DNA of 64,000 nucleotides from Microbispora amethystogenes. Lineage in GTDB: Bacteria > Actinomycetota > Actinomycetes > Streptosporangiales > Streptosporangiaceae. Below are positions 1-64,000 of this stretch, piece by piece. The stretch lies in the NCBI RefSeq assembly GCF_016863015.1, contig NZ_BOOB01000004.1, positions 124,001-188,000 of the forward strand, given 5' to 3'. How positions within the stretch are numbered: position 1 is the first letter of the stretch; every line of letters begins with the position of its first letter. Under the pieces are notes generated by a model that saw only the letters and a list, made by a program, of their open reading frames with translations, made no database searches and was not told the DNA's origin. A program made the position numbers and the translations under genes.

Positions 1-463
1 GCGCCTGGTGCCACCGGTCCTCGGGGCGGTCGCCGAGCGTGAACAGCGCCTCCTTGCAGCCCATCTCCGCGCCCTGGCGGGCGATCTCCAGCACCTCGTC
101 CGGCGACAGGAAGGGGGCCGGCAGCCGGTGGGGGGCGGTGGCGAACGTGCAGTAGCCGCATCTGTCCCGGCACAGCCGCGTCAGCGGGATGAACACCTTG
201 CGGCTGTAGGTGACGACGCCGGGCCGCCCGGCCGCCTCCAGGCCCGCGTCCCGGACCCGCGAGGCGTACGCGAGCAGTGTGTCCAGGTCGCCGCCGCGAG
301 CGCGCAGCAGGACCGCCGTCTCGGCGAGATCGAGCGTTTTGCCGTCCCGGGCCCGCGCGAGCGCCCGGCGCGTCCCGCTGCCGGAGGCCGGACCGGCGGT
401 CGAGCCGGCGGCGGCCGAGGTCGAAGGGGTGCTGTCGAGGTCCGGGGGTCGCTTCGCCGTCAT
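1..463 (-). CDS. fbiC: FO synthase FbiC (CofG/CofH), N-terminal part, cut by window edge
   Basis: Encodes the start of 7,8-didemethyl-8-hydroxy-5-deazariboflavin (FO) synthase, the two-domain radical SAM enzyme that makes the deazaflavin core of coenzyme F420 from tyrosine and a flavin precursor. On the minus strand the ATG at 463 opens a frame that stays open to base 1. About residues 50-75 read [20 protein letters not shown], which contains the radical SAM CxxxCxxC cluster motif (C-RDR-C-GY-C) in the context typical of the CofG half. The first 35 or so residues are a low-complexity Ser/Ala/Thr tail. The C-terminal CofH half lies outside the window. F420 genes are general in actinomycetes, and this one needs no link to the downstream glycan genes. 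Confidence 0.9.
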
Positions 464-569
464 AGCCCGCAGCCTATGAGCCCTGCGTACGGACGGCGCA
501 GCCGCCTCCGGACCAACTCTTTGATCAGGGGCGGCGCGGCCGTGCCGGGCGGTGGGGTATCAGCCGGTC

Positions 570-1226
570 GTGTATCTCCGATCAGCAGCGCGACTGGTCG
601 TCGTGACGCTCGTCTTCGGCACGCCGGGACCGCCGACGGCCCAGGCGCTCGCGGCACCGGGCCTCCGGGCGCATCCCGTGACCGACCATGTCACCCACGG
701 CGACCGTACCGGCCACGGCCGTCTCGCCGGAGACACGGTGCAGGCGCGGAAGGCGACGAGGGCGGGGCACGCCCGAGGAGCGGGGCAGGCGCGGAAAGCG
801 ACGCGGGCACCGGAAGCGTCAGTGGCACCGCAGGCGCGAGGGGCACGGCAGGTGCCAGAGGCGCGACAGGTGCGAGGAGCAGGCCGAACACCGGGGGCTC
901 GGCACGCGCTGGACGCCGCGCGGGTCTGGCAGGTGCGGCGCGGGCGGGGCGGCGGCTGGCAGGTCACGTCCGGTGTGCGATCGGCGAACTCGCCGCAGAT
1001 CGGCAGCCCCGTCCGGCAGGTGTCCACGGGCAGGCGCAACGTGAACGCGCCCGGAGGCAACAGCGGCTCCGCCGTCGCCGGCCTCCAGCAGGTGGCGGGC
1101 GACAGCGTCGTCCTCAACACCCTGAACGGCGGATGCCTGCCCGCGGTGGTCCACTGCGGGATCCACCAGACCCTGCGTTCCGGTCCGGCGGGCGGTGACG
1201 CGCGGCTCGCTCAGAAGGAGCGGTAG
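570..1226 (+). CDS. Putative secreted protein with low-complexity middle
   Basis: I do not recognise the family. A GTG at 570, with GGTGGGG upstream, would start with a short basic stretch, a hydrophobic run (RLVVVTLVF) and a small-residue site (TAQALA), which reads as a signal peptide. The frame also extends to a GTG at 552. The middle third is Arg/Ala/Gly/Gln-rich with a repeated QARKATRA-like unit. The last 70 residues (GNSGSAVAGLQQVAGD, then a Cys-containing segment with C-LPAVVH-C) look like a normal folded domain and could hold a disulfide. The 3' end overlaps the convergent glycosylase gene by 16 bases. Third codon positions are GC-rich, as in real genes here, but several frames are open across this stretch, so existence is only moderately certain. 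Confidence 0.5.
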   Translation: MYLRSAARLVVVTLVFGTPGPPTAQALAAPGLRAHPVTDHVTHGDRTGHGRLAGDTVQARKATRAGHARGAGQARKATRAPEASVAPQARGARQVPEARQVRGAGRTPGARHALDAARVWQVRRGRGGGWQVTSGVRSANSPQIGSPVRQVSTGRRNVNAPGGNSGSAVAGLQQVAGDSVVLNTLNGGCLPAVVHCGIHQTLRSGPAGGDARLAQKER

Positions 1227-2425
1227 TCGCGGGCGGCCATGCGGGGACCGCGGGCCGGCGGCCTGACCCCGCTGAGCTCGATCAACCTGACCACCCGGTG
1301 GCGGTGGCCGCGGAACGGCTCCAGCAGTTCGAGCATGCCGTCGTCGTCGGTCTTCCGGCCGGTCAGGGCGTAGCCGACGATGCCGGGCAGGTGGAAGTCG
1401 CCAACGCTCGGCGCGTCCGGGTCGCCGTGCGCGCGCTGGCGCACCTCGGCCGAGGTCCACACGCCGATCCCCGGCAGCGCCCGCAGCAGCCGGTCCGCCT
1501 CCGCCGAGCCCTCGATCCCCACCGCGACGTCCACGTCGGCCACGACCTGTGCCGCGTCCCGGGGGCCGACCGAGATCGATGCCGCGCCAGGTGGCGGCGC
1601 CGGGTCCGGCGGATCCGCCGACCCGGCGGCGCCTGTCGTGCTCTCCAGTTTCGCCGCGTGGCGCGCGGCGTTGACGATCGTCCTGGCCCGTACGGCCTCC
1701 GCCCCGGCCCGGTGCCAGTCCCACGACGGGACCACGCGCCACACCTCCGGCGACGGGACGACGTACATGCCCTCGGGAGCCGGGCCGGGAGCGGGCTCGC
1801 CGTACCGGCGCAGCAGGAACCGCCAGGCCCGCCACGCCTCCCTGCCGACCACCTTCTGCTCCAGTACGGCGGGCGCGAGCGCCTCGAAGACCCGCAGGCT
1901 GCGCCCGATCCGCAGCCCGCCGGCGCGTCCGGCCAGATCGGCGACGAACGCGGCGGCCCGGACGTGCCGCGGATCCGTGGAGCGGGCGAGCCGTGCGAGC
2001 AACGCGGCGAAACCGGCCACGTCGTCGTCGGCGCCCAGCAGCGAGGGAAGCATCTCCAGGAGCCACCCGGCCCCCGGGCCCCATGCCTGCCCATGGATCT
2101 CGCCGTCGCGGCTCCCCGTCACGCGCAGGGTGGCAGGGCCTTCGGGAGTGCGCGAGGTGCGCCAGAACGCGCCGTCGGGCGTACGGCGCCAGGCGGGGTC
2201 GCCTCCCCCGCGCCGGTGCGGCGACAGCGTCAGCGCCAGGTCGACCGGCGCGGCCGGCCGCCACCGCCGCTCGCGCGCCTGCGCCCCCGGGCCGCGCCCG
2301 GCATGAACCACACAAGCGGTGCCGGAAAGAGCAGCACCGGAAGTGGCGGTGCCGGGCGAGACCGCGCAGGACGGAGGGGTGCCCGCCGTGACGGGCACAC
2401 CGCCGGGCGCGGATGATCTGGGCAT
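1211..2425 (-). CDS. DNA-3-methyladenine glycosylase II-like (AlkA/HhH-GPD) protein
   Basis: Predicted base-excision repair glycosylase removing alkylated purines. The C-terminal third carries the helix-hairpin-helix element LPGIGVWTSAEV followed by SVGDFHLPG, whose Asp is at the position of the catalytic aspartate in the HhH-GPD superfamily. The N-terminal part (RRWRPAAPVDLALTL) matches the AlkA-type N-terminal domain found in actinobacterial '3-methyladenine DNA glycosylase 2' proteins. I chose the ATG at 2425 because GGAGG lies about 8 bases upstream; the frame remains open to 2440. The first 60 residues before the fold are Ala/Gly/Pro-rich and probably unstructured. About 404 residues, longer than E. 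coli AlkA (282) mainly because of this tail and a Pro/Gly linker. Confidence 0.85.
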   Translation of the reverse strand: MPRSSAPGGVPVTAGTPPSCAVSPGTATSGAALSGTACVVHAGRGPGAQARERRWRPAAPVDLALTLSPHRRGGGDPAWRRTPDGAFWRTSRTPEGPATLRVTGSRDGEIHGQAWGPGAGWLLEMLPSLLGADDDVAGFAALLARLARSTDPRHVRAAAFVADLAGRAGGLRIGRSLRVFEALAPAVLEQKVVGREAWRAWRFLLRRYGEPAPGPAPEGMYVVPSPEVWRVVPSWDWHRAGAEAVRARTIVNAARHAAKLESTTGAAGSADPPDPAPPPGAASISVGPRDAAQVVADVDVAVGIEGSAEADRLLRALPGIGVWTSAEVRQRAHGDPDAPSVGDFHLPGIVGYALTGRKTDDDGMLELLEPFRGHRHRVVRLIELSGVRPPARGPRMAARDYRSF

Positions 2426-2489
2426 TCGGCTCGCCTCCACCCGCCCAGTCTGCCGCTCCCCCCGATGACGGGTGGGAGCGGGACCGGTG

Positions 2490-3593
2490 TCACACGTCGC
2501 TGGAGAAGCGGACGGCGCACTCGGGCAGGGCGACCCCGGGCCACACGCGCATGCCGGCCGTGAGTTCGTTGCCGGGGCCGATGGACGCGCCGTCGCCGAC
2601 CACGACCTGACGCAGCACGGTGCCGGAGGCGACGCGGGCGCCCACGCCGACGACCGAGTCCACCACGGTCGCGCCGGACGCGACGTGGCAGCCCTCGGAG
2701 AGCACGCTGCCGCGCACGCTGGCGCCCGCCTCGACGGTGGCCCGGGGGCCGACGACCGTGCCGCCGGTTACCTTGGCCTCGGGCGACACGACGGCCCCGT
2801 CCAGCAGGAGCCGCTCACCGGCGGGGCCGGGCAGGGCGGGCGAGCCGAGCTTGCCCAGCACCAGATCAGCCGAGCCCTGCACGAACGCCGCGGGCGTGCC
2901 CACGTCGAGCCAGTACGACGCGTCGGCGAAGCCGAGCACCAGCTCACCGGCCGCGATCAGGCCGGGGAAGGTCTCCCGCTCCACCGAGACCACCTGGCCC
3001 TCGGGGATCGTGTCGATGACCGAGCGCTGGAACACGTAGCAGCCGGCGTTGATCCGGTTCGTCACCGGATTGGGCGTCTTCTCCAGGAAGGCGGTGACCC
3101 GGCCCTCGTCGTCGGTCGGCACGCAGCCGAACCTCGACGGGTCGTCCACCTCCGTGAGATGGAGGGTCACCGCGGCACCACGTGAGACGTGCAGGCCGAC
3201 CTGCTCGGCGATGTCGTGACCCGACAGGATGTCGCCGTTCAGCACGAGCACCGGCGCCTCGGGCGGGCAGGTCAGGGCTTGTGCGGCGTTGCGGATCGCA
3301 CCGCCGGTGCCGAGCGGGGTGTCCTCGGTCACGTACACGATCTCCAGGCCGAACCCCGCCCCGTCGCCGAACGCCTCGGCGAACATCGAGGCCCGATAGG
3401 ACGTCGCGAAGACCACCCGGCGCACCCCGTACGCCCGCGCCTTGGCCAGCTGGTGCGCGAGGAAGGGCACCCCCGCCGTCGGCAGCAGCGGCTTCGGCGT
3501 GCTGAGTGTCAGCGGCCGGAGACGCGTGCCCTGGCCGCCCACGAGAAGGATCGCCTCAAGACCGTCCGGCGACCGCACAGAACTGTCCCTCAC
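2490..3593 (-). CDS. manB: Mannose-1-phosphate guanylyltransferase-like nucleotidyltransferase
   Basis: Predicted to activate a sugar-1-phosphate, most likely forming GDP-mannose for mannosylated glycans and glycolipids. The N-terminal Rossmann-like domain begins AILLVGGQGTRLRPLTL and STPKPLLP, the G-x-G-T-R and P-K nucleotide-binding signature. VLNGDIL supplies the metal-binding Asp and FLEKTP the sugar-binding loop. The last 110 residues are a left-handed beta-helix of hexapeptide repeats (VVGPRATVEAGASVRGSVL and similar). The layout is that of mycobacterial ManB (Rv3264c), which also lies near F420 genes; manB as symbol is by this resemblance, and other NDP-sugar specificities are possible. 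GTG start at 3593; a GTG inside, before RSPDGLEAI, is an alternative. Confidence 0.82.
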   Translation of the reverse strand: MRDSSVRSPDGLEAILLVGGQGTRLRPLTLSTPKPLLPTAGVPFLAHQLAKARAYGVRRVVFATSYRASMFAEAFGDGAGFGLEIVYVTEDTPLGTGGAIRNAAQALTCPPEAPVLVLNGDILSGHDIAEQVGLHVSRGAAVTLHLTEVDDPSRFGCVPTDDEGRVTAFLEKTPNPVTNRINAGCYVFQRSVIDTIPEGQVVSVERETFPGLIAAGELVLGFADASYWLDVGTPAAFVQGSADLVLGKLGSPALPGPAGERLLLDGAVVSPEAKVTGGTVVGPRATVEAGASVRGSVLSEGCHVASGATVVDSVVGVGARVASGTVLRQVVVGDGASIGPGNELTAGMRVWPGVALPECAVRFSSDV

Positions 3594-3827
3594 AGCCGCG
3601 AGAGTAGCCTAGACAGAACCTTCGTATGGCGTCCCGCCACAGGCAGCTGTCCGGATATTTCCTGGCAGGCGCGCTATCTCCGCCTCCGAACTCTCGAATC
3701 GGACGGCACATATGGCCACAAACGGACACCCGAAAAAGAACCAGCCATAATTCCCTTTTTGCCGACCGTATCCTCGGCCTATCCCGAAGGCCGGAGATTC
3801 GGCACGCTTCGTAAGGCAGGGGGTTCG

Positions 3828-4100
3828 GTGGAAGGCGTTGCAGCAGACGTTCGTCAGCGCATTCGCGAAGGATGCCGTTTCATCGATTTGCTCAGCTTTC
3901 TCGCACTGAACGAATCCTTCAAGCTGACTCCCCTCAACCTGATGAGGGTTCTCAGTGAAGCGATCGGGCTGTCCATGATCGAGTCTCGCGAGATGGTTTC
4001 GATGTTCGATGAGAACTTCTCTCAGCTGGTGCCGGATGCGGATATCGAACACCAATGGCAAGCGATCCTGGATGGCCGCAGGGGGAACCTGAGCGACTGA
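3828..4100 (+). CDS. Small protein of unknown function in a lower-GC patch
   Basis: I do not recognise this 90-residue protein. The GTG at 3828 follows AGGCAGGGGG, a good ribosome binding site, and the frame ends at TGA 4098-4100. The sequence looks genuinely coding and mostly helical: VRQRIREGCRFIDLLSFL, then LNLMRVLSEAIGL, then EHQWQAILDG, with many acidic and hydrophobic residues and little of the Arg/Ala bias of shadow frames. It has no signal peptide or membrane segment. Base composition here (about 3600-4590) is clearly less GC-rich than the flanks, which suggests recent acquisition. It stands alone between a minus-strand gene and a damaged IclR gene. A small regulator or immunity-like protein is possible, but nothing in the sequence proves it. 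Confidence 0.6.
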   Translation: MEGVAADVRQRIREGCRFIDLLSFLALNESFKLTPLNLMRVLSEAIGLSMIESREMVSMFDENFSQLVPDADIEHQWQAILDGRRGNLSD

Positions 4101-4591
4101 GGGGGACATTCTTTCTGGAGTGCAGCCGGTTCGATCGGTGGACATCGCATCGTGGCGTCCCATCTGGAGCTCTCACCACGAACTCCGCGAGGTTGGACGG
4201 GCGAGGTCCGTTGGAATCCGGTACGCGCGAGCCATCCTACGTCCACCTACGGCCGCTCCAAGGTCATGAGCTTGGCGGCGGAGCGTCCCCGAGGCACATC
4301 AGGGCCTCCGCAAAACCCGGCGCGGTTCATGTCCACAACACGGGGCAACATCAGCGATCATGCCTGCCCCGCCCAGCGAAGCCCCATGTGAGAACGCGAG
4401 GCGAATAGTCATCTCGCGACACCCGATAGGCTGAGCTCGGCCTCGCTGCCATTTCCACCCCGCCTGCGAATGATCGTGGGCAGCGGCGACTGTTCATCGG
4501 TACTTGGGTCCATATACTTCCTATCAGGGTGTAGTCGCGCCGAGTGTTCTCGATCACAGGGTATTCGGCTGTTTCTTGTCTGGTGGCGGGC
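4101..4591 (+). other. Gene-poor, lower-GC intergenic stretch
   Basis: About 490 bases with no convincing gene. The open frames here show no protein-like pattern, no good ribosome binding site and no recognisable motif. Composition is less GC-rich than the genome around it, as in the preceding 500 bases. It may be the decayed edge of an insertion. Confidence 0.45.
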
Positions 4592-5379
4592 GTGACTGAT
4601 GACGGAACCGTGGTGGGGCGGGTGGCTACGATCCTGGACGCGGTCGCCTCCGCGAGCGGACCCCTGCCGCTGGCGGAGCTGACCCGGCGGACGGGCATTC
4701 CCAAGCCGACGGTACGGCGGATCGCCGCCGGCCTCGTGTCGCGCGGGCTACTGAACCGGACCGACGACGGGTATGTGCCGGGCGGCACGTTGGTGCGGTA
4801 CGGGCTGCATGCCCTGGCGCGGCACCCGGCAGCGCTCGCGGCGCAGCCCGTCCTCGCAGACCTGCGCCAGCGGGCGCCCGGCGGAATCGCCTGGTTGAGT
4901 ACCGTGCACGGCGGGGCGCTCACCCTTGCTGGAGCCACCTGTGGACGGGAGCACCACGCAGCGATCCGCGCCAGGTGGCCGACGGCGGAGTTGATCGGCC
5001 CCAGCGTCGTCCTCGTCGCCGGATGTCGCCTGGAGGTCGCACACCAACCCGAGAGGGCCGACCGGATCCTGTCCGCCGGATGGCGGCGGCTCACGCCATA
5101 CTCTGTCACCGACCCGCGCCGGATGCGGTCCTTGCTCGCCGAGGCCCGCGACACGGCGTCGCGCGGGAAGACGAGCAGACACGGCTCGGCTGGAGTTGCC
5201 TCGCAGCGGTGCTCCGCGGCCCCGGAGGAGCCGTCACCGGCATCCTCGGGATCGCCGGGCGCACCGGCTCCCTGGCCGCCCCCGCTCTGCGCGCCGCCCT
5301 GGTACGGCAGACGGCGGACCTGGAGGCCGAACTCCGTGCGACCGGCCTTCCGCAGGAAGCGCTGCCCGCGGGTCACTGA
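4592..5379 (+). pseudogene. IclR-family transcriptional regulator, frameshifted
   Basis: The N-terminal part from the GTG at 4592 is an IclR winged helix-turn-helix: VVGRVATILDAVASASGPL, LAELTRRTGIPKPTVRRIAAG, LVSRGLLNRTDDGYVPG. It is followed by the start of the effector-binding domain (AWLSTVHGGALTLAG). At about 5145-5160 this frame loses all similarity and continues as Ser/Pro-rich nonsense. The next lower frame picks up a typical IclR C-terminus (GVAREDEQTRLGWSCLA, GAVTGILGIAG, ALRAALVRQTADLEAELRA) and stops at 5379. A single missing base near CCCGCGACACGG restores one protein of about 262 residues. It is therefore either a pseudogene by 1-bp deletion or a sequencing error. The central ligand domain is also shorter than usual. 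Confidence 0.8.
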
Positions 5380-5458
5380 GTGACCCGGCCGCCTTGTCGG
5401 CGTGCGGTGCCCATCCCCATCCTGAATCCGGGATGCGGCAGGGCATGGGAGGGCGCGA

Positions 5459-5716
5459 ATGTTTCCGGATCCGGGTCAACGGGCAGCGCGGCAGGCCCAG
5501 CAGGAACACCAGCGACAGGTCAACCAGAGGTTCAGCGACTTCCGGCCGCCCCGCTCGGGAGGCCTGTCCTTCCTCGTCCTGGTCGCGGTGACTCTCGCGG
5601 CACTTGGCTGGGCCAGCGCGCACGGCTACACCCCCGCCACGATCATCCGTGACATCCAGCACTTCGTCACGACGCCGCCGACCCCTGACGTGCCAGGGGA
5701 CGGGAGTGGCGGCTGA
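5459..5716 (+). CDS. Small single-pass membrane protein, unknown function
   Basis: An 85-residue protein from the ATG at 5459, preceded by GGGAGGGC at good spacing. Residues 1-35 are polar and Gln/Arg-rich (ARQAQQEHQRQVNQRF), residues 38-55 form one hydrophobic helix (LSFLVLVAVTLAALGWAS), and the tail is short with many Thr and Pro. I do not recognise a family. It lies 79 bases after the damaged IclR gene and ends 88 bases before the convergent glycosyltransferase. Confidence rests on the ribosome binding site and the plausible membrane topology. Confidence 0.55.
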   Translation: MFPDPGQRAARQAQQEHQRQVNQRFSDFRPPRSGGLSFLVLVAVTLAALGWASAHGYTPATIIRDIQHFVTTPPTPDVPGDGSGG

Positions 5717-5803
5717 CCCGTGTAGGCGGCCTTCATCGGCCTCGCCTCAGCATCGGCATCACCGCGCACAGGCGAGGCCGACTCACGATCCGGCAAACGC
5801 GGG

Positions 5804-6931
5804 CTAACCCTCGACGGCGCGTTGGTAGGCGAGGAGGTGGGCCTCGGCGGAGTGCTGCCAGGTGAACTCGCGCGAGCGGGTGACTCCGGCCGCGGCCAGG
5901 GACTCGCGCCGTTCCGGTGACTCCAGCAGGGCCCGCAGCGCCCGCGCGATGCTGTCGGCGTCGGGCTCGGTGTAGACCACGGCGTCGCCGCCCACCTCCG
6001 GCAGTGAGGCGCGGTGGGTCGTCAGCACGGGCGCCCCGCAGGCCATCGCCTCCAGCACCGGCAGCCCGAACCCCTCGCATCGCGACGGCGAGGCGACCGC
6101 GAGCGCCCCGCCGAGGAAGCCCGGCAGATCGGCGAACGGCAGGTAGCCGGGGCGCACGACCTTCACCCGCGGCGGCAGCGCCGCCACCGCGGCGTCGACC
6201 TCCTCGTCCCAGGCCGGGCCGCCCGCCAGCACCAGCGCGGGCGGGTCGGACAGGTGGGCGACCGCCCGGCCGAAGCCCGTCACCAGATTCGGCACGTTCT
6301 TGCGCGGCTCCAGCGCGCCCAGATAGGCGACGTACGGCCGGCCGTGCAGGCCGATGCGGCCCGCCACCCGGCGCACGTCCTCAGGCGCCGGCGGGTGGAA
6401 CAGCGCGGAGTCGACCCCGTGATAGGCGACGTCGATCCGGGTCGGGTCGGCGGCGAGCACCCGGACCAGTTCGTCCCGGGTGGCCTTGGACGGCACGATC
6501 ACCCGGTTGGCGTGGCGGACGGCCGTACGGGTGGCCGACCGGAAGAACGAGGCCCTGACGGGGTCGTGCAGATCGGGGTCGGTGAACGAGGTGGCGTCGT
6601 GGACGGTGACCACCGTGGGCAGGCCGGAGCCCAGCGGGATCGAGTAGTAGGGGGCGTGGATCACCTGGGCCCCCGCCTGCCGGGCGAGAACGGGCAGGCC
6701 CGTCTGCTCCCAGGCGAGCCGCTTGTCCCGGTTGGTGATCGCGGGCGGCCCGGAGAGGATCCGGGCCGTGGGCGCCAGGGCCGCGTACCGCTCGGCGTCC
6801 GCGCGCTGGCAGACCAGGGCGAGATCGGCGCCCGCCTTGTGCAGGGCCGCGACCAGACCATCCACATACCTGATGAGGGCGCCGCGGTCGGCGGGGACGG
6901 CGGCGGCGTCGACGAGCACTCGGGGTGTCAA
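5804..6931 (-). CDS. Glycosyltransferase, GT4/GT-B family
   Basis: Retaining GT-B glycosyltransferase that probably transfers mannose or another hexose from a nucleotide sugar to a cell-envelope glycan on the cytoplasmic side. The N-terminal domain has VIHAPYYSIPL and VVTVHDATSF. The C-terminal GT1 domain has YVAYLGALEPRKN, VLAGGPAWDEEVD and the donor-binding SRCEGFGLPVLEAMACG with the conserved E-x7-E. The TTG at 6931 is the likely start: GAGGGGAG stands 8 bases upstream and the protein begins TPRVLVDAAAVPADRGA, as this family does; the longer frame to 7240 has no protein-like character. About 375 residues. It may be transcribed separately from the flippase-like gene upstream, since 226 bases lie between. 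Confidence 0.88.
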   Translation of the reverse strand: MTPRVLVDAAAVPADRGALIRYVDGLVAALHKAGADLALVCQRADAERYAALAPTARILSGPPAITNRDKRLAWEQTGLPVLARQAGAQVIHAPYYSIPLGSGLPTVVTVHDATSFTDPDLHDPVRASFFRSATRTAVRHANRVIVPSKATRDELVRVLAADPTRIDVAYHGVDSALFHPPAPEDVRRVAGRIGLHGRPYVAYLGALEPRKNVPNLVTGFGRAVAHLSDPPALVLAGGPAWDEEVDAAVAALPPRVKVVRPGYLPFADLPGFLGGALAVASPSRCEGFGLPVLEAMACGAPVLTTHRASLPEVGGDAVVYTEPDADSIARALRALLESPERRESLAAAGVTRSREFTWQHSAEAHLLAYQRAVEG

Positions 6932-7157
6932 GTGAATCGCTCCCCTCACGGGGCCCGCTCCGGCGGAGGTTCGCTCCCCGTCCTCACGGTCCCGCTGTCC
7001 GGCAGGTGTTCCGGCAGGGACCTGGGGCCCCCGCCGCATACGGACGCCTGCCCAGCATCCCTCCCTTGTCACTCTATTTCCGGCGTCCCCCGAAACGTGA
7101 GGGTTATCACATGGGGGTTGTCTCCCAGGATGCGCAATGCGCGGACAATCCACGGAA

Positions 7158-8084
7158 TCAGGCCCGGATGACGGGTTCCTCCCGCGTACGGGTGGTTCGG
7201 CGGGCGGCGAGTCCGGCGGCCCCGGCGCACACCAGGTCACCGAGGGACACGATCAGCCGGGAGCACAGCGCGGCGGCGATGGCCACGGGCCGGTCGAGCA
7301 CGGGCGCGAGCGCCGCGACCATCGCGGCCTCGCGCACACCGACCCCGGCCGGCGCCAGAATGAAGACGAACCCCAGGCACCAGGCGAGCGCGAACGCGCC
7401 GACGCTCAGGATCACCGCCGAGGGGCCGCCGGCGCCGAGGCCGTGCACGATCAGCGCCAGGTGCACGCCGTACGCGGCCCAGCCGGCCAGGGCCCAGCCG
7501 CACGCGACGAGCAGGCCGCGGCGGGTGAGGGGCCGTTCGAGCGGCTCCCTGCGCAGTTTGCGCAGCCCGAAGTCGATGACCCGGTTGACCACGGCGGGAT
7601 GCAGGGCGGCGGCGAGCACGGGCACGAGCAGCAGGAGCCAGGCATATCGGGCGACCGACTGCCCGGCGAGCACCGGCAGCGTGACGGCGGACACCAGCAG
7701 GCCGGTGCCCAGATAGACCGGATAGGTGAGGAAGAAGGCGGCCGCGCTGCGGGAGCGGGGCACGCCGTGGTCGCGGCCCATCTCCATCTGCGCGATCATC
7801 GGCCACACCGACCCGGGGATGTACTTGCCGAGCTGGCCCACGAAGAAGATCTTCGCCGCGTCGGTGAACGCGAGCGGCGAGCCGAGGTCGGCGAGCAGCG
7901 CCCGCCACATCAGCATCCCCGCGAGCAGCGCGCCGAGCACCGCCGCCAGCGAGCCGGCGAGCTCCGCCCACGACAGCCGGGCGAAGCCGTCCGCCACGGC
8001 GCTCCACTGGCCCGCGACGGCCCAGATCCCGAAGCCGAGGGCGACCAGCAGGAACAGCGTGCGTACGAGCTTGCGGCGGTTCAT
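7158..8084 (-). CDS. LPG-synthase-TM family (UPF0104) flippase-like membrane protein
   Basis: A 308-residue polytopic membrane protein with about eight hydrophobic segments. It matches the transmembrane half of lysylphosphatidylglycerol synthase (MprF): AKIFFVGQLGKYIPGSVWP near residue 80 and APAGVGVREAAMVAAL near the C-terminus. The soluble aminoacyl-transferase half of MprF is absent, so it should not make lysyl-PG. Such stand-alone proteins are annotated as putative lipid or polyprenol-linked sugar flippases; that role is inference. The ATG at 8084 overlaps the stop of the upstream methyltransferase by 4 bases (ATGA), so the two are translationally coupled. A paralogue lies divergently at 9025-10038. 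Confidence 0.85.
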   Translation of the reverse strand: MNRRKLVRTLFLLVALGFGIWAVAGQWSAVADGFARLSWAELAGSLAAVLGALLAGMLMWRALLADLGSPLAFTDAAKIFFVGQLGKYIPGSVWPMIAQMEMGRDHGVPRSRSAAAFFLTYPVYLGTGLLVSAVTLPVLAGQSVARYAWLLLLVPVLAAALHPAVVNRVIDFGLRKLRREPLERPLTRRGLLVACGWALAGWAAYGVHLALIVHGLGAGGPSAVILSVGAFALAWCLGFVFILAPAGVGVREAAMVAALAPVLDRPVAIAAALCSRLIVSLGDLVCAGAAGLAARRTTRTREEPVIRA

Positions 8085-8935
8085 CGCGACGTGCGCACCG
8101 GCTCCGGCGGCTGCGGCAGGGCCGCGCCGAGCGGACGGCGGGGCGTCTTGGTGGCCACCCACAGATAGGTGGGGACGACCGGCAGCAGCGCCCGCAGCGC
8201 CGGGCGCGGGGTGCGCTCCAGCGTGGCCTTGGCGGCGCGGCCCACGGCGCCGGGGAACAACTCGCCCCCCGCGAACCGCTCGGGCGCGGCCAGCACCGGG
8301 AACGTGTAGTCCCACACGTGGAAGTCCGCGAGCATCCGACGCAGGCCGGGGCGGGTGCGGAAGCGCTCGTAGTAGTGGTCGGCCCGGCCGGACGCCCGCA
8401 CGTAACGGTCGGCCGCGGCGGGCGGCAGGTACGACAGGAAGGGCAGCTTGTAGTGCGGCTCCATCACGCCGAGCCGGTTGCCCAGCCCGAGGTAGAGCAC
8501 GCCGTCGTCGGACAGCACCCGGTGCATGTCGGCGATCACGGCGTCGGGGTCCACGACGTGCTCGTAGATGTGGTTGAAGACCAGCACGTCGACCGACCCG
8601 TCCGGCAGCGGCAGCCGGGAGCCGTCCGCGCAGACGAACCCGACCCGGGCCCCGAAGCGGTCGGCCGCCCTGCGCAGGCCGGGGACGTCGATGTCGAGCC
8701 CGAGCGTGCGGCGCGCGCCCGCGGCGGCCAGTTCGTCGGCGATGAACCCGGCCGAGCACCCGACGTCGCCGACGGTCAGCCCGGAGAGCGCCTCGCCGGG
8801 CTTGCCGGCGTCCCTGCCCAGGAAGTGCGCGAGCACCGCGATGATCTTGGCCGCCTTGCGGCGGCGCTTCTCCTCGTCGAGCATCGCGGCCTGGAGCTCG
8901 GAGTATTCCAGCTGGGCCGCGCGTTCCCCGCTCAC
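8081..8935 (-). CDS. Class I SAM-dependent methyltransferase
   Basis: Seven-stranded SAM methyltransferase of about 284 residues from the GTG at 8935 (GAGGGTGA upstream). Motif I is VGDVGCSAGFIADEL, the acidic end of strand 2 is LGLDIDVPGL, and motif IV is VDVLVFNHIYEHVVDPD, as in Methyltransf_11 proteins. GVLYLGLGNRLGVMEPHYKL matches methyltransferases often linked to polysaccharide or glycolipid genes. Its coupling to a flippase-like protein and the surrounding glycosyltransferases suggest methylation of a lipid-linked sugar or its carrier; the substrate cannot be read from sequence. The frame remains open to 9016, but that extension is Gly/Arg-rich and unlikely. Confidence 0.85.
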   Translation of the reverse strand: MSGERAAQLEYSELQAAMLDEEKRRRKAAKIIAVLAHFLGRDAGKPGEALSGLTVGDVGCSAGFIADELAAAGARRTLGLDIDVPGLRRAADRFGARVGFVCADGSRLPLPDGSVDVLVFNHIYEHVVDPDAVIADMHRVLSDDGVLYLGLGNRLGVMEPHYKLPFLSYLPPAAADRYVRASGRADHYYERFRTRPGLRRMLADFHVWDYTFPVLAAPERFAGGELFPGAVGRAAKATLERTPRPALRALLPVVPTYLWVATKTPRRPLGAALPQPPEPVRTSR

Positions 8936-9024
8936 CGGTCGATCACCCTCGCGTCCTGACGGTCGTCCACGCTGCCCAACAGTACCCGTGCCCGCCCCGC
9001 CCCCGTCGCCGATCAACCGACCCT

Positions 9025-10038
9025 GTGGACAACCGCGCGCCGGACCTACCGGCAGGTAGCGTCAGGCCGTACCCTGTGCCCGTGCCGCGCCTGCCCAACG
9101 GCCTGCCGAACCGCCTGCGCTCCGGCCCGCTGCCGCGCGTGCTGCTCGCCCTGGCCGCCCTCGCCTTCCTGGCGTACGGCCTGGCCCGGAACGGGACGGA
9201 GACCTGGGCCGCCCTGGAGCGGCTGTCGTGGTGGTCGCTCGGGGTCTCGTTCCTGGCGGTGCTCGTGGGGCTGGCCTTCATGCTGGTCGCCTGGCGCGAC
9301 ATCCTCGCGGGGCTCGGCTCCCCGCTGCCGCTGCGCGTGGCCGCGCGGGTGCTGTTCGTCGGCCAGCTCGGCAAGTACATCCCCGGCGCGGTCTGGGCGT
9401 TCGCCGCGATGATGGAGCTCGCCCGCGACCACGGGGCGCCGCCCAAGCGGACGTTCGGCGCCACGGCCCTCGGGCTGGTGACCTCGCTGGGCTGCGCGCT
9501 CGCCCTCACGGCGGCGACGCTGTCGGGACAGATCGCGCGCGAGGCGTGGTGGCTGCTCGCGCTCGTCCCGCTCATCCTCGTCGGCCTCCACCCGCGCGTG
9601 CTGGCCTGGGGCCTGGGCCTCGCCCTCCGCGTCGCCCGCCGGGACCCGCTCGACCGGGTGCCGAGCGGGGCCGACATGACCAGGGCCGCCGCGTGGACGA
9701 TGGCGGGCTGGCTCGTGTACGGCGTGCACCTGTGGGCCCTGGTGGGCGGCCTGCGGCCCGGAGGGGTGTCCCTCTACGCGATCGCGGCCGGGGCGTACGC
9801 GCTGGCCTGGTCCACCGGCATCCTCACGGTCGTGGTCCCGGCCGGGATCGGCGTGCGGGAGGGGGCGATGGTCGTGGCCCTCGCCCCGCTGCTCGACACG
9901 CCCAGCGCCCTGGTGGTCGCCGTGGTGTCCCGGGTGATGTTCACCCTCGCCGACGTCACCTGGGCCGGCCTCGGCTTCCTCCTCGCCCGCGGCGTCCGCG
10001 CCGAAGCCCCGGACGACCTCTCCGCCCGCACCCGGTGA
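9025..10038 (+). CDS. LPG-synthase-TM family flippase-like membrane protein (paralogue)
   Basis: Polytopic membrane protein similar along its whole length to the divergent gene at 7158-8084: it shares ARVLFVGQLGKYIPGAVW, WTMAGWLVYGVHL and VPAGIGVREGAMVVALAPLLD. It also lacks the MprF catalytic domain. The start is unclear: the frame opens with GTG 9025, which has no ribosome binding site, while GTGs at 9076 and 9082 follow CAGG and would begin just before the first membrane helix. Only a short region separates it from the divergent methyltransferase gene. The pair may move two different lipid-linked substrates or be partly redundant. Confidence 0.85.
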   Translation: MDNRAPDLPAGSVRPYPVPVPRLPNGLPNRLRSGPLPRVLLALAALAFLAYGLARNGTETWAALERLSWWSLGVSFLAVLVGLAFMLVAWRDILAGLGSPLPLRVAARVLFVGQLGKYIPGAVWAFAAMMELARDHGAPPKRTFGATALGLVTSLGCALALTAATLSGQIAREAWWLLALVPLILVGLHPRVLAWGLGLALRVARRDPLDRVPSGADMTRAAAWTMAGWLVYGVHLWALVGGLRPGGVSLYAIAAGAYALAWSTGILTVVVPAGIGVREGAMVVALAPLLDTPSALVVAVVSRVMFTLADVTWAGLGFLLARGVRAEAPDDLSARTR

Positions 10039-10048
10039 GCCGCACGGT

Positions 10049-10096
10049 CCCGCTGAACGGCTCGCCCGCTGAACGGCTCGCCCGCTGAACGGCTCG
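10049..10096. repeat. Three exact tandem copies of a 16-bp unit
   Basis: The 16-mer CCCGCTGAACGGCTCG occurs three times in a row at 10049, 10065 and 10081. It lies between the stop of the flippase-like gene (10038) and the 3' end of the convergent glycosyltransferase (10183). A partly related CCCGCTGAGCAGG follows. No gene covers it. It may be simple slippage. Confidence 0.9.
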
Positions 10097-10182
10097 GCCC
10101 CCAGCGGCGCCCCCGCTGAGCAGGCTTCGCGGCCCGGCCCCGAGCCGCCTCCTGGCTCGGTCGCGACGAGTCCCCTGACCGT

Positions 10183-11268
10183 TCAGGCCGGCGGGGCGGT
10201 GGCGAGCAGGGTGTCCAGGTACGCGGCCCAGTGCGGCTCGGGATCGACGGGCGCGACGCCCGCCCGCAGCCGTTCCGGGGTCCCTGGCTCGTAGAACCTT
10301 TTGATCGCCTCGGCCAGCGCCCCGGCCGAGCCCGGCTCCACCAGCAGGCCGTCCACGCCGTCGCGCACGTTGTCCGGCAGCGCCCCGACCCGGGTGGCGA
10401 TCACGGGCACTCCGTGCTCGTGCCCGAGCCAGACGTTCTGGCTGGCCGTCGCCGAACGGTAGGGCAGCACCAGCGCGTCGGCCTCGGCGAACAACCCCGG
10501 CACGTCGTCGGCCGCGACGTACCCCGGCCGCAGGTCGACCCGGCCGGCCAGGCCGAGGCGGCCGAGCAGGGCGCGCGTCTCCTCCAGCCCGCCCCAGAAC
10601 TCGCCCGCGACGGTCAGCCGTACGTCCGGCACCTGCGCGAGCGCCTCCAGCAGCAGATCGAGCCCCTTGTACGGCCGGACGATGCCGAAGAAGAGCAGCC
10701 TGCCGTACGGCTCGCGGTCCTCGCCGGCCCGGGCGCCGCGCGCGGGCAGGTGCGGCGCGAGGGCGGCCACCCGCACCGGCGCCGCGGTGAGCCCGCGGGC
10801 GAGGCCCGCCTGCTGCTCCGAATGCGCGAGCACGCCGTCCACCCGGCGCAGCAGCGCCTTCATCAACGGCCGGTCGTACGGCTTGCTCTCGTGCGGCAGC
10901 ACGTTGTGACACAGGGCGACGACCCGGGCCCGGCGGCGCAGGCCGTACAGGATCCCCAGGTAGGCGGGCACCTGCACCGGGCTGAGCACGGCGAGCACGA
11001 CGAGGTCGGCGCCGCGCAGCCGCCGCCCGCAGGCGACCCAGCCGTCCGGCCTGCGCCAGTCGAGGTCGCGGCGGGTGCCGGGGTACGGCTCGCCCTCCGG
11101 GCTGTCGATCGTCTGCTGCCCGGGGTACAGGAACGACGGATACTGCGCCCGCCACGACTCGATGACGACGTCGTGACCAGCCGCCCGCAGCCGGTGGGCC
11201 AGCTCGGTGGTGTGCTGCGCCCCGCCGCCCTTGTACGGATACGTCGGGCCGACGATCGCGATCCTCAA
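10183..11268 (-). CDS. Glycosyltransferase, GT4/GT-B family
   Basis: 361-residue GT-B glycosyltransferase. The N-terminus MRIAIVGPTYPYKGGGAQHT is the usual GT4 opening with the glycine loop. The donor domain has LLFFGIVRPYKGLDLLLEAL, LTVAGEFWGG, ADALVLPYRSATASQN and HEHGVPVIATRVGALPDNV. Its ATG lies inside the stop of the upstream GT2 gene (ATGA, 11265-11268), so the two form a coupled unit: a dolichol-phosphate-mannose-synthase-like GT2 that may charge a lipid carrier, followed by a GT4 that may extend the chain. Sugar specificity is unknown. Confidence 0.88.
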   Translation of the reverse strand: MRIAIVGPTYPYKGGGAQHTTELAHRLRAAGHDVVIESWRAQYPSFLYPGQQTIDSPEGEPYPGTRRDLDWRRPDGWVACGRRLRGADLVVLAVLSPVQVPAYLGILYGLRRRARVVALCHNVLPHESKPYDRPLMKALLRRVDGVLAHSEQQAGLARGLTAAPVRVAALAPHLPARGARAGEDREPYGRLLFFGIVRPYKGLDLLLEALAQVPDVRLTVAGEFWGGLEETRALLGRLGLAGRVDLRPGYVAADDVPGLFAEADALVLPYRSATASQNVWLGHEHGVPVIATRVGALPDNVRDGVDGLLVEPGSAGALAEAIKRFYEPGTPERLRAGVAPVDPEPHWAAYLDTLLATAPPA

Positions 11269-12206
11269 ACGTCACCCCTGGATCGCACGATCAGGTCCGC
11301 GAGCAGCGCCACCGCCCCGATCAGCATCCCGGACAGGAACGTCACGATCGTGTTGCTGGTGAGGTAGAAGCCGTACCTGACCACGTCGAAGACGCCCTTG
11401 GCCAGACCGATGCCGACCAGCCAGAGCGCGGGCGGCATCAGCACCTTGAGCGGGTTGAAGTACATGATCATCCGCAGCACCTGCAGGATGTAGCGGTAGG
11501 CGTCGGAGACGAAGTTGAACTTCGACTTCCCCGCCCGCTTCGCATAATCGATGGGCAGGTAGTAGACGTCGTGCTGGTTCGACATGAACGCCAGCGTGAT
11601 CGTGGTGACGCAGGAGAAGCCGGGGGGCAGCAGCCGCAGGTACGGCCTGGCCACCGACCTGCGGAAGGCCCGCAGCCCGGAGTTGAGGTCGGGGATCTTC
11701 TGCCCGGCCAGCCGCTCGGCGACCTTGCGGATGAACCACTTCGCGGGCACCCGCAGGAACTTGTGCGAGCCCTCCTCGGTGGTCCGCGCGCCCACGACCT
11801 GGTCGATCGTCGGGTCCTTCTCCAGGATCTGGACCAGCTCGGGGATGCGCTCGTTCGGGTAGCTCATGTCGGCGTCGGTCCACACGACGATCTCGCCGCG
11901 CGCCTCCTGGCTGCCGATCCGCCGTACGGTGCCCGACCCGCCGTTGCGGTGGAACGCCCTGATCCGCATGTTCGGGAAGCGCGGCGCGGCCTCCTGCAGG
12001 CGCGCGAGCGTCTCGTCCGTGGAGCAGTCGTCCACCGCCAGCAGTTCGTACGTGTAACCGCTGGCGTCCATCGCCGCGGAGATGCGCTCGACCTCGTCGA
12101 CGACGTGGTCCTGCTCGTTGTAACAGGGCAGGACGATCGTGACGTACGGTGTCTGTGCGGGAGTCACGGCGCTTCCAGAGGTCTCGGGCGTGGTCACGTC
12201 CGGCAA
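11265..12206 (-). CDS. GT2 glycosyltransferase, polyprenyl-phosphate sugar synthase-like, membrane anchored
   Basis: 313-residue GT-A enzyme. The N-terminal catalytic domain has VTIVLPCYNEQDHV, LLAVDDCSTDETL, the metal-binding VVWTDADMSYP (DxD-like) and LNSGLRAFRRSV. The C-terminus carries two hydrophobic helices (PPALWLVGIGLAKGVF and TFLSGMLIGAVALLADLIV). This is the layout of dolichyl/polyprenyl-phosphate mannose or glucose synthases, which load a sugar on a lipid phosphate for use by GT-C enzymes outside the membrane; two GT-C-like proteins lie nearby (13285-15456, 16550-18271). Translationally coupled to the next GT4 gene. ATG start at 12206; the first 20 residues are unstructured. Confidence 0.88.
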   Translation of the reverse strand: MPDVTTPETSGSAVTPAQTPYVTIVLPCYNEQDHVVDEVERISAAMDASGYTYELLAVDDCSTDETLARLQEAAPRFPNMRIRAFHRNGGSGTVRRIGSQEARGEIVVWTDADMSYPNERIPELVQILEKDPTIDQVVGARTTEEGSHKFLRVPAKWFIRKVAERLAGQKIPDLNSGLRAFRRSVARPYLRLLPPGFSCVTTITLAFMSNQHDVYYLPIDYAKRAGKSKFNFVSDAYRYILQVLRMIMYFNPLKVLMPPALWLVGIGLAKGVFDVVRYGFYLTSNTIVTFLSGMLIGAVALLADLIVRSRGDV

Positions 12207-12254
12207 GGGTACCCTTCCACGCCAAGTGGCGGTCTCACTTCGCGGGCGCCGCCC

Positions 12255-13211
12255 TCACAGCCGGTTCCCCTTCGTGGTCACGTCGACCGCTCCCACCTGG
12301 AACACCCCGGCCGCGCCGCGCAACGCCCGCTTGACCTCCGACAGCACCGGCGGGGTCGCGAACTTCAGGTAGAAGAACTCGGACCCGGGGACGGGGTCGC
12401 TGTCCGGCACGTGCCGGCGATGCCACATCGGAGCCTGGTGCGAGCGGGCCTGGAAATACACCCTCTCCAGCCCCGGGAGATCGTCGACGCGGTCGAGCAC
12501 GGCGTTCTTCTCCGCGAGGGTGGCCCACCCGCGCCCCTCACAGGGGTCGCCCAGGCCCAGGCCCTCAAACGGCCACTCCTGCGGGCAGAGCTGGATCATC
12601 ACGTCGGCCTTGCCCGGCCAGTAGTCGTCGCGGATCACGAGCGCATTGGACACCCCGGGCGACGCCGACATGCGGCGGACCAGCGCGGGCCAGTCCCCCG
12701 GCCCGATCCGGACGCTGTACTGCTGCCGCATGTCCTCCAGCTCCAGCGTCTCCAGCAGATCGGGCCTGTTCTTGAACATCTTCCGCTCGACCCGCAACTC
12801 GTCCGCTCGCGATACGAACTCGATCCTTCCGACCTCTGGCGCCGTCGTGAGCAGCGCACGCACCCTGCGGATCTCCCTCGCTGTGGCGGCCCCGCGCCCC
12901 TTACAGGCGGGGAAGACGTCGGCGGGCACACAGAGGAACACCGCCAGTTCTCCCCTCTCGGGCAAGGGAGCGTCCGGGGGAGGCAAGGGGGTGAGCGTGC
13001 TCGTGCGCGGCCACGGATCGTCCGGCGGCGGCCACGGCGTGGTGGAAGCGGACGGCGACGGCGAGAGCGAGAGAGCCGGGCGAGACCCCGTAGGCCCCGC
13101 GGACCGCGCGGACGTCCCGGCGGTCCCGCAGGACGCCACGGCCAGCGCCGCCAGCGTGACCGCGAGAGCTCGCGTCCCGACGCGCGCGGAGCCACCACGA
13201 GCTCGCCACAT
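12255..13211 (-). CDS. Lipoprotein with two FtsX extracellular-domain repeats
   Basis: From the ATG at 13211 the protein starts MWRARGG..., a hydrophobic stretch and the lipobox AVASC, then a Ser/Pro/Thr-rich linker. Two copies of the FtsX extracellular domain follow. The first (LAVFLCVPADVFPAC, ATAREIRRVRALL, VGRIEFVSRADEL, ERKMFKNRPDLLETL) has the C...C and R-K-x-F pattern of actinobacterial FtsX loops. The second (DVMIQLCPQEW, EKNAVLDRVDDLPGLERVYF) is more divergent. True FtsX has four membrane helices and pairs with FtsE; both are absent here. In cell division FtsX ectodomains recruit and activate peptidoglycan hydrolases such as RipC or PcsB; a free lipid-anchored tandem copy could act as decoy or regulator, which is inference. 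An upstream ATG at 13247 lacks a ribosome binding site. Confidence 0.75.
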   Translation of the reverse strand: MWRARGGSARVGTRALAVTLAALAVASCGTAGTSARSAGPTGSRPALSLSPSPSASTTPWPPPDDPWPRTSTLTPLPPPDAPLPERGELAVFLCVPADVFPACKGRGAATAREIRRVRALLTTAPEVGRIEFVSRADELRVERKMFKNRPDLLETLELEDMRQQYSVRIGPGDWPALVRRMSASPGVSNALVIRDDYWPGKADVMIQLCPQEWPFEGLGLGDPCEGRGWATLAEKNAVLDRVDDLPGLERVYFQARSHQAPMWHRRHVPDSDPVPGSEFFYLKFATPPVLSEVKRALRGAAGVFQVGAVDVTTKGNRL

Positions 13212-13284
13212 CCCGAAGGCCGACTCCTCCGTGATCAGGCAGCGCATAGGAGGACATTAACGGCGCAATGCCGCATCTATCGAT

Positions 13285-15456
13285 CTATCCGGCGAGAACG
13301 GTCATCCAGACGTCGATGCTCAGCGACCAGGTGCCGTTGGGCGCGTCGGCCAGCGACCGCTCGTCCTGCCGGGTGCGCAGGCTCATCACCCGGCTCGCCG
13401 GGCCGTACGCCATGAGCTGTTCGGGCTCGGCCGCGAGCAGCACGGGCACCCGGCCGGTACGCCGGACGGCTCCCGCCAGGCGCACCACATCGGCGGGGCG
13501 CGGCACGTCGGAGTCCGGGGGGTAGACGACGCGGGCCGTCGGCAGGCCGCACTGACCCCGCACGACCTGCGTGAGGCGGTCACCGGTGACCCGTTCCACG
13601 ATCAGCACCGAGGCGTCCTTCGGCAGCGCGCCGCACAGTCCCGCCACCGCCGCGGCCTCGCCCCGGTTGACCGGCGTGAACGCCGTCCCGATCGAGGTGA
13701 TCGCGGGAGGCACGACCAGCAGCAGCGCTCCCGCCCCGGCGGCCGCCCGCGAGCGCCACGGCCGGCCGGCGAACCACCCGAACGGCCCGGCGGCGCTGCT
13801 TCCGGCGGCGAGCCGCTCCCGCAGCCGTCCGGAGAGCCAGCGGAGCCCCCAGACGGCCAGCAGCACCAGCCCGGGGATGACGACCGGCACCAGCCTGCGG
13901 GAGGCGAAGGGATGGTCGGGCGTGATCGCGGGACGCCAGAGCGTCGTCACCGTCGTCCATCCGATCACGGCGAGGGGCAGCAGCCAGGCGAACTCACGCC
14001 CCCTCACCAGGCGGTGGGCGAGCACCGCCGCCGCGACGGTCGCGAGCACGACGACGGGAACGCCGACGTACCAGAACAGCCAGTCGAGCGAGTGCTCGTA
14101 GTACAGCCGTGAGCCGTCGGACGCCAGGCCGTTGGCGATCTGCGTCTTCTCGACGAACTCCGAGGTGAGCCGGTCCTCGGGCGTGACCGCGACGCGCCGC
14201 ACCGTCTGCACCCACGGCCGTACGGCGAAGCCCGCCATGACCAGCACGACGAGGGCCGCCGCGGCCCCGGGCAGCCACCGGGCACGAGGAACGGACGACC
14301 GCGTACGCGACGCGAGCCACGGAGCGAGAGCGGCGCCGACGGCCGTGAGGACCACGACGACGGCGCAGATCGCCAGGAGGGGCGTGAGTGAACCGGACAG
14401 ATAGGCGAGATAGGGCCGGGCGAGGACGTAGCCATCGGTGAAGCCCCACGTCGCGCCGACGGCCAGGCCCAGCAGGAGGGGTACACCGAGCCGGCCTTCC
14501 GCCCTCCGGTTCCCGGTGATCCTGGCGAGCGCGATCAGCACCCCGGCGAGGATCAGGACGGGCAGCACGTCACGCAGGCCGTCGATGCGGACCAGCAGGG
14601 CCAGCCCGAACGACAGCCCCGCGAGCGCGGCGGGCACGAAGCCCGGATTCGGCCGCTTCGCGAGCACGGCCGGCTCCGGCTCCGGCTCTGGGCCGTGCGC
14701 TGGACCCGGCCCAGGTCCCGGGTTCGGCTCCGAGCGGGACGACGTGGGCCGGAGCCGGGTCCGCGCGTCGAGCAGCAGGTTCATCCCGCCGAACAGCAGG
14801 ATCAGGGACGGGATCTCGCTGAAGGTGGTCCGGGACGCGTAGAGGACCGGCAGGCCGACCGCGAAGACGAGAGCGGCCAGGGGCGCCGAGCGCGGGCCCG
14901 CGAGCCGCGCCGCGGTCCCCGCGACGGTGAGCACCGCGAGCACGCCCAGCACGGGCGGCACGAGCAGCAGGCCGGGCACACCGCCCAGCCAGTGGCCGAT
15001 CGCGTGGATCATGGGCGGCCCGGCCATGAACTGGGGGACGATCCCGCCGTCGACCAGGTAGAAGCCCATGCTGTCGAAGCGCAGGGCGGGATCGGCGCCG
15101 CCGAAGTCGCCCACCGGGATCGGCAGCGACCCGTGCTGGGCCAGCCAGACGGCGTACTGCGCGTATGTCGCCGGATCGCGCCGGACGATCAGCTGCTCGC
15201 CGTGCAGCAGCCCGTTGAGGACCCCCGACCCGAGCGCCACGGCGAGGACCGCCGCCGTCGCCCATCGGTGCGCCGCCGCGGCCCCGGGCAGGCGACGCAG
15301 GCCGTATGCGCACAGCAGGACGGCCGTCCCGCCGCCGAGCAACGTCATGGGCAGCGGCCGGAACCAGCCGAGCAGCAGCAGCGGCAGCCCGGCGAGCAGC
15401 CATCCGCTCAGCGCGAGCGCGGGCACGACGGAGACGGCCGCGAGCACCCTGCCCAT
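13285..15456 (-). CDS. Large polytopic membrane protein, GT-C glycosyltransferase-like
   Basis: About 723 residues with ten or more hydrophobic helices and a soluble C-terminal part of roughly 120 residues (VAGLCGALPKDASVLIVERV). The first external loop contains RRDPATYAQYAVWLAQHG, which resembles the acidic catalytic loop of GT-C enzymes that use polyprenyl-phosphate sugars. The middle has a Pro/Glu-rich cytoplasmic linker (EPNPGPGPGPAHGPEPEPEP). I chose ATG 15456, which has GGAG six bases upstream and directly precedes the first helix; ATG 15480 and GTG 15597 are in-frame alternatives. The ATG region is duplicated (MGRVAETPMGRV). Sugar and acceptor are unknown. Confidence 0.75.
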   Translation of the reverse strand: MGRVLAAVSVVPALALSGWLLAGLPLLLLGWFRPLPMTLLGGGTAVLLCAYGLRRLPGAAAAHRWATAAVLAVALGSGVLNGLLHGEQLIVRRDPATYAQYAVWLAQHGSLPIPVGDFGGADPALRFDSMGFYLVDGGIVPQFMAGPPMIHAIGHWLGGVPGLLLVPPVLGVLAVLTVAGTAARLAGPRSAPLAALVFAVGLPVLYASRTTFSEIPSLILLFGGMNLLLDARTRLRPTSSRSEPNPGPGPGPAHGPEPEPEPAVLAKRPNPGFVPAALAGLSFGLALLVRIDGLRDVLPVLILAGVLIALARITGNRRAEGRLGVPLLLGLAVGATWGFTDGYVLARPYLAYLSGSLTPLLAICAVVVVLTAVGAALAPWLASRTRSSVPRARWLPGAAAALVVLVMAGFAVRPWVQTVRRVAVTPEDRLTSEFVEKTQIANGLASDGSRLYYEHSLDWLFWYVGVPVVVLATVAAAVLAHRLVRGREFAWLLPLAVIGWTTVTTLWRPAITPDHPFASRRLVPVVIPGLVLLAVWGLRWLSGRLRERLAAGSSAAGPFGWFAGRPWRSRAAAGAGALLLVVPPAITSIGTAFTPVNRGEAAAVAGLCGALPKDASVLIVERVTGDRLTQVVRGQCGLPTARVVYPPDSDVPRPADVVRLAGAVRRTGRVPVLLAAEPEQLMAYGPASRVMSLRTRQDERSLADAPNGTWSLSIDVWMTVLAG

Positions 15457-15667
15457 TGGTGTCTCCGCCACCCTGCCCATCGGTGTGCCCGCCGCCCTGT
15501 CGGCCGCCTCACCCGCCACCCCGTTGGAGAGGCCGCCGGTCGGCAGCCGCGTACGCCCACGACTGTTCGCTGGAATGCAGCCGAGACTATCGGTCACCCC
15601 CGGCCCACGCCCTCTCCCAGCCGTTCCCCCACCCCACGCGTCGCCGTCGTCCACAGACACAACCGCG

Positions 15668-16081
15668 GTGTACAGAGCTGTTGACGCACCGAGTGGCGTA
15701 AGTGACTCATGGGAGATCACGCTGCACGCAGAGGTGAACGCCTGGTTCCTCGACGTATGCAAGAACGATCCGGCCACTGCAGAGAAAATCGAGGAAGCGT
15801 CGGACGAACTCGCTGTGCAGGGCCCGAAGCTCGGCCGTCCGCTGGTGGATCGGATCCACCATTCTCATGTCCTGCACAACCTCAAAGAGCTACGGCCCCG
15901 GGTACCTGGAGAAGCGGAGATCCGCCTGCTGTTCGTCTTCGACCCCACGCGGGAGGCGATCGTGCTCGTCGCCGGCGACAAGGCAGGGGAGTGGAACCGG
16001 TGGTATCGCACAGCGATCCCGTTGGCTGAGGCGCGGTACGCCGCATATCGTGCCGAGAAGGAGAAGGAGGAACGAGGATGA
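15668..16081 (+). CDS. higB: HigB-type (RelE/ParE, Gp49-like) toxin of a type II toxin-antitoxin pair
   Basis: 137-residue protein of the phage-derived Gp49-like/HigB family: SWEITLHAEVNAWFLDVC, then LGRPLVDRIHHSHVLHNLKE, then a beta-sheet core EAEIRLLFVFDPTREAIVLVAGDKAGEWNRWY and a basic C-terminal helix AEARYAAYRAEKEKEE. HigB toxins are ribosome-dependent mRNA endonucleases. The frame has GTG 15668 as the best start that keeps the first strand; upstream sequence is a shadow of the membrane-protein gene. Its stop overlaps the ATG of the antitoxin gene by 4 bases. Toxin-first order is typical of HigBA. Confidence 0.85.
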   Translation: MYRAVDAPSGVSDSWEITLHAEVNAWFLDVCKNDPATAEKIEEASDELAVQGPKLGRPLVDRIHHSHVLHNLKELRPRVPGEAEIRLLFVFDPTREAIVLVAGDKAGEWNRWYRTAIPLAEARYAAYRAEKEKEERG

Positions 16082-16410
16082 GCGAGTTCGTGAAGTGGTC
16101 GGACACCAAGGCCAAGATTCGCGAGGTCGCCCCTGATTGGGACTCCCCTGAGCGGGTGGCGGCTCGGGAGGCCGGCCGCGAACAGCTGCGGGCGGAGTTG
16201 CGTGGTGCCCAGCTCGCCGAGATGCGTAAGCGCCTGGGCATCTCCCAGAAGCTCCTCGCCGAAAGGATGGGCATTTCTCAGGCACGTGTGTCCCAGATCG
16301 AGCACGGTCAGATCGGTGGGCTGGACACGTTGCGCGCTTATGTCGTCGCCTTGGGCGGCACGCTGGACGTTGTGGCCGACTTCGGTGATCACACCGTGAA
16401 GGTGGCGTGA
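16078..16410 (+). CDS. higA: HigA-type XRE-family antitoxin
   Basis: 110-residue protein with an N-terminal toxin-contacting region and a C-terminal lambda-repressor-like helix-turn-helix: LAEMRKRLGISQKLLAERMG, ISQARVSQIEHGQI, then LRAYVVALGGTLDVVADFGD. This is the usual antitoxin and autorepressor of HigB. The ATG overlaps the toxin stop (ATGA 16078-16081) and GAGGAACG supplies a ribosome binding site, so expression is coupled. The pair sits between two membrane glycosyltransferase-like genes with no obvious functional tie, as expected for a mobile stabilisation module. Confidence 0.88.
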   Translation: MSEFVKWSDTKAKIREVAPDWDSPERVAAREAGREQLRAELRGAQLAEMRKRLGISQKLLAERMGISQARVSQIEHGQIGGLDTLRAYVVALGGTLDVVADFGDHTVKVA

Positions 16411-16411
16411 G

Positions 16412-16428
16412 CCAGTCACAGCGACTGG
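16412..16428 (+). terminator. Short hairpin after higA
   Basis: CCAGTC-ACAGC-GACTGG forms a perfect 6-bp stem with a 5-base loop two bases after the higA stop. It has no T-run, as is common in high-GC actinomycetes, so it may be a weak terminator or mRNA-stabilising end. Confidence 0.45.
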
Positions 16429-16549
16429 TCGAAAGTCCGAGCCAGGAGAGCACGACGCCGCTCCGCTCCGCTGCGCGCTGGTCCGCGCTGAGGCCCGAGC
16501 GCTGTGAGCGACTCCGGTAGCGTACGCCGGAAAGCGGGCAGGGGGGCGA

Positions 16550-18271
16550 GTGCAGGTGTCGGACAGCGGGGGCGGGACTCCCGTGCGGGGGCGGCCCTTC
16601 GGCGAACCGCTCCTCGGCGGAGCGGGCGTGAGCGAGGCGTTCTGGGGTGAAGAGCTTCCGGGGCGGGGTGGGCGGCTCCGGCGCTGGGGGCGCGCGCGGC
16701 TGGCTCCTCGGAATCCGGTGCGTCCGGTGGTCTGGGCGCGCGAGGACCTGCCGGGATGGGCGCGCCGGCACCGGTGGTTTCTCGGGGTGCTCGGGCTGGG
16801 GACGCTGCTGCGGCTGGTGACCGTGCTCGGCTACCGGCCCGCGCTGTGGTTCCCCGACTCCTACACGTACGTGGTCACCGCCATGCGGCCGAGGCCGGAC
16901 CTCGTCCGCCCGGCGGGCTATTCGATGTTCCTGCGGCTGTTCGAGGCGTTCCACAGCTTCGCCCTGGTGGTGACCGTCCAGCACGTGCTGGGGCTGCTCA
17001 CCGGCGTGATGGTCTACGTCACCGTTCTGCGGCGCGGAAGCCGCGCGTGGGCCGCCGTCCTGGCCTGTGTGCCGGTGCTGCTCGACGCCTACCAGATCGA
17101 GCTGGAGCACCTGCTCGTCTCCGATTCGCTGTTCACGTTCCTGCTGGTCGCGGCGGTGTGCCTGGCGATGCGCCGGCCGCTGACGGCGCGTGCGTCCGCC
17201 GCGCTCGGCCTCCTGCTGGCCGCCGCCACGCTGACCAGGACCATCGGGCTCCCGCTGATCGCCGTCTTCGCGTTGTTCCTGCTCGCGTACGGCATGCGGC
17301 GAGCGGGCGCCGCGACGGAAACCACGGCGGAAGCGATGGCGGAGAGCAAAGGCACGGTACGGCCGGGCAGGGTGGTGGCCGCGGTCGTCCTGCCCTTCCT
17401 GGTGACCGCGCTCGTGCCGGTCGCCGCGTACGCCGGCTGGTTCTACGCGACCCACCAGCGGTTCGGGATCATCGGCTCGAACGGCGTCTTCCTCTACGCC
17501 CGGACGATGTCGTTCGCCGACTGCGCGGTGATGGACCCGCCGGCCGACCTCGCCGTGCTGTGCGATCCCCGGCCGCCCGCGGCCCGCCCGGTGTCCCAGG
17601 AGTACATCTGGGACGCCGCCTCACCCCTGGTCCGGCTGCCCGGCATCACGTTCACCAAGGAGACCGACACGCTGGCCGGGAGGTTCGCCTCGCTCGCGAT
17701 CCGCAGCCAGCCGCTCGACTACCTCCGTACGACACTGATCGAACTGGGCCGGTCCTTCACGCCCGGGCGGCCCGTCTACCCGGACGCCGACACCTACGGC
17801 TACTACCGCTTCCCGGCGACCGTGCCGCCGCCGCCCGGCCGGTATCCCGCCCTGGTGGGCAAGGAGTTCGCCCGGCGCTACGAGCAGGGGTCGCTCACGG
17901 TCCGCATCGCCGAGCCGCTCGCGGGCTGGATGCGCGGCTACCAGCGGGTGGCGTGGCTGCCCGGGGCGGCGCTGCTGGCCGTCCTCCTGGTGCCGCCCGC
18001 CGCGTGGGCGGCGAGGAGGATGACAGCGGCCCGAAGGGATCCGGGAACGCCGGCGCCCGGCGGCTGGCTGCTCGGCTGGACGACGGCCTGGGCGCTGCTG
18101 CTCGTTCCCGCCGCGACGGCGCAGTTCGACTACCGCTACGCGCTGCCCGCGGTGCCGCTCGCCTGCCTGGCCGCCGCGCTGGCCGTCACACAGTCGGCCA
18201 CACACGCGGCGACGCGCACCACCACACGGGCCGCCGCACCGGTGTCGGAAGGCCGCCACGAGGGTGCCTGA
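16550..18271 (+). CDS. Polytopic membrane protein, GT-C (GT39/GT83-like) glycosyltransferase-like
   Basis: About 573 residues: an Arg/Gly-rich cytoplasmic tail of 75 residues, then roughly ten membrane helices. Just after the first helix, WFPDSYTYVVTAMRP carries an acidic residue where GT-C enzymes such as ArnT and protein mannosyltransferases place catalytic Asp. A large external loop (IIGSNGVFLYARTMSFADC through EYIWDAASPLVRLPG) is rich in aromatics and has paired cysteines. Such enzymes take a sugar from polyprenyl phosphate outside the membrane. GTG 16550 and GTG 16556 are both possible; the second has the better spacing to GGGGGGCGA. No neighbour fixes the substrate. Confidence 0.72.
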   Translation: MQVSDSGGGTPVRGRPFGEPLLGGAGVSEAFWGEELPGRGGRLRRWGRARLAPRNPVRPVVWAREDLPGWARRHRWFLGVLGLGTLLRLVTVLGYRPALWFPDSYTYVVTAMRPRPDLVRPAGYSMFLRLFEAFHSFALVVTVQHVLGLLTGVMVYVTVLRRGSRAWAAVLACVPVLLDAYQIELEHLLVSDSLFTFLLVAAVCLAMRRPLTARASAALGLLLAAATLTRTIGLPLIAVFALFLLAYGMRRAGAATETTAEAMAESKGTVRPGRVVAAVVLPFLVTALVPVAAYAGWFYATHQRFGIIGSNGVFLYARTMSFADCAVMDPPADLAVLCDPRPPAARPVSQEYIWDAASPLVRLPGITFTKETDTLAGRFASLAIRSQPLDYLRTTLIELGRSFTPGRPVYPDADTYGYYRFPATVPPPPGRYPALVGKEFARRYEQGSLTVRIAEPLAGWMRGYQRVAWLPGAALLAVLLVPPAAWAARRMTAARRDPGTPAPGGWLLGWTTAWALLLVPAATAQFDYRYALPAVPLACLAAALAVTQSATHAATRTTTRAAAPVSEGRHEGA

Positions 18272-18520
18272 GCGCCCATTCCGTTGGGGCCCAGCCAGGG
18301 TGATGCGACCTGGACGAATGGCGTGAAGAACACCAAGTCGGGGTAAAGACAAACTGATTCTCATACCCAAAATGTCGGTGTTTAGTATGCTCTGGCCCTG
18401 GATCAAGGGGGCAGTGGCGCGGCGCATGCCGGGCCTGGATCCTCCCAATCGTGGCGCCCGCAGGCGCTCCCGTGACCTACGCTCGGAGCGCGCCCCGTGA
18501 TCGCCAGGCAAGGAGGACAA
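18272..18520 (+). promoter_or_regulatory. Upstream region of the LCP operon, less GC-rich
   Basis: This 250-base stretch has an AT-rich core around 18335-18395 that contains TAGTAT (18383-18388), a reasonable -10 element, but I see no good -35 at 16-18 bases. It probably holds the promoter for the leader ORF and LCP gene. No gene is visible in it. Confidence 0.4.
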
Positions 18521-18595
18521 GTGTGCGAGCGAAACGTTGACCCTGTCGGCCTCTCGCCCACTCGTCCCGCCGCTTCCTGGGCGGGCCCGCGGTGA
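18521..18595 (+). CDS. 24-codon leader ORF coupled to the LCP gene
   Basis: AAGGAGGACAA stands directly before a GTG at 18521. This is the only strong ribosome binding site in the region. It opens a short frame (MCERNVDPVGLSPTRPAASW and four more residues) that ends at TGA 18593-18595, overlapping the GTG start of the LCP gene at 18592 (GTGA). The LCP start has no ribosome binding site of its own. The simplest reading is a leader peptide whose translation delivers ribosomes to the LCP start. The peptide has no recognisable motif. Alternatively the strong site initiates a differently framed product, but I see no in-frame route. Confidence 0.55.
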   Translation: MCERNVDPVGLSPTRPAASWAGPR

Positions 18596-20673
18596 GCGAG
18601 CGCAGGCGCGTCACCCCGCCCGCCGGGCCTCCTCCCGCCTCCGCTGACCAGAGGGTCTGGGGTCACTCCGACGACGGCTCGTACGGCGGCGCCTTCCAGC
18701 CGCCGGCGCGTGGCGGCAGAGGAGCGGCCCCCGTGCCCGCAGGCTACGCCGACCTGCCGGCCGACCCCGCGGGCTACGCGGACATGCCGCGCGGACGCAG
18801 GCAGCAGCCGGGCGACCTCCCTCCCGGCCCGCCAGAGGGCGGCCGGGGACGCCGCCGCTCCGGCCAGCGCCCCGAGCCGGGTCACGAGCCGGGCTACGGA
18901 CCCGCTTACGGGCCGGGTGACGAGGCCCGCTTCGACCCCACCCGCGAGGCCCGCCGCCCCGCCGGCGACGGCCACGAGAGCGAGCCGCCCCGGCGGCGGG
19001 GCCGCAGGCGCGGCGACGAGGAGACCGCTTACGGCGTCTCCCCCGCCGGACCAGGCGGACCGGCCGTACCCGGCGAACCCGCCGGTCGCCGGCGGCGCGA
19101 GCCCGGCGGCGACCGCGGGCGCGGCGAGTCCGGCGGCGACCGCGGACGTCGCGCCTCGGGTGGCGGCGACGGCCTGCCTCCGGACGACGAGCCGCCCTCC
19201 CGGCGCGGATCGGGTGGCGGCCGGTCGCGCCTGAGCGTCGGCGGCTGGATCAGCATCGCGCTGACCTGCGTGCTGGTGATCGGCACGCTGACGGCCTACA
19301 AGGTCTACCGGAGCACGCTCGGCCTGATCAACAGGGGCGCGTCCACCGACGAACTCGACAAGAACCGTCCCGTGAGCCCGACCGGTGCGATCAACGTGCT
19401 GCTCGTCGGCTCGGACACCCGTGCCGGTGACAACAAGAGGTACGGCCAGCACCTGGTCAACGACGGCGAGCGCACCGACACGATCATGCTGCTGCACGTG
19501 TCGCCCAACCGGGACGCGGCGACGCTGCTGAGCTTCCCCCGCGACTCGATGGTGCTGATCCCCGCCTGCTACTCCCGCAACAAGACGCTGATCCCCGCGC
19601 ACACGGGGATGATCAACTCCGCGTTCTCCGACGGCGGGATGATCTGCACCCGCCGCACGATCGAGAGCCTCACCAACATCCGCATCGACCACTTCATGAA
19701 GGTGGACTTCACCGGCTTCAAGAACATCGTGAACGCGCTCGGCGGCATCCAGATCTGCCTGCCGCAGGCGGTCAACGACAAGAACTCGAAGCTCACGCTC
19801 CCCGCCGGCAAGCAGGTCGTGATGGGCGAGGCCGCGCTGGGCTACGTACGGCTGCGCCACATCGGCGACGGCAGCGACATCTCCCGGATCAAGCGCCAGC
19901 AGGTCTTCATCTCCCAGGTGGTGAAGAAGGCGACCAGCAGCGCGCTGCTCAGGGACGTCGGCAAGCTGCAGAAGTTCATCGCGGCCGCGGCCCGGTCCGT
20001 CACGATGGACGACGCGCTCAACACCGAGGAGCTCATCAAGATCGCGACGAGTGCCCAGAAGCTCTCGGCCAAGGGCTTCAAGGCCACCACGGTCCCGTGG
20101 GAGCCGTACTCGGCCGACAAGAACCGCGTGCAGTGGAAGCAGCCGGCCGCCGACAACCTGTTCCGGGCCATCGCGAACGACACCGAGGTGACGCCCACCG
20201 CCTCCGCGAGCCCGGCCGCGTCCGCCGCCGCCTCGCCGAGCGGCCCTGTGATCACCAAGCCGCAGCAGGTCAAGGTTCAGGTGTTCAACGGCACCAACAC
20301 GTCCGGCCTCGCCAAGGAGGTCGCCGAGGAGCTCACCGGGCTCGGCTTCAACGTCGTCGGGGTCGGCGACGCGAAGAAGCCCGACGGCAGCGACCAGCCC
20401 AAGACCATGGTCCGCTACACCGGCCAGGGCTGGAACTACTCCAAGATCCTGATCAGCAAGCTGCTCAACCCCGTCTCCCCGGAGACGGGCAAGGCGGCGA
20501 CAGGTCCGGTCCAGCCGTTCACCCCGGCGTCGCCGCCGCCGGACGCGCCCAAGGGCCGGGTGCGCGGGCCGATCGTCCAGCTGGTGATCGGCGCCGACTG
20601 GAAGGGCGTGCGGATTCCCCTCCAGGTCGGGGACAACGCGGTCACCGCCGACACCGACATCTGCTCCAGCTAG
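18592..20673 (+). CDS. LCP (LytR-CpsA-Psr) family glycopolymer ligase with LytR_C domain
   Basis: LCP enzymes move lipid-linked glycopolymers such as teichoic acids or arabinogalactan onto peptidoglycan outside the membrane. Residues 1-215 are a disordered Pro/Arg/Gly-rich cytoplasmic tail; 218-237 is the membrane helix (SIALTCVLVIGTL). The LCP domain follows: INVLLVGSDTRAG, GERTDTIMLLHVSPNRD, LLSFPRDSMVLIP, INSAFSDGG, VDFTGFKNIVNALGGI and LRHIGDGSDISRIKRQQ with the pyrophosphate-binding arginines. After a Ser/Ala linker comes a LytR_C domain (VQVFNGTNTSGLAKEVAEEL). At 693 residues it is long because of the N-terminal tail. Start at GTG 18592, coupled to the leader ORF. A strong terminator follows. 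A second LCP gene lies at 41800-43314. Confidence 0.92.
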   Translation: MSERRRVTPPAGPPPASADQRVWGHSDDGSYGGAFQPPARGGRGAAPVPAGYADLPADPAGYADMPRGRRQQPGDLPPGPPEGGRGRRRSGQRPEPGHEPGYGPAYGPGDEARFDPTREARRPAGDGHESEPPRRRGRRRGDEETAYGVSPAGPGGPAVPGEPAGRRRREPGGDRGRGESGGDRGRRASGGGDGLPPDDEPPSRRGSGGGRSRLSVGGWISIALTCVLVIGTLTAYKVYRSTLGLINRGASTDELDKNRPVSPTGAINVLLVGSDTRAGDNKRYGQHLVNDGERTDTIMLLHVSPNRDAATLLSFPRDSMVLIPACYSRNKTLIPAHTGMINSAFSDGGMICTRRTIESLTNIRIDHFMKVDFTGFKNIVNALGGIQICLPQAVNDKNSKLTLPAGKQVVMGEAALGYVRLRHIGDGSDISRIKRQQVFISQVVKKATSSALLRDVGKLQKFIAAAARSVTMDDALNTEELIKIATSAQKLSAKGFKATTVPWEPYSADKNRVQWKQPAADNLFRAIANDTEVTPTASASPAASAAASPSGPVITKPQQVKVQVFNGTNTSGLAKEVAEELTGLGFNVVGVGDAKKPDGSDQPKTMVRYTGQGWNYSKILISKLLNPVSPETGKAATGPVQPFTPASPPPDAPKGRVRGPIVQLVIGADWKGVRIPLQVGDNAVTADTDICSS

Positions 20674-20677
20674 ACGC

Positions 20678-20735
20678 GTCGCCGGGGGCCGGACGGGACG
20701 GATACACCTGGCTTACGTCCGGCCCCCGAGGCGAC
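20678..20735 (+). terminator. Strong intrinsic terminator-like hairpin after the LCP gene
   Basis: GTCGCC then GGGGGCCGGACG at 20678-20695 pairs with CGTCCGGCCCCC then GGCGAC at 20716-20735: a 12-bp perfect GC stem extended by a further 6 bp across a small bulge, with a 20-base loop. It begins 4 bases after the stop codon. There is no T-tract. Confidence 0.75.
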
Positions 20736-20820
20736 AGAGGTGTCCAAGAACGTTAGGGTGGTGATCTGGCGAACGCGCCCCTGTTCGCCCGTTCGGCTGA
20801 TGCGCCGGGGCGCCTTCGCC

Positions 20821-20983
20821 AGGGAGTGTCTGACAAATGCTGTCCGTCGCGAGCGGGGATCCAGGTGGATGCATCGCAAGGCGGAGGAGGAGGTCGGAGC
20901 GGAGCCTCCGGCCGACGACGACAACGCAGCGAGGCGCCGCCTGGGCCACGCGCAGCAGGGCATGATTTGTCAGACACGACCTA
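20821..20983. mobile_element. MITE-like non-coding element with terminal inverted repeats
   Basis: The perfect 13-bp inverted repeat GTGTCTGACAAAT (20826-20838) / ATTTGTCAGACAC (20965-20977) bounds about 150 bases. Similarity continues outward (AGGGA versus AGGTC on the reverse complement). The interior has imperfect dyad symmetry (CCAGG near 20860 against CCTGG near 20940; GCAAGGCG against CGAGGCG). No transposase or gene is inside. The end sequence is of the type seen on IS5-like actinomycete elements, so it may be mobilised in trans; this link is from memory. I found no clear target-site duplication. Confidence 0.7.
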
Positions 20984-21075
20984 GTGTCCGAAAGGACGCG
21001 GTGACACGCCTCGGGTGCCCCTGGAGCGTGGCCGTCCCCCGAGCCTCCCCCGACAGATAGCTGAGCGTTTCTCCC

Positions 21076-23439
21076 GTGAGTGACACCCGCCGTCATCCCC
21101 CGGTTCCCGGTTCCCCGCCAGGCGTCGACGCCGACGCCGAAGAGGCTCCCACCGGAGTGATAGGCCGCATCACCGGAGACTGGCCCGCTCCGGACGGCGG
21201 TCCGGCCCGCCGGGAGCCGTCGGCCACGGGCGCTCCGGTGCGCGAACCCCACGCGGACCAGCCCGGCGCGCCGGCTCACGGCCGCCACGAGGGCACCGCC
21301 CCGGATCCGGCCGCGGAGAGCGACCCCGGTCTGCCCGTGCGCGGACGCCACGAGGACGGCCGGCCGGGCGACGCGACGCCGCAGGCGCAGGCCCCGGCAG
21401 GCGGGGCGGCTCCCGCGGGCCAGGCGCCGTACGAGAAGCAGCCCCTGCCCGTACGTACGCCGCGCAGGCCGGGGGCCGCCCGGCTGGGCGCGCCGCCCGA
21501 GTCCGCGCCCTCCGCCCCGGGATTCGACTACTTCTCCGCCGGTCGGGGGCAGACCGGTCCCGGCCGGGGACCGAACGGGCCGGGCAGGCGGCCCCTGGCG
21601 TCCGGCCCGGACGCTCCCACGCCCGTCCCCGGCGGCACCCCCGCCTTCCCCGCCCCGGCATTCGGCGGCGGCGAAACCGAGTCCTTCGGAACGCCACCGT
21701 CCTTCCCCGCTCCCGCCTTCGGCGGCGGCGGAACCGACGTGTTGGGGACACCGCCGAACCCCACCGCTCCACCGCCCGCCTTCCCCGCCCCGGCATTCGG
21801 GGGCGGCGGAACCGATGTCTTCGGAACGCCGCCGAACCCGGCCGCTGCACCGCCCGCCTTCCCCACTCCGGCCTTCGGCGGTCCCGAGGCCGGTCCCGAC
21901 ATGTCCGTGAACCCGTTCCTGGACACCCCGCCGACCGGCACCGCCGCGCTCTCCTCGCCTCCGGACGATCCCTTCGGCGTCCCGCCCTACTCGCAGCGGA
22001 CCGCGTCCGCTGGTCGCGGCGAACGGCCGTTCCCGGACGACGACCCGCCCACCGCCTTCCAGGCGCCGATCACCGACTTCACGGCCCCTCCCCCGCCCCC
22101 TGGAGGAGCGGCCTCGCACGCCGCGCCCGCCGCCTTCCAGGCCGCGCCCGTGCCGGAGGCCCCGGCGGCCCCCGCGTGGCCCGGCCCGGAGGGCGACCCC
22201 GGCCAGTGGGACCCCTGGCGGCGCGCCCAGGACGACGGTGTGCCGGACCCCCGCCCGACGGGCCCGCTCGGCAGGCCGCTGCGCGCTCCGCTGCCCGCCT
22301 GGGCCGAGGCGCCCAGCCGGTCCGCCGACCCGTTCGGCGATCCGTTCGCCCGGCGTACGGACCGGCAGGACGGGATGGAGGGCGGCGACCCCGGGCAGGA
22401 GCCCGAGCAGGAGCCCGCGCCCCGGGCCAGGAAGCCGCGCGATCCCTACCTGGACAACGTGAAGTTCGTCGGCATCGCCCTGGTGCCGATCGGGCACGCG
22501 CTGGTCCCGACGCTCGCGGCCGACTCGTCCCGGGCGGCGTACCTGTTCATCTACGTCTTCCACATGCCGCTGTTCGTCATCATCAGCGGCTACCTGTCCA
22601 GGAACTTCTGGAACTCCAACGCGAAGACCAACAAGCTGGTCGACACGTTCCTCGTGCCGTACGTGATCGTCGAGGTGGGCTACGCCCTGCTGCGCACCGC
22701 CTTCGGGCACAAGTTCAGCATCACGATCATGGACCCGGCGTGGTTGAACTGGTATCTGCTGGCGCTGCTCTTCTGGCGGCTGTCCACACCCGTGTGGAAG
22801 CGCATGCGCTATCCGTTCGTGATCTCGGTCGCGGTGTATCTCTTCGCCGGGTTCTCCGAACTGACCGGTGACTTCAGCATGGACCGGTTCTTCGGCCTGC
22901 TGCCGTTCTTCGTGCTCGGCCTCGTGCTCAAGCCGGAGGTCTTCGACTTCCTCAAGCAGCGCTGGGTGCGGGCGCTGTCGGTGGTCGTCCTGCTCGGCGC
23001 GGCGGGCGTGGCCGTCTTCCTCGTGACGAACTACTCGATCAAGCTCGGCCCGATCTACTACAAGAACAGCTTCAAGGACCTCCACCTGGTGTGGTGGAAG
23101 GGCATGGCCCTGCGCACGGGCCTGCTCGTGGCCGCGCTGGCCATGTCGGCGGCCGTGATGTCGCTGGTCCCCCGGCGGCAGACGTGGTTCACCGACCTCG
23201 GCACCCGCACGCTCTACTGCTACCTGCTGCACGGCGTGCCCGTCATGATCGCCAAGGAGATGGGCTGGCTCAGCGTGCCCTGGCTGTACGGCCCCCTCGG
23301 GGTGGCGGCCATCGTGTGCTCGTGCTTCGCCCTGGCCATCGTGCTGTGCCTGCCGGTGACCCGCACCGCGTTCAAGTGGCTGCTGGAGCCCCGCCTCACC
23401 TGGCTCTACCGCAGACCGAGCGCGCAGGCGACGAAATAG
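21076..23439 (+). CDS. Acyltransferase-3 family membrane protein with long disordered N-terminal tail
   Basis: The C-terminal 330 residues are a polytopic acyltransferase-3 (OafA/fucose-4-O-acetylase-like) domain: DPYLDNVKFVGIALVPIGHA has the D-x-K...H opening of the family, FHMPLFVIISGYLSR is its second signature, and about ten helices follow. Such proteins O-acetylate extracellular sugars or polymers. The first 455 residues are Pro/Gly/Ala-rich and predicted disordered, with three tandem FPAPAFGGGGTDVFGTPP-like repeats. Catalytic domains of this family normally start within 20-30 residues of the N-terminus, so the tail is unusual. GTG start at 21076. Genes on both sides encode glycan enzymes, which fits modification of an envelope polymer. 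Confidence 0.82.
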   Translation: MSDTRRHPPVPGSPPGVDADAEEAPTGVIGRITGDWPAPDGGPARREPSATGAPVREPHADQPGAPAHGRHEGTAPDPAAESDPGLPVRGRHEDGRPGDATPQAQAPAGGAAPAGQAPYEKQPLPVRTPRRPGAARLGAPPESAPSAPGFDYFSAGRGQTGPGRGPNGPGRRPLASGPDAPTPVPGGTPAFPAPAFGGGETESFGTPPSFPAPAFGGGGTDVLGTPPNPTAPPPAFPAPAFGGGGTDVFGTPPNPAAAPPAFPTPAFGGPEAGPDMSVNPFLDTPPTGTAALSSPPDDPFGVPPYSQRTASAGRGERPFPDDDPPTAFQAPITDFTAPPPPPGGAASHAAPAAFQAAPVPEAPAAPAWPGPEGDPGQWDPWRRAQDDGVPDPRPTGPLGRPLRAPLPAWAEAPSRSADPFGDPFARRTDRQDGMEGGDPGQEPEQEPAPRARKPRDPYLDNVKFVGIALVPIGHALVPTLAADSSRAAYLFIYVFHMPLFVIISGYLSRNFWNSNAKTNKLVDTFLVPYVIVEVGYALLRTAFGHKFSITIMDPAWLNWYLLALLFWRLSTPVWKRMRYPFVISVAVYLFAGFSELTGDFSMDRFFGLLPFFVLGLVLKPEVFDFLKQRWVRALSVVVLLGAAGVAVFLVTNYSIKLGPIYYKNSFKDLHLVWWKGMALRTGLLVAALAMSAAVMSLVPRRQTWFTDLGTRTLYCYLLHGVPVMIAKEMGWLSVPWLYGPLGVAAIVCSCFALAIVLCLPVTRTAFKWLLEPRLTWLYRRPSAQATK
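21646..21882 (+). repeat. In-frame tandem repeats in the acyltransferase tail
   Basis: Three near-identical units of 19-26 codons with consensus FPAPAFGGGGTDVFGTPPNP plus a truncated fourth (FPTPAFGG) lie in the disordered region. The DNA is also strongly repeated (CCGGCATTCGG and GGAACGCCGCC recur), so copy number may vary among strains. Confidence 0.85.
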
Positions 23440-23525
23440 CGCCCGCACGGGAAGTTCAACCGCATTTCGGGGAGCATTCACCCGAGGCATCCGGTCATTT
23501 CGGACTGCGCGGCCAGCCTCCCTGT

Positions 23526-24737
23526 ATGAGGGTATGTGTCGCCACGACCGTGCATCACCCGGAGGACGCGCGGATCACCCACCGGCAGATCCGGGCGCTG
23601 CTCGACGCGGGACACGAGGTGACCTTCGTCGCGCCGTTCACCCACTGCAACGTGACGCCGTCGCAGGGGATCCGGGCCGTCGACGTGCCCCGGGCGGTGG
23701 GCCTGCACCGGAGCAGGGCGCTGCGGGCGTCCTCCTCGGCCCTGCGCAGGGCCTCCCGGGACGCCGACCTGCTGCTCGTGCACGACATCGAGCTGCTGCT
23801 CACCCTGCCGCGCAGAAGGCCGCCCACGGTCTGGGACGTCCACGAGGACACGATCGCCGCGCTGGACACCAAGTCGTACCTTCCGGGGCCGCTGCGCGGC
23901 GTCCTGCCGCCGCTGATCCGGGCGATCGAGAGCCGGGCCGAGCGCCGCCTCCACCTGATCCTCGCCGAGGAGGCCTACCGTGCGCGCTTCCCCGGGCCGC
24001 ACCCCGTCGTGCCCAACCACACGTACGTGCCGCCGACGCCGCCTCCGCCGCCCGGCGACTCCCGCGTCGTCTACGTCGGGCACATCTCCGCGGCGCGGGG
24101 CGCCGCCGAGATGATCGAGGTCGCCCGGCGGCTGCGCCCGTACGGCATCCGCCTGGACCTGATCGGGCCGGCCGACGCCGCGGTCCGCCCGATGCTGCGC
24201 GACGCGCAGCGCGAGGGCGTGCTCGACTGGTTCGGGTACGTCCCCAACCGGCACGCGCTGCGGATGGCCGAGGGCGCCCTGGCCGGGCTGTCCCTCCTGC
24301 ACGACCTGCCGAACTACCGGCAGTCGACGCCCACGAAGATCATCGAGTACATGGCGCGCGGCATCCCCGTCGTGACGACCCCGCTGCCGAACGCCGCGTC
24401 CCTGGTCGGACGGGTCGACTGCGGCACGATCGTCCCCTTCGGCGAGGCCGGGCCGGACGCCGGGGCGGTCACCGACCCGGCGTCCGAGTCGGCGTCCGAC
24501 ACGGTGACCGACGCGGTCGTCCGGGCGGTGCTGCGGCTGCGCGACGACCCCAACCGGCGGGCCGCGATGGGCACCCGGGGGTACGTCGAGGCGCTCAACC
24601 ACTACCACTGGCCCGCGGTGGCCGGGGAGTTCGTCGCCCTGCTGGAGCGGTGGGCCGAGGCCCCCGGCCCCGCTCCCCGGCCCGGCTCGACGCGTCCGCG
24701 GATCACCGGGACGCGGCCAGCAGGCGCGTACCGGTGA
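23526..24737 (+). CDS. Glycosyltransferase, GT4/GT-B family
   Basis: 403-residue GT-B enzyme from the ATG at 23526. MRVCVATTVHHPEDARITHR is the substrate-side opening typical of a GT4 subgroup in polysaccharide loci. The donor domain has SRVVYVGHISAARGAAEMIE, LDLIGPADAAVRP, GVLDWFGYVPNRHAL and STPTKIIEYMARGIPVVTTP with the conserved KxxEYMA element. The last 30 residues are Pro/Arg-rich. It follows the acyltransferase gene by 86 bases and overlaps the convergent membrane-protein gene tail to tail by 35 bases. The sugar is unknown. Confidence 0.86.
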   Translation: MRVCVATTVHHPEDARITHRQIRALLDAGHEVTFVAPFTHCNVTPSQGIRAVDVPRAVGLHRSRALRASSSALRRASRDADLLLVHDIELLLTLPRRRPPTVWDVHEDTIAALDTKSYLPGPLRGVLPPLIRAIESRAERRLHLILAEEAYRARFPGPHPVVPNHTYVPPTPPPPPGDSRVVYVGHISAARGAAEMIEVARRLRPYGIRLDLIGPADAAVRPMLRDAQREGVLDWFGYVPNRHALRMAEGALAGLSLLHDLPNYRQSTPTKIIEYMARGIPVVTTPLPNAASLVGRVDCGTIVPFGEAGPDAGAVTDPASESASDTVTDAVVRAVLRLRDDPNRRAAMGTRGYVEALNHYHWPAVAGEFVALLERWAEAPGPAPRPGSTRPRITGTRPAGAYR

Positions 24738-25362
24738 CGGCCAGGCCGACGGCCTGGGCGAGCGCACCGGCGACCTCGAACCACTCGGTGCCGGCCACGA
24801 GCCCGATCACGTGCAGCGGCGGCCACGCGATGACCCCGGCGGCGGCCCACAGCGGCACCACACGGGCGTGGAGCAGGGCCAGCCCGAGCAGCAGCGTGCC
24901 GACGAGGTTGCCGAGCGCGAAGAGCAGGAACACCCAGATGCCCGTCGGGTCGCTCTGGGCGCCGTCGACGACCGCCGCGTAATCGGCGACACGGTCCCCG
25001 CGTTCCGCCATGACGATGTCGGTGATCCCCGCGAACGCGACCGCGAAGTAGCAGATGTACCCGCCTGCCACGAGGGTCGCGCCGAGGGCCCCGAGCCTGC
25101 GGCTCCGGTCGTCGATGAGGCGCCTGGCGCCGAGGGCGGCCGGAACCATGAGCAGGCTTCCCAGCATGGCGGCGACGGTGCTGAGGCGGTACAGGCCGGG
25201 ATTGGCCGCCACGAGGGCGAGCGTGTTCGCCCCGGTGCTGTCGTCTCCTCCAGCGCGGGTGGCCCAGGCGTAGGCGCCGTTCGCGACGACGAAGCCCCAC
25301 GGCGCGGTGAACAGTGCCAGGGCGAGCGGCAGATGACGAGTGTGCGGCGGAGCCGTTTCCAT
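24703..25362 (-). CDS. Polytopic membrane protein of unknown function
   Basis: 219 residues with about six hydrophobic helices (LALALFTAPWGFVVANGAYAW, VAAMLGSLLMVPAAL, GATLVAGGYICYFAVAFAG, WVFLLFALGNLVGTLLLGLA and others). The overall pattern resembles DUF4386-type actinobacterial membrane proteins, but I am not sure of the family. The ATG at 25362 has AAGGAGAATCC upstream. It is the second gene of a two-gene unit with 25373-25723, only 10 bases away. Its 3' end overlaps the convergent glycosyltransferase gene. Confidence 0.72.
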   Translation of the reverse strand: METAPPHTRHLPLALALFTAPWGFVVANGAYAWATRAGGDDSTGANTLALVAANPGLYRLSTVAAMLGSLLMVPAALGARRLIDDRSRRLGALGATLVAGGYICYFAVAFAGITDIVMAERGDRVADYAAVVDGAQSDPTGIWVFLLFALGNLVGTLLLGLALLHARVVPLWAAAGVIAWPPLHVIGLVAGTEWFEVAGALAQAVGLAVTGTRLLAASR

Positions 25363-25372
25363 GGATTCTCCT

Positions 25373-25723
25373 TCAGGCGTGGGAACGCAGCGCCGGGGCG
25401 AGAAACGCCACGCAGACGAGGGTGAGCACGATCCCGGTCGCGGCCACCGCGATCGCCGGCGCCGGAACCCCTTCGGCGAAAAACGCCGGCACGGCGCTGA
25501 GCGCCGACAGCAGCCGGGTGACGATCACGGCGACCACCCCGGCGCGGCTGCCGCGCCAGGCCGGCACGACGCCGATCACGGTGATCAGACCGAGTACGCC
25601 GCCGGCGAGTGCCACCGCGAACGGCGGGTGCTCACCGTCGCCCAACGGCACCGAGATCACGTCGCTGAGACCGAACAGGCCGGCCAGGACCAGGCCGATG
25701 ATGAGGGGAACGGAGCGTTTCAT
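25373..25723 (-). CDS. Small four-helix membrane protein of unknown function
   Basis: 116 residues from the ATG at 25723, with AGGAGAAGCGC just upstream. Four hydrophobic segments cover most of the protein (PLIIGLVLAGLFGLSDVIS, FAVALAGGVLGLITVIGVV, GVVAVIVTRLLSALSAVPAFF, AIAVAATGIVLTLVCVAFL). No charged motif or family signature is evident. First gene of the two-gene membrane-protein unit, divergent from the histidine kinase gene, with which it shares a short upstream region. Confidence 0.72.
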   Translation of the reverse strand: MKRSVPLIIGLVLAGLFGLSDVISVPLGDGEHPPFAVALAGGVLGLITVIGVVPAWRGSRAGVVAVIVTRLLSALSAVPAFFAEGVPAPAIAVAATGIVLTLVCVAFLAPALRSHA

Positions 25724-25861
25724 GCGCTTCTCCTGAGCTGCGGGATGCCGATGTCCGCAGTGTGGGCGCGCCGGCCCCGCCGGCGGATCCGGGCCGCCCC
25801 TGGACCGGTCTCCGTGCTGGCACGTATTCACCCCGGCCGCCCCGCGGCCTACGGTGTGCTC

Positions 25862-27847
25862 GTGGCACTCCCCCGTCTGCTCGCGTACGTAGCCGCGATG
25901 CTGGTGTGCGCGCTGATGGGCGTCGCGGTGGTGCCGGCCGTCGCCGGTGACGGAACGGTGGCGCAGGACGGCACGGCGCTCGTGGCCGGCATCGCGCTCG
26001 CCCTGCCCTCCGTCGTGCTCGGCGTGCTGGTCGCCACCCGGCGTCCGCGCAGCGTGGTGGGCCTGCTGCTGGTGCTGGCCGGCGCGACGACCGTACGCCT
26101 GGGGGTCGGTGAGTCGTACGCGAGCCTGGCCGCGCGGCGGCCGGGGCTGTTGACCGAGGTCTACGCGGCGCTGTCGCAGGGCGACTGGATGTTCCTGTAC
26201 GTGCCTGCGGCGCTGCTCATGCTCGTCTTCCCCGACGGCAGGCTGCCGGGGCGGCGCTGGCGCTGGGCCGTCGCCGGGCTGCTGGTCGTACCCGTGCTGT
26301 TCATGCTGATCGCGGCATGCGTCTCCGATGTGTATCCACCGCCGTTCGAGAACACGCCACACCTGCTGCGGCCTCCGCAGGCGTATCCGCCGGTGCTGGA
26401 GATCGTGGGCGTCGCGCTGCTGCCGGTCTTCCTCGGGCTGCTGATCGCGTCGGCGTCGGCGATGGTCATCCGTTACCGGCGGGCGGCCGACGAGATCAGC
26501 CGGGCGCGGCTCAAGTGGTTCGCCCTCGGCGCCGGTTTCCTGCCGTTCGCGCTGCTGTCGTGCTGGGCCGGCTACCTGCTTTTCGACAGGCCCGACCTGG
26601 TGGTGTTCGGCCTGGTGGCGACGGCCGTGTCGGTCCCGGTGGCGACCGCGATCGCGATGCTGCGTCACGACCTCTACGACGTCGACCGGGCGATCAGCGC
26701 CGCCGTCACCTACGGCCTGGTCACCACGATCCTGCTGGCCTTCTACACGGCCGCCTCGTTCCTCGTCGGCCTCGGCGCCGGGCGCGACTCACCCGTCGCG
26801 GCGGCCGCCGCCACCGCCGTCTGCGCCGCCGCACTGGCCCCGCTGCGGGTCCGGCTCCAGCGCCGGGTGGACCGCCGGCTCTACCCTGCCCGGCAGGCCG
26901 TGCTGACCGCCATCGCGCACCTGCGCGACCGTGTGCACGCCGGACAGGCGCGGCCGGAGGAGCTTGAGGCGGCGCTGCGCGACGCGCTGCGCGACCGGGC
27001 GTTCCGCGTCGGCTACCGGGTGCCGGGCGCCACCGGTCTGGTCGACGCGACCGGCGCTCCCGTCGATCCCGGCGACGCCCCCGTGACGCCCGTACGGCTC
27101 GGCGGCCACGAGATCGGCGCGATCGTACGCGGTCGGGCCGGGAGCCGGGAGCTGCTGCGCGAGGCGGCCGACGCGAGCGCGCTGCTGATCGAGGTGGTGC
27201 GGCTGCGGATCGAGGTGAGCCGGGCGCTCGAGGAGGCCGAGGCCAGCCGGACCCGGCTGCTGCACGCCGGTTACGAGGAGCGGCGGCGGCTCGAACGCGA
27301 CCTGCACGACGGCGCCCAGCAGCGCCTGGTGTCCCTCGGCATGGCGATCCGGCTCGCCCAGCGCCACCTCGGCGACGACACGGCCGACGTCGGCGCCCTG
27401 CTGGACGCGTGGGTGGCCGAGCTGGCCGTCGCGGTCACCGAGCTGCGGCAGATCGCGCACGGCCTGCGTCCGAGCAGCCTCGACGACGGCCTCGGCAACG
27501 CGCTGGTCACGCTCGCGGGCAAGGTCCCGGTGCCCGTGGCGCTCGACGTTTCCGCCGACGACCTGCCCGACGACGTGGCGATGACCGCCTACTACGTGGC
27601 GAGCGAGGCGATGACGAACGCCGTCAAGCACGCCGCCCCCGCCGCCATCGGCGTCCGCGTCGGCCGCGTCGGCGACCGGGTCACCGTACGGATCAGCGAC
27701 GACGGGCGGGGCGGTGCCGAGATGCGGCCGGGCGCGGGGCTGGCGGGCCTGGCCGACCGGGTCCGGGCGTCGGGCGGCGCGCTGCGGCTGTCCAGCCCGG
27801 AGGGCGGCGGAACGACGGTGGAGGCGGTGCTGCCGTGCGCGTCGTGA
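25862..27847 (+). CDS. Sensor histidine kinase, NarL/DesK type (HisKA_3)
   Basis: Membrane sensor of about 661 residues. The N-terminal half has eight or nine hydrophobic helices with few soluble segments. Then come a linker domain and the dimerisation helix [20 protein letters not shown] with the phospho-accepting His in the DLHDG motif of HisKA_3 kinases. The HATPase_c domain has [15 protein letters not shown] (N box), ISDDGRGGA (G1) and [16 protein letters not shown] (G2). The GTG at 25862 (or 25856) gives a sensible first helix; further upstream starts would leave no promoter space. It overlaps the response regulator gene by 13 bases. Signal unknown; the adjacent membrane proteins are candidate targets. 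Confidence 0.88.
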
Positions 27848-28485
27848 TCGGTGAGGACTCCGCCCTGTTCAGGGAGGGGCTGGCCCGGCTGCTCGCGGAC
27901 GCCGGGCACGAGGTCGTGGCCAAGGCCCAGGACGCCCCCGGGCTGGTCGTCGCCGTCGACACCGCCGCAGATCCCGACCTGGTCATCGCCGACATCCGGA
28001 TGCCGCCCGACCACACCGACGACGGCGCGCGGGCGGCCCGCCGGATCCGCGACGCCCACCCCGGCCTCGGCATCGTCCTGCTCTCCCAGCACGTCGAGAC
28101 CCGGCACTCCGTCGAGCTGGTGTCCCGCGGCGGGTTCGGCTACCTGCTCAAGGACCGGGTCTTCGACGTCGACGACTTCCTCGACACGCTGCGCCGGGTG
28201 GCGGCCGGTGGCTCCGCCCTCGACCCCGAGGTCGTCTCGCGTCTCATCGGCGTACGCCGGGCCGCCGACCCCCTCGCGTCCCTCAGCGCGCGTGAGCGCG
28301 AGGTGCTCGCGCTGATGGCCGAGGGCCGTACGAACGTCGGCATCGCCCGGCGGCTCTACCTGACCGACCGTACGGTGGAGACCCACGTCAGCTCGATCCT
28401 CGCCAAACTCGGCCTGCCCGGCTCGGAGGAGGACCACCGCCGCGTGCTGGCCGTCCTGCTCTACCTCAACCGCTCCCGGACCTGA
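27835..28485 (+). CDS. Response regulator, NarL/LuxR family
   Basis: 216 residues from the GTG at 27835, inside the end of the kinase gene. The receiver domain starts [20 protein letters not shown], with Asp53 in [10 protein letters not shown] as phosphorylation site and the conserved Lys in YLLKDRVF. The C-terminal LuxR helix-turn-helix is [40 protein letters not shown]. Cognate partner of the preceding kinase by overlap and order. Regulated genes are unknown. Confidence 0.92.
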
Positions 28486-28558
28486 CGGGTGGCAGGTCTG
28501 GGACAACCTTGCCGCCGTACGACTGTCCTCCGGCGGCCGGGCTTGCTGTACTGGAACC

Positions 28559-29308
28559 ATGGCAAGCCATGTCGTACAGGGGCGCCGGGTCGAGATGCCG
28601 GTGGAGGTCCGCGACGCCTCGATGTGCCTCGCCGCCTATCTGGTGCGGGCCGACGCCGCCCGTGCGGTCCTCGCGTACTCGGGGATGGACGTCACCGAGG
28701 TGCTGCCCGGCAAGGCCCTGTGCATGCTGGCGTTCGTCCGCTACCGCGACTCCGACCTCGGCTCCTACGACGAGTTCGGCGTGATGTTCCTCGTACGGCC
28801 GGCCGGCGCGGGCGCCCCGCCGAGGCGGGGGCTGCTCGCCGGTCTCAAGGACCTGCGCGGGGCGGGATCGGGCGCCTTCGTCCACTGGCTCCCGGTCGAC
28901 CAGGGCTTCACGCTGGAGGCGGGCAGGAGCATCTGGGGCTTCCCGAAGGAACTGGCCGACGTCGACCTGCGGCTCGGCTCGCCGTACAAGCGGTGCGTGC
29001 TGCGCAGGGACGGCCGGATGGTCGTCGACCTGCTGATCAGGCCGGGGATGCCAGCCGCCCCCGCGCCGCTGGTCGGCGGGTCCGTCCCGGTGCCGGACGC
29101 CTACACCCATCTGGACGGGGTGACCCGGCGTGTCTCCTGGGCCGCCCGGGCCAGGGGGATCCGGTGGCGGCCGGGCGGCGCGCTCGTCCGGCTCGGCAAC
29201 CATCCGATCGCCAAGGAGCTGAGCGAGCTGGGGCTGCCCCGGCGCGCCCTGCTGACGGTCACCGCCGAGCGCGTGTCGATGACGTTCGAGGAGCCGCGAC
29301 AGGCGTGA
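28559..29308 (+). CDS. Acetoacetate decarboxylase (ADC) superfamily protein
   Basis: 249 residues of the ADC fold. FTLEAGRSIWGFPKELADVD matches the core in which a Lys forms the Schiff base in true acetoacetate decarboxylase; here one Lys follows GFP where clostridial Adc has two adjacent lysines. FVRYRDSDLGSYDEFGVMFL is the strand segment with the Tyr and Glu of this family. Many actinobacterial members with this pattern are annotated only as ADC-domain proteins and may act on other beta-keto or enol substrates, so true decarboxylase activity is not assured. ATG start at 28559. Probably independent of the two-component system upstream. Confidence 0.78.
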   Translation: MASHVVQGRRVEMPVEVRDASMCLAAYLVRADAARAVLAYSGMDVTEVLPGKALCMLAFVRYRDSDLGSYDEFGVMFLVRPAGAGAPPRRGLLAGLKDLRGAGSGAFVHWLPVDQGFTLEAGRSIWGFPKELADVDLRLGSPYKRCVLRRDGRMVVDLLIRPGMPAAPAPLVGGSVPVPDAYTHLDGVTRRVSWAARARGIRWRPGGALVRLGNHPIAKELSELGLPRRALLTVTAERVSMTFEEPRQA

Positions 29309-29341
29309 CGCCCGGTTTGGGACCGGCCCGGGGTCGGCGCA

Positions 29342-30379
29342 TCACGGGTCCCGGCGGCAGGAGCAGAGCTCCTCTTCCGGTGGGTCGCCGGGCTCCACGG
29401 CCTCGGGCTCGGTGGCGAGCCCGCCGCGAGCGGCGTCGGCGGCTGCCGCACGATGGGCCTCGACGGGTTCCGCACGAGGGGCCTTTCCCAAGGCCGCACG
29501 AGCAGCCTCTCCCGGGGCCGTACGAGGAGCATCGCCGGGGGCCTCTCTGGGTTCCGCGCGAGCGGGGTCGGCGGAGGCGGGCAGGGCGGCCGCCAGCCGG
29601 TCGATCTTCTCGTTCAGCGCCCGGATCTCGTTCATCACCGCCGTGTGCTGCTCCAGCTCCAGCGCCTGGTCCTCCTCCCACCGCGCGGCGTTGACCTCCG
29701 CCTCCATCGCCGAGACGATCACGCCGATGAGGAGGTTGAGGACGAAGAACGCCGTGATCACGATGAAGGTGGCGAAGAAGACCCAGGCCATCGGCTCCTT
29801 GGCCATCACGTCCTCGGCGACCTGCGGCCAGTTCTCGACCGTGAGCACGGTGAACATGGTGAACAGCGAGGTCCCGAGGTCCCCGAAGTACTGCGGGGCC
29901 GCCTCGCGGAAGAGCTGTTCGCCGATCACGGCCGCCATGTAGAGCGACAGCAGCAGGAGGACCAGCGCCGAGGTCAGCCCGGGAATCGCGGTGAACAGCG
30001 CGGAGACGACCCGCCGCATGCCCGGCACCACGGAGATCAGCCGCAGGACGCGCAAGAACCGGAAGAGCCGCAGGATCGACAGCGACTCCGAGGCCGGCAC
30101 GAGGGCGGCGGTCACGATGATCAGGTCGAACCAGTTCCAGGGGTCGCGGAAGAACGCCTTCCCGTGCGCGGAGATCCGGGCGAGGATCTCGACGACGAAG
30201 ATCGCGATGATGACCCGGTCGACCACGAGGAAGGCCGTGGAGTGGCGGTCGGCCAGTTCGGGCGACGTCTCCAGCCCGAGCGTCACCGCGTTCAGCGCGA
30301 TGACGGCGATGACCACCCGCTGGAAGGCCGGCGTGTCGACGAGGACGCGGAGTCGTTCGCGATGAGCCGGCAATCCCAC
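29342..30379 (-). CDS. Voltage-gated cation channel, bacterial NaChBac-like, with C-terminal coiled coil
   Basis: 345 residues with the 6-helix channel layout: S1 about 21-40, S2 48-68, S3 82-97, S4 101-122, pore helix and filter 172-186, S6 199-225. S4 (ILRLFRFLRVLRLIS) has Arg104, 107, 110 and 113 at every third position, the voltage sensor. The filter reads LTVENW (179-184), close to the TLESW of NaChBac; the Glu that sets cation selectivity is kept while Leu and Ser are replaced by Val and Asn. S6 leads into a coiled coil (WEEDQALELEQHTAVMNEIR, ALNEKIDRL), then an 80-residue Ala/Glu/Arg/Pro-rich tail ending with a Cys pair (CSC). It works as a tetramer in the plasma membrane. Monocistronic. 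Confidence 0.88.
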   Translation of the reverse strand: MGLPAHRERLRVLVDTPAFQRVVIAVIALNAVTLGLETSPELADRHSTAFLVVDRVIIAIFVVEILARISAHGKAFFRDPWNWFDLIIVTAALVPASESLSILRLFRFLRVLRLISVVPGMRRVVSALFTAIPGLTSALVLLLLSLYMAAVIGEQLFREAAPQYFGDLGTSLFTMFTVLTVENWPQVAEDVMAKEPMAWVFFATFIVITAFFVLNLLIGVIVSAMEAEVNAARWEEDQALELEQHTAVMNEIRALNEKIDRLAAALPASADPARAEPREAPGDAPRTAPGEAARAALGKAPRAEPVEAHRAAAADAARGGLATEPEAVEPGDPPEEELCSCRRDP

Positions 30380-30518
30380 ACCCCAGAAGATCAGACGAGA
30401 ACAATCGCCCGAAATCCTATAGTTCGCTGCTGGATGTGGTTCCTGAGGACGTATATCCCGTCCTGGCCGATGTGCACGATCATTAGACCACCCGTACGGA
30501 GTGGTCGTGAGCGCGGTT

Positions 30519-31400
30519 TCAGACGATGGGAGGGCGGCCGAGGCGGAGCATGCGCCAGGCGGTGCGCCAGGCCATCGGACGGCGCTCGCCCGCCGGCTCC
30601 CGAAGCCCTTCGACGAACCCGCCGAACCACGCCTTGACGGCGGGCAGCGACCGCTCCCGCACGAGCGTGAGCACCATCCAGTTGAGCAGGTAGAGCGTGG
30701 CGAGCGGCCACGGCAGGTTGCGGCGGGCCAGCCACACCCGGTTGCGGGCGTTCAGGCGGTAGAAGTCCGTGTGCCGGCTCGGCAGCACCAGCGGGTGGTA
30801 CATCACCGTCTCGGCGTCGTACTCGATGCGGTAGCCCTCGCCGAGCAGCCGCCAGGCCAGGTCGGTCTCCTCGTGGGCGTAGAAGAACCGCTCGGGCAAC
30901 CCGCCGACCTGGAGGAACGCCGACTTGCGGATGGCGCAGGCGCCGCCCAGGAAGGTCGTCACCGGGGAGGAGCGCTCGGGGTCGCCGGCCCGCAGGCGGG
31001 GCACGTGGCGCCGCTGCACCAGGCCGCCCTCGGGGTCCATCACCCGGAAGGAGATCACCGCGAGGTCGGGCTCGTGCGTGAACCGCTCGCGGACGTGCGC
31101 GGCCACCTTGGTGTTGGCGTACCAGCCGTCGTCGTCGAGGAACAGGACGATGTCGCCGGAGCACTCCTGGACGCCCCGGTTGCGCCCCTCGGGAATGCCC
31201 GCGTTGTGCTCCAGCCGGACCGTCTTGATCGTCGCCGAGGTGCCCAGCGGCGGCGCGGTGGTCAGCTCCGGGACGTCCGCGCCGTTTCCGACGACGACCA
31301 CCTCGATGTCGCCGTCGGTCTGCGTGAGCGCGGACTCCACCGCCCGGTCGAGCTCGGCGATCCTGTTGCCCATGGTGAGGATGACACAGGAGATCTTCAC
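30519..31400 (-). CDS. GT2 family glycosyltransferase
   Basis: 293-residue GT-A enzyme. From the GTG at 31400 it starts KISCVILTMGNRIAELDRAV; then VVVGNGADVPEL, the metal-binding GDIVLFLDDDGWYANT (DDD), LGGACAIRKSAFLQVGG and the catalytic-base segment FFYAHEETDLAWRLLGEGY with ET-D/E-D-W, typical of rhamnosyl- and galactosyltransferase-like GT2 proteins. A C-terminal amphipathic helix may bind the membrane. It is the last gene of the minus-strand polyol-phosphate group and probably decorates or primes that polymer. The spacing to the upstream CDP-alcohol transferase gene is 174 bases. Confidence 0.87.
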   Translation of the reverse strand: MKISCVILTMGNRIAELDRAVESALTQTDGDIEVVVVGNGADVPELTTAPPLGTSATIKTVRLEHNAGIPEGRNRGVQECSGDIVLFLDDDGWYANTKVAAHVRERFTHEPDLAVISFRVMDPEGGLVQRRHVPRLRAGDPERSSPVTTFLGGACAIRKSAFLQVGGLPERFFYAHEETDLAWRLLGEGYRIEYDAETVMYHPLVLPSRHTDFYRLNARNRVWLARRNLPWPLATLYLLNWMVLTLVRERSLPAVKAWFGGFVEGLREPAGERRPMAWRTAWRMLRLGRPPIV

Positions 31401-31574
31401 CGCGTCATCGCCTCGACGCGGGGCGCACTGCACACGACTTCATGTTCACCGAGTCTGTATGGCCGGGCGATCCGGGAGCTGCCTGGTTTACCGTGGCACA
31501 AGGGTATCGGAACTGCCACCAAACACCCACCCAACCGCGGATGTACGAGCGATCGGCACGCCGCGCCGCCCCCG

Positions 31575-32333
31575 TCACGACAGCCGCCGGGACGCGAGGA
31601 TGCTGACCAGGTGCAGCACGAGCTGGACCACCGCGATGACGAGGCAGGCGACCATGAGGATCCGCGTGGCGGAGAACCAGTTGTCGAGCACCGCCGCGGC
31701 CACGACGATCAGCGACAGCTCGACAGCCTGGATCACCCGGTGGAACCGCAGCGCCGCCGCCGCCCGGCGGGCCAGCGCGAGCCGCGGCGAGGCGAACTGC
31801 TGCGCCGCCGCCTCGGTGGTCGCCACCAGGCCGGACCGGGCGCGGGCCACGTCGACCAGGTCGGTCTCCGACTTGATCAGGATCGCGCCCAGCGCCGCCG
31901 CCACGCCCATGACCGTGTACCAGTCGGGCAGCGTCTCCGACGCCCGGAAGCCCAGGCCGATCAGCAGCGCCGCCTCGGCGAAGTAGTGCCCGACCCGGTC
32001 GAGGTAGACCCCGGTGATCGAGGTGCGGCCGGTCCAGCGGGCCAGCTCGCCGTCCGAGCAGTCGAGCAGCAGGTAGACCTGGATCAGCAGGGCCGCGGCC
32101 AGCGCCGCCCAGAGCCCGGGCAGGGCGAGGACGGCGCCCGCCGCCACCCCACACAGGATCATCAGGCCGGTGACCTGGTTGGGGGTGATGGGCGTCTTGG
32201 CCAGCAGCCAGGTGGCGTAGATGGACAGCCGCCGCATGTACAGCAGGCCTGCCCAGTGCTCGCCGCTGCGGCGGTCCATGGTGGTCTGCGGCTGGGCGAC
32301 CGCGCGAAGCTCAGCTACCGACGGCGCGGACAT
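31575..32333 (-). CDS. CDP-alcohol phosphotransferase with Asp-to-His change in the catalytic motif
   Basis: 252-residue membrane enzyme of the CDP-OH_P_transf family, which joins a CDP-activated alcohol to a second alcohol with release of CMP. The family signature is D-x2-D-G-x2-A-R-x8-G-x3-D-x3-D; here D91, D94, G95, A98, R99, G108 and D112 are present but the last Asp, proposed as general base, is His116 (LDRVGHY). About six helices. The ATG at 32333 overlaps the end of the glycerol-1-phosphate dehydrogenase-like gene by 23 bases, so supply of an activated glycerol by its neighbours is likely. I recall His at this position in related actinobacterial proteins, so this may be a subfamily with altered chemistry rather than a dead enzyme. 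Confidence 0.85.
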   Translation of the reverse strand: MSAPSVAELRAVAQPQTTMDRRSGEHWAGLLYMRRLSIYATWLLAKTPITPNQVTGLMILCGVAAGAVLALPGLWAALAAALLIQVYLLLDCSDGELARWTGRTSITGVYLDRVGHYFAEAALLIGLGFRASETLPDWYTVMGVAAALGAILIKSETDLVDVARARSGLVATTEAAAQQFASPRLALARRAAAALRFHRVIQAVELSLIVVAAAVLDNWFSATRILMVACLVIAVVQLVLHLVSILASRRLS

Positions 32334-33369
32334 AGTCCTCAACTCTCGCCCGGACCTCGGGCTCCGACAGCCGGAGGTGCTCAAGGATGGTGTAGCGGCC
32401 GGGCCGGGTGCTGGGGGCCAGCATCACCGCGGCCGTGAACTGGTCGGTCGTCAGGCCGACGTCGCCGGGCACGACCGGCAGGCCGTGCCGTCTGAGGCAG
32501 TCGGTCACCTGGCCGAGCCGGTGCGCGTCCTCCCGGAGGAAGTAGCAGAACGCCGCGCCGATGCCGGCCAGCTCACCGTGGTTGGAGGTGCCGGGGAAAA
32601 GCTGGTCCACGGCATGAAGGATCTCATGATCGCCGCCACTCGCCGGACGACTTGACCCGGCGATGACCATCGACATGCCCGAAAGGATCAGCGCCTCGGC
32701 GAGCACGGTCAGGAACGCGTCCGACTCGATCGAGTCCTGCCTGCCCAGGACGGCCTCGGCGGACGTACGCGACATCGAGATCGCGAGGCCGTCGATGGGC
32801 TCGCCGCGTTCGACGTTGCCGAGCTGCCAGTCGTCGATCGCCGACAGGTTGCTGAGCACGTCGCCGATCCCGGACCGGACGAGCGAGGGCGGGGCGTCGT
32901 GGACGAACTCCAGGTCCACCATGATCGCCAGTGGCATGGGCACCCCGAAGGAGCCCTTGCCCCCTTCGTACACGAGGGAGGCGACCGGGGAGCAGATCCC
33001 GTCGTGGGAGAGGTTGGTGGCCACCGCGACCATCGGGATGCCCGCCAGGGACGCGGCGTACTTGGTGGCGTCGATGGTCCTGCCGCCGCCGACGCCGATC
33101 ACCGCCTCGTAGTTGCCCTTGCGCAGGTCGGCGCCGAGCGACACGGCCGCGTCGACCGTGCCGTCCGCCACCCGCAGCACCTTGGCCTCACCGAGCGAGG
33201 GCGCGATGACCTCGGCGATCCGGTCGCCCTGCCCCACTCCGACCGCGACCGCGACCCGGCCGGAGGTGGCCACCCTGCTGTCGGCCAGCAGGGTGCCGAG
33301 CTGCGCGATCGCGCCCCGCCGCACCTCCATCGTGAGGGGGGCGGGGAGCATCCTTGCCAGAATCGGCAT
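32311..33369 (-). CDS. sn-Glycerol-1-phosphate dehydrogenase (AraM/EgsA) family protein
   Basis: 352-residue iron/zinc-type dehydrogenase. Dinucleotide binding: YEAVIGVGGGRTIDATKYAA. The G1PDH-specific block VAVATNLSHDGICSPVASL corresponds to the S/A-HDGI-x-SP motif of archaeal EgsA and Bacillus AraM. Metal ligands: the Asp of LSAIDDW region, His in RPASGGDHEILHA and His in SNHGELAGIG. Family reaction: dihydroxyacetone phosphate + NAD(P)H to sn-glycerol-1-phosphate, the enantiomer used for archaeal lipids and in a few bacteria. GAGGAG precedes ATG 33369. It stands between a cytidylyltransferase-like and a CDP-alcohol transferase gene, which predicts that the product is activated with CTP. 2-deoxy-scyllo-inosose or dehydroquinate synthase relatives are less likely given the motifs. 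Confidence 0.85.
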   Translation of the reverse strand: MPILARMLPAPLTMEVRRGAIAQLGTLLADSRVATSGRVAVAVGVGQGDRIAEVIAPSLGEAKVLRVADGTVDAAVSLGADLRKGNYEAVIGVGGGRTIDATKYAASLAGIPMVAVATNLSHDGICSPVASLVYEGGKGSFGVPMPLAIMVDLEFVHDAPPSLVRSGIGDVLSNLSAIDDWQLGNVERGEPIDGLAISMSRTSAEAVLGRQDSIESDAFLTVLAEALILSGMSMVIAGSSRPASGGDHEILHAVDQLFPGTSNHGELAGIGAAFCYFLREDAHRLGQVTDCLRRHGLPVVPGDVGLTTDQFTAAVMLAPSTRPGRYTILEHLRLSEPEVRARVEDYVRAVGS

Positions 33370-33395
33370 GCGAACTCCTCAGAAGGCCGCGCGGC

Positions 33396-34127
33396 TCAGT
33401 AACGGCACGCGATCTCACGGGCCTTCGCCAGGTCGTCGTGGTTGTCCACCTCGACCCAGTCGACCTTCCCGATCGGCGCCACGGAGATGGTCTCCCCGCG
33501 CCGGACCATCTCCTGGTAGCCGTCCTCGTAGTAGAGCTGGGGGTCCCGCTCGAAGGTGGCCCGCAACGCGTCGGCGAGCCGCTCGGCCGCGCCGGGCCGG
33601 ATCAGCGTGGCGCCGATGTACTCGCCGTACGCCTCGGCGGGGTCCATCAGCTTGGTGATCCGCTTGAGCCGGCCGTCCTCCAGTGTGACCTTCATCTCCT
33701 CCTCGGCCAGGGACTTCACGTCGTCCACGGCGAGCAGGATGTCGGAGGTGTCCTCGGCGGCGAGGAGAGTCTGCTCCACCGAGACCGGGTGGACGGTGTC
33801 GCCGTTGACCAGCAGCGCGCCCCGCGAGAAGTGGTCACGCGCGCACCACAGCGAGTAGGCGTTGTTCCACTCCTCGGCCTTGTCGTTGTGCACCAGCGTC
33901 AGCGACACGCCGTGGCGGCGCTCCAGGTCGGCCTGGCGCTCCTGTACGGCCTGGGCCTGGTAGCCGACGATGACCACGACCTCGCGCAGGTCCACGGCCG
34001 CCAGGTTGCGCAGGGCGATGTCGAGGATCGTGGTCTCACCGTCGACCGGCACCAGCGCCTTGGGCAGCGTGTCGGTGTACGGCCGCAGGCGACGTCCGGC
34101 TCCGGCGGCCAGCACCATTCCGAGCAA
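33396..34127 (-). CDS. LicC/IPCT-like nucleotidyltransferase (probable cytidylyltransferase)
   Basis: 243-residue single-domain nucleotidyltransferase. MVLAAGAGRRLRPYTDTLPK is the phosphate-binding signature. LLVNGDTVH has the metal-binding Asp, EEWNNAYSLWCA resembles the NN-x-YSL element of phosphocholine cytidylyltransferase LicC, and MKVTLEDGRLKRITK with AYGEYIGATLI resembles inositol-1-phosphate cytidylyltransferase. CTP use and a polyol or inositol phosphate substrate are therefore more likely than a hexose-1-phosphate. AGGAG lies 9 bases before TTG 34127; ATG 34118 is the alternative. First gene of a tight three-gene group with the G1PDH-like and CDP-alcohol transferase genes (26-base gap, then overlap). 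Confidence 0.83.
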   Translation of the reverse strand: MLGMVLAAGAGRRLRPYTDTLPKALVPVDGETTILDIALRNLAAVDLREVVVIVGYQAQAVQERQADLERRHGVSLTLVHNDKAEEWNNAYSLWCARDHFSRGALLVNGDTVHPVSVEQTLLAAEDTSDILLAVDDVKSLAEEEMKVTLEDGRLKRITKLMDPAEAYGEYIGATLIRPGAAERLADALRATFERDPQLYYEDGYQEMVRRGETISVAPIGKVDWVEVDNHDDLAKAREIACRY

Positions 34128-34220
34128 TTTCCCGCACTCCTTGAGGTCGAGCGTCAGACAGTAAACCCAAAGGTTAGTTGGCCCGGGGCCGCACTTGGGT
34201 AATCCGCCGTTGGTCTGACG

Positions 34221-34898
34221 TTAATCCTGGGGAGCCGGTTCCACCGCCTGGTCGGGCGTGCGGGGGGCGGCCAGCCAGCAGGTCAGGCTCTCCCAGCCGA
34301 ACAGTCCCCACAGGTAGAGCGCGAGCAGGACGAACGCGGGAGCCACCATATCCAGCAGTCCGGCCAGGGCGACGACCAGCATCCGGCCGTCCCAGCCGAG
34401 CCCGGCCGTGGCCAGCCACGGCGGCGGATACACGTGCTGACGCACCCGGTAGACGATGTCGTAGTGGTGGAAGGCCATCGCGCCGAGCAGCGCGAAGGTG
34501 ATCACGGGCGGCACCGAGCGGGCGAACCCGGCCGAGGCGACGAAGCCGTACTCCGTGATGCGCAGGATCGGGGGCGCCAGCCAGTCGAGCCGCCCGTCGT
34601 GCCGGTGCGCGCTGCCCGCCCCGGCGAGCAGCAGGGCGATCGCGGGCGCGAAGACCGCGAAGTCGTCCGCCCCGGCGATGCCGAGGACCAGCAGCACGGC
34701 GGTCACGAACGCCCCGGCGAGCGCGGGCGGCAGGGGCGGCAGCTGCCCGGCGACGAGCAGCCCCATCGCCCGCGACAGCGGGCCGTCGTCGCGCTGGGCG
34801 ACCACGACGCTGCGCGGCACGGGGGTCATGTGGACGGAGATCACGTCGGAGCCCTCCCGAGCGGCGTCGTGGGCGGCGTCATTACCGGGACGACTCAT
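34221..34898 (-). CDS. Membrane protein resembling DUF5941
   Basis: 225 residues: a 45-residue polar start (ISVHMTPVPRSVVVAQRDDG), then about five membrane helices (LAGAFVTAVLLVLGIAG, FAVFAPAIALLLAGAGS, SVPPVITFALLGAMAFHHYD, LVVALAGLLDMVAPAFVLLAL). A conserved-looking loop is GRLDWLAPPILRITEYGF. I believe this is the family called DUF5941, which in actinomycetes accompanies or is fused to CDP-alcohol transferases and nucleotidyltransferases; this is from memory. Its ATG overlaps the stop of the 35-residue ORF by 4 bases, which itself overlaps the CDP-alcohol transferase gene, so all three are one coupled unit. Possibly a partner subunit or acceptor transporter. Confidence 0.7.
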   Translation of the reverse strand: MSRPGNDAAHDAAREGSDVISVHMTPVPRSVVVAQRDDGPLSRAMGLLVAGQLPPLPPALAGAFVTAVLLVLGIAGADDFAVFAPAIALLLAGAGSAHRHDGRLDWLAPPILRITEYGFVASAGFARSVPPVITFALLGAMAFHHYDIVYRVRQHVYPPPWLATAGLGWDGRMLVVALAGLLDMVAPAFVLLALYLWGLFGWESLTCWLAAPRTPDQAVEPAPQD

Positions 34899-35002
34899 GC
34901 CACCTCCTCGCCTTCGGCTCGGAGTCCGGTCGTGCCGGAGGCACGCGACTCGGCACCTCGCCAGGCGCTGTGTTCACTGATTCGCTCGCTACGCTCGCTC
35001 AT
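34895..35002 (-). CDS. 35-residue ORF bridging two genes with 4-base overlaps on both sides
   Basis: The ATG (35000-35002) lies in the stop of the upstream CDP-alcohol transferase gene (ATGA), and its TGA (34895-34897) lies in the ATG of the DUF5941-like gene (ATGA). The product begins MSERSERISEHSAWRGAESR and is Ser/Glu/Arg-rich with no hydrophobic core. The DNA at its start (GAGCGTAGCGAGCG) is a sequence I recall as frequent near actinomycete gene ends. It may be a spacer ORF that keeps ribosomes moving between the genes rather than a functional peptide. Confidence 0.5.
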   Translation of the reverse strand: MSERSERISEHSAWRGAESRASGTTGLRAEGEEVA

Positions 35003-36612
35003 GCGAAGGACCTCGCCATCCGCCCGGCGGCCGTGTAGACCAGCGCCACCCCGCCCCAGCCGAGCAGCGCGAGGAACGTCACCCGCGCGTCGAACAGCGC
35101 CGCCGTGACGCAGATCAGGGCGGTCCGCTCCCCGATCGGCAGGACGATCATCTTCTTCAGCCAGTAGGCCACACCCCGGTCGAGCCGCCGCGACAGCGCC
35201 AGCACCGACCCGGTGCCCGAGGCCGCGGCCGCCGCCGGAGCTTCGTCCCAGGGCACCGCCATCGAACGCGGGGCCGCCGCCCGCAGGCTCGCCGCCCGCG
35301 CCCGGTCCGCCAGCGATCCGGCGTACGCGAAGTCGACCATGTGCCGGATCGTCTGCAGAATCAGCGCGGCCACGGCCAGGGCCCAGATCTGCCAGGACCC
35401 CTCCGGGCCGGAGGTGTACCCGAGCACCAGCCCGACGTAGACCACGTACTCCTTGATCCGGTCGCAGATGGCGTCGAGCCAGCCGCCGAGCGGGGAGAAC
35501 CGGCGCGTGTACCGCGCGACCTGGCCGTCCAGGCAGTCGAGCACGAACGACAGATAGAGCGCGACGGCCCCCACGACGAGCCCCGCCCGGTGCCCGTCGG
35601 AGAACCAGACGGCGGCGATGAGCGCGAACGCGACCGAGACGCCGGTGATCGAGTTGGGCGTCAGGCCGAGCCGTACGGCCGGCCGGATCAGGTGGCGGGA
35701 CCACGAGCTGACGCAGAAGGTCGTGAAGAAGCCGTCTCCGCTCTTCACGGCGGCCTCCAGGCGGGCCCGCGGCTCGTCGACGTCGGCGAGCTCGCGCACC
35801 GCCCGCTCGGCGGCCGGGCGGGTCGCGACCCGCCCGCAGTGCAGCGCGCCCGGCGTGACGGCGTGCACCGGGACGCCCGCCCGGGCGAGCCCGGTGAGCA
35901 GCAGCTCGGGCACCTCGGTGTCGCCCACCCGCCCGAGGTGGCGGCGCTGGGCGAGGTCGGCCAGCTCCTCGGCCAGGTCGGCGAGCCCGGCGAGGTGTGC
36001 CTCCCCGACCTGCAGGACGCCGCGGAAGGTGCCGTTGGCCCACTCGACCTCGTGGAAGGAGGTGCCCGCCGACACGACGCGGCCCCACTCCGTCCGCACG
36101 GGCGGCCGCAGCGGGGCGGGGTCGCCGCTGGCGACGATCGCGCCGGTCGGGCGGGCGGGATGTTCGAGCAGCAGGGCCAGCGCGTCGGTGTGCGCGACGA
36201 CGTCGGCGGCCAGCACGGCCACCGGGGAGGTCGAGGCGCGGGCCGCCTTGGCCACGATCCGCAGGTCCTCGGCGAGGCCGTCGCTCACGCAGATCTGGTG
36301 CCGCGGACCGCTCTCGATCTCCCGTTCCGGCCCGCCCGCCGGACCCGGCCGCCGCCCGCCCGCGGCCTGCGGCCCCGGACCGCCCGCCGCGATCTGTCTT
36401 CGCTCGCCCTCCCAGCCGTCCTGGCTTCTCACCACGACCACCACCTCGCGGACCGGCAGGGTGAGCAGCTGGGCGACGAGCCGCTCCAGGAGGCTGCCCT
36501 CCGACCGGGCGCCGTCGGAGCAGGGCAGCCCGGCGGCCGGCGAGGTCGCGAGGACGACCGCCACCGTCTGTGTGTCCCGTACCGTACCGGGCTTGCTCGG
36601 ATCCGCCCCCAT
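34999..36612 (-). CDS. Bifunctional-type protein: degenerate nucleotidyltransferase domain + CDP-alcohol phosphotransferase
   Basis: 537 residues from ATG 36612. The N-terminal half has the alternating strand/helix pattern of a nucleotidyltransferase (TVAVVLATSPAAG, LLERLVAQLLTLPVREVVVV, VAVLAADVVAHTDALALLL) but lacks the G-x-G-x-R and P-K residues, so it may be inactive or use another substrate. The C-terminal half is a complete CDP-alcohol phosphotransferase: FVLDCLDGQVARYTRRFS, PLGGWLDAICDRIKEY holds all four Asp, and six helices follow. The order resembles the archaeal IPCT-DIPPS fusion that makes di-myo-inositol phosphate precursors. KPGTV...R and a 36-bp stretch before it are unstructured. 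Divergent from the CDP-ribitol synthase-like gene, sharing about 120 bases of upstream DNA. Confidence 0.82.
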   Translation of the reverse strand: MGADPSKPGTVRDTQTVAVVLATSPAAGLPCSDGARSEGSLLERLVAQLLTLPVREVVVVVRSQDGWEGERRQIAAGGPGPQAAGGRRPGPAGGPEREIESGPRHQICVSDGLAEDLRIVAKAARASTSPVAVLAADVVAHTDALALLLEHPARPTGAIVASGDPAPLRPPVRTEWGRVVSAGTSFHEVEWANGTFRGVLQVGEAHLAGLADLAEELADLAQRRHLGRVGDTEVPELLLTGLARAGVPVHAVTPGALHCGRVATRPAAERAVRELADVDEPRARLEAAVKSGDGFFTTFCVSSWSRHLIRPAVRLGLTPNSITGVSVAFALIAAVWFSDGHRAGLVVGAVALYLSFVLDCLDGQVARYTRRFSPLGGWLDAICDRIKEYVVYVGLVLGYTSGPEGSWQIWALAVAALILQTIRHMVDFAYAGSLADRARAASLRAAAPRSMAVPWDEAPAAAAASGTGSVLALSRRLDRGVAYWLKKMIVLPIGERTALICVTAALFDARVTFLALLGWGGVALVYTAAGRMARSFA

Positions 36613-36734
36613 ATGGAAACCCGTTTCACGTCGGCCGCACGTGCTCACCTCGCAAAGTAACCGAGTGATCACTAGGTGGCAATCACCTTCTGCGGCTTCC
36701 GGCACGGGTATGGTCTGCTGTCGGGGAGGACATC

Positions 36735-38141
36735 ATGATCGCGGAATCGCGTCTGCGCAGGGTGGGGGTCGTGCTGGCCGGCGGCGTCGGCCAGCGCGTG
36801 GGGCTGAACACACCGAAACAGCTTCTGAAGATCGCCGGAAAGACGATCCTGGAGCACACCCTCGACGTGTTCGACGGCCATCCGGAGATCGACGAGGTGA
36901 TCGTCCTGATGACCCCCGGCTTCGTCCCGGACGCCGAGGAGCTCGTCAGGCGGAACGGCTACACGAAGGTCTCCCGGGTGCTCGAAGGAGGCGCGAGCCG
37001 TACCGAGACGACCTGGCGGGCCCTGTCCGCGCTGGGCGAGCGGGAGTGCGACGTGCTGCTGCACGACGCGGTCCGGCCGCTGATCGAGCCGCGCGTCATC
37101 AGCGAGTGCGTGGCGGCCCTCGGCCGCTACGAGGCGGTCGAGGTGGCGATCCCGTCCTCCGACACGATCGTCGTGGCCGCCCCCGGCCCGCGCGGCGAGA
37201 TCATCCGCGACATCCCCGACCGCTCCCGGCTGCGCCGCGGGCAGACCCCGCAGTGCTTCCGGCTGTCGGTGATCCGGGCTGCGTACGAGCGCGCCCTGGC
37301 CGACCCCGAGTTCCCCTCCCTGCCGACGACCGACGACTGCGGCGTGGTGCTGCGCTACCTGCCCGACGTGCCGATCTACATCGTGCCCGGCAGCGAGCGC
37401 AACATGAAGGTCACCCACCCGGTCGACGTCTATCTGGCCGACAAGCTCTTCCAGCTCGCCGAGAACACCGCTCCCGCGCTGACCGACGAGCAGTACCGCG
37501 CCGGACTGGAGGGCCGCACGCTCGTCGTCTTCGGCGGCAGCTACGGCATCGGCGCGGACATCGTCACGCTCGCCCGGGGCTACGGCGCGAGCGTCCACTC
37601 CTTCTCCCGCAGCGAGAACGGCGTGCGTGTCGAGGACGCCGCCGCCGTCGAGGACGCCCTGGCCCGCGTGTACGCCGCGACCGGCCGGATCGACCACGTC
37701 GTCAACACGGCGGGCGTGCTGCACATGGGCAGGCTCGGCGAGGCCGGGCAGCACACGATCGAGGAGACCATCGGCGTCAACTACCTCGGCCCGGTCAACA
37801 TCGCCCGCGCCTCGGTGAAATACCTGATGGAAACCCACGGCCACCTGCTGCTCTACACGTCCTCGTCCTACACGCGCGGCCGGGCCGACTACAGCCTGTA
37901 CTCCTCCACCAAGGCCGCCGTCGTCAACCTCACCCAGGCACTCGCCGACGAGTGGGCCTGCCAGGGTGTCCGCGTCAACTGCGTCAACCCCGAGCGCACC
38001 GCCACCCCCATGCGGCTGCGCGCGTTCGGCGACGAACCCGCCGGAACGCTTCTCTCCCCCGCCGCCGTCGCCCGCACCAGCCTCGACGTGCTGCTGTCCC
38101 GCCTCACGGGACAGGTCGTGGACGTGCGGCTCAGCCGATGA
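36735..38141 (+). CDS. Fused IspD/TarI-type cytidylyltransferase and SDR reductase (CDP-ribitol synthase type)
   Basis: 468 residues in two domains. Residues 1-235: IspD/TarI cytidylyltransferase with VVLAGGVGQRVGLNTPKQLL, LLHDAVRPLIEPRVI and TTDDCGVVLRYL. Residues 255-468: short-chain dehydrogenase with VVFGGSYGIGADIV (cofactor loop), HVVNTAGVLHMG, a Ser in LLYTSSSYTRG and the catalytic YSLYSSTKAAV (Y-x3-K). The same fusion is found in Haemophilus Bcs1/Acs1, where the SDR reduces ribulose-5-phosphate and the other domain makes CDP-ribitol. GGGGAGGACATC precedes ATG 36735. The next gene encodes a TagF/TarL-like polymerase, which would use CDP-ribitol, so a poly(ribitol phosphate) product is the natural prediction. 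Another polyol phosphate is possible. Confidence 0.88.
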   Translation: MIAESRLRRVGVVLAGGVGQRVGLNTPKQLLKIAGKTILEHTLDVFDGHPEIDEVIVLMTPGFVPDAEELVRRNGYTKVSRVLEGGASRTETTWRALSALGERECDVLLHDAVRPLIEPRVISECVAALGRYEAVEVAIPSSDTIVVAAPGPRGEIIRDIPDRSRLRRGQTPQCFRLSVIRAAYERALADPEFPSLPTTDDCGVVLRYLPDVPIYIVPGSERNMKVTHPVDVYLADKLFQLAENTAPALTDEQYRAGLEGRTLVVFGGSYGIGADIVTLARGYGASVHSFSRSENGVRVEDAAAVEDALARVYAATGRIDHVVNTAGVLHMGRLGEAGQHTIEETIGVNYLGPVNIARASVKYLMETHGHLLLYTSSSYTRGRADYSLYSSTKAAVVNLTQALADEWACQGVRVNCVNPERTATPMRLRAFGDEPAGTLLSPAAVARTSLDVLLSRLTGQVVDVRLSR

Positions 38142-38175
38142 CCGCAACCACGTACGGAGGGACGGGCGCTCGCCC

Positions 38176-40053
38176 ATGGGGGGAAACATCAGGGGGCGCA
38201 CGGCCTCCGAGGCGCGGCTCACGCCGCTCGCACGCCGCCTGGCCCTGGTCGCCGGAAGGCGCCGGGGCCTGCGGAGGCTTGCCGGGGGCCACAGAGGGCT
38301 GCTCACCGCGCTGACGCTCGCGTCGTACCCGGCCCTGCTCGCGGCGGCCGTCTGGCCGCTGCCCGCGACCTTCGCGGTGCTGGCGCCGCTGTCGTACGCC
38401 GCGGAGGCGGCGCTGCCCGGCCGGGCGGCGGCGGCGCTCAGCCGGGCCCATCTGGGAGCCACGGTCCGCTTCCTGGCGCGGGAGACCGCCGCCGTGGTGC
38501 TGCTGGCGCGGATGGCGCCGGGACGGCCGTGGTGGTACGCCGCGCTGGCGACGGGGTTGTTCCTGTTCCACGGCGTGCGGGCCGCGCAGACCTGGCTCGC
38601 CTGCCGGCTCGACCGCGTCCACCACCAGATGCCGGTGGTGACGCGCAACATCCGTCTGACCGCGCCGCCGATCCCGCCGGCGCCGCCCCGCGCGCTGCTC
38701 GCCTGGCGCGGCACCCGCCCGCTCTACCTCGACGCGCTGGCGATCGTGCCGGCGGCGGCCCTGACGCCGTCCGGTCTCGGCTGGGTGGGTGCCGCGGGCG
38801 CCGCCGCGGCCGTGGCGCTGGAGGCCGTCGTCACCGCCACGCTGCTGGTCCACACCCGTCGGGCCGCCCACCTGGGCGACCGGCGGCGCGTCCTGTCGGC
38901 CGTGGACGAGTGGGTGGCCGCCTACCGGCCCGAGGTCGTCATGTACTTCTCCGGCCCGGCCACGGCCGCGTACCAGGCCACGATGTGGCTGGGCACGCTG
39001 GAGCGGATCAGGCCGAGGACGCTGGTGGTGCTGCGCGAGCGGTCGCTCGCCACGGCCCTCGGCCCGACGACGCTGCCGGTGGTGTGCATCCCCTCGTCGG
39101 TGGACCTCATGAACTTCCGCGCGCTGGACGGCGTCCGCGTCGCGCTGTTTCCCGCCAACGTCGGCAACAACATCCACATGCTGCGGGTGCCGGGCGTCCG
39201 CAGCGTGTTCATCGGCCACGGCGACAGCGACAAGGAGGCGTCGTTCAATCCGTACACGAAGGTGTACGACGAGGTCTGGGTGGCCGGGCCCGCCGGGCGC
39301 GACCGTTACCTGCGCGCCCAGGTGGGCGTGCGGGACGAGGCCGTCGAGGAGGTGGGCCGCCCGCAGCTCGCCGGGATCCGGCGCACCGGCCCGCACACGG
39401 AGGGCACGGCGCCGTACCAGACCATCCTGTACGCCCCGACGTGGGAGGGGTGGAGCGACGACGTGTTCCACAGCTCGCTCGTCGCGATGGGGCCCGCCAT
39501 CGTGCGCGCGCTGCTGGAGCAGCCGGTGCGGGTGATCTACAAGCCCCACCCGCTGACCGGCCACCGGTCCCCGGCGGCCCGTACGGCCCACCGGCGGATC
39601 ATGGCGCTGCTGGGCGAGCGGGCGGGCATCCCCCACGTGGCCGTGACCGGCCGGGAGCCGTCGCTGTACGACTGCTTCAACGAGGCCGACGTGCTGATCT
39701 CCGACATCTCCAGCGTGGTGTCGGACTTCGTCGCCAGCGGCAAGCCGTACATCGTGACGAACGTGGCCGCCCTGTCAGAGGACCGCTTCCGCGAGCGCTA
39801 CCCGGCCGCCGGGGCGGCCTACCTGCTCGGCCCCGACCTGGCGGAGCTGCCGGGCATCCTGCGCCGGCTGGACGCTCCAGGAGAGGACGAGAGGGCCGGC
39901 GCCCGCCGCGCCCTGCGGGGCTACCTGCTCGGCCCCGACCATCCGGACCCGCTGGCCCGCTTCGAGGACGCCGTACGGCGGGCCGCCGCCCGCGCCGAGG
40001 AACGCGCCCGCTTCCTCGGCCTCGAAGCCCTCGCCCCCTCCGCCCACGACTGA
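38176..40053 (+). CDS. CDP-glycerol/CDP-ribitol polyol-phosphate transferase (TagF/TarL-like), membrane anchored
   Basis: About 625 residues. The first 240 residues hold several hydrophobic helices (LLTALTLASYPALLAAAVWPL, AALATGLFLFHGV, AAAAVALEAVVTATLLV). The C-terminal 390 residues are the GT-B-like Glyphos_transf domain: SVFIGHGDSDKEASFNPYTK (catalytic His, then substrate Lys), TILYAPTWEGWSDD, VIYKPHPLTGHRS and ISDISSVVSDFVASGKPYIV (donor phosphate binding). Enzymes of this family polymerise glycerol- or ribitol-phosphate units from CDP-polyols into teichoic acid. The membrane N-terminus is unusual compared with peripheral TagF. It follows the CDP-ribitol synthase-like gene by 34 bases, probably in one operon. 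Start ATG 38176; GGAGGG lies a rather long way upstream. Confidence 0.87.
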   Translation: MGGNIRGRTASEARLTPLARRLALVAGRRRGLRRLAGGHRGLLTALTLASYPALLAAAVWPLPATFAVLAPLSYAAEAALPGRAAAALSRAHLGATVRFLARETAAVVLLARMAPGRPWWYAALATGLFLFHGVRAAQTWLACRLDRVHHQMPVVTRNIRLTAPPIPPAPPRALLAWRGTRPLYLDALAIVPAAALTPSGLGWVGAAGAAAAVALEAVVTATLLVHTRRAAHLGDRRRVLSAVDEWVAAYRPEVVMYFSGPATAAYQATMWLGTLERIRPRTLVVLRERSLATALGPTTLPVVCIPSSVDLMNFRALDGVRVALFPANVGNNIHMLRVPGVRSVFIGHGDSDKEASFNPYTKVYDEVWVAGPAGRDRYLRAQVGVRDEAVEEVGRPQLAGIRRTGPHTEGTAPYQTILYAPTWEGWSDDVFHSSLVAMGPAIVRALLEQPVRVIYKPHPLTGHRSPAARTAHRRIMALLGERAGIPHVAVTGREPSLYDCFNEADVLISDISSVVSDFVASGKPYIVTNVAALSEDRFRERYPAAGAAYLLGPDLAELPGILRRLDAPGEDERAGARRALRGYLLGPDHPDPLARFEDAVRRAAARAEERARFLGLEALAPSAHD

Positions 40054-40095
40054 ACACCACCTACGGAAGGCTTCCGGGTCACTACATTCAGTCAC

Positions 40096-40710
40096 ATGGA
40101 TGTGAGCATCACGGACCCTGGGACACCCGCTCTGGCGCCAGCGCCCGGCCAGCCTCTCCCCAGGACACCTCGGGAGCTGTTCGACGCGCTGCCCCCACTG
40201 CCCGGCCTGCTGGTCGAAGTCATCGATGGACGACTGGTCGCACGCCGACGGGACGCTCTCGAACACGCATCGGCCGCGATGCTGTTGTTCGAGGCGTTCC
40301 TGCCGCTGCAGGACGAACGCCGATGGCAGGCGTGGACGGGAAACGTGGGCGTGTGCCTCGACGGGACACACGAACCGGTCATACCCGATCTCGTGCTCGC
40401 ACCGCCGGACTGCCCGCAGTGGGAACGGCGTGAGCTGCTCTCATCGGGACTGATGCTGGTGGCCGAGGTGGTGTCGAAGGGAAGCGCGGAGGACGACCGG
40501 GGCAAGAAGCCCGAGATCTACGCGCGGGGCGGGGTCCCGGTGTTCCTGCTCGTGGATCCGCTGACGACGCCGGCGTCGGTCACGGTTTTCAGCGACCCGA
40601 AGGAGGGGCGGTACCAGGTGACCTCGACGGTGCCGTTCGGGCGGGAGATCCTCGTCCCCCACCCGATCGGCTACACGCTGGACACCTCAGTCTTCGAAAA
40701 GGTCGTCTAG
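40096..40710 (+). CDS. Uma2 family (DUF820) PD-(D/E)xK nuclease-like protein
   Basis: 204 residues with the restriction-endonuclease-like fold of Uma2 proteins: LLVEVIDGRLVARR near the N-terminus, VIPDLVLAPPDC giving the catalytic Asp, LMLVAEVVSKGSAEDDRGKK giving the E-x-[V/K] segment, then PEIYARGGVPVFLLVDPL. Canonical members read EV-SPST-x-x-D-x-x-x-K; here Ser-Thr is replaced by KGSAEDDRGKK but acidic and Lys residues remain. These genes are abundant in actinomycetes and cyanobacteria; their role is unknown. It overlaps the convergent GT2 gene by 24 bases. ATG start at 40096. Confidence 0.82.
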   Translation: MDVSITDPGTPALAPAPGQPLPRTPRELFDALPPLPGLLVEVIDGRLVARRRDALEHASAAMLLFEAFLPLQDERRWQAWTGNVGVCLDGTHEPVIPDLVLAPPDCPQWERRELLSSGLMLVAEVVSKGSAEDDRGKKPEIYARGGVPVFLLVDPLTTPASVTVFSDPKEGRYQVTSTVPFGREILVPHPIGYTLDTSVFEKVV

Positions 40711-41745
40711 GCTCGCCCGTTCCGGCTTGGGACGGGGCTTGCTGAGCTTCGGGGGGCTGGTCAGGAAGCCTGTCCCCCACGAGACGTGCATGGCCGCGTA
40801 CACCACGGGGAGGCGTACGAGTGCGGCGGGCGGCAGGTGGCGGCCGGTGAGGACCGAGCCCGCGACGATCGCCGCGAGATAGCCCGCCGGGACGAGCAGG
40901 CCGGGCCAGAACACGGGCGAGATCACCAGGCCCAGCGCCATCGCCGCGACGGCGGCGGGCGGGGCGAGATAACGCAGGTTGATCGTGCCCTGGTGGGTGC
41001 GGGAGACGACCCGCCGCCAGCGGCCGTAGTGGAAGTACTGCTTGGCCAGGGCGCGCACGTTGGGCCGGGGCCGATACGTGACGCGCATCCTCGGCTGGAA
41101 CCACACCAGCCCGCCGGTCTCCCGGATGCGGTGGTTCATCTCCCAGTCCTGCGCGCGCAGGAAGTGCTCGTCGTAGCCGCCCACCCGGTCGAGCGCGCTG
41201 CGGCGGAAGACACCCAGGTAGACGGTGTCGGCCGGGCCGGCCTCGCCACCCGTGTGGAACCGGGCGTTGCCCACGCCGATCTTCGAGGTCATGGCGCAGG
41301 CCACCGCCTGCTCGAACGGCGTGATCCCCTCGGCGGCCATGATGCCGCCGACGTTGTCGGCGCCGGTCTGCTCCAGCGTCTCGACCGCCGTACGGAGGTA
41401 GTCGCGGGGCAGGATCGCGTGCCCGTCCACCCGCGCGATGATCGGGTTGCGGGACGCGGCGATCGCGGCGTTCAGCGCGTTGGGCGTGCGGCCCGTGGGG
41501 TTCGGCACGACGACGACGCGGCGGTCCTCGGCCGCGATGGCGTCGGCCACCTCCTGGGTGCGGTCGTGGGACGGGCCCACACTGATGACCACCTCGAGCG
41601 GGCCCTCGTAGTCCTGTTCGAGGACCTGCCGGACGGCGTCGCGCAGGTGCCGCTCCTCGTTCAGCACCGGCATGATCACCGATACCGGCGGCCAGTTCCG
41701 CGCGGGATTCTGGCTCGACTGTCGCGAGTCGGGAAAGGGCTTCAT
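40687..41745 (-). CDS. GT2 family glycosyltransferase with C-terminal membrane helices
   Basis: About 352 residues. The GT-A domain starts VSVIMPVLNEERHLRDAVRQ, with VVISVGPSHDRTQEV, ALNAAIAASRNPIIARVDGHA (DxD equivalent), GVFRRSALDRVGGYDEHF and LRAQDWEMNHRIRETGGLVW (ED/QDW catalytic region). FHYGRWRRVVSR follows and two hydrophobic helices (AAVAAMALGLVISPVFWPGL, LLVPAGYLAAIVAGSVLTG) close it, as in ExoA/succinoglycan-type glycosyltransferases. ATG 41745 and GTG 41757 are alternative starts. Divergent from the LCP gene at 41800, with which it shares a very short promoter region, and so probably works on the same polymer. Confidence 0.87.
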   Translation of the reverse strand: MKPFPDSRQSSQNPARNWPPVSVIMPVLNEERHLRDAVRQVLEQDYEGPLEVVISVGPSHDRTQEVADAIAAEDRRVVVVPNPTGRTPNALNAAIAASRNPIIARVDGHAILPRDYLRTAVETLEQTGADNVGGIMAAEGITPFEQAVACAMTSKIGVGNARFHTGGEAGPADTVYLGVFRRSALDRVGGYDEHFLRAQDWEMNHRIRETGGLVWFQPRMRVTYRPRPNVRALAKQYFHYGRWRRVVSRTHQGTINLRYLAPPAAVAAMALGLVISPVFWPGLLVPAGYLAAIVAGSVLTGRHLPPAALVRLPVVYAAMHVSWGTGFLTSPPKLSKPRPKPERASLDDLFED

Positions 41746-41799
41746 GGCGGCGCTCACGCTACTGTACGGAGGGGTGGAGACGGCAACCGGAGGACGGGA

Positions 41800-43314
41800 A
41801 TGCCCGGCGAGGATCAGGAGGACTCCGGCGTCCGCATAGGGGGCGACGGGTACGGCGGAGTGCGGCTGGCGCCGCAGCGCGCCCGCCGCCGCGGGACCAA
41901 CCTCCGATCCCTGGTCATCTCGGGCGCGCTCTCCGGAATCGTGCTGGTCGGCTCGGGTGTGCTGTGGACGGTGCCCAACTTCGCCTCCGGCCGCATCCGG
42001 TCCGTGGAGGCGGGCACGAGCGAGACCACGTCGCGGGGCGCGATGAACATCCTGCTCGTCGGCGTGGACAAGCGCGACGACCTGAGCAGGCGCCAGCAGG
42101 TCCAGCTCCACCTCGGCCGCGACGTCGGCGAGCGCACCGACACGATGATGGTGCTCCACCTGTCGGAGGACCACAGCAGGGTCACCGTCGTCAGCCTGCC
42201 GAGGGACACCTGGACGACGATCCCCGGCAAGGGCGACCACAAGATCAACTCTGCGTACCAGTTCGGCGGGCCGAAGCTGACCGTCAAGACGGTGGAGCAG
42301 GTGACCGGGCTGCGCATCAACCACTACGTCGAGGTGAACGTGCTCGGGTTCATCGGCGTGGTGGAGTCGCTCGGCGGCGTCACCGTCTGCACGCCGGTGG
42401 CCATCGACGACCCCAAGACGAAGCTCGACCTGCGGCCGGGGACGTACACCCTGGACGGGGTCAACGCGCTCGCGTACGCCCGCACCAGGGCGACGGCCCG
42501 GTCGGACCTCGACCGCATCGACCGGCAGCAGCAGGTCATCTCGGCGTTGCTCGACAAGGCCCTGAGCGGCGGCACGCTGGCCAACCCGGCCAAGCTGGCC
42601 GGGTTCCTCGACTCCACGTTCAGGACGATCACGGTGGACCCCGCCCTGCAGAAGGACCTGCTCGGCATGGTCAGCCAGTTCAGGGACGTCTCGACCGACG
42701 ACGTGGCGTTCGCGACCGTGCCGCTGGCCGACGTGAACTACCGCTCGCCCACGGGCGAGTCGGCGGTGCTGTGGGACAAGCCGGCCGCCCGTGAGCTGTT
42801 CCGGCGGCTCGACGCCGACCAGCCCCTCGTGGAGCCGCCGGCGAAGGCGTCCGCGTCCGCGAAGCCGTCGGCGTCTCCATCGAGCAGCCCCGCGGCCTCG
42901 GCCTCGCCGGGGGCCCTGACCATCCCGCCCGCGCGGATCTCGGTCAAGGTGCTCAACGGCACGCTCATCCAAGGCCTCGGCGCGGCCACGAAGACCAAGC
43001 TCGTCGAGGCGGGGTTCATGGTGCCGTCGGCTCCCGGCGACACGGCCCGGCGCGACTTCGCGAACACGGTCGTCCGCTACCCGCCCGGCCGTGAGGACTC
43101 GGCCCGTACGGTGGCCGCCGCGATCCCGGGCGCCGAACTGCGCGAGCAGCCGGACGTGACCGGCATCGAGGTGGTCGTGGGCCAGAAGAACCACGACGTG
43201 AAGAAGGTGACCGTGACGGCGGCGCCCACGGCCTCCGCCGCGGGTTCCCCCGCCTCCGCGCCCGTGGCGACCCCCTCGGCCCGCACCGCGACCCAGAACA
43301 TCTGCAAGAAGTAG
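41800..43314 (+). CDS. LCP (LytR-CpsA-Psr) family glycopolymer ligase with LytR_C domain
   Basis: 504 residues from ATG 41800 (GGAGGACGGGA upstream). A short basic cytoplasmic segment, one helix (LVISGALSGIVLVGSGVLW), then the LCP domain: MNILLVGVDKRDDLSRRQQ, GERTDTMMVLHLSEDHSR, VVSLPRDTWTTIP, KINSAYQFGG, VEVNVLGFIGVVESLGGV and LAYARTRATARSDLDRIDRQ. A Ser/Ala/Pro linker leads to a LytR_C domain (ISVKVLNGTLIQGLGAATK). Predicted to transfer a polyprenol-linked polymer, here plausibly the polyol-phosphate polymer made by the adjacent genes, onto peptidoglycan. Compared with the LCP protein at 18592 it lacks the 200-residue disordered N-terminus. Confidence 0.92.
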   Translation: MPGEDQEDSGVRIGGDGYGGVRLAPQRARRRGTNLRSLVISGALSGIVLVGSGVLWTVPNFASGRIRSVEAGTSETTSRGAMNILLVGVDKRDDLSRRQQVQLHLGRDVGERTDTMMVLHLSEDHSRVTVVSLPRDTWTTIPGKGDHKINSAYQFGGPKLTVKTVEQVTGLRINHYVEVNVLGFIGVVESLGGVTVCTPVAIDDPKTKLDLRPGTYTLDGVNALAYARTRATARSDLDRIDRQQQVISALLDKALSGGTLANPAKLAGFLDSTFRTITVDPALQKDLLGMVSQFRDVSTDDVAFATVPLADVNYRSPTGESAVLWDKPAARELFRRLDADQPLVEPPAKASASAKPSASPSSSPAASASPGALTIPPARISVKVLNGTLIQGLGAATKTKLVEAGFMVPSAPGDTARRDFANTVVRYPPGREDSARTVAAAIPGAELREQPDVTGIEVVVGQKNHDVKKVTVTAAPTASAAGSPASAPVATPSARTATQNICKK

Positions 43315-43336
43315 CCCCGCCGGGCCCGGCGGCTCA

Positions 43337-43385
43337 CTGAGAGCCAACTCAGAAAACGTCCGGTAGTGACGCACTCTCAGTTGGC
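43337..43385. terminator. Inverted repeats after the LCP gene
   Basis: Two symmetric elements overlap: a small hairpin CTGAG-AGCCAA-CTCAG (43337-43352), and GCCAACTCAGA (43343-43353) matched by TCTCAGTTGGC (43375-43385) with 10 of 11 bases complementary. They begin 22 bases after the LCP stop and cover the start of the small downstream frame. They could be a terminator or an operator for the downstream gene. Confidence 0.5.
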
Positions 43386-43788
43386 ATCAGTGCACAAGGT
43401 CGCCTTCGCCCTGCTCGCACCCTCCGGCGGAGGCCCAGGAAGTGCTTTCGCGGATGGCGGAGGAGTTCGCCCTGCTGGAGCCGAGCAGACGTACCGTCAG
43501 GAAACCTTCCCGACTTATCGTCTGCGGGCCGAAACAGTGGCCGCGATGTCTCGGGCGGTCGCCTATCGACGCCGGGGCGTGGACGGCACGGACCAGAAGA
43601 TCATCGATCACGTTCGCGAGTACGGCTTCGTGACGAACCGCACCCTGCAGCGCCTCTTCGACGTCCAGGTGTACACCGCGCGTGACATGCTCGACGACCT
43701 GCGCGCACGTCAGATCCTGGAGAAGATCGGGGACGCGCGTGGCGGCACCGGGGTCAGGTACGGGCCAGGGCCCGCTTCTCCCCGCTGA
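43366..43788 (+). CDS. Winged-helix fragment, possibly a gene remnant
   Basis: Only the last 75 residues look protein-like: DGTDQKIIDHVREYGFVTNR, TLQRLFDVQVYTARDMLDDL, RARQILEKIGDARGGTGVRY. This is a winged helix-turn-helix of the kind found at the C-terminus of AlbA_2/RecG-like regulators or as a stand-alone domain. The upstream part of the frame is Gly/Ala-rich and unconvincing; ATG 43546 is a likelier start than GTG 43366. In another frame near 43425-43490 the sequence EVLSRMAEEFALLEPSRRTV also looks coding, which suggests a longer gene that has decayed. Confidence in a working product is low. Confidence 0.45.
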   Translation: MTHSQLASVHKVAFALLAPSGGGPGSAFADGGGVRPAGAEQTYRQETFPTYRLRAETVAAMSRAVAYRRRGVDGTDQKIIDHVREYGFVTNRTLQRLFDVQVYTARDMLDDLRARQILEKIGDARGGTGVRYGPGPASPR

Positions 43789-43867
43789 TCGGTCGCATCC
43801 CACCGGCCGGAGGATCACCCGGCGCATCGTCCGCCGACGACGTGGCCGGACGGCTGTCGCCGGTGGG

Positions 43868-45196
43868 TCAGGCGACCGGGGCCGCCGGGGCGGGAAGCGC
43901 GCCGTTGCGCTCGCGCCACGACGTGAGGTGCCGGTCGGCGGCCTCCCTGGCGATCGTCGCCGCGGCGGCCGGGACCGGCTCGCGGCGCCACTCGTCGAGC
44001 CGCCGCGCCATCCGGGCGACGAACCGCTCGCCGGGCGCGGTCAGGCTGCCGCTCGTGAGGAGGGTGCCCGACACCACGCGGGCCGCCTCACGCCACCGGG
44101 CGAACTCGGCCGCGGCGCTCACCGCGTCCGCACCGCTCTCGTGGTGCCGCTGCCGCCGCCAGAAGCCCGCGACGCCGAGGAACGCGTACGCGCCCTGCAG
44201 CAGGCCGCCGGCCGGCCGGGGGTCGTCGCGCCAGGGGGCGTAGTAGCGGGCGCCGTCGTCGGGCCGGGTGAGCGGCACGATGTCGAGCAGCGCGGACAGC
44301 TTGGCGTGCTGCGTCTCGTGGGCGAGCGTGACCGCCAGCGTCTGCGCGTCGGGGGGCGTGGACAGCGCGACGCAGCCGAACGTCTCCCGGGAGGTCGCGC
44401 TGGACAGGCCGCGCTCCGGCGGCGCGAGCGGGGTGAAGACGGTGATCGCCGCGGCGACCTCGTCGGCCACCCGGGGATGGTTGCGGGCCAGCAGGTCCCA
44501 CGCCTCCTGGAGCACGCCCCGCCAGCGCTCCGCCTCCGGCTCGCTCAGACGGCCGCCCAGGTTGCCCGAGCCGGGCATCCGGTGCGGGTCGAGGTCGTCC
44601 ACGAGCACCCGGAGCCGCCGGCCGTCGCTTTCGGCGGACAGCGACCGCAGGCCCGTCCATCCCGGCTCCGCTCCCCCGATCCGCACGGCGAGGCCGTCCA
44701 CGCCGACCTCGGCTCCGCCGGGAGCGGAGTGGACGGTCGCGGTGGCGGTCCGGGCCGCGCTCTCGGCGGGCAGGGTGACCTGGCCCAGCGAGGGGAGCGT
44801 GACCACTCCGCCGGTCACCGGGACGTCGACCTCGCACGTCACACCGGCCCTGACCACCGCGGCGGCGGCGAGGGACGCGAACCGCTCGATCCCCTCGCCG
44901 GTGGCGACCGCGTGCCGGGCCCACGCCCCCACCGACGGATGGCGCAGCACCGCGGCCACCGCCTCGGGGTGGTGCGCCTGGACGGCCGCCAGCAGGTCGT
45001 AGGCGCGGCGCGCGGCGGCCCACCGCGCGTGCCCGGCCCGCCGCGCCGCGTCCAGCACTCCCCGTACGAGCAGCAGGTGCTTGCTGTACTGGGCCGCGAC
45101 CAGGCGGCCGACCGCCGGGGCGCCCCCCGCGCCCCCGGCGAGTTCGTCGAACGCGTCGGCCGGGATCCGGTGCTCTGTCAGCTGCGGTGAGATCAT
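43868..45196 (-). CDS. HExxH-motif protein of the FxSxx-COOH system
   Basis: 442 residues from ATG 45196. The protein has a helical N-terminal half (HRIPADAFDELAGGAGG, YSKHLLLVRGVLDAARRAGH, LLAAVQAHHPEAVAAVLRHP) and a zinc-protease-like motif HETQH at about 293-297 (TLAVTLAHETQHAKL). A possible further metal ligand follows in RRQRHHESGADAV. Proteins of this layout are the 'HEXXH motif domain' family that accompanies FxsB radical SAM enzymes. The ATG overlaps the fxsB stop (ATGA 45193-45196), so the two are made together. A role as peptidase for the modified precursor is plausible but unproven. Confidence 0.87.
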   Translation of the reverse strand: MISPQLTEHRIPADAFDELAGGAGGAPAVGRLVAAQYSKHLLLVRGVLDAARRAGHARWAAARRAYDLLAAVQAHHPEAVAAVLRHPSVGAWARHAVATGEGIERFASLAAAAVVRAGVTCEVDVPVTGGVVTLPSLGQVTLPAESAARTATATVHSAPGGAEVGVDGLAVRIGGAEPGWTGLRSLSAESDGRRLRVLVDDLDPHRMPGSGNLGGRLSEPEAERWRGVLQEAWDLLARNHPRVADEVAAAITVFTPLAPPERGLSSATSRETFGCVALSTPPDAQTLAVTLAHETQHAKLSALLDIVPLTRPDDGARYYAPWRDDPRPAGGLLQGAYAFLGVAGFWRRQRHHESGADAVSAAAEFARWREAARVVSGTLLTSGSLTAPGERFVARMARRLDEWRREPVPAAAATIAREAADRHLTSWRERNGALPAPAAPVA

Positions 45197-46389
45197 CGAG
45201 GTTCCTTGGGACGGGCCGACAGGTCGGCCTGGACGGCGGCCCCGATCCGGCGGATGAGCGCCAGCAGGTCGGGACAGTAGACCGAGGGGTTCTGGAAACC
45301 GCTGCCGTGCCGATAGCGATGGGCGTAGAGGCCGCCGCCGCAGATCCCGCCGACCGGGCAGCCGGCGCATTCGGCGGCGAGCGCGAGCGCCCCGATCTGC
45401 CGGGCGGCGGTGCCGGGGAGCAGCAGCAGGTCGTCGAAGGAGTGCGTGGCCACGTGCAGGCCGGTGTTCCCCGCGCCCTCGTACGCCGACTTGAGCAGAT
45501 CCGACTGCTCGATCTCTCCGTCGGTCTCGACGACCACCATGGCCGCCGGGGACAGGCCGACCTGCTCGGAGGCGGACCACCCGCCGAGCAGCAGATGGAT
45601 GATCTCGCCGAACAGCCGCACGCGCGGAGCCCGGCCGGGCGCGGCGTACCAGCGGTCGAAGACCGCGCCGAGCCAGTCGGCGTACGGCGTGGCCGGCAGG
45701 CCGGCCGTACGGCCGGGCGGCGGGGCGGACCAGTTGCCGTGCGGCAGCAGGAAGTCGACGGCCGGCGGGCCGAAGCCGCACAGCGCCTCGTACGTCTCGG
45801 CGGGGTCGTTGCACAGGTCGACGGTGCACAGCAGCCCGCGGAACAGGTGCCGGAACGCCGGAGAGGTCAGCCGGGTGAGCGCCGCGGCGGTGCGGTCGTA
45901 GCTGCCGCGGCCGTCGGCGGTGCGGCGGACCCGGTCGTGCGCGTCACGGCTCCCGTCGAGGCTCACCCCGAGGCCGACGCCGAGCGCGTCGAAGACCCGC
46001 AGGTAGTCGTCGTCGAGAAGGGTGGCGTTGGTCTGCGCCAGGACGTCGACGCGGGCGGGCACCGCGGCCCGCAGGGTGCGGACCGCGTGCTCGATCTCCG
46101 CGGGCCCGGCCAGCAGCGGCTCACCGCCGTGCAGGACCACCTCCACCGACTCGACGCCGTGCGCCGTCACGTGCTCGGCGATCCGTGCGGCGGTCGCCGC
46201 GACGGTGTCGCGGCTCATCCGGCGGGGACGGCTCCGCCAGGTCTGGTCGGCCATCTCGTACACGTAGCAGTAGGAGCACGCCAGGTCGCAGCGGCTGTGG
46301 ATCTTCAGGATGAACTGCCTGAACGGGGTGGGCCGCCAGCCGTCCGCCAGCAGCGCATCCACGTCGAGAGTCGACGGCCACTCGGGCAC
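45193..46389 (-). CDS. fxsB: FxsB family radical SAM/SPASM peptide maturase
   Basis: 398 residues. WRPTPFRQFILKIHSRCDLA opens the domain and the cluster motif is C-DLA-C-SY-C, followed by VYEMADQTWRSRPRRMS, a stretch characteristic of this family. VVLHGGEPLLAGP is the GGEP strand that binds SAM, and DVLAQTNATLLDDDY and LGVSLDGSRDAHDR follow. The C-terminal SPASM region has Cys residues for auxiliary clusters (AAECAGCPVGGICGGGLYAH and NPSVYCPDLL). FxsB enzymes belong to the three-residue cyclophane-forming group (with Xye and Grr systems) and crosslink the Phe ring to the Ser beta-carbon of a C-terminal F-x-S in the precursor. A matching precursor lies at 49080-49247. GTG start at 46389, with GGAGG upstream. 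Confidence 0.93.
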   Translation of the reverse strand: MPEWPSTLDVDALLADGWRPTPFRQFILKIHSRCDLACSYCYVYEMADQTWRSRPRRMSRDTVAATAARIAEHVTAHGVESVEVVLHGGEPLLAGPAEIEHAVRTLRAAVPARVDVLAQTNATLLDDDYLRVFDALGVGLGVSLDGSRDAHDRVRRTADGRGSYDRTAAALTRLTSPAFRHLFRGLLCTVDLCNDPAETYEALCGFGPPAVDFLLPHGNWSAPPPGRTAGLPATPYADWLGAVFDRWYAAPGRAPRVRLFGEIIHLLLGGWSASEQVGLSPAAMVVVETDGEIEQSDLLKSAYEGAGNTGLHVATHSFDDLLLLPGTAARQIGALALAAECAGCPVGGICGGGLYAHRYRHGSGFQNPSVYCPDLLALIRRIGAAVQADLSARPKEPR

Positions 46390-46440
46390 CGCGGATCAGC
46401 CTCCACGCTGGGGCTCCTAAGGGTGCCCAGCATAGTGAGA

Positions 46441-48087
46441 TCACGCCGTCTGCCGGAGCATTTCCCTCGCCTGCTTGAGCAGGTCGGGCGGCAGGCGATC
46501 GAGCACGCCGGTCACCACCTGCGCGGCGGCCTTGGGGGTGCCCGCCCTGACCAGCGCCTCGGCGAGGGCAAGGTGAGCGGCCATGTCATTGGGCGCCCAG
46601 CTCAGCGCGGCGGTGATGCGCTCGATCGCCTTCACGTGGTCCCCCTGGCGCAGCCACAGCAGGCCGTCGGCCCGGAGCATCCGCGCCACGCCGTCGAACC
46701 GCTGGCGCTCGGCGTAGAGTTCGACCGCCTCCTCGCAGTATCGCCGCGCGGTCTCGTACTCGCCGTTCTCGACGGCCACCTCGGCGAGGATCTCGGCGGC
46801 CTCCGCCCGCACCCACGACTCGCCGAGGTCGGAGGCCCGCACCGCCTCGCCGGCGAGCCGCCGGGCCTGCTCCCACTTGCGGGTGGCCAGCGCGGCGCGG
46901 GCCGCCCGCAGGTACGCCTCCGGGGAGTCGGAGCGGGAGATCGGCCGGATGAGCCGGTCGTGGGCGAGCTCGTACCACCGGATGCCCCGCCGGTGTTCGG
47001 CGCGCAGGATGTGCCGGTCCTCCAGTGCCCGCGCCACCGCGTTGGGCATGCTGCGGGTCTGCTGCAGTCCCTCGTAGACCATGTTGCGGGTGCCGTGCTC
47101 GGTGACGAACGTGTTGCGCAACCAGAACTTGATCTCGCCCGGCGACATGTCGAACTCCTCGGCCACCTCGGCGACCATCCGTTTGCAGAAGTCGTACAGG
47201 AACTCCTCCACGTCGGCGTACGCGCGGGCGTGCCGTTCGGTGATCTCGGTGACGCCGGGCGGGAGCGACTCCCAGAGCGCCGCGCAGACGACCTGCAACT
47301 GGACCGGCTCGACGGTGTCCAGCATGACCTTCGACTCATGGCCGGCCTCGTCCACGATGACCGCCGTACGCAGGTCGTCCACGAGCAGTTCGGCGGCGGC
47401 GGGCGTGATCGTCCTGCCGGTGTGCCCGAGCGGCCGCGCCACCGCCTCACGGGCCGCCTCGGGGGTGAACGGCCGCAGGTGGAAGCGGGCCCGCGAGCCC
47501 TGCCCGAACGGCCGCTCGTACGGCAGGACGAGGAACAGGTACTCCTCCCGCAGCGAGAGCAGCAGGTGCAGCCCGGTGTGCTCCTGTACGGCGGTGGTCA
47601 GCTGGTCCAGCAGCTCGGTCCGGTCGCGTTCCCCGGCCGGCCCGCCCTGGAACATCTCCTCCGCCTGGTCGACGGCCGCGAGGATCGGCATCGGGTCGCC
47701 GTACTCGTCGGTGCGCTCGGGCCGGGCCCGCAGGAACTCCGTCACCGTCAGGCCGGCCGTCGTGCGCGGGTCCCGCTCGGGCGCCCAGCAGGACAGCAGC
47801 GCCGCCACGTACGGGTTGCCGCTGCTTTCCGGCGGCCGGGGCCGGGGATGGACCCTGGCGACCGGCAGCAGGTCGACCCGGCCGGGATCGAGCCGGGGCA
47901 GCACGCCCGCCTGGAGCAGCGACGTCTTGCCCACTCCGGACGCGCCGTAGAGGACGGTCAGCCCGGCCGCCTGCCACAGGGTGGCGATCTCCCGCGCCTC
48001 GCGGTCACGACCGTGGAACAGAGCGCTCTCGTCGCGCTGGTACGGGCGCAGCCCCACGTAGGGGCGGACAGGCGCGGTCTCCGTCAT
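46441..48087 (-). CDS. nSTAND1-type NTPase with C-terminal TPR-like helices
   Basis: 548 residues from ATG 48087, coupled to the SIR2-like gene by an ATGA overlap. RPYVGLRPYQRDESALFHGR is the standard opening of nSTAND1 proteins. Walker A is YGASGVGKTSLLQAG (48-60) and Walker B MPILAAVDQAEEMF. Then come winged-helix sensor segments (EEFDMSPGEIKFWLRNTF, IRWYELAHDRLIRPI). The last 130 residues are TPR-like helical repeats (WVRAEAAEILAEVAVENGEY, KAIERITAALSWAPNDMAAH). STAND ATPases are ligand-triggered switches that oligomerise; with a SIR2-type neighbour this is the pattern of a sensor controlling an effector. A 51-base gap separates it from fxsB downstream. Partner ligand unknown. Confidence 0.87.
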   Translation of the reverse strand: MTETAPVRPYVGLRPYQRDESALFHGRDREAREIATLWQAAGLTVLYGASGVGKTSLLQAGVLPRLDPGRVDLLPVARVHPRPRPPESSGNPYVAALLSCWAPERDPRTTAGLTVTEFLRARPERTDEYGDPMPILAAVDQAEEMFQGGPAGERDRTELLDQLTTAVQEHTGLHLLLSLREEYLFLVLPYERPFGQGSRARFHLRPFTPEAAREAVARPLGHTGRTITPAAAELLVDDLRTAVIVDEAGHESKVMLDTVEPVQLQVVCAALWESLPPGVTEITERHARAYADVEEFLYDFCKRMVAEVAEEFDMSPGEIKFWLRNTFVTEHGTRNMVYEGLQQTRSMPNAVARALEDRHILRAEHRRGIRWYELAHDRLIRPISRSDSPEAYLRAARAALATRKWEQARRLAGEAVRASDLGESWVRAEAAEILAEVAVENGEYETARRYCEEAVELYAERQRFDGVARMLRADGLLWLRQGDHVKAIERITAALSWAPNDMAAHLALAEALVRAGTPKAAAQVVTGVLDRLPPDLLKQAREMLRQTA

Positions 48088-48965
48088 GTCGTCCTCATTC
48101 TGTCCAGCAGCTCCTGGAAGAAGTCCTCGGTGCTCCCTATGTAGATGGAGATGCTCCAGCCGTCGAGGTAGCGCTCCAGGTACTCCTGCGCCTTGCCCGC
48201 GGCGCCGGCGACCGTCCCGCTCAGCTCCGGCAGAAGCTGGACGCTGACGTGCCGCCGCCTCCGCGTGAGCGGAACGGGCCGGATGAGGCCGTGGAAGAGC
48301 ACCCGGAAGTTCCAGTCCTGCAGGCTGTAGCCCACGAACAGCAGGGGCCTGGCGGTCATCGCGGCGAGCACGGGGGTGGGCAGCGGCTGCCGCACCCCGG
48401 AGGCGCGGGCGTCGACCATGTTGACCAGATATTCGAGGTAGTCGTCCTCGGTGAGCACGAGTGACGCGGGGTCGTCCCAATGACCGTGGAGGTGATAGAC
48501 CAGCGGCCGCCGGGACGTCGGCTCCAGCGCTTCGATGTCGTCCGCTTTCGTGTCCCACCAGGTCGAGGTGTACGTCTCCGGCGACTTGGGCTCCGCTTCG
48601 GACCGCTGCAGCGCCTGCGTCATGAAATCGTCGTAGTTGGTGGTGATGAACGTCGTGATGGGAAATCGCGCGAGCACCGTGTGCGGATCGAGCGCATTCG
48701 TGGCCTCGCCGGCCGGATACCGCTTCAGATAATCGCAGATCTCGTGCTTGAGCTCGACATAGTCCCGGCCCAGAAGCGCGACGTACTGCATCACCCGGGC
48801 CAGGTTGCCCGAGTCGGCGAACGGATACCGATACTCGTGCGCGAAATGGCGGCTGAGTTCACCGCCGGTGGGCAGCCGCCCGAAACAGGAACCCGCACCG
48901 AGAAGCGGCGTGCAGTCACCCCTGCGGAGCTGCTTGATCAGCCGTTCCCAGTCCGCATCGTTCAC
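48084..48965 (-). CDS. SIR2-like (SIR2_2) NADase-type protein
   Basis: 293 residues from the GTG at 48965. The NAD-binding loop is CTPLLGAGSCFGRLPTGGEL. The active-site Asn sits in FITTNYDDFM (Asn110) and His in PLVYHLHGHWDD (His158/160), with VGYSLQDWNFRVLFHGLIRP near the C-terminus; this is the SIR2_2 pattern of bacterial immune effectors such as ThsA and of SIR2-STAND proteins. There is no zinc-binding Cys4 module, so it is not a classical deacetylase. It is the second gene after the FxsA precursor and overlaps the nSTAND gene. NAD hydrolysis is the expected activity; the role in an Fxs locus is inference. Confidence 0.88.
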   Translation of the reverse strand: MNDADWERLIKQLRRGDCTPLLGAGSCFGRLPTGGELSRHFAHEYRYPFADSGNLARVMQYVALLGRDYVELKHEICDYLKRYPAGEATNALDPHTVLARFPITTFITTNYDDFMTQALQRSEAEPKSPETYTSTWWDTKADDIEALEPTSRRPLVYHLHGHWDDPASLVLTEDDYLEYLVNMVDARASGVRQPLPTPVLAAMTARPLLFVGYSLQDWNFRVLFHGLIRPVPLTRRRRHVSVQLLPELSGTVAGAAGKAQEYLERYLDGWSISIYIGSTEDFFQELLDRMRTT

Positions 48966-49054
48966 ACGTCATCCCGGGGGTCGCCGCAAAGTCACCAGTT
49001 AAGTCGATTATGACCCACGATGACGGCAACGGACCGGCGATTGATTTGCGGACG

Positions 49055-49072
49055 GGCCGGATTATCCCGGCC
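49055..49072 (-). terminator. Hairpin between the FxsA precursor and the downstream operon
   Basis: GGCCGG-ATTATC-CCGGCC is a perfect 6-bp GC stem with a 6-base loop, beginning 7 bases after the precursor stop codon. No T-run follows. It may partly terminate transcription or protect the 3' end so that precursor mRNA exceeds maturase mRNA, as is common in peptide operons. Confidence 0.5.
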
Positions 49073-49079
49073 GGAATGC

Positions 49080-49247
49080 TCAAATAGCCGATTGAAAACC
49101 GGCGTAGGGAACAGAACCATCCTCTTCCAGCAGACGGCGCAGGGCCTCCGACAGTGCCGGATTGTCCACCTGTCCGAGTTCGGCCAGGCTGAGACCGGTC
49201 ACATCGATCAGACCACCGCTGTACCCACCATCGGCCATGTCGCCCAT
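49080..49247 (-). CDS. fxsA: FxsA precursor peptide of the FxSxx-COOH system
   Basis: 55-residue peptide from ATG 49247 (GAGGAG just upstream; ATG 49238 is an in-frame alternative). The leader contains IDVTGLSLAELGQVDNPALS and EALRRLLEEDGS, the amphipathic pattern typical of FxSxx-COOH peptides, and the chain ends PYAGFQSAI. The last five residues, Phe-Gln-Ser-Ala-Ile, fit the family-defining F-x-S-x-x-COOH. The Phe and Ser are the residues FxsB is expected to join into a three-residue cyclophane. No Cys. It lies at the head of the SIR2/nSTAND/fxsB/HExxH operon and is divergent from the NB-ARC/TPR gene. Confidence 0.92.
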   Translation of the reverse strand: MGDMADGGYSGGLIDVTGLSLAELGQVDNPALSEALRRLLEEDGSVPYAGFQSAI

Positions 49248-49396
49248 GACGCTCCTCGTCCGACAAACAGTGGACCCCATCTTCCCCCACGCGCATGGCG
49301 AGGTGCCACCAGTCTGACTCCTTGACTCTTCAATCCACGAGGTGTGGCGCTCTAAGCTTTGTCCAAACCAATCGAGCCCCGGCAAGGGATGGCAGC
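49248..49396. promoter_or_regulatory. Divergent promoter region between fxsA and the NB-ARC/TPR gene
   Basis: This 149-base spacer must hold start sites for both directions. Toward the plus strand TTGACT (49322-49327) is a fair -35 element, but no -10 stands at 17 bases; CTAAGC lies at 25. The ribosome binding sites are GAGGAG for fxsA and AAGGGATGG for the plus-strand gene. No clear operator repeat was seen. Confidence 0.45.
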
Positions 49397-51928
49397 GTGT
49401 CGGCTTCGCACTTTTCGTCGGACTCTGGCCGCATGCCCGTCATTTGGGGCAGAGTTCCCCAGCAGAACAAGAACTTCACCGGACGCAAGGACCTGCTCGA
49501 CAAACTTCGCGCCGACCTCATGACCGAGACCACGGCCGCCGTCCTCCCCCATGCCCTGCACGGTCTCGGCGGCGTGGGCAAGACCCAGCTCGCGATGGAG
49601 TACGCCCACCGCTTCCGGCACGAGTACGACCTCGTGTGGTGGATCCCGGCCGACCAGCCCATGCTGGTCAAGTCGTCGCTCGCCGGGCTCGCCAGGGAGA
49701 TGAAGCTGCCGAGCGCGGTCTCCGCGGGGATCGAGGACGCCGCCGAGGCCGTGCTGGACGCGCTGCGCCGGGGCGAGCCGTACGGCCGGTGGCTGCTCGT
49801 CTTCGACAACGCCGACGACCCCGAGCAGATCAACGACATCATCCCCCGGGGTCCCGGGCATGTGCTGATCACCTCCCGCAACCACAGCTGGCAGGGGGTG
49901 GTCGACACCGTCACCGTGGACGTCTTCCTGCGCGAGGAGAGCAAGGAGTTCCTGCTCCGCCGGGTGCGGCGAGGGCTGAGCGAGGAGCAGGCCGACCGGC
50001 TGGCCGACGCGCTCGGCGACCTCCCGCTCGCGCTGGAGCAGGCGGGCGCCTTCCAGGTCGAGTCGGGCATGTCCGTCGACGAGTACCTTCGGCTCCTGCG
50101 GGAGCAGACCACCCGGCTGCTGGGGATCAACAAGGCCTCCGACTATCCGCTGTCGATGACCGCGGCGTGGGCGCTGTCGGTGACACAGCTCAGGGGGAAG
50201 TCGCCCGAGGCCGTGGAGTTGCTGCGCTGCTGCGCCTTCTTCGGTCCCGAGCCGATCCCGCGCGACGTGTTCGAGCCCCTGCCGGAGCCGTTCGCCGCCC
50301 AGTCGCGGATGGCCGACCTGTTCGCCGACTCGATCCGGGTGAGCGGAGCCGTCCGCGAGCTCGGCCGGTACGCGCTGGTCCGCATCGACTCCGAGAGCCG
50401 CACCCTCCAGGTCCACCGGCTGGTCCAGGCGCTGCTGCGCGACGAGCTCGACGATCCCGAACGGGCCGCGTTCCGGCGGGAGGTACACCTGCTGCTCGCG
50501 GCCGCCGCCGCGCCGTACGAGGCGGACGACACCCAGTCCTGGCCGCGTTACGCCGGGCTGCTCGGCCATGTGGCCCCCGCCGACGTGGCGAGCAGTCATG
50601 ATCCGCGCATCCGCTCCTTCGCCCTGAACATCGTCCGCTACCTCTACTCGTCCGGCGACTTCCTGTCGGCCCGGTCGCTGGTGGAGCGGTTCATCGAACG
50701 CTGGCGGGCCGACAGCGGCGAAGACGACCGGCACGTGTTGTCCGCCCACCGCCACCAGGCGATCGTCGTCAGAGAGCTGGGCGAGATCCAGGAGTCGTTC
50801 GACCTGAACCGGCGCGTGCTGGAGCGGATGCGGCACGTGCTCGGCGAGGACGACGGTGAGACGCTGCTGCTCACCAACAGCCACGGGGCCGACCTCCGCT
50901 TCCGCGGCGACTTCCAGGCGGCGCTGGAGCACGACAAGGAGTCGCTCCGCAGGCACGAGGCGGTCTTCGGCCCGTCCCACCGGCGGACCCTGCGGGCCAT
51001 GAACAACCTGGCCCTCGACTACCTGCTGCTCGGCGACTACGCGACAGCGCTGGAGCTGCAGTCCAGGACGTTCACCCTGCAGAAGCGGTCGGGCTCCAGC
51101 AAGCAGAACGTGCTGGCCTCCTGGAACGGCCTGGCCCGGCTGCTGCGGCTCAACGGCGAGTACCGCCAGGCCTGCGACATCGGCGAGGACGCCTACGAGT
51201 ACGGCGTGCAGGAGCTGGGCCGCGAGCATCCCTGGACGCTCCGGACCGCCAAGGACCTGTCGATCGCCAAGCGCCGGGCCGGCTACATCGAGGAGGCGCT
51301 GGAGCTGGCCCGCAGCACCTACGACCTGCAGGAGCGCATCTTCGAGGAGGTCGACCACCCCGACACCCTGGCCGCCGCCCTCTGTCTGGCCAACGCCCAG
51401 CGGGCCTACGGCGAGACCGGCGCGGCGCTCGAACTGCTGGAGGACATGACCACCCGCTATCCGCGCATGTACGGCGACGACCACCCGTTCAAGTACGGCT
51501 GCGACACCAACCTCGCGCTGCTGCTGCGGGTGAACGGTCAGGCGGAGCGGGCCAGGGACATGGACGCACGGGCGCTGAACGGATTCGACGGCCGCCTCAC
51601 CCGGGACCACCACTTCTCCCTCACCTGCGCGATCAACCTCGCCAGCGACCTCGCCGCCCTGGGCGACGCCGAGGCGGCCAGTGAACTGGGCGAGGACACG
51701 CTGGCGCGGCTTCGCGCGCTCCTGGGCGAGAGCCACCCGCTGACCCTCGCCGCCGCCGCCAACCACGTGATCGACCTGCGGACGGTGGGAGACGCCGAGG
51801 CGGCGGACACGCTGCTGGCCGACACGCTGGAGCGGTACGTCGGGGTCCTCGGCCCCGAGCATCCGGACGCCGTGGCGTCCCGCGAGGGCCGCCGGCTCGA
51901 CTTCGACTTCGACCCACCCGTCCTCTGA
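49397..51928 (+). CDS. NB-ARC/TPR STAND protein of the FxSxx-COOH system
   Basis: About 843 residues from GTG 49397. N-terminal NB-ARC ATPase: VPQQNKNFTGRKDLLDKLRA, Walker A HGLGGVGKTQLAMEYAHRF (56-63), Walker B RWLLVFDNADDPEQI, VLITSRNHSW (sensor) and LGDLPLALEQAGAF (GLPL-like). A winged-helix part follows (GRYALVRIDSESRTLQVHRL), and from about residue 400 a long array of tetratricopeptide repeats (ALEHDKESLRRHEAVFGPSH, NNLALDYLLLGDYATALELQ and more). This is the architecture of 'FxSxx-COOH system tetratricopeptide repeat protein'. The TPR array probably senses a ligand, perhaps the FxsA peptide. Ends 16 bases from the convergent AbrB-family gene. Confidence 0.9.
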   Translation: MSASHFSSDSGRMPVIWGRVPQQNKNFTGRKDLLDKLRADLMTETTAAVLPHALHGLGGVGKTQLAMEYAHRFRHEYDLVWWIPADQPMLVKSSLAGLAREMKLPSAVSAGIEDAAEAVLDALRRGEPYGRWLLVFDNADDPEQINDIIPRGPGHVLITSRNHSWQGVVDTVTVDVFLREESKEFLLRRVRRGLSEEQADRLADALGDLPLALEQAGAFQVESGMSVDEYLRLLREQTTRLLGINKASDYPLSMTAAWALSVTQLRGKSPEAVELLRCCAFFGPEPIPRDVFEPLPEPFAAQSRMADLFADSIRVSGAVRELGRYALVRIDSESRTLQVHRLVQALLRDELDDPERAAFRREVHLLLAAAAAPYEADDTQSWPRYAGLLGHVAPADVASSHDPRIRSFALNIVRYLYSSGDFLSARSLVERFIERWRADSGEDDRHVLSAHRHQAIVVRELGEIQESFDLNRRVLERMRHVLGEDDGETLLLTNSHGADLRFRGDFQAALEHDKESLRRHEAVFGPSHRRTLRAMNNLALDYLLLGDYATALELQSRTFTLQKRSGSSKQNVLASWNGLARLLRLNGEYRQACDIGEDAYEYGVQELGREHPWTLRTAKDLSIAKRRAGYIEEALELARSTYDLQERIFEEVDHPDTLAAALCLANAQRAYGETGAALELLEDMTTRYPRMYGDDHPFKYGCDTNLALLLRVNGQAERARDMDARALNGFDGRLTRDHHFSLTCAINLASDLAALGDAEAASELGEDTLARLRALLGESHPLTLAAAANHVIDLRTVGDAEAADTLLADTLERYVGVLGPEHPDAVASREGRRLDFDFDPPVL

Positions 51929-51944
51929 CCCGGCGCCGCCGGCG

Positions 51945-53255
51945 TCACGGAGAGCCCGATCTCACCGAGGTGAGCCGCGCCCTCTGGGGCACGGGCGCGG
52001 GGGTCCCGGGAGCCCGCACGGGGCCGCGGATCACGGAGAGGGCGAACCGGACCAGCAGCGGCGCGAGCAGCGCCATCACGAAGAGCCTGAGGCTCTGCAC
52101 GCCGGAGATGAGGGACACGTCGGCGTCGGTGACGACGGCGGTGGTCATCACGGCGTTGATCCCGCCGGGCGTGGTGGCCAGGTAGGCGTCGGAGAACGGG
52201 ACGTCCAGGATCCGCGCCAGCACCGCCGCGATCACGGCGCATCCCCCGCTCACCACCGCCGTCAGGGCGAGCAGCACCGGCAGCAGCGACCGCACGCGGC
52301 GCAGCGTGTGCCGGGTGAAACGCAGGCCGACGTCGAGGCCGACCAGAGTGAACAGGGCCGTTCTCAGCGCACCCGCCGGGGCGTACGCCGGCGGCGCGTC
52401 CACCGGGACGATCTCCGTCAACGTGCCGGTCAGGGTGACCAGCGCCGTGCCCAGAACGGTGAGGAGCATCGGTCCGAGCAGCGCCGGGCACGGCAGCCGC
52501 GTCTTCGTGCCCAGGAACACGCCGAGGGCCGCGACGACCGCCAGCACCAGGAGCCCCGCCGCCTGATGGTCGCCCGTGACGAGCCGTCCCCACTCACGGG
52601 CGGTGGCCGGCGCCTCTCGCGCGCTCGTTCCGCCGGCCATCCAGTCGATGACCACGGGAGCGGTGGCCGCGACCAGGCCGACCCGTAAGTACTGCATGAA
52701 CGCGACGAGCCGGGTGTCCGCGCCGAGGTCCTCGGCGGAGGCGACCACGGCGGAGGAGCCTCCCGCCACCATGCCCAGGGTCGCGCTCGCCCGGTCGACT
52801 CCGGCGCGGCGGGCGAGGATCGCCGCCGCGCCGACACCCAGGACGACGGCGGCTCCCGTGACGGTGGTGAGCGGCACCACGTCGCCCGCGGACTCCGCCA
52901 GGGCGTGCGGGTTCAGGTGCGTGCCCAGCAGGACTCCGAGAAGCGCCTGGGCCACCCGGTTCGCCCACCTCGGCGCCTTGTCGGGCATCACCCCGGCGAG
53001 TGCCAGGCAGAGACCCAGCGCCATCGGCACGAGCAGGTGCGGCGCGGGGATCCGCTGCCCTGCCAGTTCGGCCGCGAGGCCTCCCGCCGCGAGTGCGACC
53101 GGCCAGCGGAGCGCCCGTACGAGACGCGGACAGGACCGGGCCGTACGGCTCGCGCTCGGAAGGCTCGTGGAGAACGCGCCGGTCGCCGGACAGGGCAGAT
53201 CACGAGAGCCGTCTGTCCGGATTGGAATGGATTGAGAACCGCTGAGCACCCTCAA
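51945..53255 (-). CDS. AbrB family (DUF/PF05145) membrane transporter-like protein
   Basis: 436 residues with about ten helices in two internally repeated halves, each with the family signature: ATLGMVAGGSSAVVASAEDL with VAFMQYLRVGLVAATAPVVI, and ATTPGGINAVMTTAVVTDAD with VSLISGVQSLRLFVMALLAP. This is the AbrB/'ammonia monooxygenase' putative regulator family, polytopic proteins of unclear transport function. The start is uncertain: TTG 53255 or GTG 53249 gives a 45-residue polar, Arg/Ser-rich segment before the first helix with no good ribosome binding site. Convergent with the NB-ARC/TPR gene and unlikely to belong to the Fxs system. Confidence 0.82.
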   Translation of the reverse strand: MRVLSGSQSIPIRTDGSRDLPCPATGAFSTSLPSASRTARSCPRLVRALRWPVALAAGGLAAELAGQRIPAPHLLVPMALGLCLALAGVMPDKAPRWANRVAQALLGVLLGTHLNPHALAESAGDVVPLTTVTGAAVVLGVGAAAILARRAGVDRASATLGMVAGGSSAVVASAEDLGADTRLVAFMQYLRVGLVAATAPVVIDWMAGGTSAREAPATAREWGRLVTGDHQAAGLLVLAVVAALGVFLGTKTRLPCPALLGPMLLTVLGTALVTLTGTLTEIVPVDAPPAYAPAGALRTALFTLVGLDVGLRFTRHTLRRVRSLLPVLLALTAVVSGGCAVIAAVLARILDVPFSDAYLATTPGGINAVMTTAVVTDADVSLISGVQSLRLFVMALLAPLLVRFALSVIRGPVRAPGTPAPVPQRARLTSVRSGSP

Positions 53256-53498
53256 CGATGCGGCATCGCGGGCAAAGCCACCGTATGACCCGGCAATGCT
53301 CCGGTGTGGATTGCCCGCTCATATCGTCATCAGCGGGAGCCGTGAGGCCATAGTGGCAAACGGGAACGCCGATACGCCGGGCCTGTGACCAATCGCTCAC
53401 GACCCGCCGCAGGCGCCGATCACGGTCAGCCGACGCCGCCGTGACAGGCCGTGGTCAGGGAGGTGCGGTTCCCGGAACCATGGTTCTGTGCGCCCCCG

Positions 53499-54446
53499 TC
53501 AGGTGGGGAGGACGTAGCCTCCCACGGAGGGCGGGATCAGGAAGGAGTCGATCCGCTTCAGCTTGTGCGTCGCGCGGTTCAACCGATACCAGGTGTGGAG
53601 CCTGCGCTCCTCGCCGCCGACCCGGCGGTCGGAGCGGGTCAGGACGTCGATGTGACCGGCCTTGTCCCAGCGCGTCCGCAGCGGGTTCTCCCCCGTACGG
53701 AGCCGGATGGGTATCGTGCTCTTCTTTCCGGTGGCGAGGTTGCGGGTGACGACCATGTTCCGGACGGTCTTGCCGGTCTTCGTCCACTTGGTGCCGGCCA
53801 CGGTGACGCCGTCGGGGCCGAGGTCGCCGCGCATGTAGACGGATCGCCGCAGCTTCACCGACCACGTGCCGGTCGAGTAGAGCACCGCCGTACGGTTGTT
53901 GCCCGCCATCATCCGTCTGCCGTCGGGGCTGAAGTCCCAGGCCTGGTATCCCCTGGGCAGTGTGAAGACCTTCCCGGTGGTCGTGTCCGCGACCCGGTCG
54001 ACCTCCCGTTCGGAGGCGTCGACGCCGAGCATGCTGACGTACCGCCCGCCCGGGGAAAGGATCAGCGAGTTCATCTGGAGGTCGTCCGGCCACGTCACCT
54101 TGGGGATCTCGCGCGCCCTGCCGGTGGCGGCCGTCCAGATCGTGAGCACGCCGTCCTTGCCGCTGAAATACGCCGCCCGGGCGCCGTCCTGGGAGACCGC
54201 GACGACGGCGGCGGCCACGTACTCGTCGTCGCCCACCGTCCTGCGCGCGCCCGGGAGTGCGACGACGCGGCCGTTGCTCAGCCACAGCTTCAACGGGCCG
54301 CACGGATGCCGGCCGCCGTCGCTCTGCAGGCAGGAGCTGAGCCCGGCGTAGCGGATGACCGGCTTGGCCGCCGCTGCCTCGGCATGGGGCGTGATCGTGA
54401 GAGGGGCGGCGGTCACGACCGCGGCCAGGAGTACCCGGTACGGCAT
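53499..54446 (-). CDS. Secreted beta-propeller-like protein, unknown function
   Basis: About 315 residues from ATG 54446. MPYRVLLAAVVTAAPLTI then TPHAEAAAAKP is a signal peptide with an AxA-type cleavage site. The mature part repeats strands of the TolB/WD-like kind (AAAVVAVSQDGARAAYFSGK, LILSPGGRYVSMLGVD, AWDFSPDGRRMMAGNNRT, MRGDLGPDGVTVAGTKWTK), suggesting a five- to seven-bladed propeller. Two Cys near the start (SSCLQSDGGRHPC) may pair. I see no catalytic motif. It lies alone, 55 bases downstream of the winged-helix gene and in the same direction. Confidence 0.75.
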   Translation of the reverse strand: MPYRVLLAAVVTAAPLTITPHAEAAAAKPVIRYAGLSSCLQSDGGRHPCGPLKLWLSNGRVVALPGARRTVGDDEYVAAAVVAVSQDGARAAYFSGKDGVLTIWTAATGRAREIPKVTWPDDLQMNSLILSPGGRYVSMLGVDASEREVDRVADTTTGKVFTLPRGYQAWDFSPDGRRMMAGNNRTAVLYSTGTWSVKLRRSVYMRGDLGPDGVTVAGTKWTKTGKTVRNMVVTRNLATGKKSTIPIRLRTGENPLRTRWDKAGHIDVLTRSDRRVGGEERRLHTWYRLNRATHKLKRIDSFLIPPSVGGYVLPT

Positions 54447-54501
54447 TTCGGCATCTTCGCACACCCTCGCGGATGTTCGGGGGCAGACGGCAAGAGATCG
54501 C

Positions 54502-55641
54502 TCAGCCGGGGAGGACTCGCACCTCGGCGGCGGGCAGGTCGGCCCACCAGCGGTCATACGCGCGGTAGAGCCGGTGATCGCGGCCGACCAGGAACGCCGT
54601 CAGCGCCCGGGCCTCCTCCGCGAGCCCCTCCCATGCCTCGGCCGACAACGGGTGGAAGGCGGTCGCCTCGATGCCGCCCTCGACCTGGCGCCACACGCCC
54701 GCGACGTACCCGTCGACCAGGAGCGACGGCAGCACGTCACCGTTCGCCCTGATCACGAGCCTGCGGTAGTCCGGCGGGAGGACCCGGCTCCGGTCGGCGT
54801 ACGCCAGCAGAACGCTGTCCCACATGGCCATCAGCCGGGGAGGGGCGGGGGTGTCGGCGGCGGGCCGCGGCGCGCCCGGCACGTCGTACAGCTCCGCGCC
54901 GCCGGGCCCCTCCAGCCGCTCCAGTACGGCGGAGAGCGCGCCCAGCGCGTCCCGGACCCTGGACCGCTGCACCAGGGCGAACTGCGCCACGTCCGCCACG
55001 GACGCGGGCCCGAACCCGTCCAGGTAGCGGTGGACCAACGTCTGCAGGTGCTTGTCCGACAGGTCCCTGTCGTACGGCGTCGGCGGTGTCCCCGACGCGA
55101 CGTACGACGGCCGGGGGCCGAACGACCACGGCCCGCCCATCGGGGCGTGCAGCAGCGGCGCGAACGACCGCACCGCCCACCACACGCCCTGCGGCGGGAC
55201 GTCGAGCCGTCCGGCGAGCCAGGCGTGGATTTCGGCGTTGGTGCGGGGCCGGTCCGCGAACTCCAGCAGGTCGGGAAGGAGGGCGTCGGCGTCGGCGGCC
55301 CCGAGACCGCTCTCCGTGAAGCGGCGGTCGCCCAGCCTCGCGCCGCGCAGCGTCGGCTGCATGGCGGTGTGCATGGGCGGATGATCGTCGGCGTGCACCA
55401 CGTGCAGCGTGATCCGCATCAGCGTCGCCTTGACCAGCGCCTGACCGGCGAAGGCGACGTCGAGGTCGGCCGGGTCGAAGGCGGCGAGCCGGTTCCACAA
55501 CGCGATGTACGGCGAGGCGGGCTGCTGGGCCTGGAGCGCGACCACGCGCCGGACCGCGTCGACGACACCGACGGGCTCCCGCCGCAGCAGCAGTTGCCGG
55601 GCGAGCGTGGCGCGGTTGAGGTCTTTTGCCGTGATTGTCAT
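54502..55641 (-). CDS. Winged-helix DNA-binding protein, HTH_42/AlkZ-like
   Basis: 379 residues of the 'winged helix DNA-binding domain-containing protein' family (HTH_42), which includes the AlkZ/YcaQ DNA glycosylases that unhook bulky or crosslinked bases. Landmarks: RVVALQAQQPASPYIALWNR near the N-terminus, ALVKATLMRITLHVVHADDH, FADRPRTNAEIHAWLAGRLD (winged helix), PASVADVAQFALVQRSRV and the C-terminal sheet VIRANGDVLPSLLVDGYVAG. Many actinomycetes carry several paralogues; repair activity is not established for this one. ATG 55641 is chosen; a TTG three codons earlier is possible. Confidence 0.8.
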   Translation of the reverse strand: MTITAKDLNRATLARQLLLRREPVGVVDAVRRVVALQAQQPASPYIALWNRLAAFDPADLDVAFAGQALVKATLMRITLHVVHADDHPPMHTAMQPTLRGARLGDRRFTESGLGAADADALLPDLLEFADRPRTNAEIHAWLAGRLDVPPQGVWWAVRSFAPLLHAPMGGPWSFGPRPSYVASGTPPTPYDRDLSDKHLQTLVHRYLDGFGPASVADVAQFALVQRSRVRDALGALSAVLERLEGPGGAELYDVPGAPRPAADTPAPPRLMAMWDSVLLAYADRSRVLPPDYRRLVIRANGDVLPSLLVDGYVAGVWRQVEGGIEATAFHPLSAEAWEGLAEEARALTAFLVGRDHRLYRAYDRWWADLPAAEVRVLPG

Positions 55642-55689
55642 GGTGCGCAAGGACTCTAACGGAGGGCGGTGCTCGCGGTGGGGCGGCGG

Positions 55690-56823
55690 TCAGGCGATGA
55701 CGGCCTTCCACCGGCCGCGCTCCAGCCGGATCGTGCCGTCAGGGCTGATCGTGACCCACGCCCCGTACAGGGGCAGGCTGCCGTCGGCGAGCCACTGATG
55801 GCGGATCCGGTCGAGGATGTCCCACAGGCGCCGCGGCCCGCCCTGGTGGACGAGCGGAACCTCGTCGCGCACGCCCTCGGCACGCGCCCAGGAGCCGTCC
55901 GCGTGGACCATCCACGCCGTACGCCGGCCGTCGTCACCTTCTTCGAACCAGTGCGAGATGCCCGGAGCGGTCACCTCCAGCATCGACCGGAGCTCCCACG
56001 CCTCGATCACCTCGACCATCGGGTATCGGCCGCGCCCGACGTCCTCGCCGTCCTGGTCGCGGATCTCCTCGAACCTGGCCAGGAGCCCGGGCGGATAGTC
56101 CTCGCCGTGCCGGGTCGTCATGAACCCCGCCCGGTCCCACTGCACCCGCCCGAAGGCGCCGCCGTCGTCCGTCCTGTCCGCGACAATGATGATCATGGTG
56201 TTCGCGATCGTCGTGACCAGGCGCCCGCCGGGACGCAGCGCCTCCAGCCAGCTCGCCGGGACCGGCCGTACGGACACCATGGCCGCGATCCGGTCGAACG
56301 TCCCCGGCAGGGGCCCGGTGGCGTCACAGGTGACGACCCGCGGGTGCAGGCCGATCGCGTCGAGCCGCTCGGTCGCGGCCGTGGTCAGGTAGGCGTCCAG
56401 GTCCACGCTCGTCACGTGCCGATCACCGAGCCGTCTGGTGAGCAGCGCGGCGCCGTACCCGGAGCCGACACCGACGTCGAGCACGTCGACGCCGTCCTGG
56501 ATGTCGGCGTGCTGGTACATGCGCACGACCAGGCCGGGCATCGTCGAGGACGACGTCGGCAGCCCGCCCGGGTGATCCTCGCCCGTGGCGTGGTCGGCGT
56601 GCGACGACCCGACCCGGGTCACGAGCGACACGTCGGAGTAGGCCGCCTTCAGCCACTCCCGCTCGTCGGCCGGCCCGTCGCGCAGCGTCCAGAGCCCTTC
56701 GCGGTGCTCCCACCACCTCGGGACGAACAGCTGGCGCGGCGTGGTGGCCACCGGCCCGCGCCAGCGTGAGGCGGGCCGGGTGACGTCGGCGGCGAGCCGG
56801 GCGGCGTGCTGTTCCCAGGTCAT
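55690..56823 (-). CDS. PCMT-like SAM methyltransferase (graspetide-associated type)
   Basis: 377 residues from ATG 56823 (GAGGGAACG upstream). The core resembles protein-L-isoaspartate O-methyltransferase: LPTSSSTMPGLVVRMYQHAD is the acceptor-binding segment, VDVLDVGVGSGYGAALLTRR the SAM motif I, VTSVDLDAYLTTAATERL motif II and PVPASWLEALRPGGRLVTTI motif III. A 140-residue C-terminal part is specific to the actinobacterial subfamily often labelled 'ATP-grasp peptide maturase system methyltransferase'. No ATP-grasp ligase or graspetide precursor is visible in this window, so it is either an orphan or acts on another protein. Independent of the HTH_42 gene 48 bases downstream. Confidence 0.8.
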   Translation of the reverse strand: MTWEQHAARLAADVTRPASRWRGPVATTPRQLFVPRWWEHREGLWTLRDGPADEREWLKAAYSDVSLVTRVGSSHADHATGEDHPGGLPTSSSTMPGLVVRMYQHADIQDGVDVLDVGVGSGYGAALLTRRLGDRHVTSVDLDAYLTTAATERLDAIGLHPRVVTCDATGPLPGTFDRIAAMVSVRPVPASWLEALRPGGRLVTTIANTMIIIVADRTDDGGAFGRVQWDRAGFMTTRHGEDYPPGLLARFEEIRDQDGEDVGRGRYPMVEVIEAWELRSMLEVTAPGISHWFEEGDDGRRTAWMVHADGSWARAEGVRDEVPLVHQGGPRRLWDILDRIRHQWLADGSLPLYGAWVTISPDGTIRLERGRWKAVIA

Positions 56824-56898
56824 CGTTCCCTCGTCGTGTCCGGGTTACGGAGGCGCGGGTCGCGGGCAGGCCGGTCCGCCGATCACCGGCCGGCACCC

Positions 56899-58065
56899 TC
56901 ATTCTCCGCGGCCCACCGCTTCCCCGCGAGCTCCGGCCTCGCGCGGCCGTCCCGCGTCAGGGATAGGAGTTCCGTGAGTGAACCGCACGGTGATGGTCAG
57001 GCCGCCTTCGGGGCGTGCGCCGGCGGCCAGGGTGGCGTGGTGAGCCTGGGTGACGGCGTTGACGATCGCGAGGCCGAGGCCGTACCCGTCGCCGCGGCCG
57101 TGACGTTCGGGCGCCAGTTTCTGGAAGGGCTGGAAAAGGCGCTGGATCTGGTCCCCGGGGACGATCGGCCCGCTGTTGGTGACCGTGAGGACCGCCTGCG
57201 TGCCGGAGGTCCGCGTGGTGACCTCCACGTGCCCGTCCGGGTGGTTGTGGCGGACGGCGTTGTCGACGAGGTTGGCGACGAGGCTTTCGATCAGTCGCGG
57301 GTCCCCGGCCGTCACCGCGGGCGTCAGGTGGCCGGCGAGGTCGATGCCCGCCTCCGTCGCCTGGCCGCGGCGGGAGGCGAGCACTCCCTCGGCGACATGG
57401 GCGAGGTCGAGGGTCTCCCAGCGGGTGACGCCGCGCTCGCTGGTGGCCAGGGCGAGCAGCGCGTCGACGAGCCGCTCCTGGTGTCCACCGAGAGCGAGGG
57501 CCTCCTGGCAGGCCGAGCGCAGGGTGCCGGCGTCGGCGTCGGGGTCGGCGAGGGTGACTTCGAGGAGGGTGCGCAGGCCGGCGAGCGGGGTGCGCAACTC
57601 GTGGGAGGCGTTGGCGACGAAGTGGCGTTGGGCGTCGAAGGAGGCTTCGAGCCGGGCGAACAGGTCGTCCAGGGTGTGGCCGAGTTCGGTCAGCTCGTCC
57701 GTGGGCTCGCCGAGGGCGAGGCGCCGGTGGAGGTTCCCCGCGGAGATGACCTTGGCGGTGGCGGTGATGGCGCGCAGCGGGTCCAGGAACCGGCCGGCGA
57801 CGTACCACCCGAGAGCCAGGGCGACGGGGGCCAGGACGACCAGGGCGACGGCGGATCCGACGAGGAGTTGGGGCAGGCCGATCCCGGGCTCCGTTCCGGT
57901 GATCGTGCTCGGTTCGGGCCCGCCTACGGGTCTGGTCTCCTGGATGCCGGCGAGTGGGACGTTGACGAACACGAGCGCCAGGGCCCCGGCCGCGTAGACG
58001 CCTGCCGCGTAGGCGAGCGCGAGCCGCTTCCGCAGCGACCTCCTGGCGAATTGCCGGGAGGTCAT
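56899..58065 (-). CDS. Sensor histidine kinase, OmpR-partner type (HAMP-HisKA-HATPase)
   Basis: 388 residues from ATG 58065, which overlaps the response regulator stop (ATGA). Helix 1 (RLALAYAAGVYAAGALALVFV), a short periplasmic loop, helix 2 (LLVGSAVALVVLAPVALALG), HAMP linker (RFLDPLRAITATAKVISAGN), HisKA with FVANASHELRTPLAGLRTLL, then HATPase_c: LVANLVDNAVRHNHPDGHVE (N box), PIVPGDQIQRLFQPF (F box) and GDGYGLGLAIVNAVTQAH (G2). The external sensor loop is about 40 residues, Pro/Glu-rich. The divergent gene 58864-60411 is the obvious candidate target. Confidence 0.9.
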   Translation of the reverse strand: MTSRQFARRSLRKRLALAYAAGVYAAGALALVFVNVPLAGIQETRPVGGPEPSTITGTEPGIGLPQLLVGSAVALVVLAPVALALGWYVAGRFLDPLRAITATAKVISAGNLHRRLALGEPTDELTELGHTLDDLFARLEASFDAQRHFVANASHELRTPLAGLRTLLEVTLADPDADAGTLRSACQEALALGGHQERLVDALLALATSERGVTRWETLDLAHVAEGVLASRRGQATEAGIDLAGHLTPAVTAGDPRLIESLVANLVDNAVRHNHPDGHVEVTTRTSGTQAVLTVTNSGPIVPGDQIQRLFQPFQKLAPERHGRGDGYGLGLAIVNAVTQAHHATLAAGARPEGGLTITVRFTHGTPIPDAGRPREAGARGEAVGRGE

Positions 58066-58724
58066 GACGGTCCGATGCGGTAGCCGCCTTCGCGGATGGT
58101 CTCGATCACCGGCGGGTCGCCGAGCTTGGCGCGCAACCGGTGCATGGTGTGCTTGACGGCGCTGCTGAAGGGGTCGGCGGCCTCGTCCCAGACCCGTTCG
58201 AGCAGTTCCTCCGCGGAGATGACCAGGCCGGGCACGGCGAGCAGGCATTCCAGCAGGGCGAACTCCCGGGGGCTCAGGTCGAGTCGCCGGCCCGCCCGGG
58301 ACGCGACCCGGCGGGCCGGATCGAGGGTGATGTCTCCGCAGGCCAGGGTGGGCGGCAGCGGCGGGGTGGCGCGGCGGGCCAGTGCGCGCACGCGGGCGAC
58401 CAGCTCGGCGAACGCGAACGGCTTGGGCAGGTAGTCGTCGGCGCCGAGGCTGAGCCCGTCGACACGGTCCTCGATCGTGCCGGAGGCGGTGAGCATCAGC
58501 ACCCGGGTCTCGCAGCGGCCGTGGGCGAGTCGCCGGCAGATCTCGTCGCCGTGGACACCGGGCAGGTCGCGGTCGAGGATCACCACGTCGTAGCGGGTGA
58601 CGGCCAGGCGGTCGAGGGCGGCGGTGCCGTCCAGGACGACGTCGACGGCCATGCCCTCGCGGCGCAGCCCCGTTCCGATGGAGCGGGCGAGGACCTCGAA
58701 GTCCTCGACGACGAGGACCCTCAC
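58062..58724 (-). CDS. Response regulator, OmpR/PhoB family
   Basis: 220 residues. Receiver: MRVLVVEDFEVLARSIGTGL, phospho-acceptor Asp51 in VVILDRDLPGVHGDE, VLMLTASGTIEDRVDG and LGADDYLPKPFAFAELVARV with the conserved Lys. Output winged helix: LDLSPREFALLECLLAVPGL, VISAEELLERVWDEAADPF, AVKHTMHRLRAKLGDPPVIE, TIREGGYRIG. GTG start at 58724. Transcribed with the kinase gene and divergent from 58864-60411, with 139 bases between for regulation. Confidence 0.93.
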   Translation of the reverse strand: MRVLVVEDFEVLARSIGTGLRREGMAVDVVLDGTAALDRLAVTRYDVVILDRDLPGVHGDEICRRLAHGRCETRVLMLTASGTIEDRVDGLSLGADDYLPKPFAFAELVARVRALARRATPPLPPTLACGDITLDPARRVASRAGRRLDLSPREFALLECLLAVPGLVISAEELLERVWDEAADPFSSAVKHTMHRLRAKLGDPPVIETIREGGYRIGPS

Positions 58725-58863
58725 CGCCGCTCACCGCCGGTCGTCGTACGGGCGAAGCGGCCGGGTCGAGGTGCCATGTCTCCACGATGCCAGCTCCCCG
58801 GTCGCAACCGGGTCGCGGCGGCCGCGACCCGGCTGGAACCGGGCGCCCCGTACAACCGTCGCC

Positions 58864-60411
58864 ATGAATCCACTGAAGCCTCACCGGCTCAGCCGGCAGG
58901 ACGCTGTCCCCCGGGCGCTGCACTTCCCCCGGGTGCTGCGCGCGGAGTGGACCAGGTTCCGCACCAGGCGCGGCTTGGTGCTCGCCGTGGCGGCCTCCGT
59001 GCTGGTCACCGTGTCGCTCGGGCTGCTGATCGCGGGGGGCGTCCGCAGCACCTGCGTGACCGGGAAGGGCGAGGGCCCCTGCCCCGCGCCCCTGCTGGGA
59101 CCCGACGGCACGGCGGTCAGGGACAAGTACTACTTCGTGCACCAGCCGCTCAGCGGGAACGGCGGCGTCACCGCCCGGGTGTCGGACCTGACCGGGCAGA
59201 TGCGGCTGCCGGACGTCGTGCCCGGAGTGCGCAACGTCAAGGAGGGGGTGGTGCCGTGGGCGAAGGCCGGGCTCCTCGTCAGGCAGAGCCTCACCCAGGG
59301 CACGCCGTATGCCGCCGTCATGCTCACCGGAGAGCACGGCGTACGGATGCAGTACAACTACACCCACGACGTGGCCGGTGGTGCTCACAACGGCCCGCAG
59401 TGGCTGCGACTGACCAGGTCGGGCGACACCGTCACCGGCTACGAGTCGGACGACGGCAGGACGTGGACCGAGGTCGGCACGGTCACGCTGACCGGGCTGC
59501 CGGAGACGGTCGAGATCGGGCTGTTCGCCACCTCGCCAGGCGTGCTGTGGGAGAGGGCCCAGGCCTTCGCCCAGGCCACCGCCACCTTCGACCAGATCGC
59601 GCTGCAGGGCGCGAACGGTTCGTGGCGCCGTGACGACGTCGGCGTCACCATGGAGGCTGACGGGAAGACCCCGCACCACCCCGGCGGGGTCGTCGAGTCC
59701 GGCGGCAAGCTCATCGTGACCGGGGGCGGTGACATCGGGCCCGCCCCGGTGGAGGGCGGCGTGCGCGCCGACCTCCTGCTGACCGGCGGGGCCGTGGGGC
59801 TGATCCCGGTGCTCGTGGCGGCGGTCACGTTCCTCACAAGGACGCTCCGGCGCGGGCTCAACAGGACCGGCCCGCCGGACGAGCCGCATCCGGTACGGCT
59901 ACTGGCGGCCAGGGCCGTCGTGATCGGCGCGGTCGCGTTCGTGGCGGGACTGGTGGCCTCGGGGATCGTGGTCCCCGTCGGCCTGGCGATACTGCGTGCC
60001 AACCAGAACCCGGTCCAGCCGATCAGCCTCGGCACGGAGCTTCGGGTGATCGTCGGCTACGCCGCGCTGACCGCGGCCGCCGCCGTACTGGCTCTGGGCC
60101 TCGCCGCGCTGGTCAGGCGGGCCGTCATCGCCGTCGGGCTGGCCGTCGCGCTCGTCGTCGTGCCCTACCTGCTGGCGTCCGCGGGCCTGGCGCCATGGCT
60201 GCTGATGATCACCCCTGCCGCCGGGTTCGCGATCACCCAGAGCATCCCCACGTTCGCGCACGTGGACGTGAACATGTCCCTGCTCGACGGCTACTACCCG
60301 CTCCCACCCTGGGCCGGTTTCTCCGTGACCTGCGTATACACCGCCCTCACCCTCGCGGCGGCGATAGCCGTACACCATGGGAAGCGCCACGTCAGGCCCG
60401 CATCCAACTGA
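58864..60411 (+). CDS. Membrane protein with extracellular lectin-like domain, ABC-2 permease-like
   Basis: 515 residues from ATG 58864. A cytoplasmic start (LRAEWTRFRTRRG) typical of ABC-2 permease subunits leads into one helix, then about 250 external residues. Within these, GEHGVRMQYNYTHDVAGG and LTRSGDTVTGYESDDGRTWT, EVGTVTLTGLPETVEIGLFA resemble the DUF1349/concanavalin-like beta-sandwich used in sugar binding. Five helices follow (LLTGGAVGLIPVLVAAVTFL, AARAVVIGAVAFVAGLVASG, and others). No ATPase gene is next to it, so an ABC role is uncertain. It is divergent from the OmpR-type two-component system, which probably controls it. Confidence 0.75.
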   Translation: MNPLKPHRLSRQDAVPRALHFPRVLRAEWTRFRTRRGLVLAVAASVLVTVSLGLLIAGGVRSTCVTGKGEGPCPAPLLGPDGTAVRDKYYFVHQPLSGNGGVTARVSDLTGQMRLPDVVPGVRNVKEGVVPWAKAGLLVRQSLTQGTPYAAVMLTGEHGVRMQYNYTHDVAGGAHNGPQWLRLTRSGDTVTGYESDDGRTWTEVGTVTLTGLPETVEIGLFATSPGVLWERAQAFAQATATFDQIALQGANGSWRRDDVGVTMEADGKTPHHPGGVVESGGKLIVTGGGDIGPAPVEGGVRADLLLTGGAVGLIPVLVAAVTFLTRTLRRGLNRTGPPDEPHPVRLLAARAVVIGAVAFVAGLVASGIVVPVGLAILRANQNPVQPISLGTELRVIVGYAALTAAAAVLALGLAALVRRAVIAVGLAVALVVVPYLLASAGLAPWLLMITPAAGFAITQSIPTFAHVDVNMSLLDGYYPLPPWAGFSVTCVYTALTLAAAIAVHHGKRHVRPASN

Positions 60412-60593
60412 TCGATCGTCGGCTCGGTCGCCGCAGGCGAGCTATCTGATGGATCGCCTCGGTGCTCAGACACTGGCGGGCTTCGGTGCTCGCCCCGCGG
60501 GTCGCCGGCACCGACCGACAAGAACAGAAGGCGAGGCTACCAGCGTAATTGCTGGCTGAACGGCAATAGGGGCTCGTCTCAATGTAATATGCC

Positions 60594-61505
60594 GTGATGG
60601 CAGCTCTCTTTGCACGTACGGCGACTTCCGTTCTCCTCGTCGTACTTGTTTCCGGATGCCTTCCCGGATCTGATGAAACCTACGTTTCAGCTGATGAAGC
60701 GACAGGAGTCTCACTGCCGGTCTCGTTCACCTATCGGCCCACTGCCGTTCCGGCGATTTCCGAGGAGGATCGGATCACCCTCGTCAACGCGCGGAACGAG
60801 CTGATCTCGAGGTGCATGAGGAAGAAGGGGTTCACTTTCAGAATCGCCAAGGCCGAAGCCGGCCCTTCGAACGGGGGCCCGAGCGACAGCGACGTCGCCT
60901 ACCGTAGTCGATACGGCTATGACGAGCGCCCTTGGCAGGCACAGCATGGCAGCAGATCCGCATCCAGGGGTAAGAGCGTGGTCGGGCATTCTCCGAAATA
61001 TCTCCTTGCACTTGAAGGCCCCCCAGGATCACAGAAACGAATCGACGGCGTGTGGGGAGGACTGAGCAAGGAGGCGCCGACCAAAGGCTGCCTGGCGGAG
61101 GCGGACCGCAAGCTGTATGGCGACGTCATCGAGTGGGCGTCTCTCGACCTGACAGTGCTTAACATCGAGAATCTCATGCTCAACGGAGTGCCGGTGGACT
61201 CCCGTTACGTCGAAGCGCTGAGGCGATGGAGGAGCTGCATGAGCGGCCGCGGGATGCGCTTCAAGAACCCGTACGAAGCAAGAGAAAAGGCCGATAGCAA
61301 GGAGTCCACGCGGGCGGAGACGCTCGCGATAGCGACGGCCGACGCCATCTGCAACGGCGAAGCCGGACTCACCGTCACCGCGAAAACGGTAGCCGCGGAG
61401 ATCACCTCCGAGCTGGCCCGAAAGAACAAGCACGCGATAGCCAGGCACAAGGCCCTGCAGGAGTCGGCACTTACGAAGATCCGAACCGGGCAAATCCCGA
61501 GCTGA
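60594..61505 (+). CDS. Lipoprotein of unknown function
   Basis: About 303 residues. MMAALFARTATSVLLVVLVSGC gives a signal peptide with lipobox LVSGC (Cys22). The mature part is polar, with spaced Cys residues in ELISRCMRKKGFTF, TKGCLAEADRKLYGD, RRWRSCMSGRGMRF and TADAICNGEAG; this C-M-x-x-[KR]-G pattern is known in actinomycete lipoproteins of unknown role. GTG 60594 and ATG 60597 are adjacent starts; there is no ribosome binding site, and TAATAT at 60585-60590 suggests a leaderless mRNA. Composition is somewhat less GC-rich than nearby genes. Confidence 0.78.
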   Translation: MMAALFARTATSVLLVVLVSGCLPGSDETYVSADEATGVSLPVSFTYRPTAVPAISEEDRITLVNARNELISRCMRKKGFTFRIAKAEAGPSNGGPSDSDVAYRSRYGYDERPWQAQHGSRSASRGKSVVGHSPKYLLALEGPPGSQKRIDGVWGGLSKEAPTKGCLAEADRKLYGDVIEWASLDLTVLNIENLMLNGVPVDSRYVEALRRWRSCMSGRGMRFKNPYEAREKADSKESTRAETLAIATADAICNGEAGLTVTAKTVAAEITSELARKNKHAIARHKALQESALTKIRTGQIPS

Positions 61506-61597
61506 GGTCTCCCGCGAAGCAGCAAGGCCGACCTGACGGCCGTACCACCGGAACCCGCCTCCCGGGAAAAGGAGACGGGGGTCGCGTAGTGCAGAAG

Positions 61598-62761
61598 CTA
61601 CTTCAGGAGCTGGCGGGCCATGACCATGCGCTGGATCTGGTTGGTGCCCTCGTAGATCTGGGTGATCTTGGCGTCGCGCATCATGCGCTCGACCGGGAAG
61701 TCGCGGGTGTAGCCGTACCCGCCGAGGAGCTGGACGGCGTCGGTGGTGATCTCCATGGCGGCGTCGGAGGCGGCGCACTTGGCGGCGCTGGAGAAGAACG
61801 TGAGGTCCTTGACCCGCGTGCCGTTCATGGCCAGCTCCGACTTGGCCGCGGCGGCGTAGGTGAGCTGACGGGCGGCCTCCAGCTTCATCGCCATGTCGGC
61901 GACCATGAACTGCAGGCCCTGGAAGTCGGCGATCGGCTTGCCGAACTGCCTGCGCTCCTTGATGTAGCCGATCGCGTGGTCCAGCGCGCCCTGGGCGATG
62001 CCGAGCGCCTGCGCGGCGATCGTGATGCGCGTGTGGTCCAGCGTGGCGAGGGCGGTCCTGAAGCCGGTGCCCGGCTCGCCGATCATCCGGGACTCCGGGA
62101 TCCGCACGTTCTCCAGGATGACCTGGCGGGTGGGTGAGCCCTTGATGCCGAGCTTCCTCTCCTTGGGCCCGAACGAGACGCCCTCGTCGTCCTTCTCCAC
62201 CACGAACGCGGAGATGCCGCGGGCGCCGGCCGACGGGTGGGCTACGGCCATAACCGTGTAATACTCCGACACGCCCGCGTTGGTGATCCACATCTTGGTG
62301 CCGTTGAGCACGTAGTGGTCGCCGTCGCGCTCGGCCCTGGTCTTCATCGCGGCGGCGTCCGAGCCCGCCTCCGGCTCCGACAGGGCGTAGGAGAACATCG
62401 CCTCCCCGGCCGCGACCGGCCGCAGGTAGCGCTGCTTGAGCTCCTCGGACGCCGACAGCAGCAGCGGCATGGTGCCCAGCTTGTTGACGGCCGGGATCAG
62501 GGAGGACGAGGCGCAGGCGCGGGCGACCTCCTCGATCACGATCACGGTCGCCAGGGCGTCGGCCCCGGCGCCGCCGTACGCCTCGGGGATGTGGACGGCC
62601 TGCAGGTCGGCCGCGACGAGGTCCTTGTAGACCTCCCAGGGGAACTCCTCGTTCTCGTCCGCCGCCGCGGCTCGCGGGGCGATCTTCTCGTCGGCGAGGG
62701 CCCGTACGGTCTCACGGAGCATCTCGTGCTCCTCGGCGGGGGCGTAGAGAGGGAAGCTCAT
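61598..62761 (-). CDS. Acyl-CoA dehydrogenase, FadE25-like
   Basis: 387-residue flavoprotein catalysing alpha,beta-dehydrogenation of acyl-CoA. N-terminal helical domain (EEHEMLRETVRALADEKIAP, AVHIPEAYGGAGADALATVI), middle beta domain with YALSEPEAGSDAAAMKTRAE and KMWITNAG binding FAD and substrate, C-terminal helices with RRQFGKPIADFQGLQFMVAD and the catalytic Glu in AKITQIYEGTNQIQR. It closely resembles mycobacterial FadE25 (LIPAVNKLGTM, IVIEEVARA), whose gene also lies near LCP and sugar-nucleotide genes. ATG 62761. Monocistronic; supplies fatty-acid or branched-chain catabolism. Confidence 0.93.
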   Translation of the reverse strand: MSFPLYAPAEEHEMLRETVRALADEKIAPRAAAADENEEFPWEVYKDLVAADLQAVHIPEAYGGAGADALATVIVIEEVARACASSSLIPAVNKLGTMPLLLSASEELKQRYLRPVAAGEAMFSYALSEPEAGSDAAAMKTRAERDGDHYVLNGTKMWITNAGVSEYYTVMAVAHPSAGARGISAFVVEKDDEGVSFGPKERKLGIKGSPTRQVILENVRIPESRMIGEPGTGFRTALATLDHTRITIAAQALGIAQGALDHAIGYIKERRQFGKPIADFQGLQFMVADMAMKLEAARQLTYAAAAKSELAMNGTRVKDLTFFSSAAKCAASDAAMEITTDAVQLLGGYGYTRDFPVERMMRDAKITQIYEGTNQIQRMVMARQLLK

Positions 62762-62993
62762 GACGCGATACTAGGACGTCCGACCGAAAAGTTACCAGTC
62801 GGTACGGCACGCGTCCTGACACCTCGCCCTGACAACGGCCGTAATGGCCTATGCACACGGGACCCATCGACCACCTGGGCGTTTGGCCGTACCGTTGGGC
62901 CCAAGGCCCCGGTTTGCCCAGGTGGCTGCTCGGGCAGATGACAGGCCCGGTACCATGCCAGATCACGAAGAGTCGGCAAGAGGGGAGCCTGCC

Positions 62994-64000
62994 GTGCCGT
63001 ACCGCCTCACCGTGCTGGGGACCGGATACCTGGGTGCCACGCACGCGGCCTGCATGGCGGAGCTGGGCTTCGAGGTGCTCGCTCTCGACGTGGACCAGAG
63101 CAAGATCGAACGGCTGCGGCGCGGCGAGCTGCCGATCCACGAGCCCGGGCTCGAGGAGGTCCTCCGCCGCAACCTCGATTCGGGCAGGCTGCGTTTCACC
63201 ACCTCCTACGAGGAGGTGGCGAAGTTCGGCGACGTTCACTTCGTCTGCGTCGGCACGCCGCAGAAGAAGGGCGAGCGCGCCGCCGACGTCTCCTATCTCG
63301 ACGCGGTCGTCGAGTCGCTGGCCCCCTATCTGGACCGCGAGTGCCTGGTCGTGGGCAAGTCGACGGTCCCCGTCGGCACCGCGGAGCGCCTCGCCGACAA
63401 GCTCGTACGGCTCGCGCCCGCCGGCGCGCAGGCCGAGCTGGCCTGGAACCCCGAGTTCCTGCGCGAGGGCTTCGCCGTACGGGACACCCTTCAGCCGGAC
63501 CGGATCGTGCTCGGGGTGGCCTCCGAACGGGCCGAGAAGATCCTGCGGGACGTCTACGCGCCGCTCGGCGAGGTGCCGATCGTGGTGACCGACTTCCCCA
63601 CGGCCGAGCTGGTCAAGTCGGCCGCGAACGCGTTCCTGGCCACGAAGATCTCGTTTATCAACGCCATGGCCGAGGTCTGCGAGGCCGCCGGCGGCGACGT
63701 CACGCAGTTGTCCGCGGCGTTGTCGTACGACGATCGGATCGGCGGCCGGTATCTCAACCCCGGCCTCGGCTTCGGCGGCGGATGCCTGCCCAAGGACATC
63801 AGGGCGTTCACCGCCCGGGCCGACGAACTGGGCGCCGGCCACGCGCTCGCCTTCCTGCGGGAGGTCGACGAGATCAACCTGCGGCGCCGCGCCCGGATGG
63901 TCGGCCTCGCCGGTGAGGCCCTCGGCGGTTCCTTCGGGGGCCGGAGGGTGGCGGTGCTGGGCGCGGCCTTCAAGCCCAACTCGGACGACATCCGCGACTC
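62994..64000 (+). CDS. UDP-glucose/GDP-mannose 6-dehydrogenase family protein (UgdH), cut by window edge
   Basis: The frame from GTG 62994 (GGGGAG upstream) runs off the end after about 335 residues. Rossmann loop LTVLGTGYLGATHAACMAEL; substrate and hinge segments VHFVCVGTPQKK, LVVGKSTVPVGTAERL, AELAWNPEFLREGFAVRDTL (Glu of the active site), LVKSAANAFLATKISFINAM, and the catalytic Cys in NPGLGFGGGCLPKDIRAF; the C-terminal domain begins at RRVAVLGAAFKPNSDDIRDS. Predicted to oxidise UDP-glucose to UDP-glucuronate for acidic polysaccharides; GDP-mannose or other NDP-hexoses cannot be excluded. ATG 62955 is an in-frame alternative without a good ribosome binding site. Confidence 0.92.
   Translation, partial: MPYRLTVLGTGYLGATHAACMAELGFEVLALDVDQSKIERLRRGELPIHEPGLEEVLRRNLDSGRLRFTTSYEEVAKFGDVHFVCVGTPQKKGERAADVSYLDAVVESLAPYLDRECLVVGKSTVPVGTAERLADKLVRLAPAGAQAELAWNPEFLREGFAVRDTLQPDRIVLGVASERAEKILRDVYAPLGEVPIVVTDFPTAELVKSAANAFLATKISFINAMAEVCEAAGGDVTQLSAALSYDDRIGGRYLNPGLGFGGGCLPKDIRAFTARADELGAGHALAFLREVDEINLRRRARMVGLAGEALGGSFGGRRVAVLGAAFKPNSDDIRD

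Follow-up and report, generated by a model that had tools for sequence, protein, structure and literature searches.

A locus in the genome of Microbispora amethystogenes (positions 43868-51928 of the window, the whole 64,000-nucleotide stretch analysed from contig NZ_BOOB01000004.1, to which all coordinates refer) is an Fxs (FxSxx-COOH) system by the profiles of its precursor, maturase and NB-ARC proteins, all of which score above cut-off, and with its SIR2-nSTAND1 gene pair it is a new variant beside the published TIR-NB-ARC conflict systems. Within the Fxs systems it represents a SIR2-nSTAND1 subtype, which most likely, at a probability of roughly one half, serves immunity or (abortive) conflict inside the cell.

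FxSxx loci whose effectors are AP-ATPases, either by themselves or as part of VMAP ternary systems, have been described as conflict systems in which these effectors are of the TIR or ParA/MinD type, while SIR2 is absent from the text of that work (Kaur 2020, eLife, PMC7159879). Those actinobacterial systems (PMC7159879) share with the window an FxSxx precursor, a radical SAM maturase, a zincin-like/HExxH protein and an NB-ARC/TPR protein, whereas the NB-ARC protein of the window is free of TIR or ParA and SIR2 and nSTAND1 come in as a separate pair. Thus neither the NB-ARC gene, already known from Fxs loci, nor the published idea of a conflict system is new (PMC7159879). Among the literature searched for a pairing of Fxs or cyclophane with SIR2 or STAND, a search outside which most subscription papers lay, only Kaur 2020 was relevant to Fxs.

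Gene content and layout of the locus

The locus comprises the following features.

49080-49247, minus strand: FxsA precursor, 55 aa (TIGR04268, 53.9 bits, cut-off 28)
48084-48965, minus strand: SIR2_2 protein, predicted NADase, 293 aa (PF13289, 6e-30)
46441-48087, minus strand: nSTAND1 ATPase with C-terminal TPRs, 548 aa (PF20703, 3e-34, and TPR models)
45193-46389, minus strand: FxsB radical SAM/SPASM cyclophane maturase, 398 aa (TIGR04269, 459.9 bits, cut-off 370)
43868-45196, minus strand: aKG-HExxH peptide beta-hydroxylase-like protein, 442 aa (TIGR04267, 5e-55)
49433-51928, plus strand: NB-ARC/TPR protein, FxSxx_TPR (NF040586, 1039.8 bits, cut-off 300; PF00931 and TPR)
43789-51944, no strand: whole Fxs locus as a present/absent unit, flanked by an HTH-like ORF and an AbrB-family gene

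The genes lie where the first-pass annotation had placed them, all being identified with curated models, and the two overlaps it had claimed are real, each of 4 bp, between SIR2 and nSTAND1 at 48084-48087 and between FxsB and HExxH at 45193-45196. FxsA, SIR2, nSTAND1-TPR, FxsB and HExxH follow one another co-directionally as an operon, and the NB-ARC/TPR gene diverges from the same start region; its start, previously put at 49295, is probably the ATG at 49433 (831 aa), because orthologues are of 832 aa. In a 97%-similar relative (G015) the HTH-like ORF and the AbrB-family gene stand 41 bp apart and the Fxs locus is missing, so that the locus is a present/absent polymorphic unit at one site. 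Cell-envelope and metabolic genes occupy the window flanks around it.

FxsA starts with MGDMADGG and ends with VPYAGFQSAI, which includes the C-terminal F-x-S-x-x, FxsB contains CxxxCxxC, and the motif of the HExxH protein reads HETQH. Judged from known families, FxsB would join the Phe of the C-terminal FQS in FxsA to its Ser by a cross-link, after which the peptide may be hydroxylated by the HExxH protein, as is assumed by analogy with fused FxsB-HExxH enzymes. Those, in the account cited in PMC12636437 (Morishita 2024), form a peptide cyclophane followed by beta-hydroxylation. As far as that account describes them, ChlBH-type fused radical SAM/aKG-HExxH enzymes bring together the same two enzyme families as the window locus, in which, in contrast, FxsB and HExxH are encoded by separate, overlapping genes. 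Among related loci, those that have no FxsB encode a homologous leader followed by a Trp-motif core.

The SIR2 protein and its STAND partners

The window SIR2 carries GAGSC (23), TTNYDD (108), HLHG (158) and GYSLQD (212), retaining the Rossmann motif GAGxS/TTNxD/HG with a Ser to Cys exchange in GAGSC, and N110, D112, H160 and G161 are invariant across 47 relatives. A PADLOC profile matches it to ThsA (1.5e-18), and the top folds for its AF2 model (pLDDT 90) are ThsA, KomC and DSR2. By motif and modelled fold the protein looks catalytically competent, a predicted NADase of defence type; its earlier description as a SIR2-type NADase-like protein stands as a prediction from intact catalytic motifs and a fold near defence NADases. 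Thoeris ThsA and Kongming KomC are closest to it by fold and profile. ThsA carries a SLOG sensor domain and KomC acts with KomB, as PDB titles also indicate; neither is known to be tied to RiPP or STAND-TPR proteins.

A further likeness is that to Avs5, in which SIR2 NADase motifs of the GAGxS/TTNxD/HG type are paired with a STAND ATPase and in which mutation of the matching SIR2 motifs, N110A and D112A, abolishes immunity (PMC12931631). In Avs5, however, a single polypeptide carries both parts, recognises a phage protein and works without a peptide maturase (PMC12931631), whereas in the window SIR2, with its GAGSC, and nSTAND1 come from two genes that overlap by 4 bp, and the locus adds a predicted modified peptide and a second STAND protein. 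An assignment of the window locus to Avs5 was rejected on account of the separate SIR2 and nSTAND1 genes and of TPR in the sensor region.

The AF2 model of nSTAND1 (pLDDT 93) finds its best fold match in a STAND-TPR protein, 6mfv. A domain scan of the window NB-ARC/TPR protein found neither TIR nor ParA domains and no FxsC adjoins it, in agreement with the previous statement that the window locus lacks TIR. A fusion of SIR2 with nSTAND1 was not found in relatives; the fusions seen, in three loci, are of NB-ARC with SIR2.

Recurrence of the pair and its alternation with TIR

In 250 genomes of the order Streptosporangiales, FxsB is present in 52/52 genomes with this SIR2 vs 117/198 others (Fisher 8e-11, uncorrected for phylogeny). 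Among 83 distinct SIR2 genes, nSTAND1 follows in 80 (in 55 by a 4-bp overlap), a divergent NB-ARC gene faces SIR2 in 79, and FxsB or HExxH lies within 9 kb in 75. The gene order of the locus is thus found again in dozens of loci, which is more than chance, and in relatives the pair is tied to Fxs genes and not randomly placed; random positions unlinked to fxsA-fxsB were what the first-pass annotation had named as speaking against its hypothesis. Outside Streptosporangiales the SIR2 subfamily was not found, the only hit in 397 sampled Actinomycetota genomes being the window's own genome; as the subfamily is confined to this order in the samples searched, the statistics rest on related lineages. 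A search of phage records gave one weak match.

These data bear on the reading that an independent SIR2-nSTAND1 defence pair merely became linked to the Fxs/NB-ARC locus and hitch-hikes with it, functionally independent of the peptide. Consistent with it, such a pair exists without Fxs in Ensifer, and nSTAND1-type Fxs loci without SIR2 occur, but this reading is very unlikely. FxsA opens the SIR2 operon, homologous precursors lie directly 5' of SIR2 in most related loci, and where SIR2 is missing FxsA precedes nSTAND1 instead, again co-directionally; together with the NB-ARC-SIR2 fusions and the genome-level dependence of SIR2 on FxsB, this positioning argues against a passenger. In the nSTAND1 tree SIR2 accompanies 80/89 rows of one clade and 0/14 of the other, requiring at least 6-7 changes vs about 21 in shuffles, so that the SIR2-Fxs association appears old and stable across a divergent nSTAND1 clade, which likewise counts against a passenger.

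SIR2 was found in 0/44 units with TIR-like FxsC, and TIR occurs in the NB-ARC protein of 25/25 FxsC loci vs 0/37 SIR2/nSTAND1 loci. The mutual exclusion of TIR and SIR2 proposed earlier thus holds unit by unit, an Fxs unit having SIR2 or TIR/FxsC but not both. SIR2 does not simply take the place of FxsC, as had been supposed: the two kinds of locus differ in gene order and partners, FxsC loci have no counterpart of the additional nSTAND1 gene, and the TIR lost from SIR2 loci is FxsC and also the TIR inside the NB-ARC protein. FxsC-type loci (NCBIfam FxsA, FxsB, FxsC, FxSxx_TPR) have the precursor, maturase and NB-ARC/TPR families in common with the window, but encode FxsB fused to HExxH, TIR-like FxsC and a ParA-TIR-NB-ARC-TPR protein, with no SIR2 and no nSTAND1 adjoining NB-ARC. 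With no adjoining FxsC and no TIR in NB-ARC, the window locus was rejected as FxsC-type.

The wider claim that Fxs loci gate an NADase was rejected as a general rule, because many Fxs loci have neither TIR nor SIR2. Such are 17 nSTAND1-type units, with 4 more in a variant orientation, and most VMAP-type units, 13/19 of which have no TIR in the NB-ARC protein. The MoxR ATPase and vWA/SAV_2336-type protein of the VMAP ternary system, seen in 19 other units, were not called around the window locus. Since some nSTAND1-type loci are without SIR2 and have no visible substitute effector, nSTAND1 can act without SIR2.

The recurrence in Streptosporangiales as an alternative to the TIR version suggests a peptide-controlled cell-suicide or immune system. 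It could instead be held that the locus is a RiPP cluster whose peptide is exported as signal or antibiotic, NB-ARC and nSTAND1 being AfsR-like regulators or peptide receptors and SIR2 a regulatory or modifying enzyme rather than a suicide effector. FxsB and HExxH are indeed RiPP enzymes, the NB-ARC protein resembles AfsR weakly, and in 32/85 cases nSTAND1 has a TIGR00900-like MFS transporter gene within 1.5 kb; no such gene is present in the window locus, however, and where present it is co- and anti-directional equally often (16/16). An exported product is unlikely also because SIR2 appears to be of defence NADase type by motif and modelled fold, and the alternation of TIR with SIR2 is hard to explain for a natural-product regulator.

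Possible control by the peptide and its meaning

In two same-genus relatives FxsB is deleted to a relic while FxsA, SIR2, nSTAND1, HExxH and NB-ARC are kept, so that the description of the SIR2 and STAND proteins as wired to the maturase was too strong; both relatives encode another FxsB elsewhere in the genome. This bears on whether the peptide restrains the system. FxsA, modified or not, might be an antidote holding SIR2/nSTAND1 off in a toxin-antitoxin or guard arrangement that fires when peptide supply or maturation fails, in keeping with the leading position of FxsA in the SIR2 operon of most loci, with the present/absent nature of the locus and with the Ensifer pair, which exists without a peptide and so might make the peptide a regulatory addition. 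If the modified antidote were obligate, FxsB should not be lost where SIR2 and nSTAND1 are kept, an objection that falls should the FxsB encoded elsewhere in both genomes act in trans; overall a restrained toxin is improbable. A role of the peptide as alarm or licensing signal rather than restraint is slightly favoured from these gene losses, because the two relatives tolerate the loss of FxsB, though both encode FxsB elsewhere.

In the preferred reading, an immune or conflict system, the modified C-terminal peptide may be read by the TPR arrays of NB-ARC and/or nSTAND1, and a trigger such as infection or stress might lead to ATP-dependent assembly of one or both proteins. nSTAND1, translationally coupled to SIR2, could then bring SIR2 subunits into an active oligomer, which would degrade NAD+ in the manner of the SIR2 parts of ThsA, DSR2 and Avs5. 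FxsB dependence, the recurrent nSTAND1 and NB-ARC arrangement around SIR2, NB-ARC-SIR2 fusions, TIR/SIR2 segregation, SIR2 clustering in the nSTAND1 tree, the motif match to Avs5, the SIR2 and nSTAND1 folds, the Ensifer pair and the presence/absence polymorphism count for the immune reading; the nSTAND1 loci without SIR2, the fxsB relics, the confinement to Streptosporangiales in the samples searched and the nearby MFS genes, which would fit a secreted peptide, count against it. More tentatively, a complex of two STAND proteins and a SIR2 NADase might be licensed or restrained by a radical-SAM-cyclised intracellular RiPP as its ligand, with TIR and SIR2 as exchangeable NAD-consuming outputs and the peptide chemistry exchangeable as well, which would make a new class of immune pathway.

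The role of the widespread actinobacterial Fxs peptides is apparently unsettled, the single proposal found being bioinformatic (Kaur 2020, PMC7159879). The same maturation genes combined with a recognisable, predicted SIR2 NADase that alternates with TIR offer a testable output, loss of NAD+, in a compact six-gene set for expression. If true, the proposed function would join the chemistry of RiPPs to immunity of the STAND/NADase type and put a self-peptide, modified after translation, in the controlling position.

The SIR2-type Fxs locus and its recurrence

The genes which the first-pass annotation had assigned to an Fxs operon with a SIR2-like protein are all where it placed them, and for each there is a curated model whose cut-off it passes or to which the match is clear. 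The divergently encoded protein is NF040586, a family already listed by NCBIfam as a component of the Fxs system; the start of its gene was set by orthologue comparison.

Genes of the Fxs locus in the window
49247-49080, minus strand: FxsA precursor, first of the operon
48965-48084, minus strand: SIR2_2 protein, second
48087-46441, minus strand: nSTAND1-TPR ATPase, third
46389-45193, minus strand: FxsB maturase, fourth
45196-43868, minus strand: aKG-HExxH protein, last
start near 49433, divergent from FxsA: NB-ARC/TPR gene

Among 250 genomes of the order, FxsB (E <= 1e-90) is encoded by 169 and a relative of the window SIR2 (E <= 1e-15) by 52, all of which belong to the FxsB genomes (52/52; Fisher 8e-11, without correction for relatedness). 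The survey covered 51 named FxsB loci and, in addition, well over 100 regions of some 20 kb with SIR2 or FxsB at their centre; genes were predicted by means of a simple codon model and classified with profiles made in this analysis. nSTAND1 follows 80 of the 83 distinct SIR2 genes (4-bp overlap in 55 of those), the NB-ARC gene lies divergently upstream of 79 and FxsB or HExxH is found within 9 kb of 75, part of the exceptions being contig ends, while immediately upstream of most there is an FxsA-like peptide gene. Such peptides carry Ala for Ser in the FxS motif (FDAGF, FDAAL, FDASL, FQAAL, FQASI) in the FxsB-containing loci L080, L130, L161, L162, L163 and L170. A Voltage_CLC channel gene adjoins the SIR2 unit in one subclade (L150, L155, L158 and L164).

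TIR and SIR2 as alternative partners

The regions hold 177 NB-ARC units, non-redundant at 95% and SIR2-enriched by design. SIR2 plus nSTAND1 is present in 71 and SIR2 only in 2 more, the TIR-like FxsC in 44, MoxR/SAV_2336 (VMAP type) in 19, nSTAND1 without SIR2 in 17, with 4 more in which nSTAND1 is not divergent, and an NB-ARC-SIR2 fusion in 3; the leftover is unassigned. In loci picked by FxsB alone, FxsC units are the commonest type.

TIR and SIR2 are alternatives per unit, as none of the 177 has an operon that combines FxsC with SIR2. In five cases (L153, L154, L157, L193 and L151) an FxsC unit and a SIR2 unit stand next to each other, distinct and convergent, thus both types are compatible in one genome, but not mixed within one unit. 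By Pfam scan, FxsC units have NB-ARC proteins built as ParA-TIR-NB-ARC-TPR, with TIR_2 in 25/25; those of VMAP-type units contain TIR in 6/19, and those of SIR2/nSTAND1 and nSTAND1-only units, with the architecture NB-ARC-TPR, in 0/37. A CGxE motif, kept in 38 of 48 FxsC proteins, would correspond to the position of the TIR catalytic Glu. In three loci, a C-terminal SIR2 domain replaces the TPRs of the NB-ARC protein, which ties SIR2 to its NB-ARC partner.

NB-ARC-SIR2 fusions
L146, 8857-11364
L149, 9172-11664
L185, 7780-10383

Predicted biochemistry and variable peptide enzymes

N110, D112, H160 and G161 of SIR2 are invariant in 47 relatives with 37-83% identity to the window protein, which has GAGSC where GAGxS is expected. 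ThsA, KomC and DSR2 are its profile matches and also the closest folds of its AlphaFold2 model (pLDDT 90); in Avs5, mutations corresponding to N110A and D112A abolish immunity (PMC12931631). The nSTAND1 model (pLDDT 93) has a STAND-TPR ATPase as top fold match. The chemistry of FxsB and HExxH would be that of fused homologues (PMC12636437).

The peptide enzymes are more variable than the STAND/SIR2 part. In two genomes of the same genus, G031 and G152, about 1 kb is missing from inside fxsB, both ends of which survive, while FxsA (ending AGFQSAI), SIR2, nSTAND1, HExxH and NB-ARC are all intact. As both genomes encode further FxsB genes elsewhere, supply in trans is possible.

fxsB relics between intact nSTAND1 and HExxH
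L120, 11028-11275 (G152)
L121, 12138-12373 (G031)

Another SIR2 clade (L175, L177, L180-L182 and L184) has no local FxsB; its precursor, upstream of HExxH, has an FxsA-like leader and ends in a Trp-motif core (RLWQED, LWQSD, RWNKSD). The peptide motif thus varies in step with the enzyme, against a constant set of HExxH, NB-ARC, SIR2 and nSTAND1.

History and relation to described systems

In a quick-method nSTAND1 tree of 103 rows, SIR2 accompanies 80/89 rows of one clade and 0/14 of the other, with at least 6-7 changes versus about 21 in shuffles, so that the pairing is old and for the most part inherited, with a few losses; one of the apparent losses, L214, is due to a contig that ends there. 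The SIR2 operon is present in 3/15 genomes of the window's genus. The relative G015, with a LytR flank gene of 97% identity, has 41 bp between the HTH-like ORF and the AbrB gene, versus 8.16 kb in the window, where both flank the locus, so that the locus is gained or lost as a block. The window HTH-like ORF (43366-43788, 140 aa) may be truncated, since its G015 relative sits in a longer open frame.

Loci that join FxSxx peptide processing to AP-ATPase-TPR proteins have already been interpreted as conflict systems with a predicted peptide toxin or signal (Kaur et al., 2020; PMC7159879). The AP-ATPases there carry either TIR or a MinD/ParA-like domain that is inactive, and SIR2 is absent from that account; the window locus represents a SIR2-nSTAND1 subtype. 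As far as the searched literature shows, this subtype is new, and so are its alternation with TIR, the fusions of NB-ARC to SIR2 and the branch with Trp motifs and no local FxsB. On Ensifer adhaerens plasmid pB (L259, 6905-11883), SIR2 is followed by an nSTAND1 whose large C-terminal region is not of the TPR kind; a caspase-like gene is also nearby. No Fxs genes were seen near this pair, so SIR2-nSTAND1 is a self-standing module, which the Fxs locus contains.
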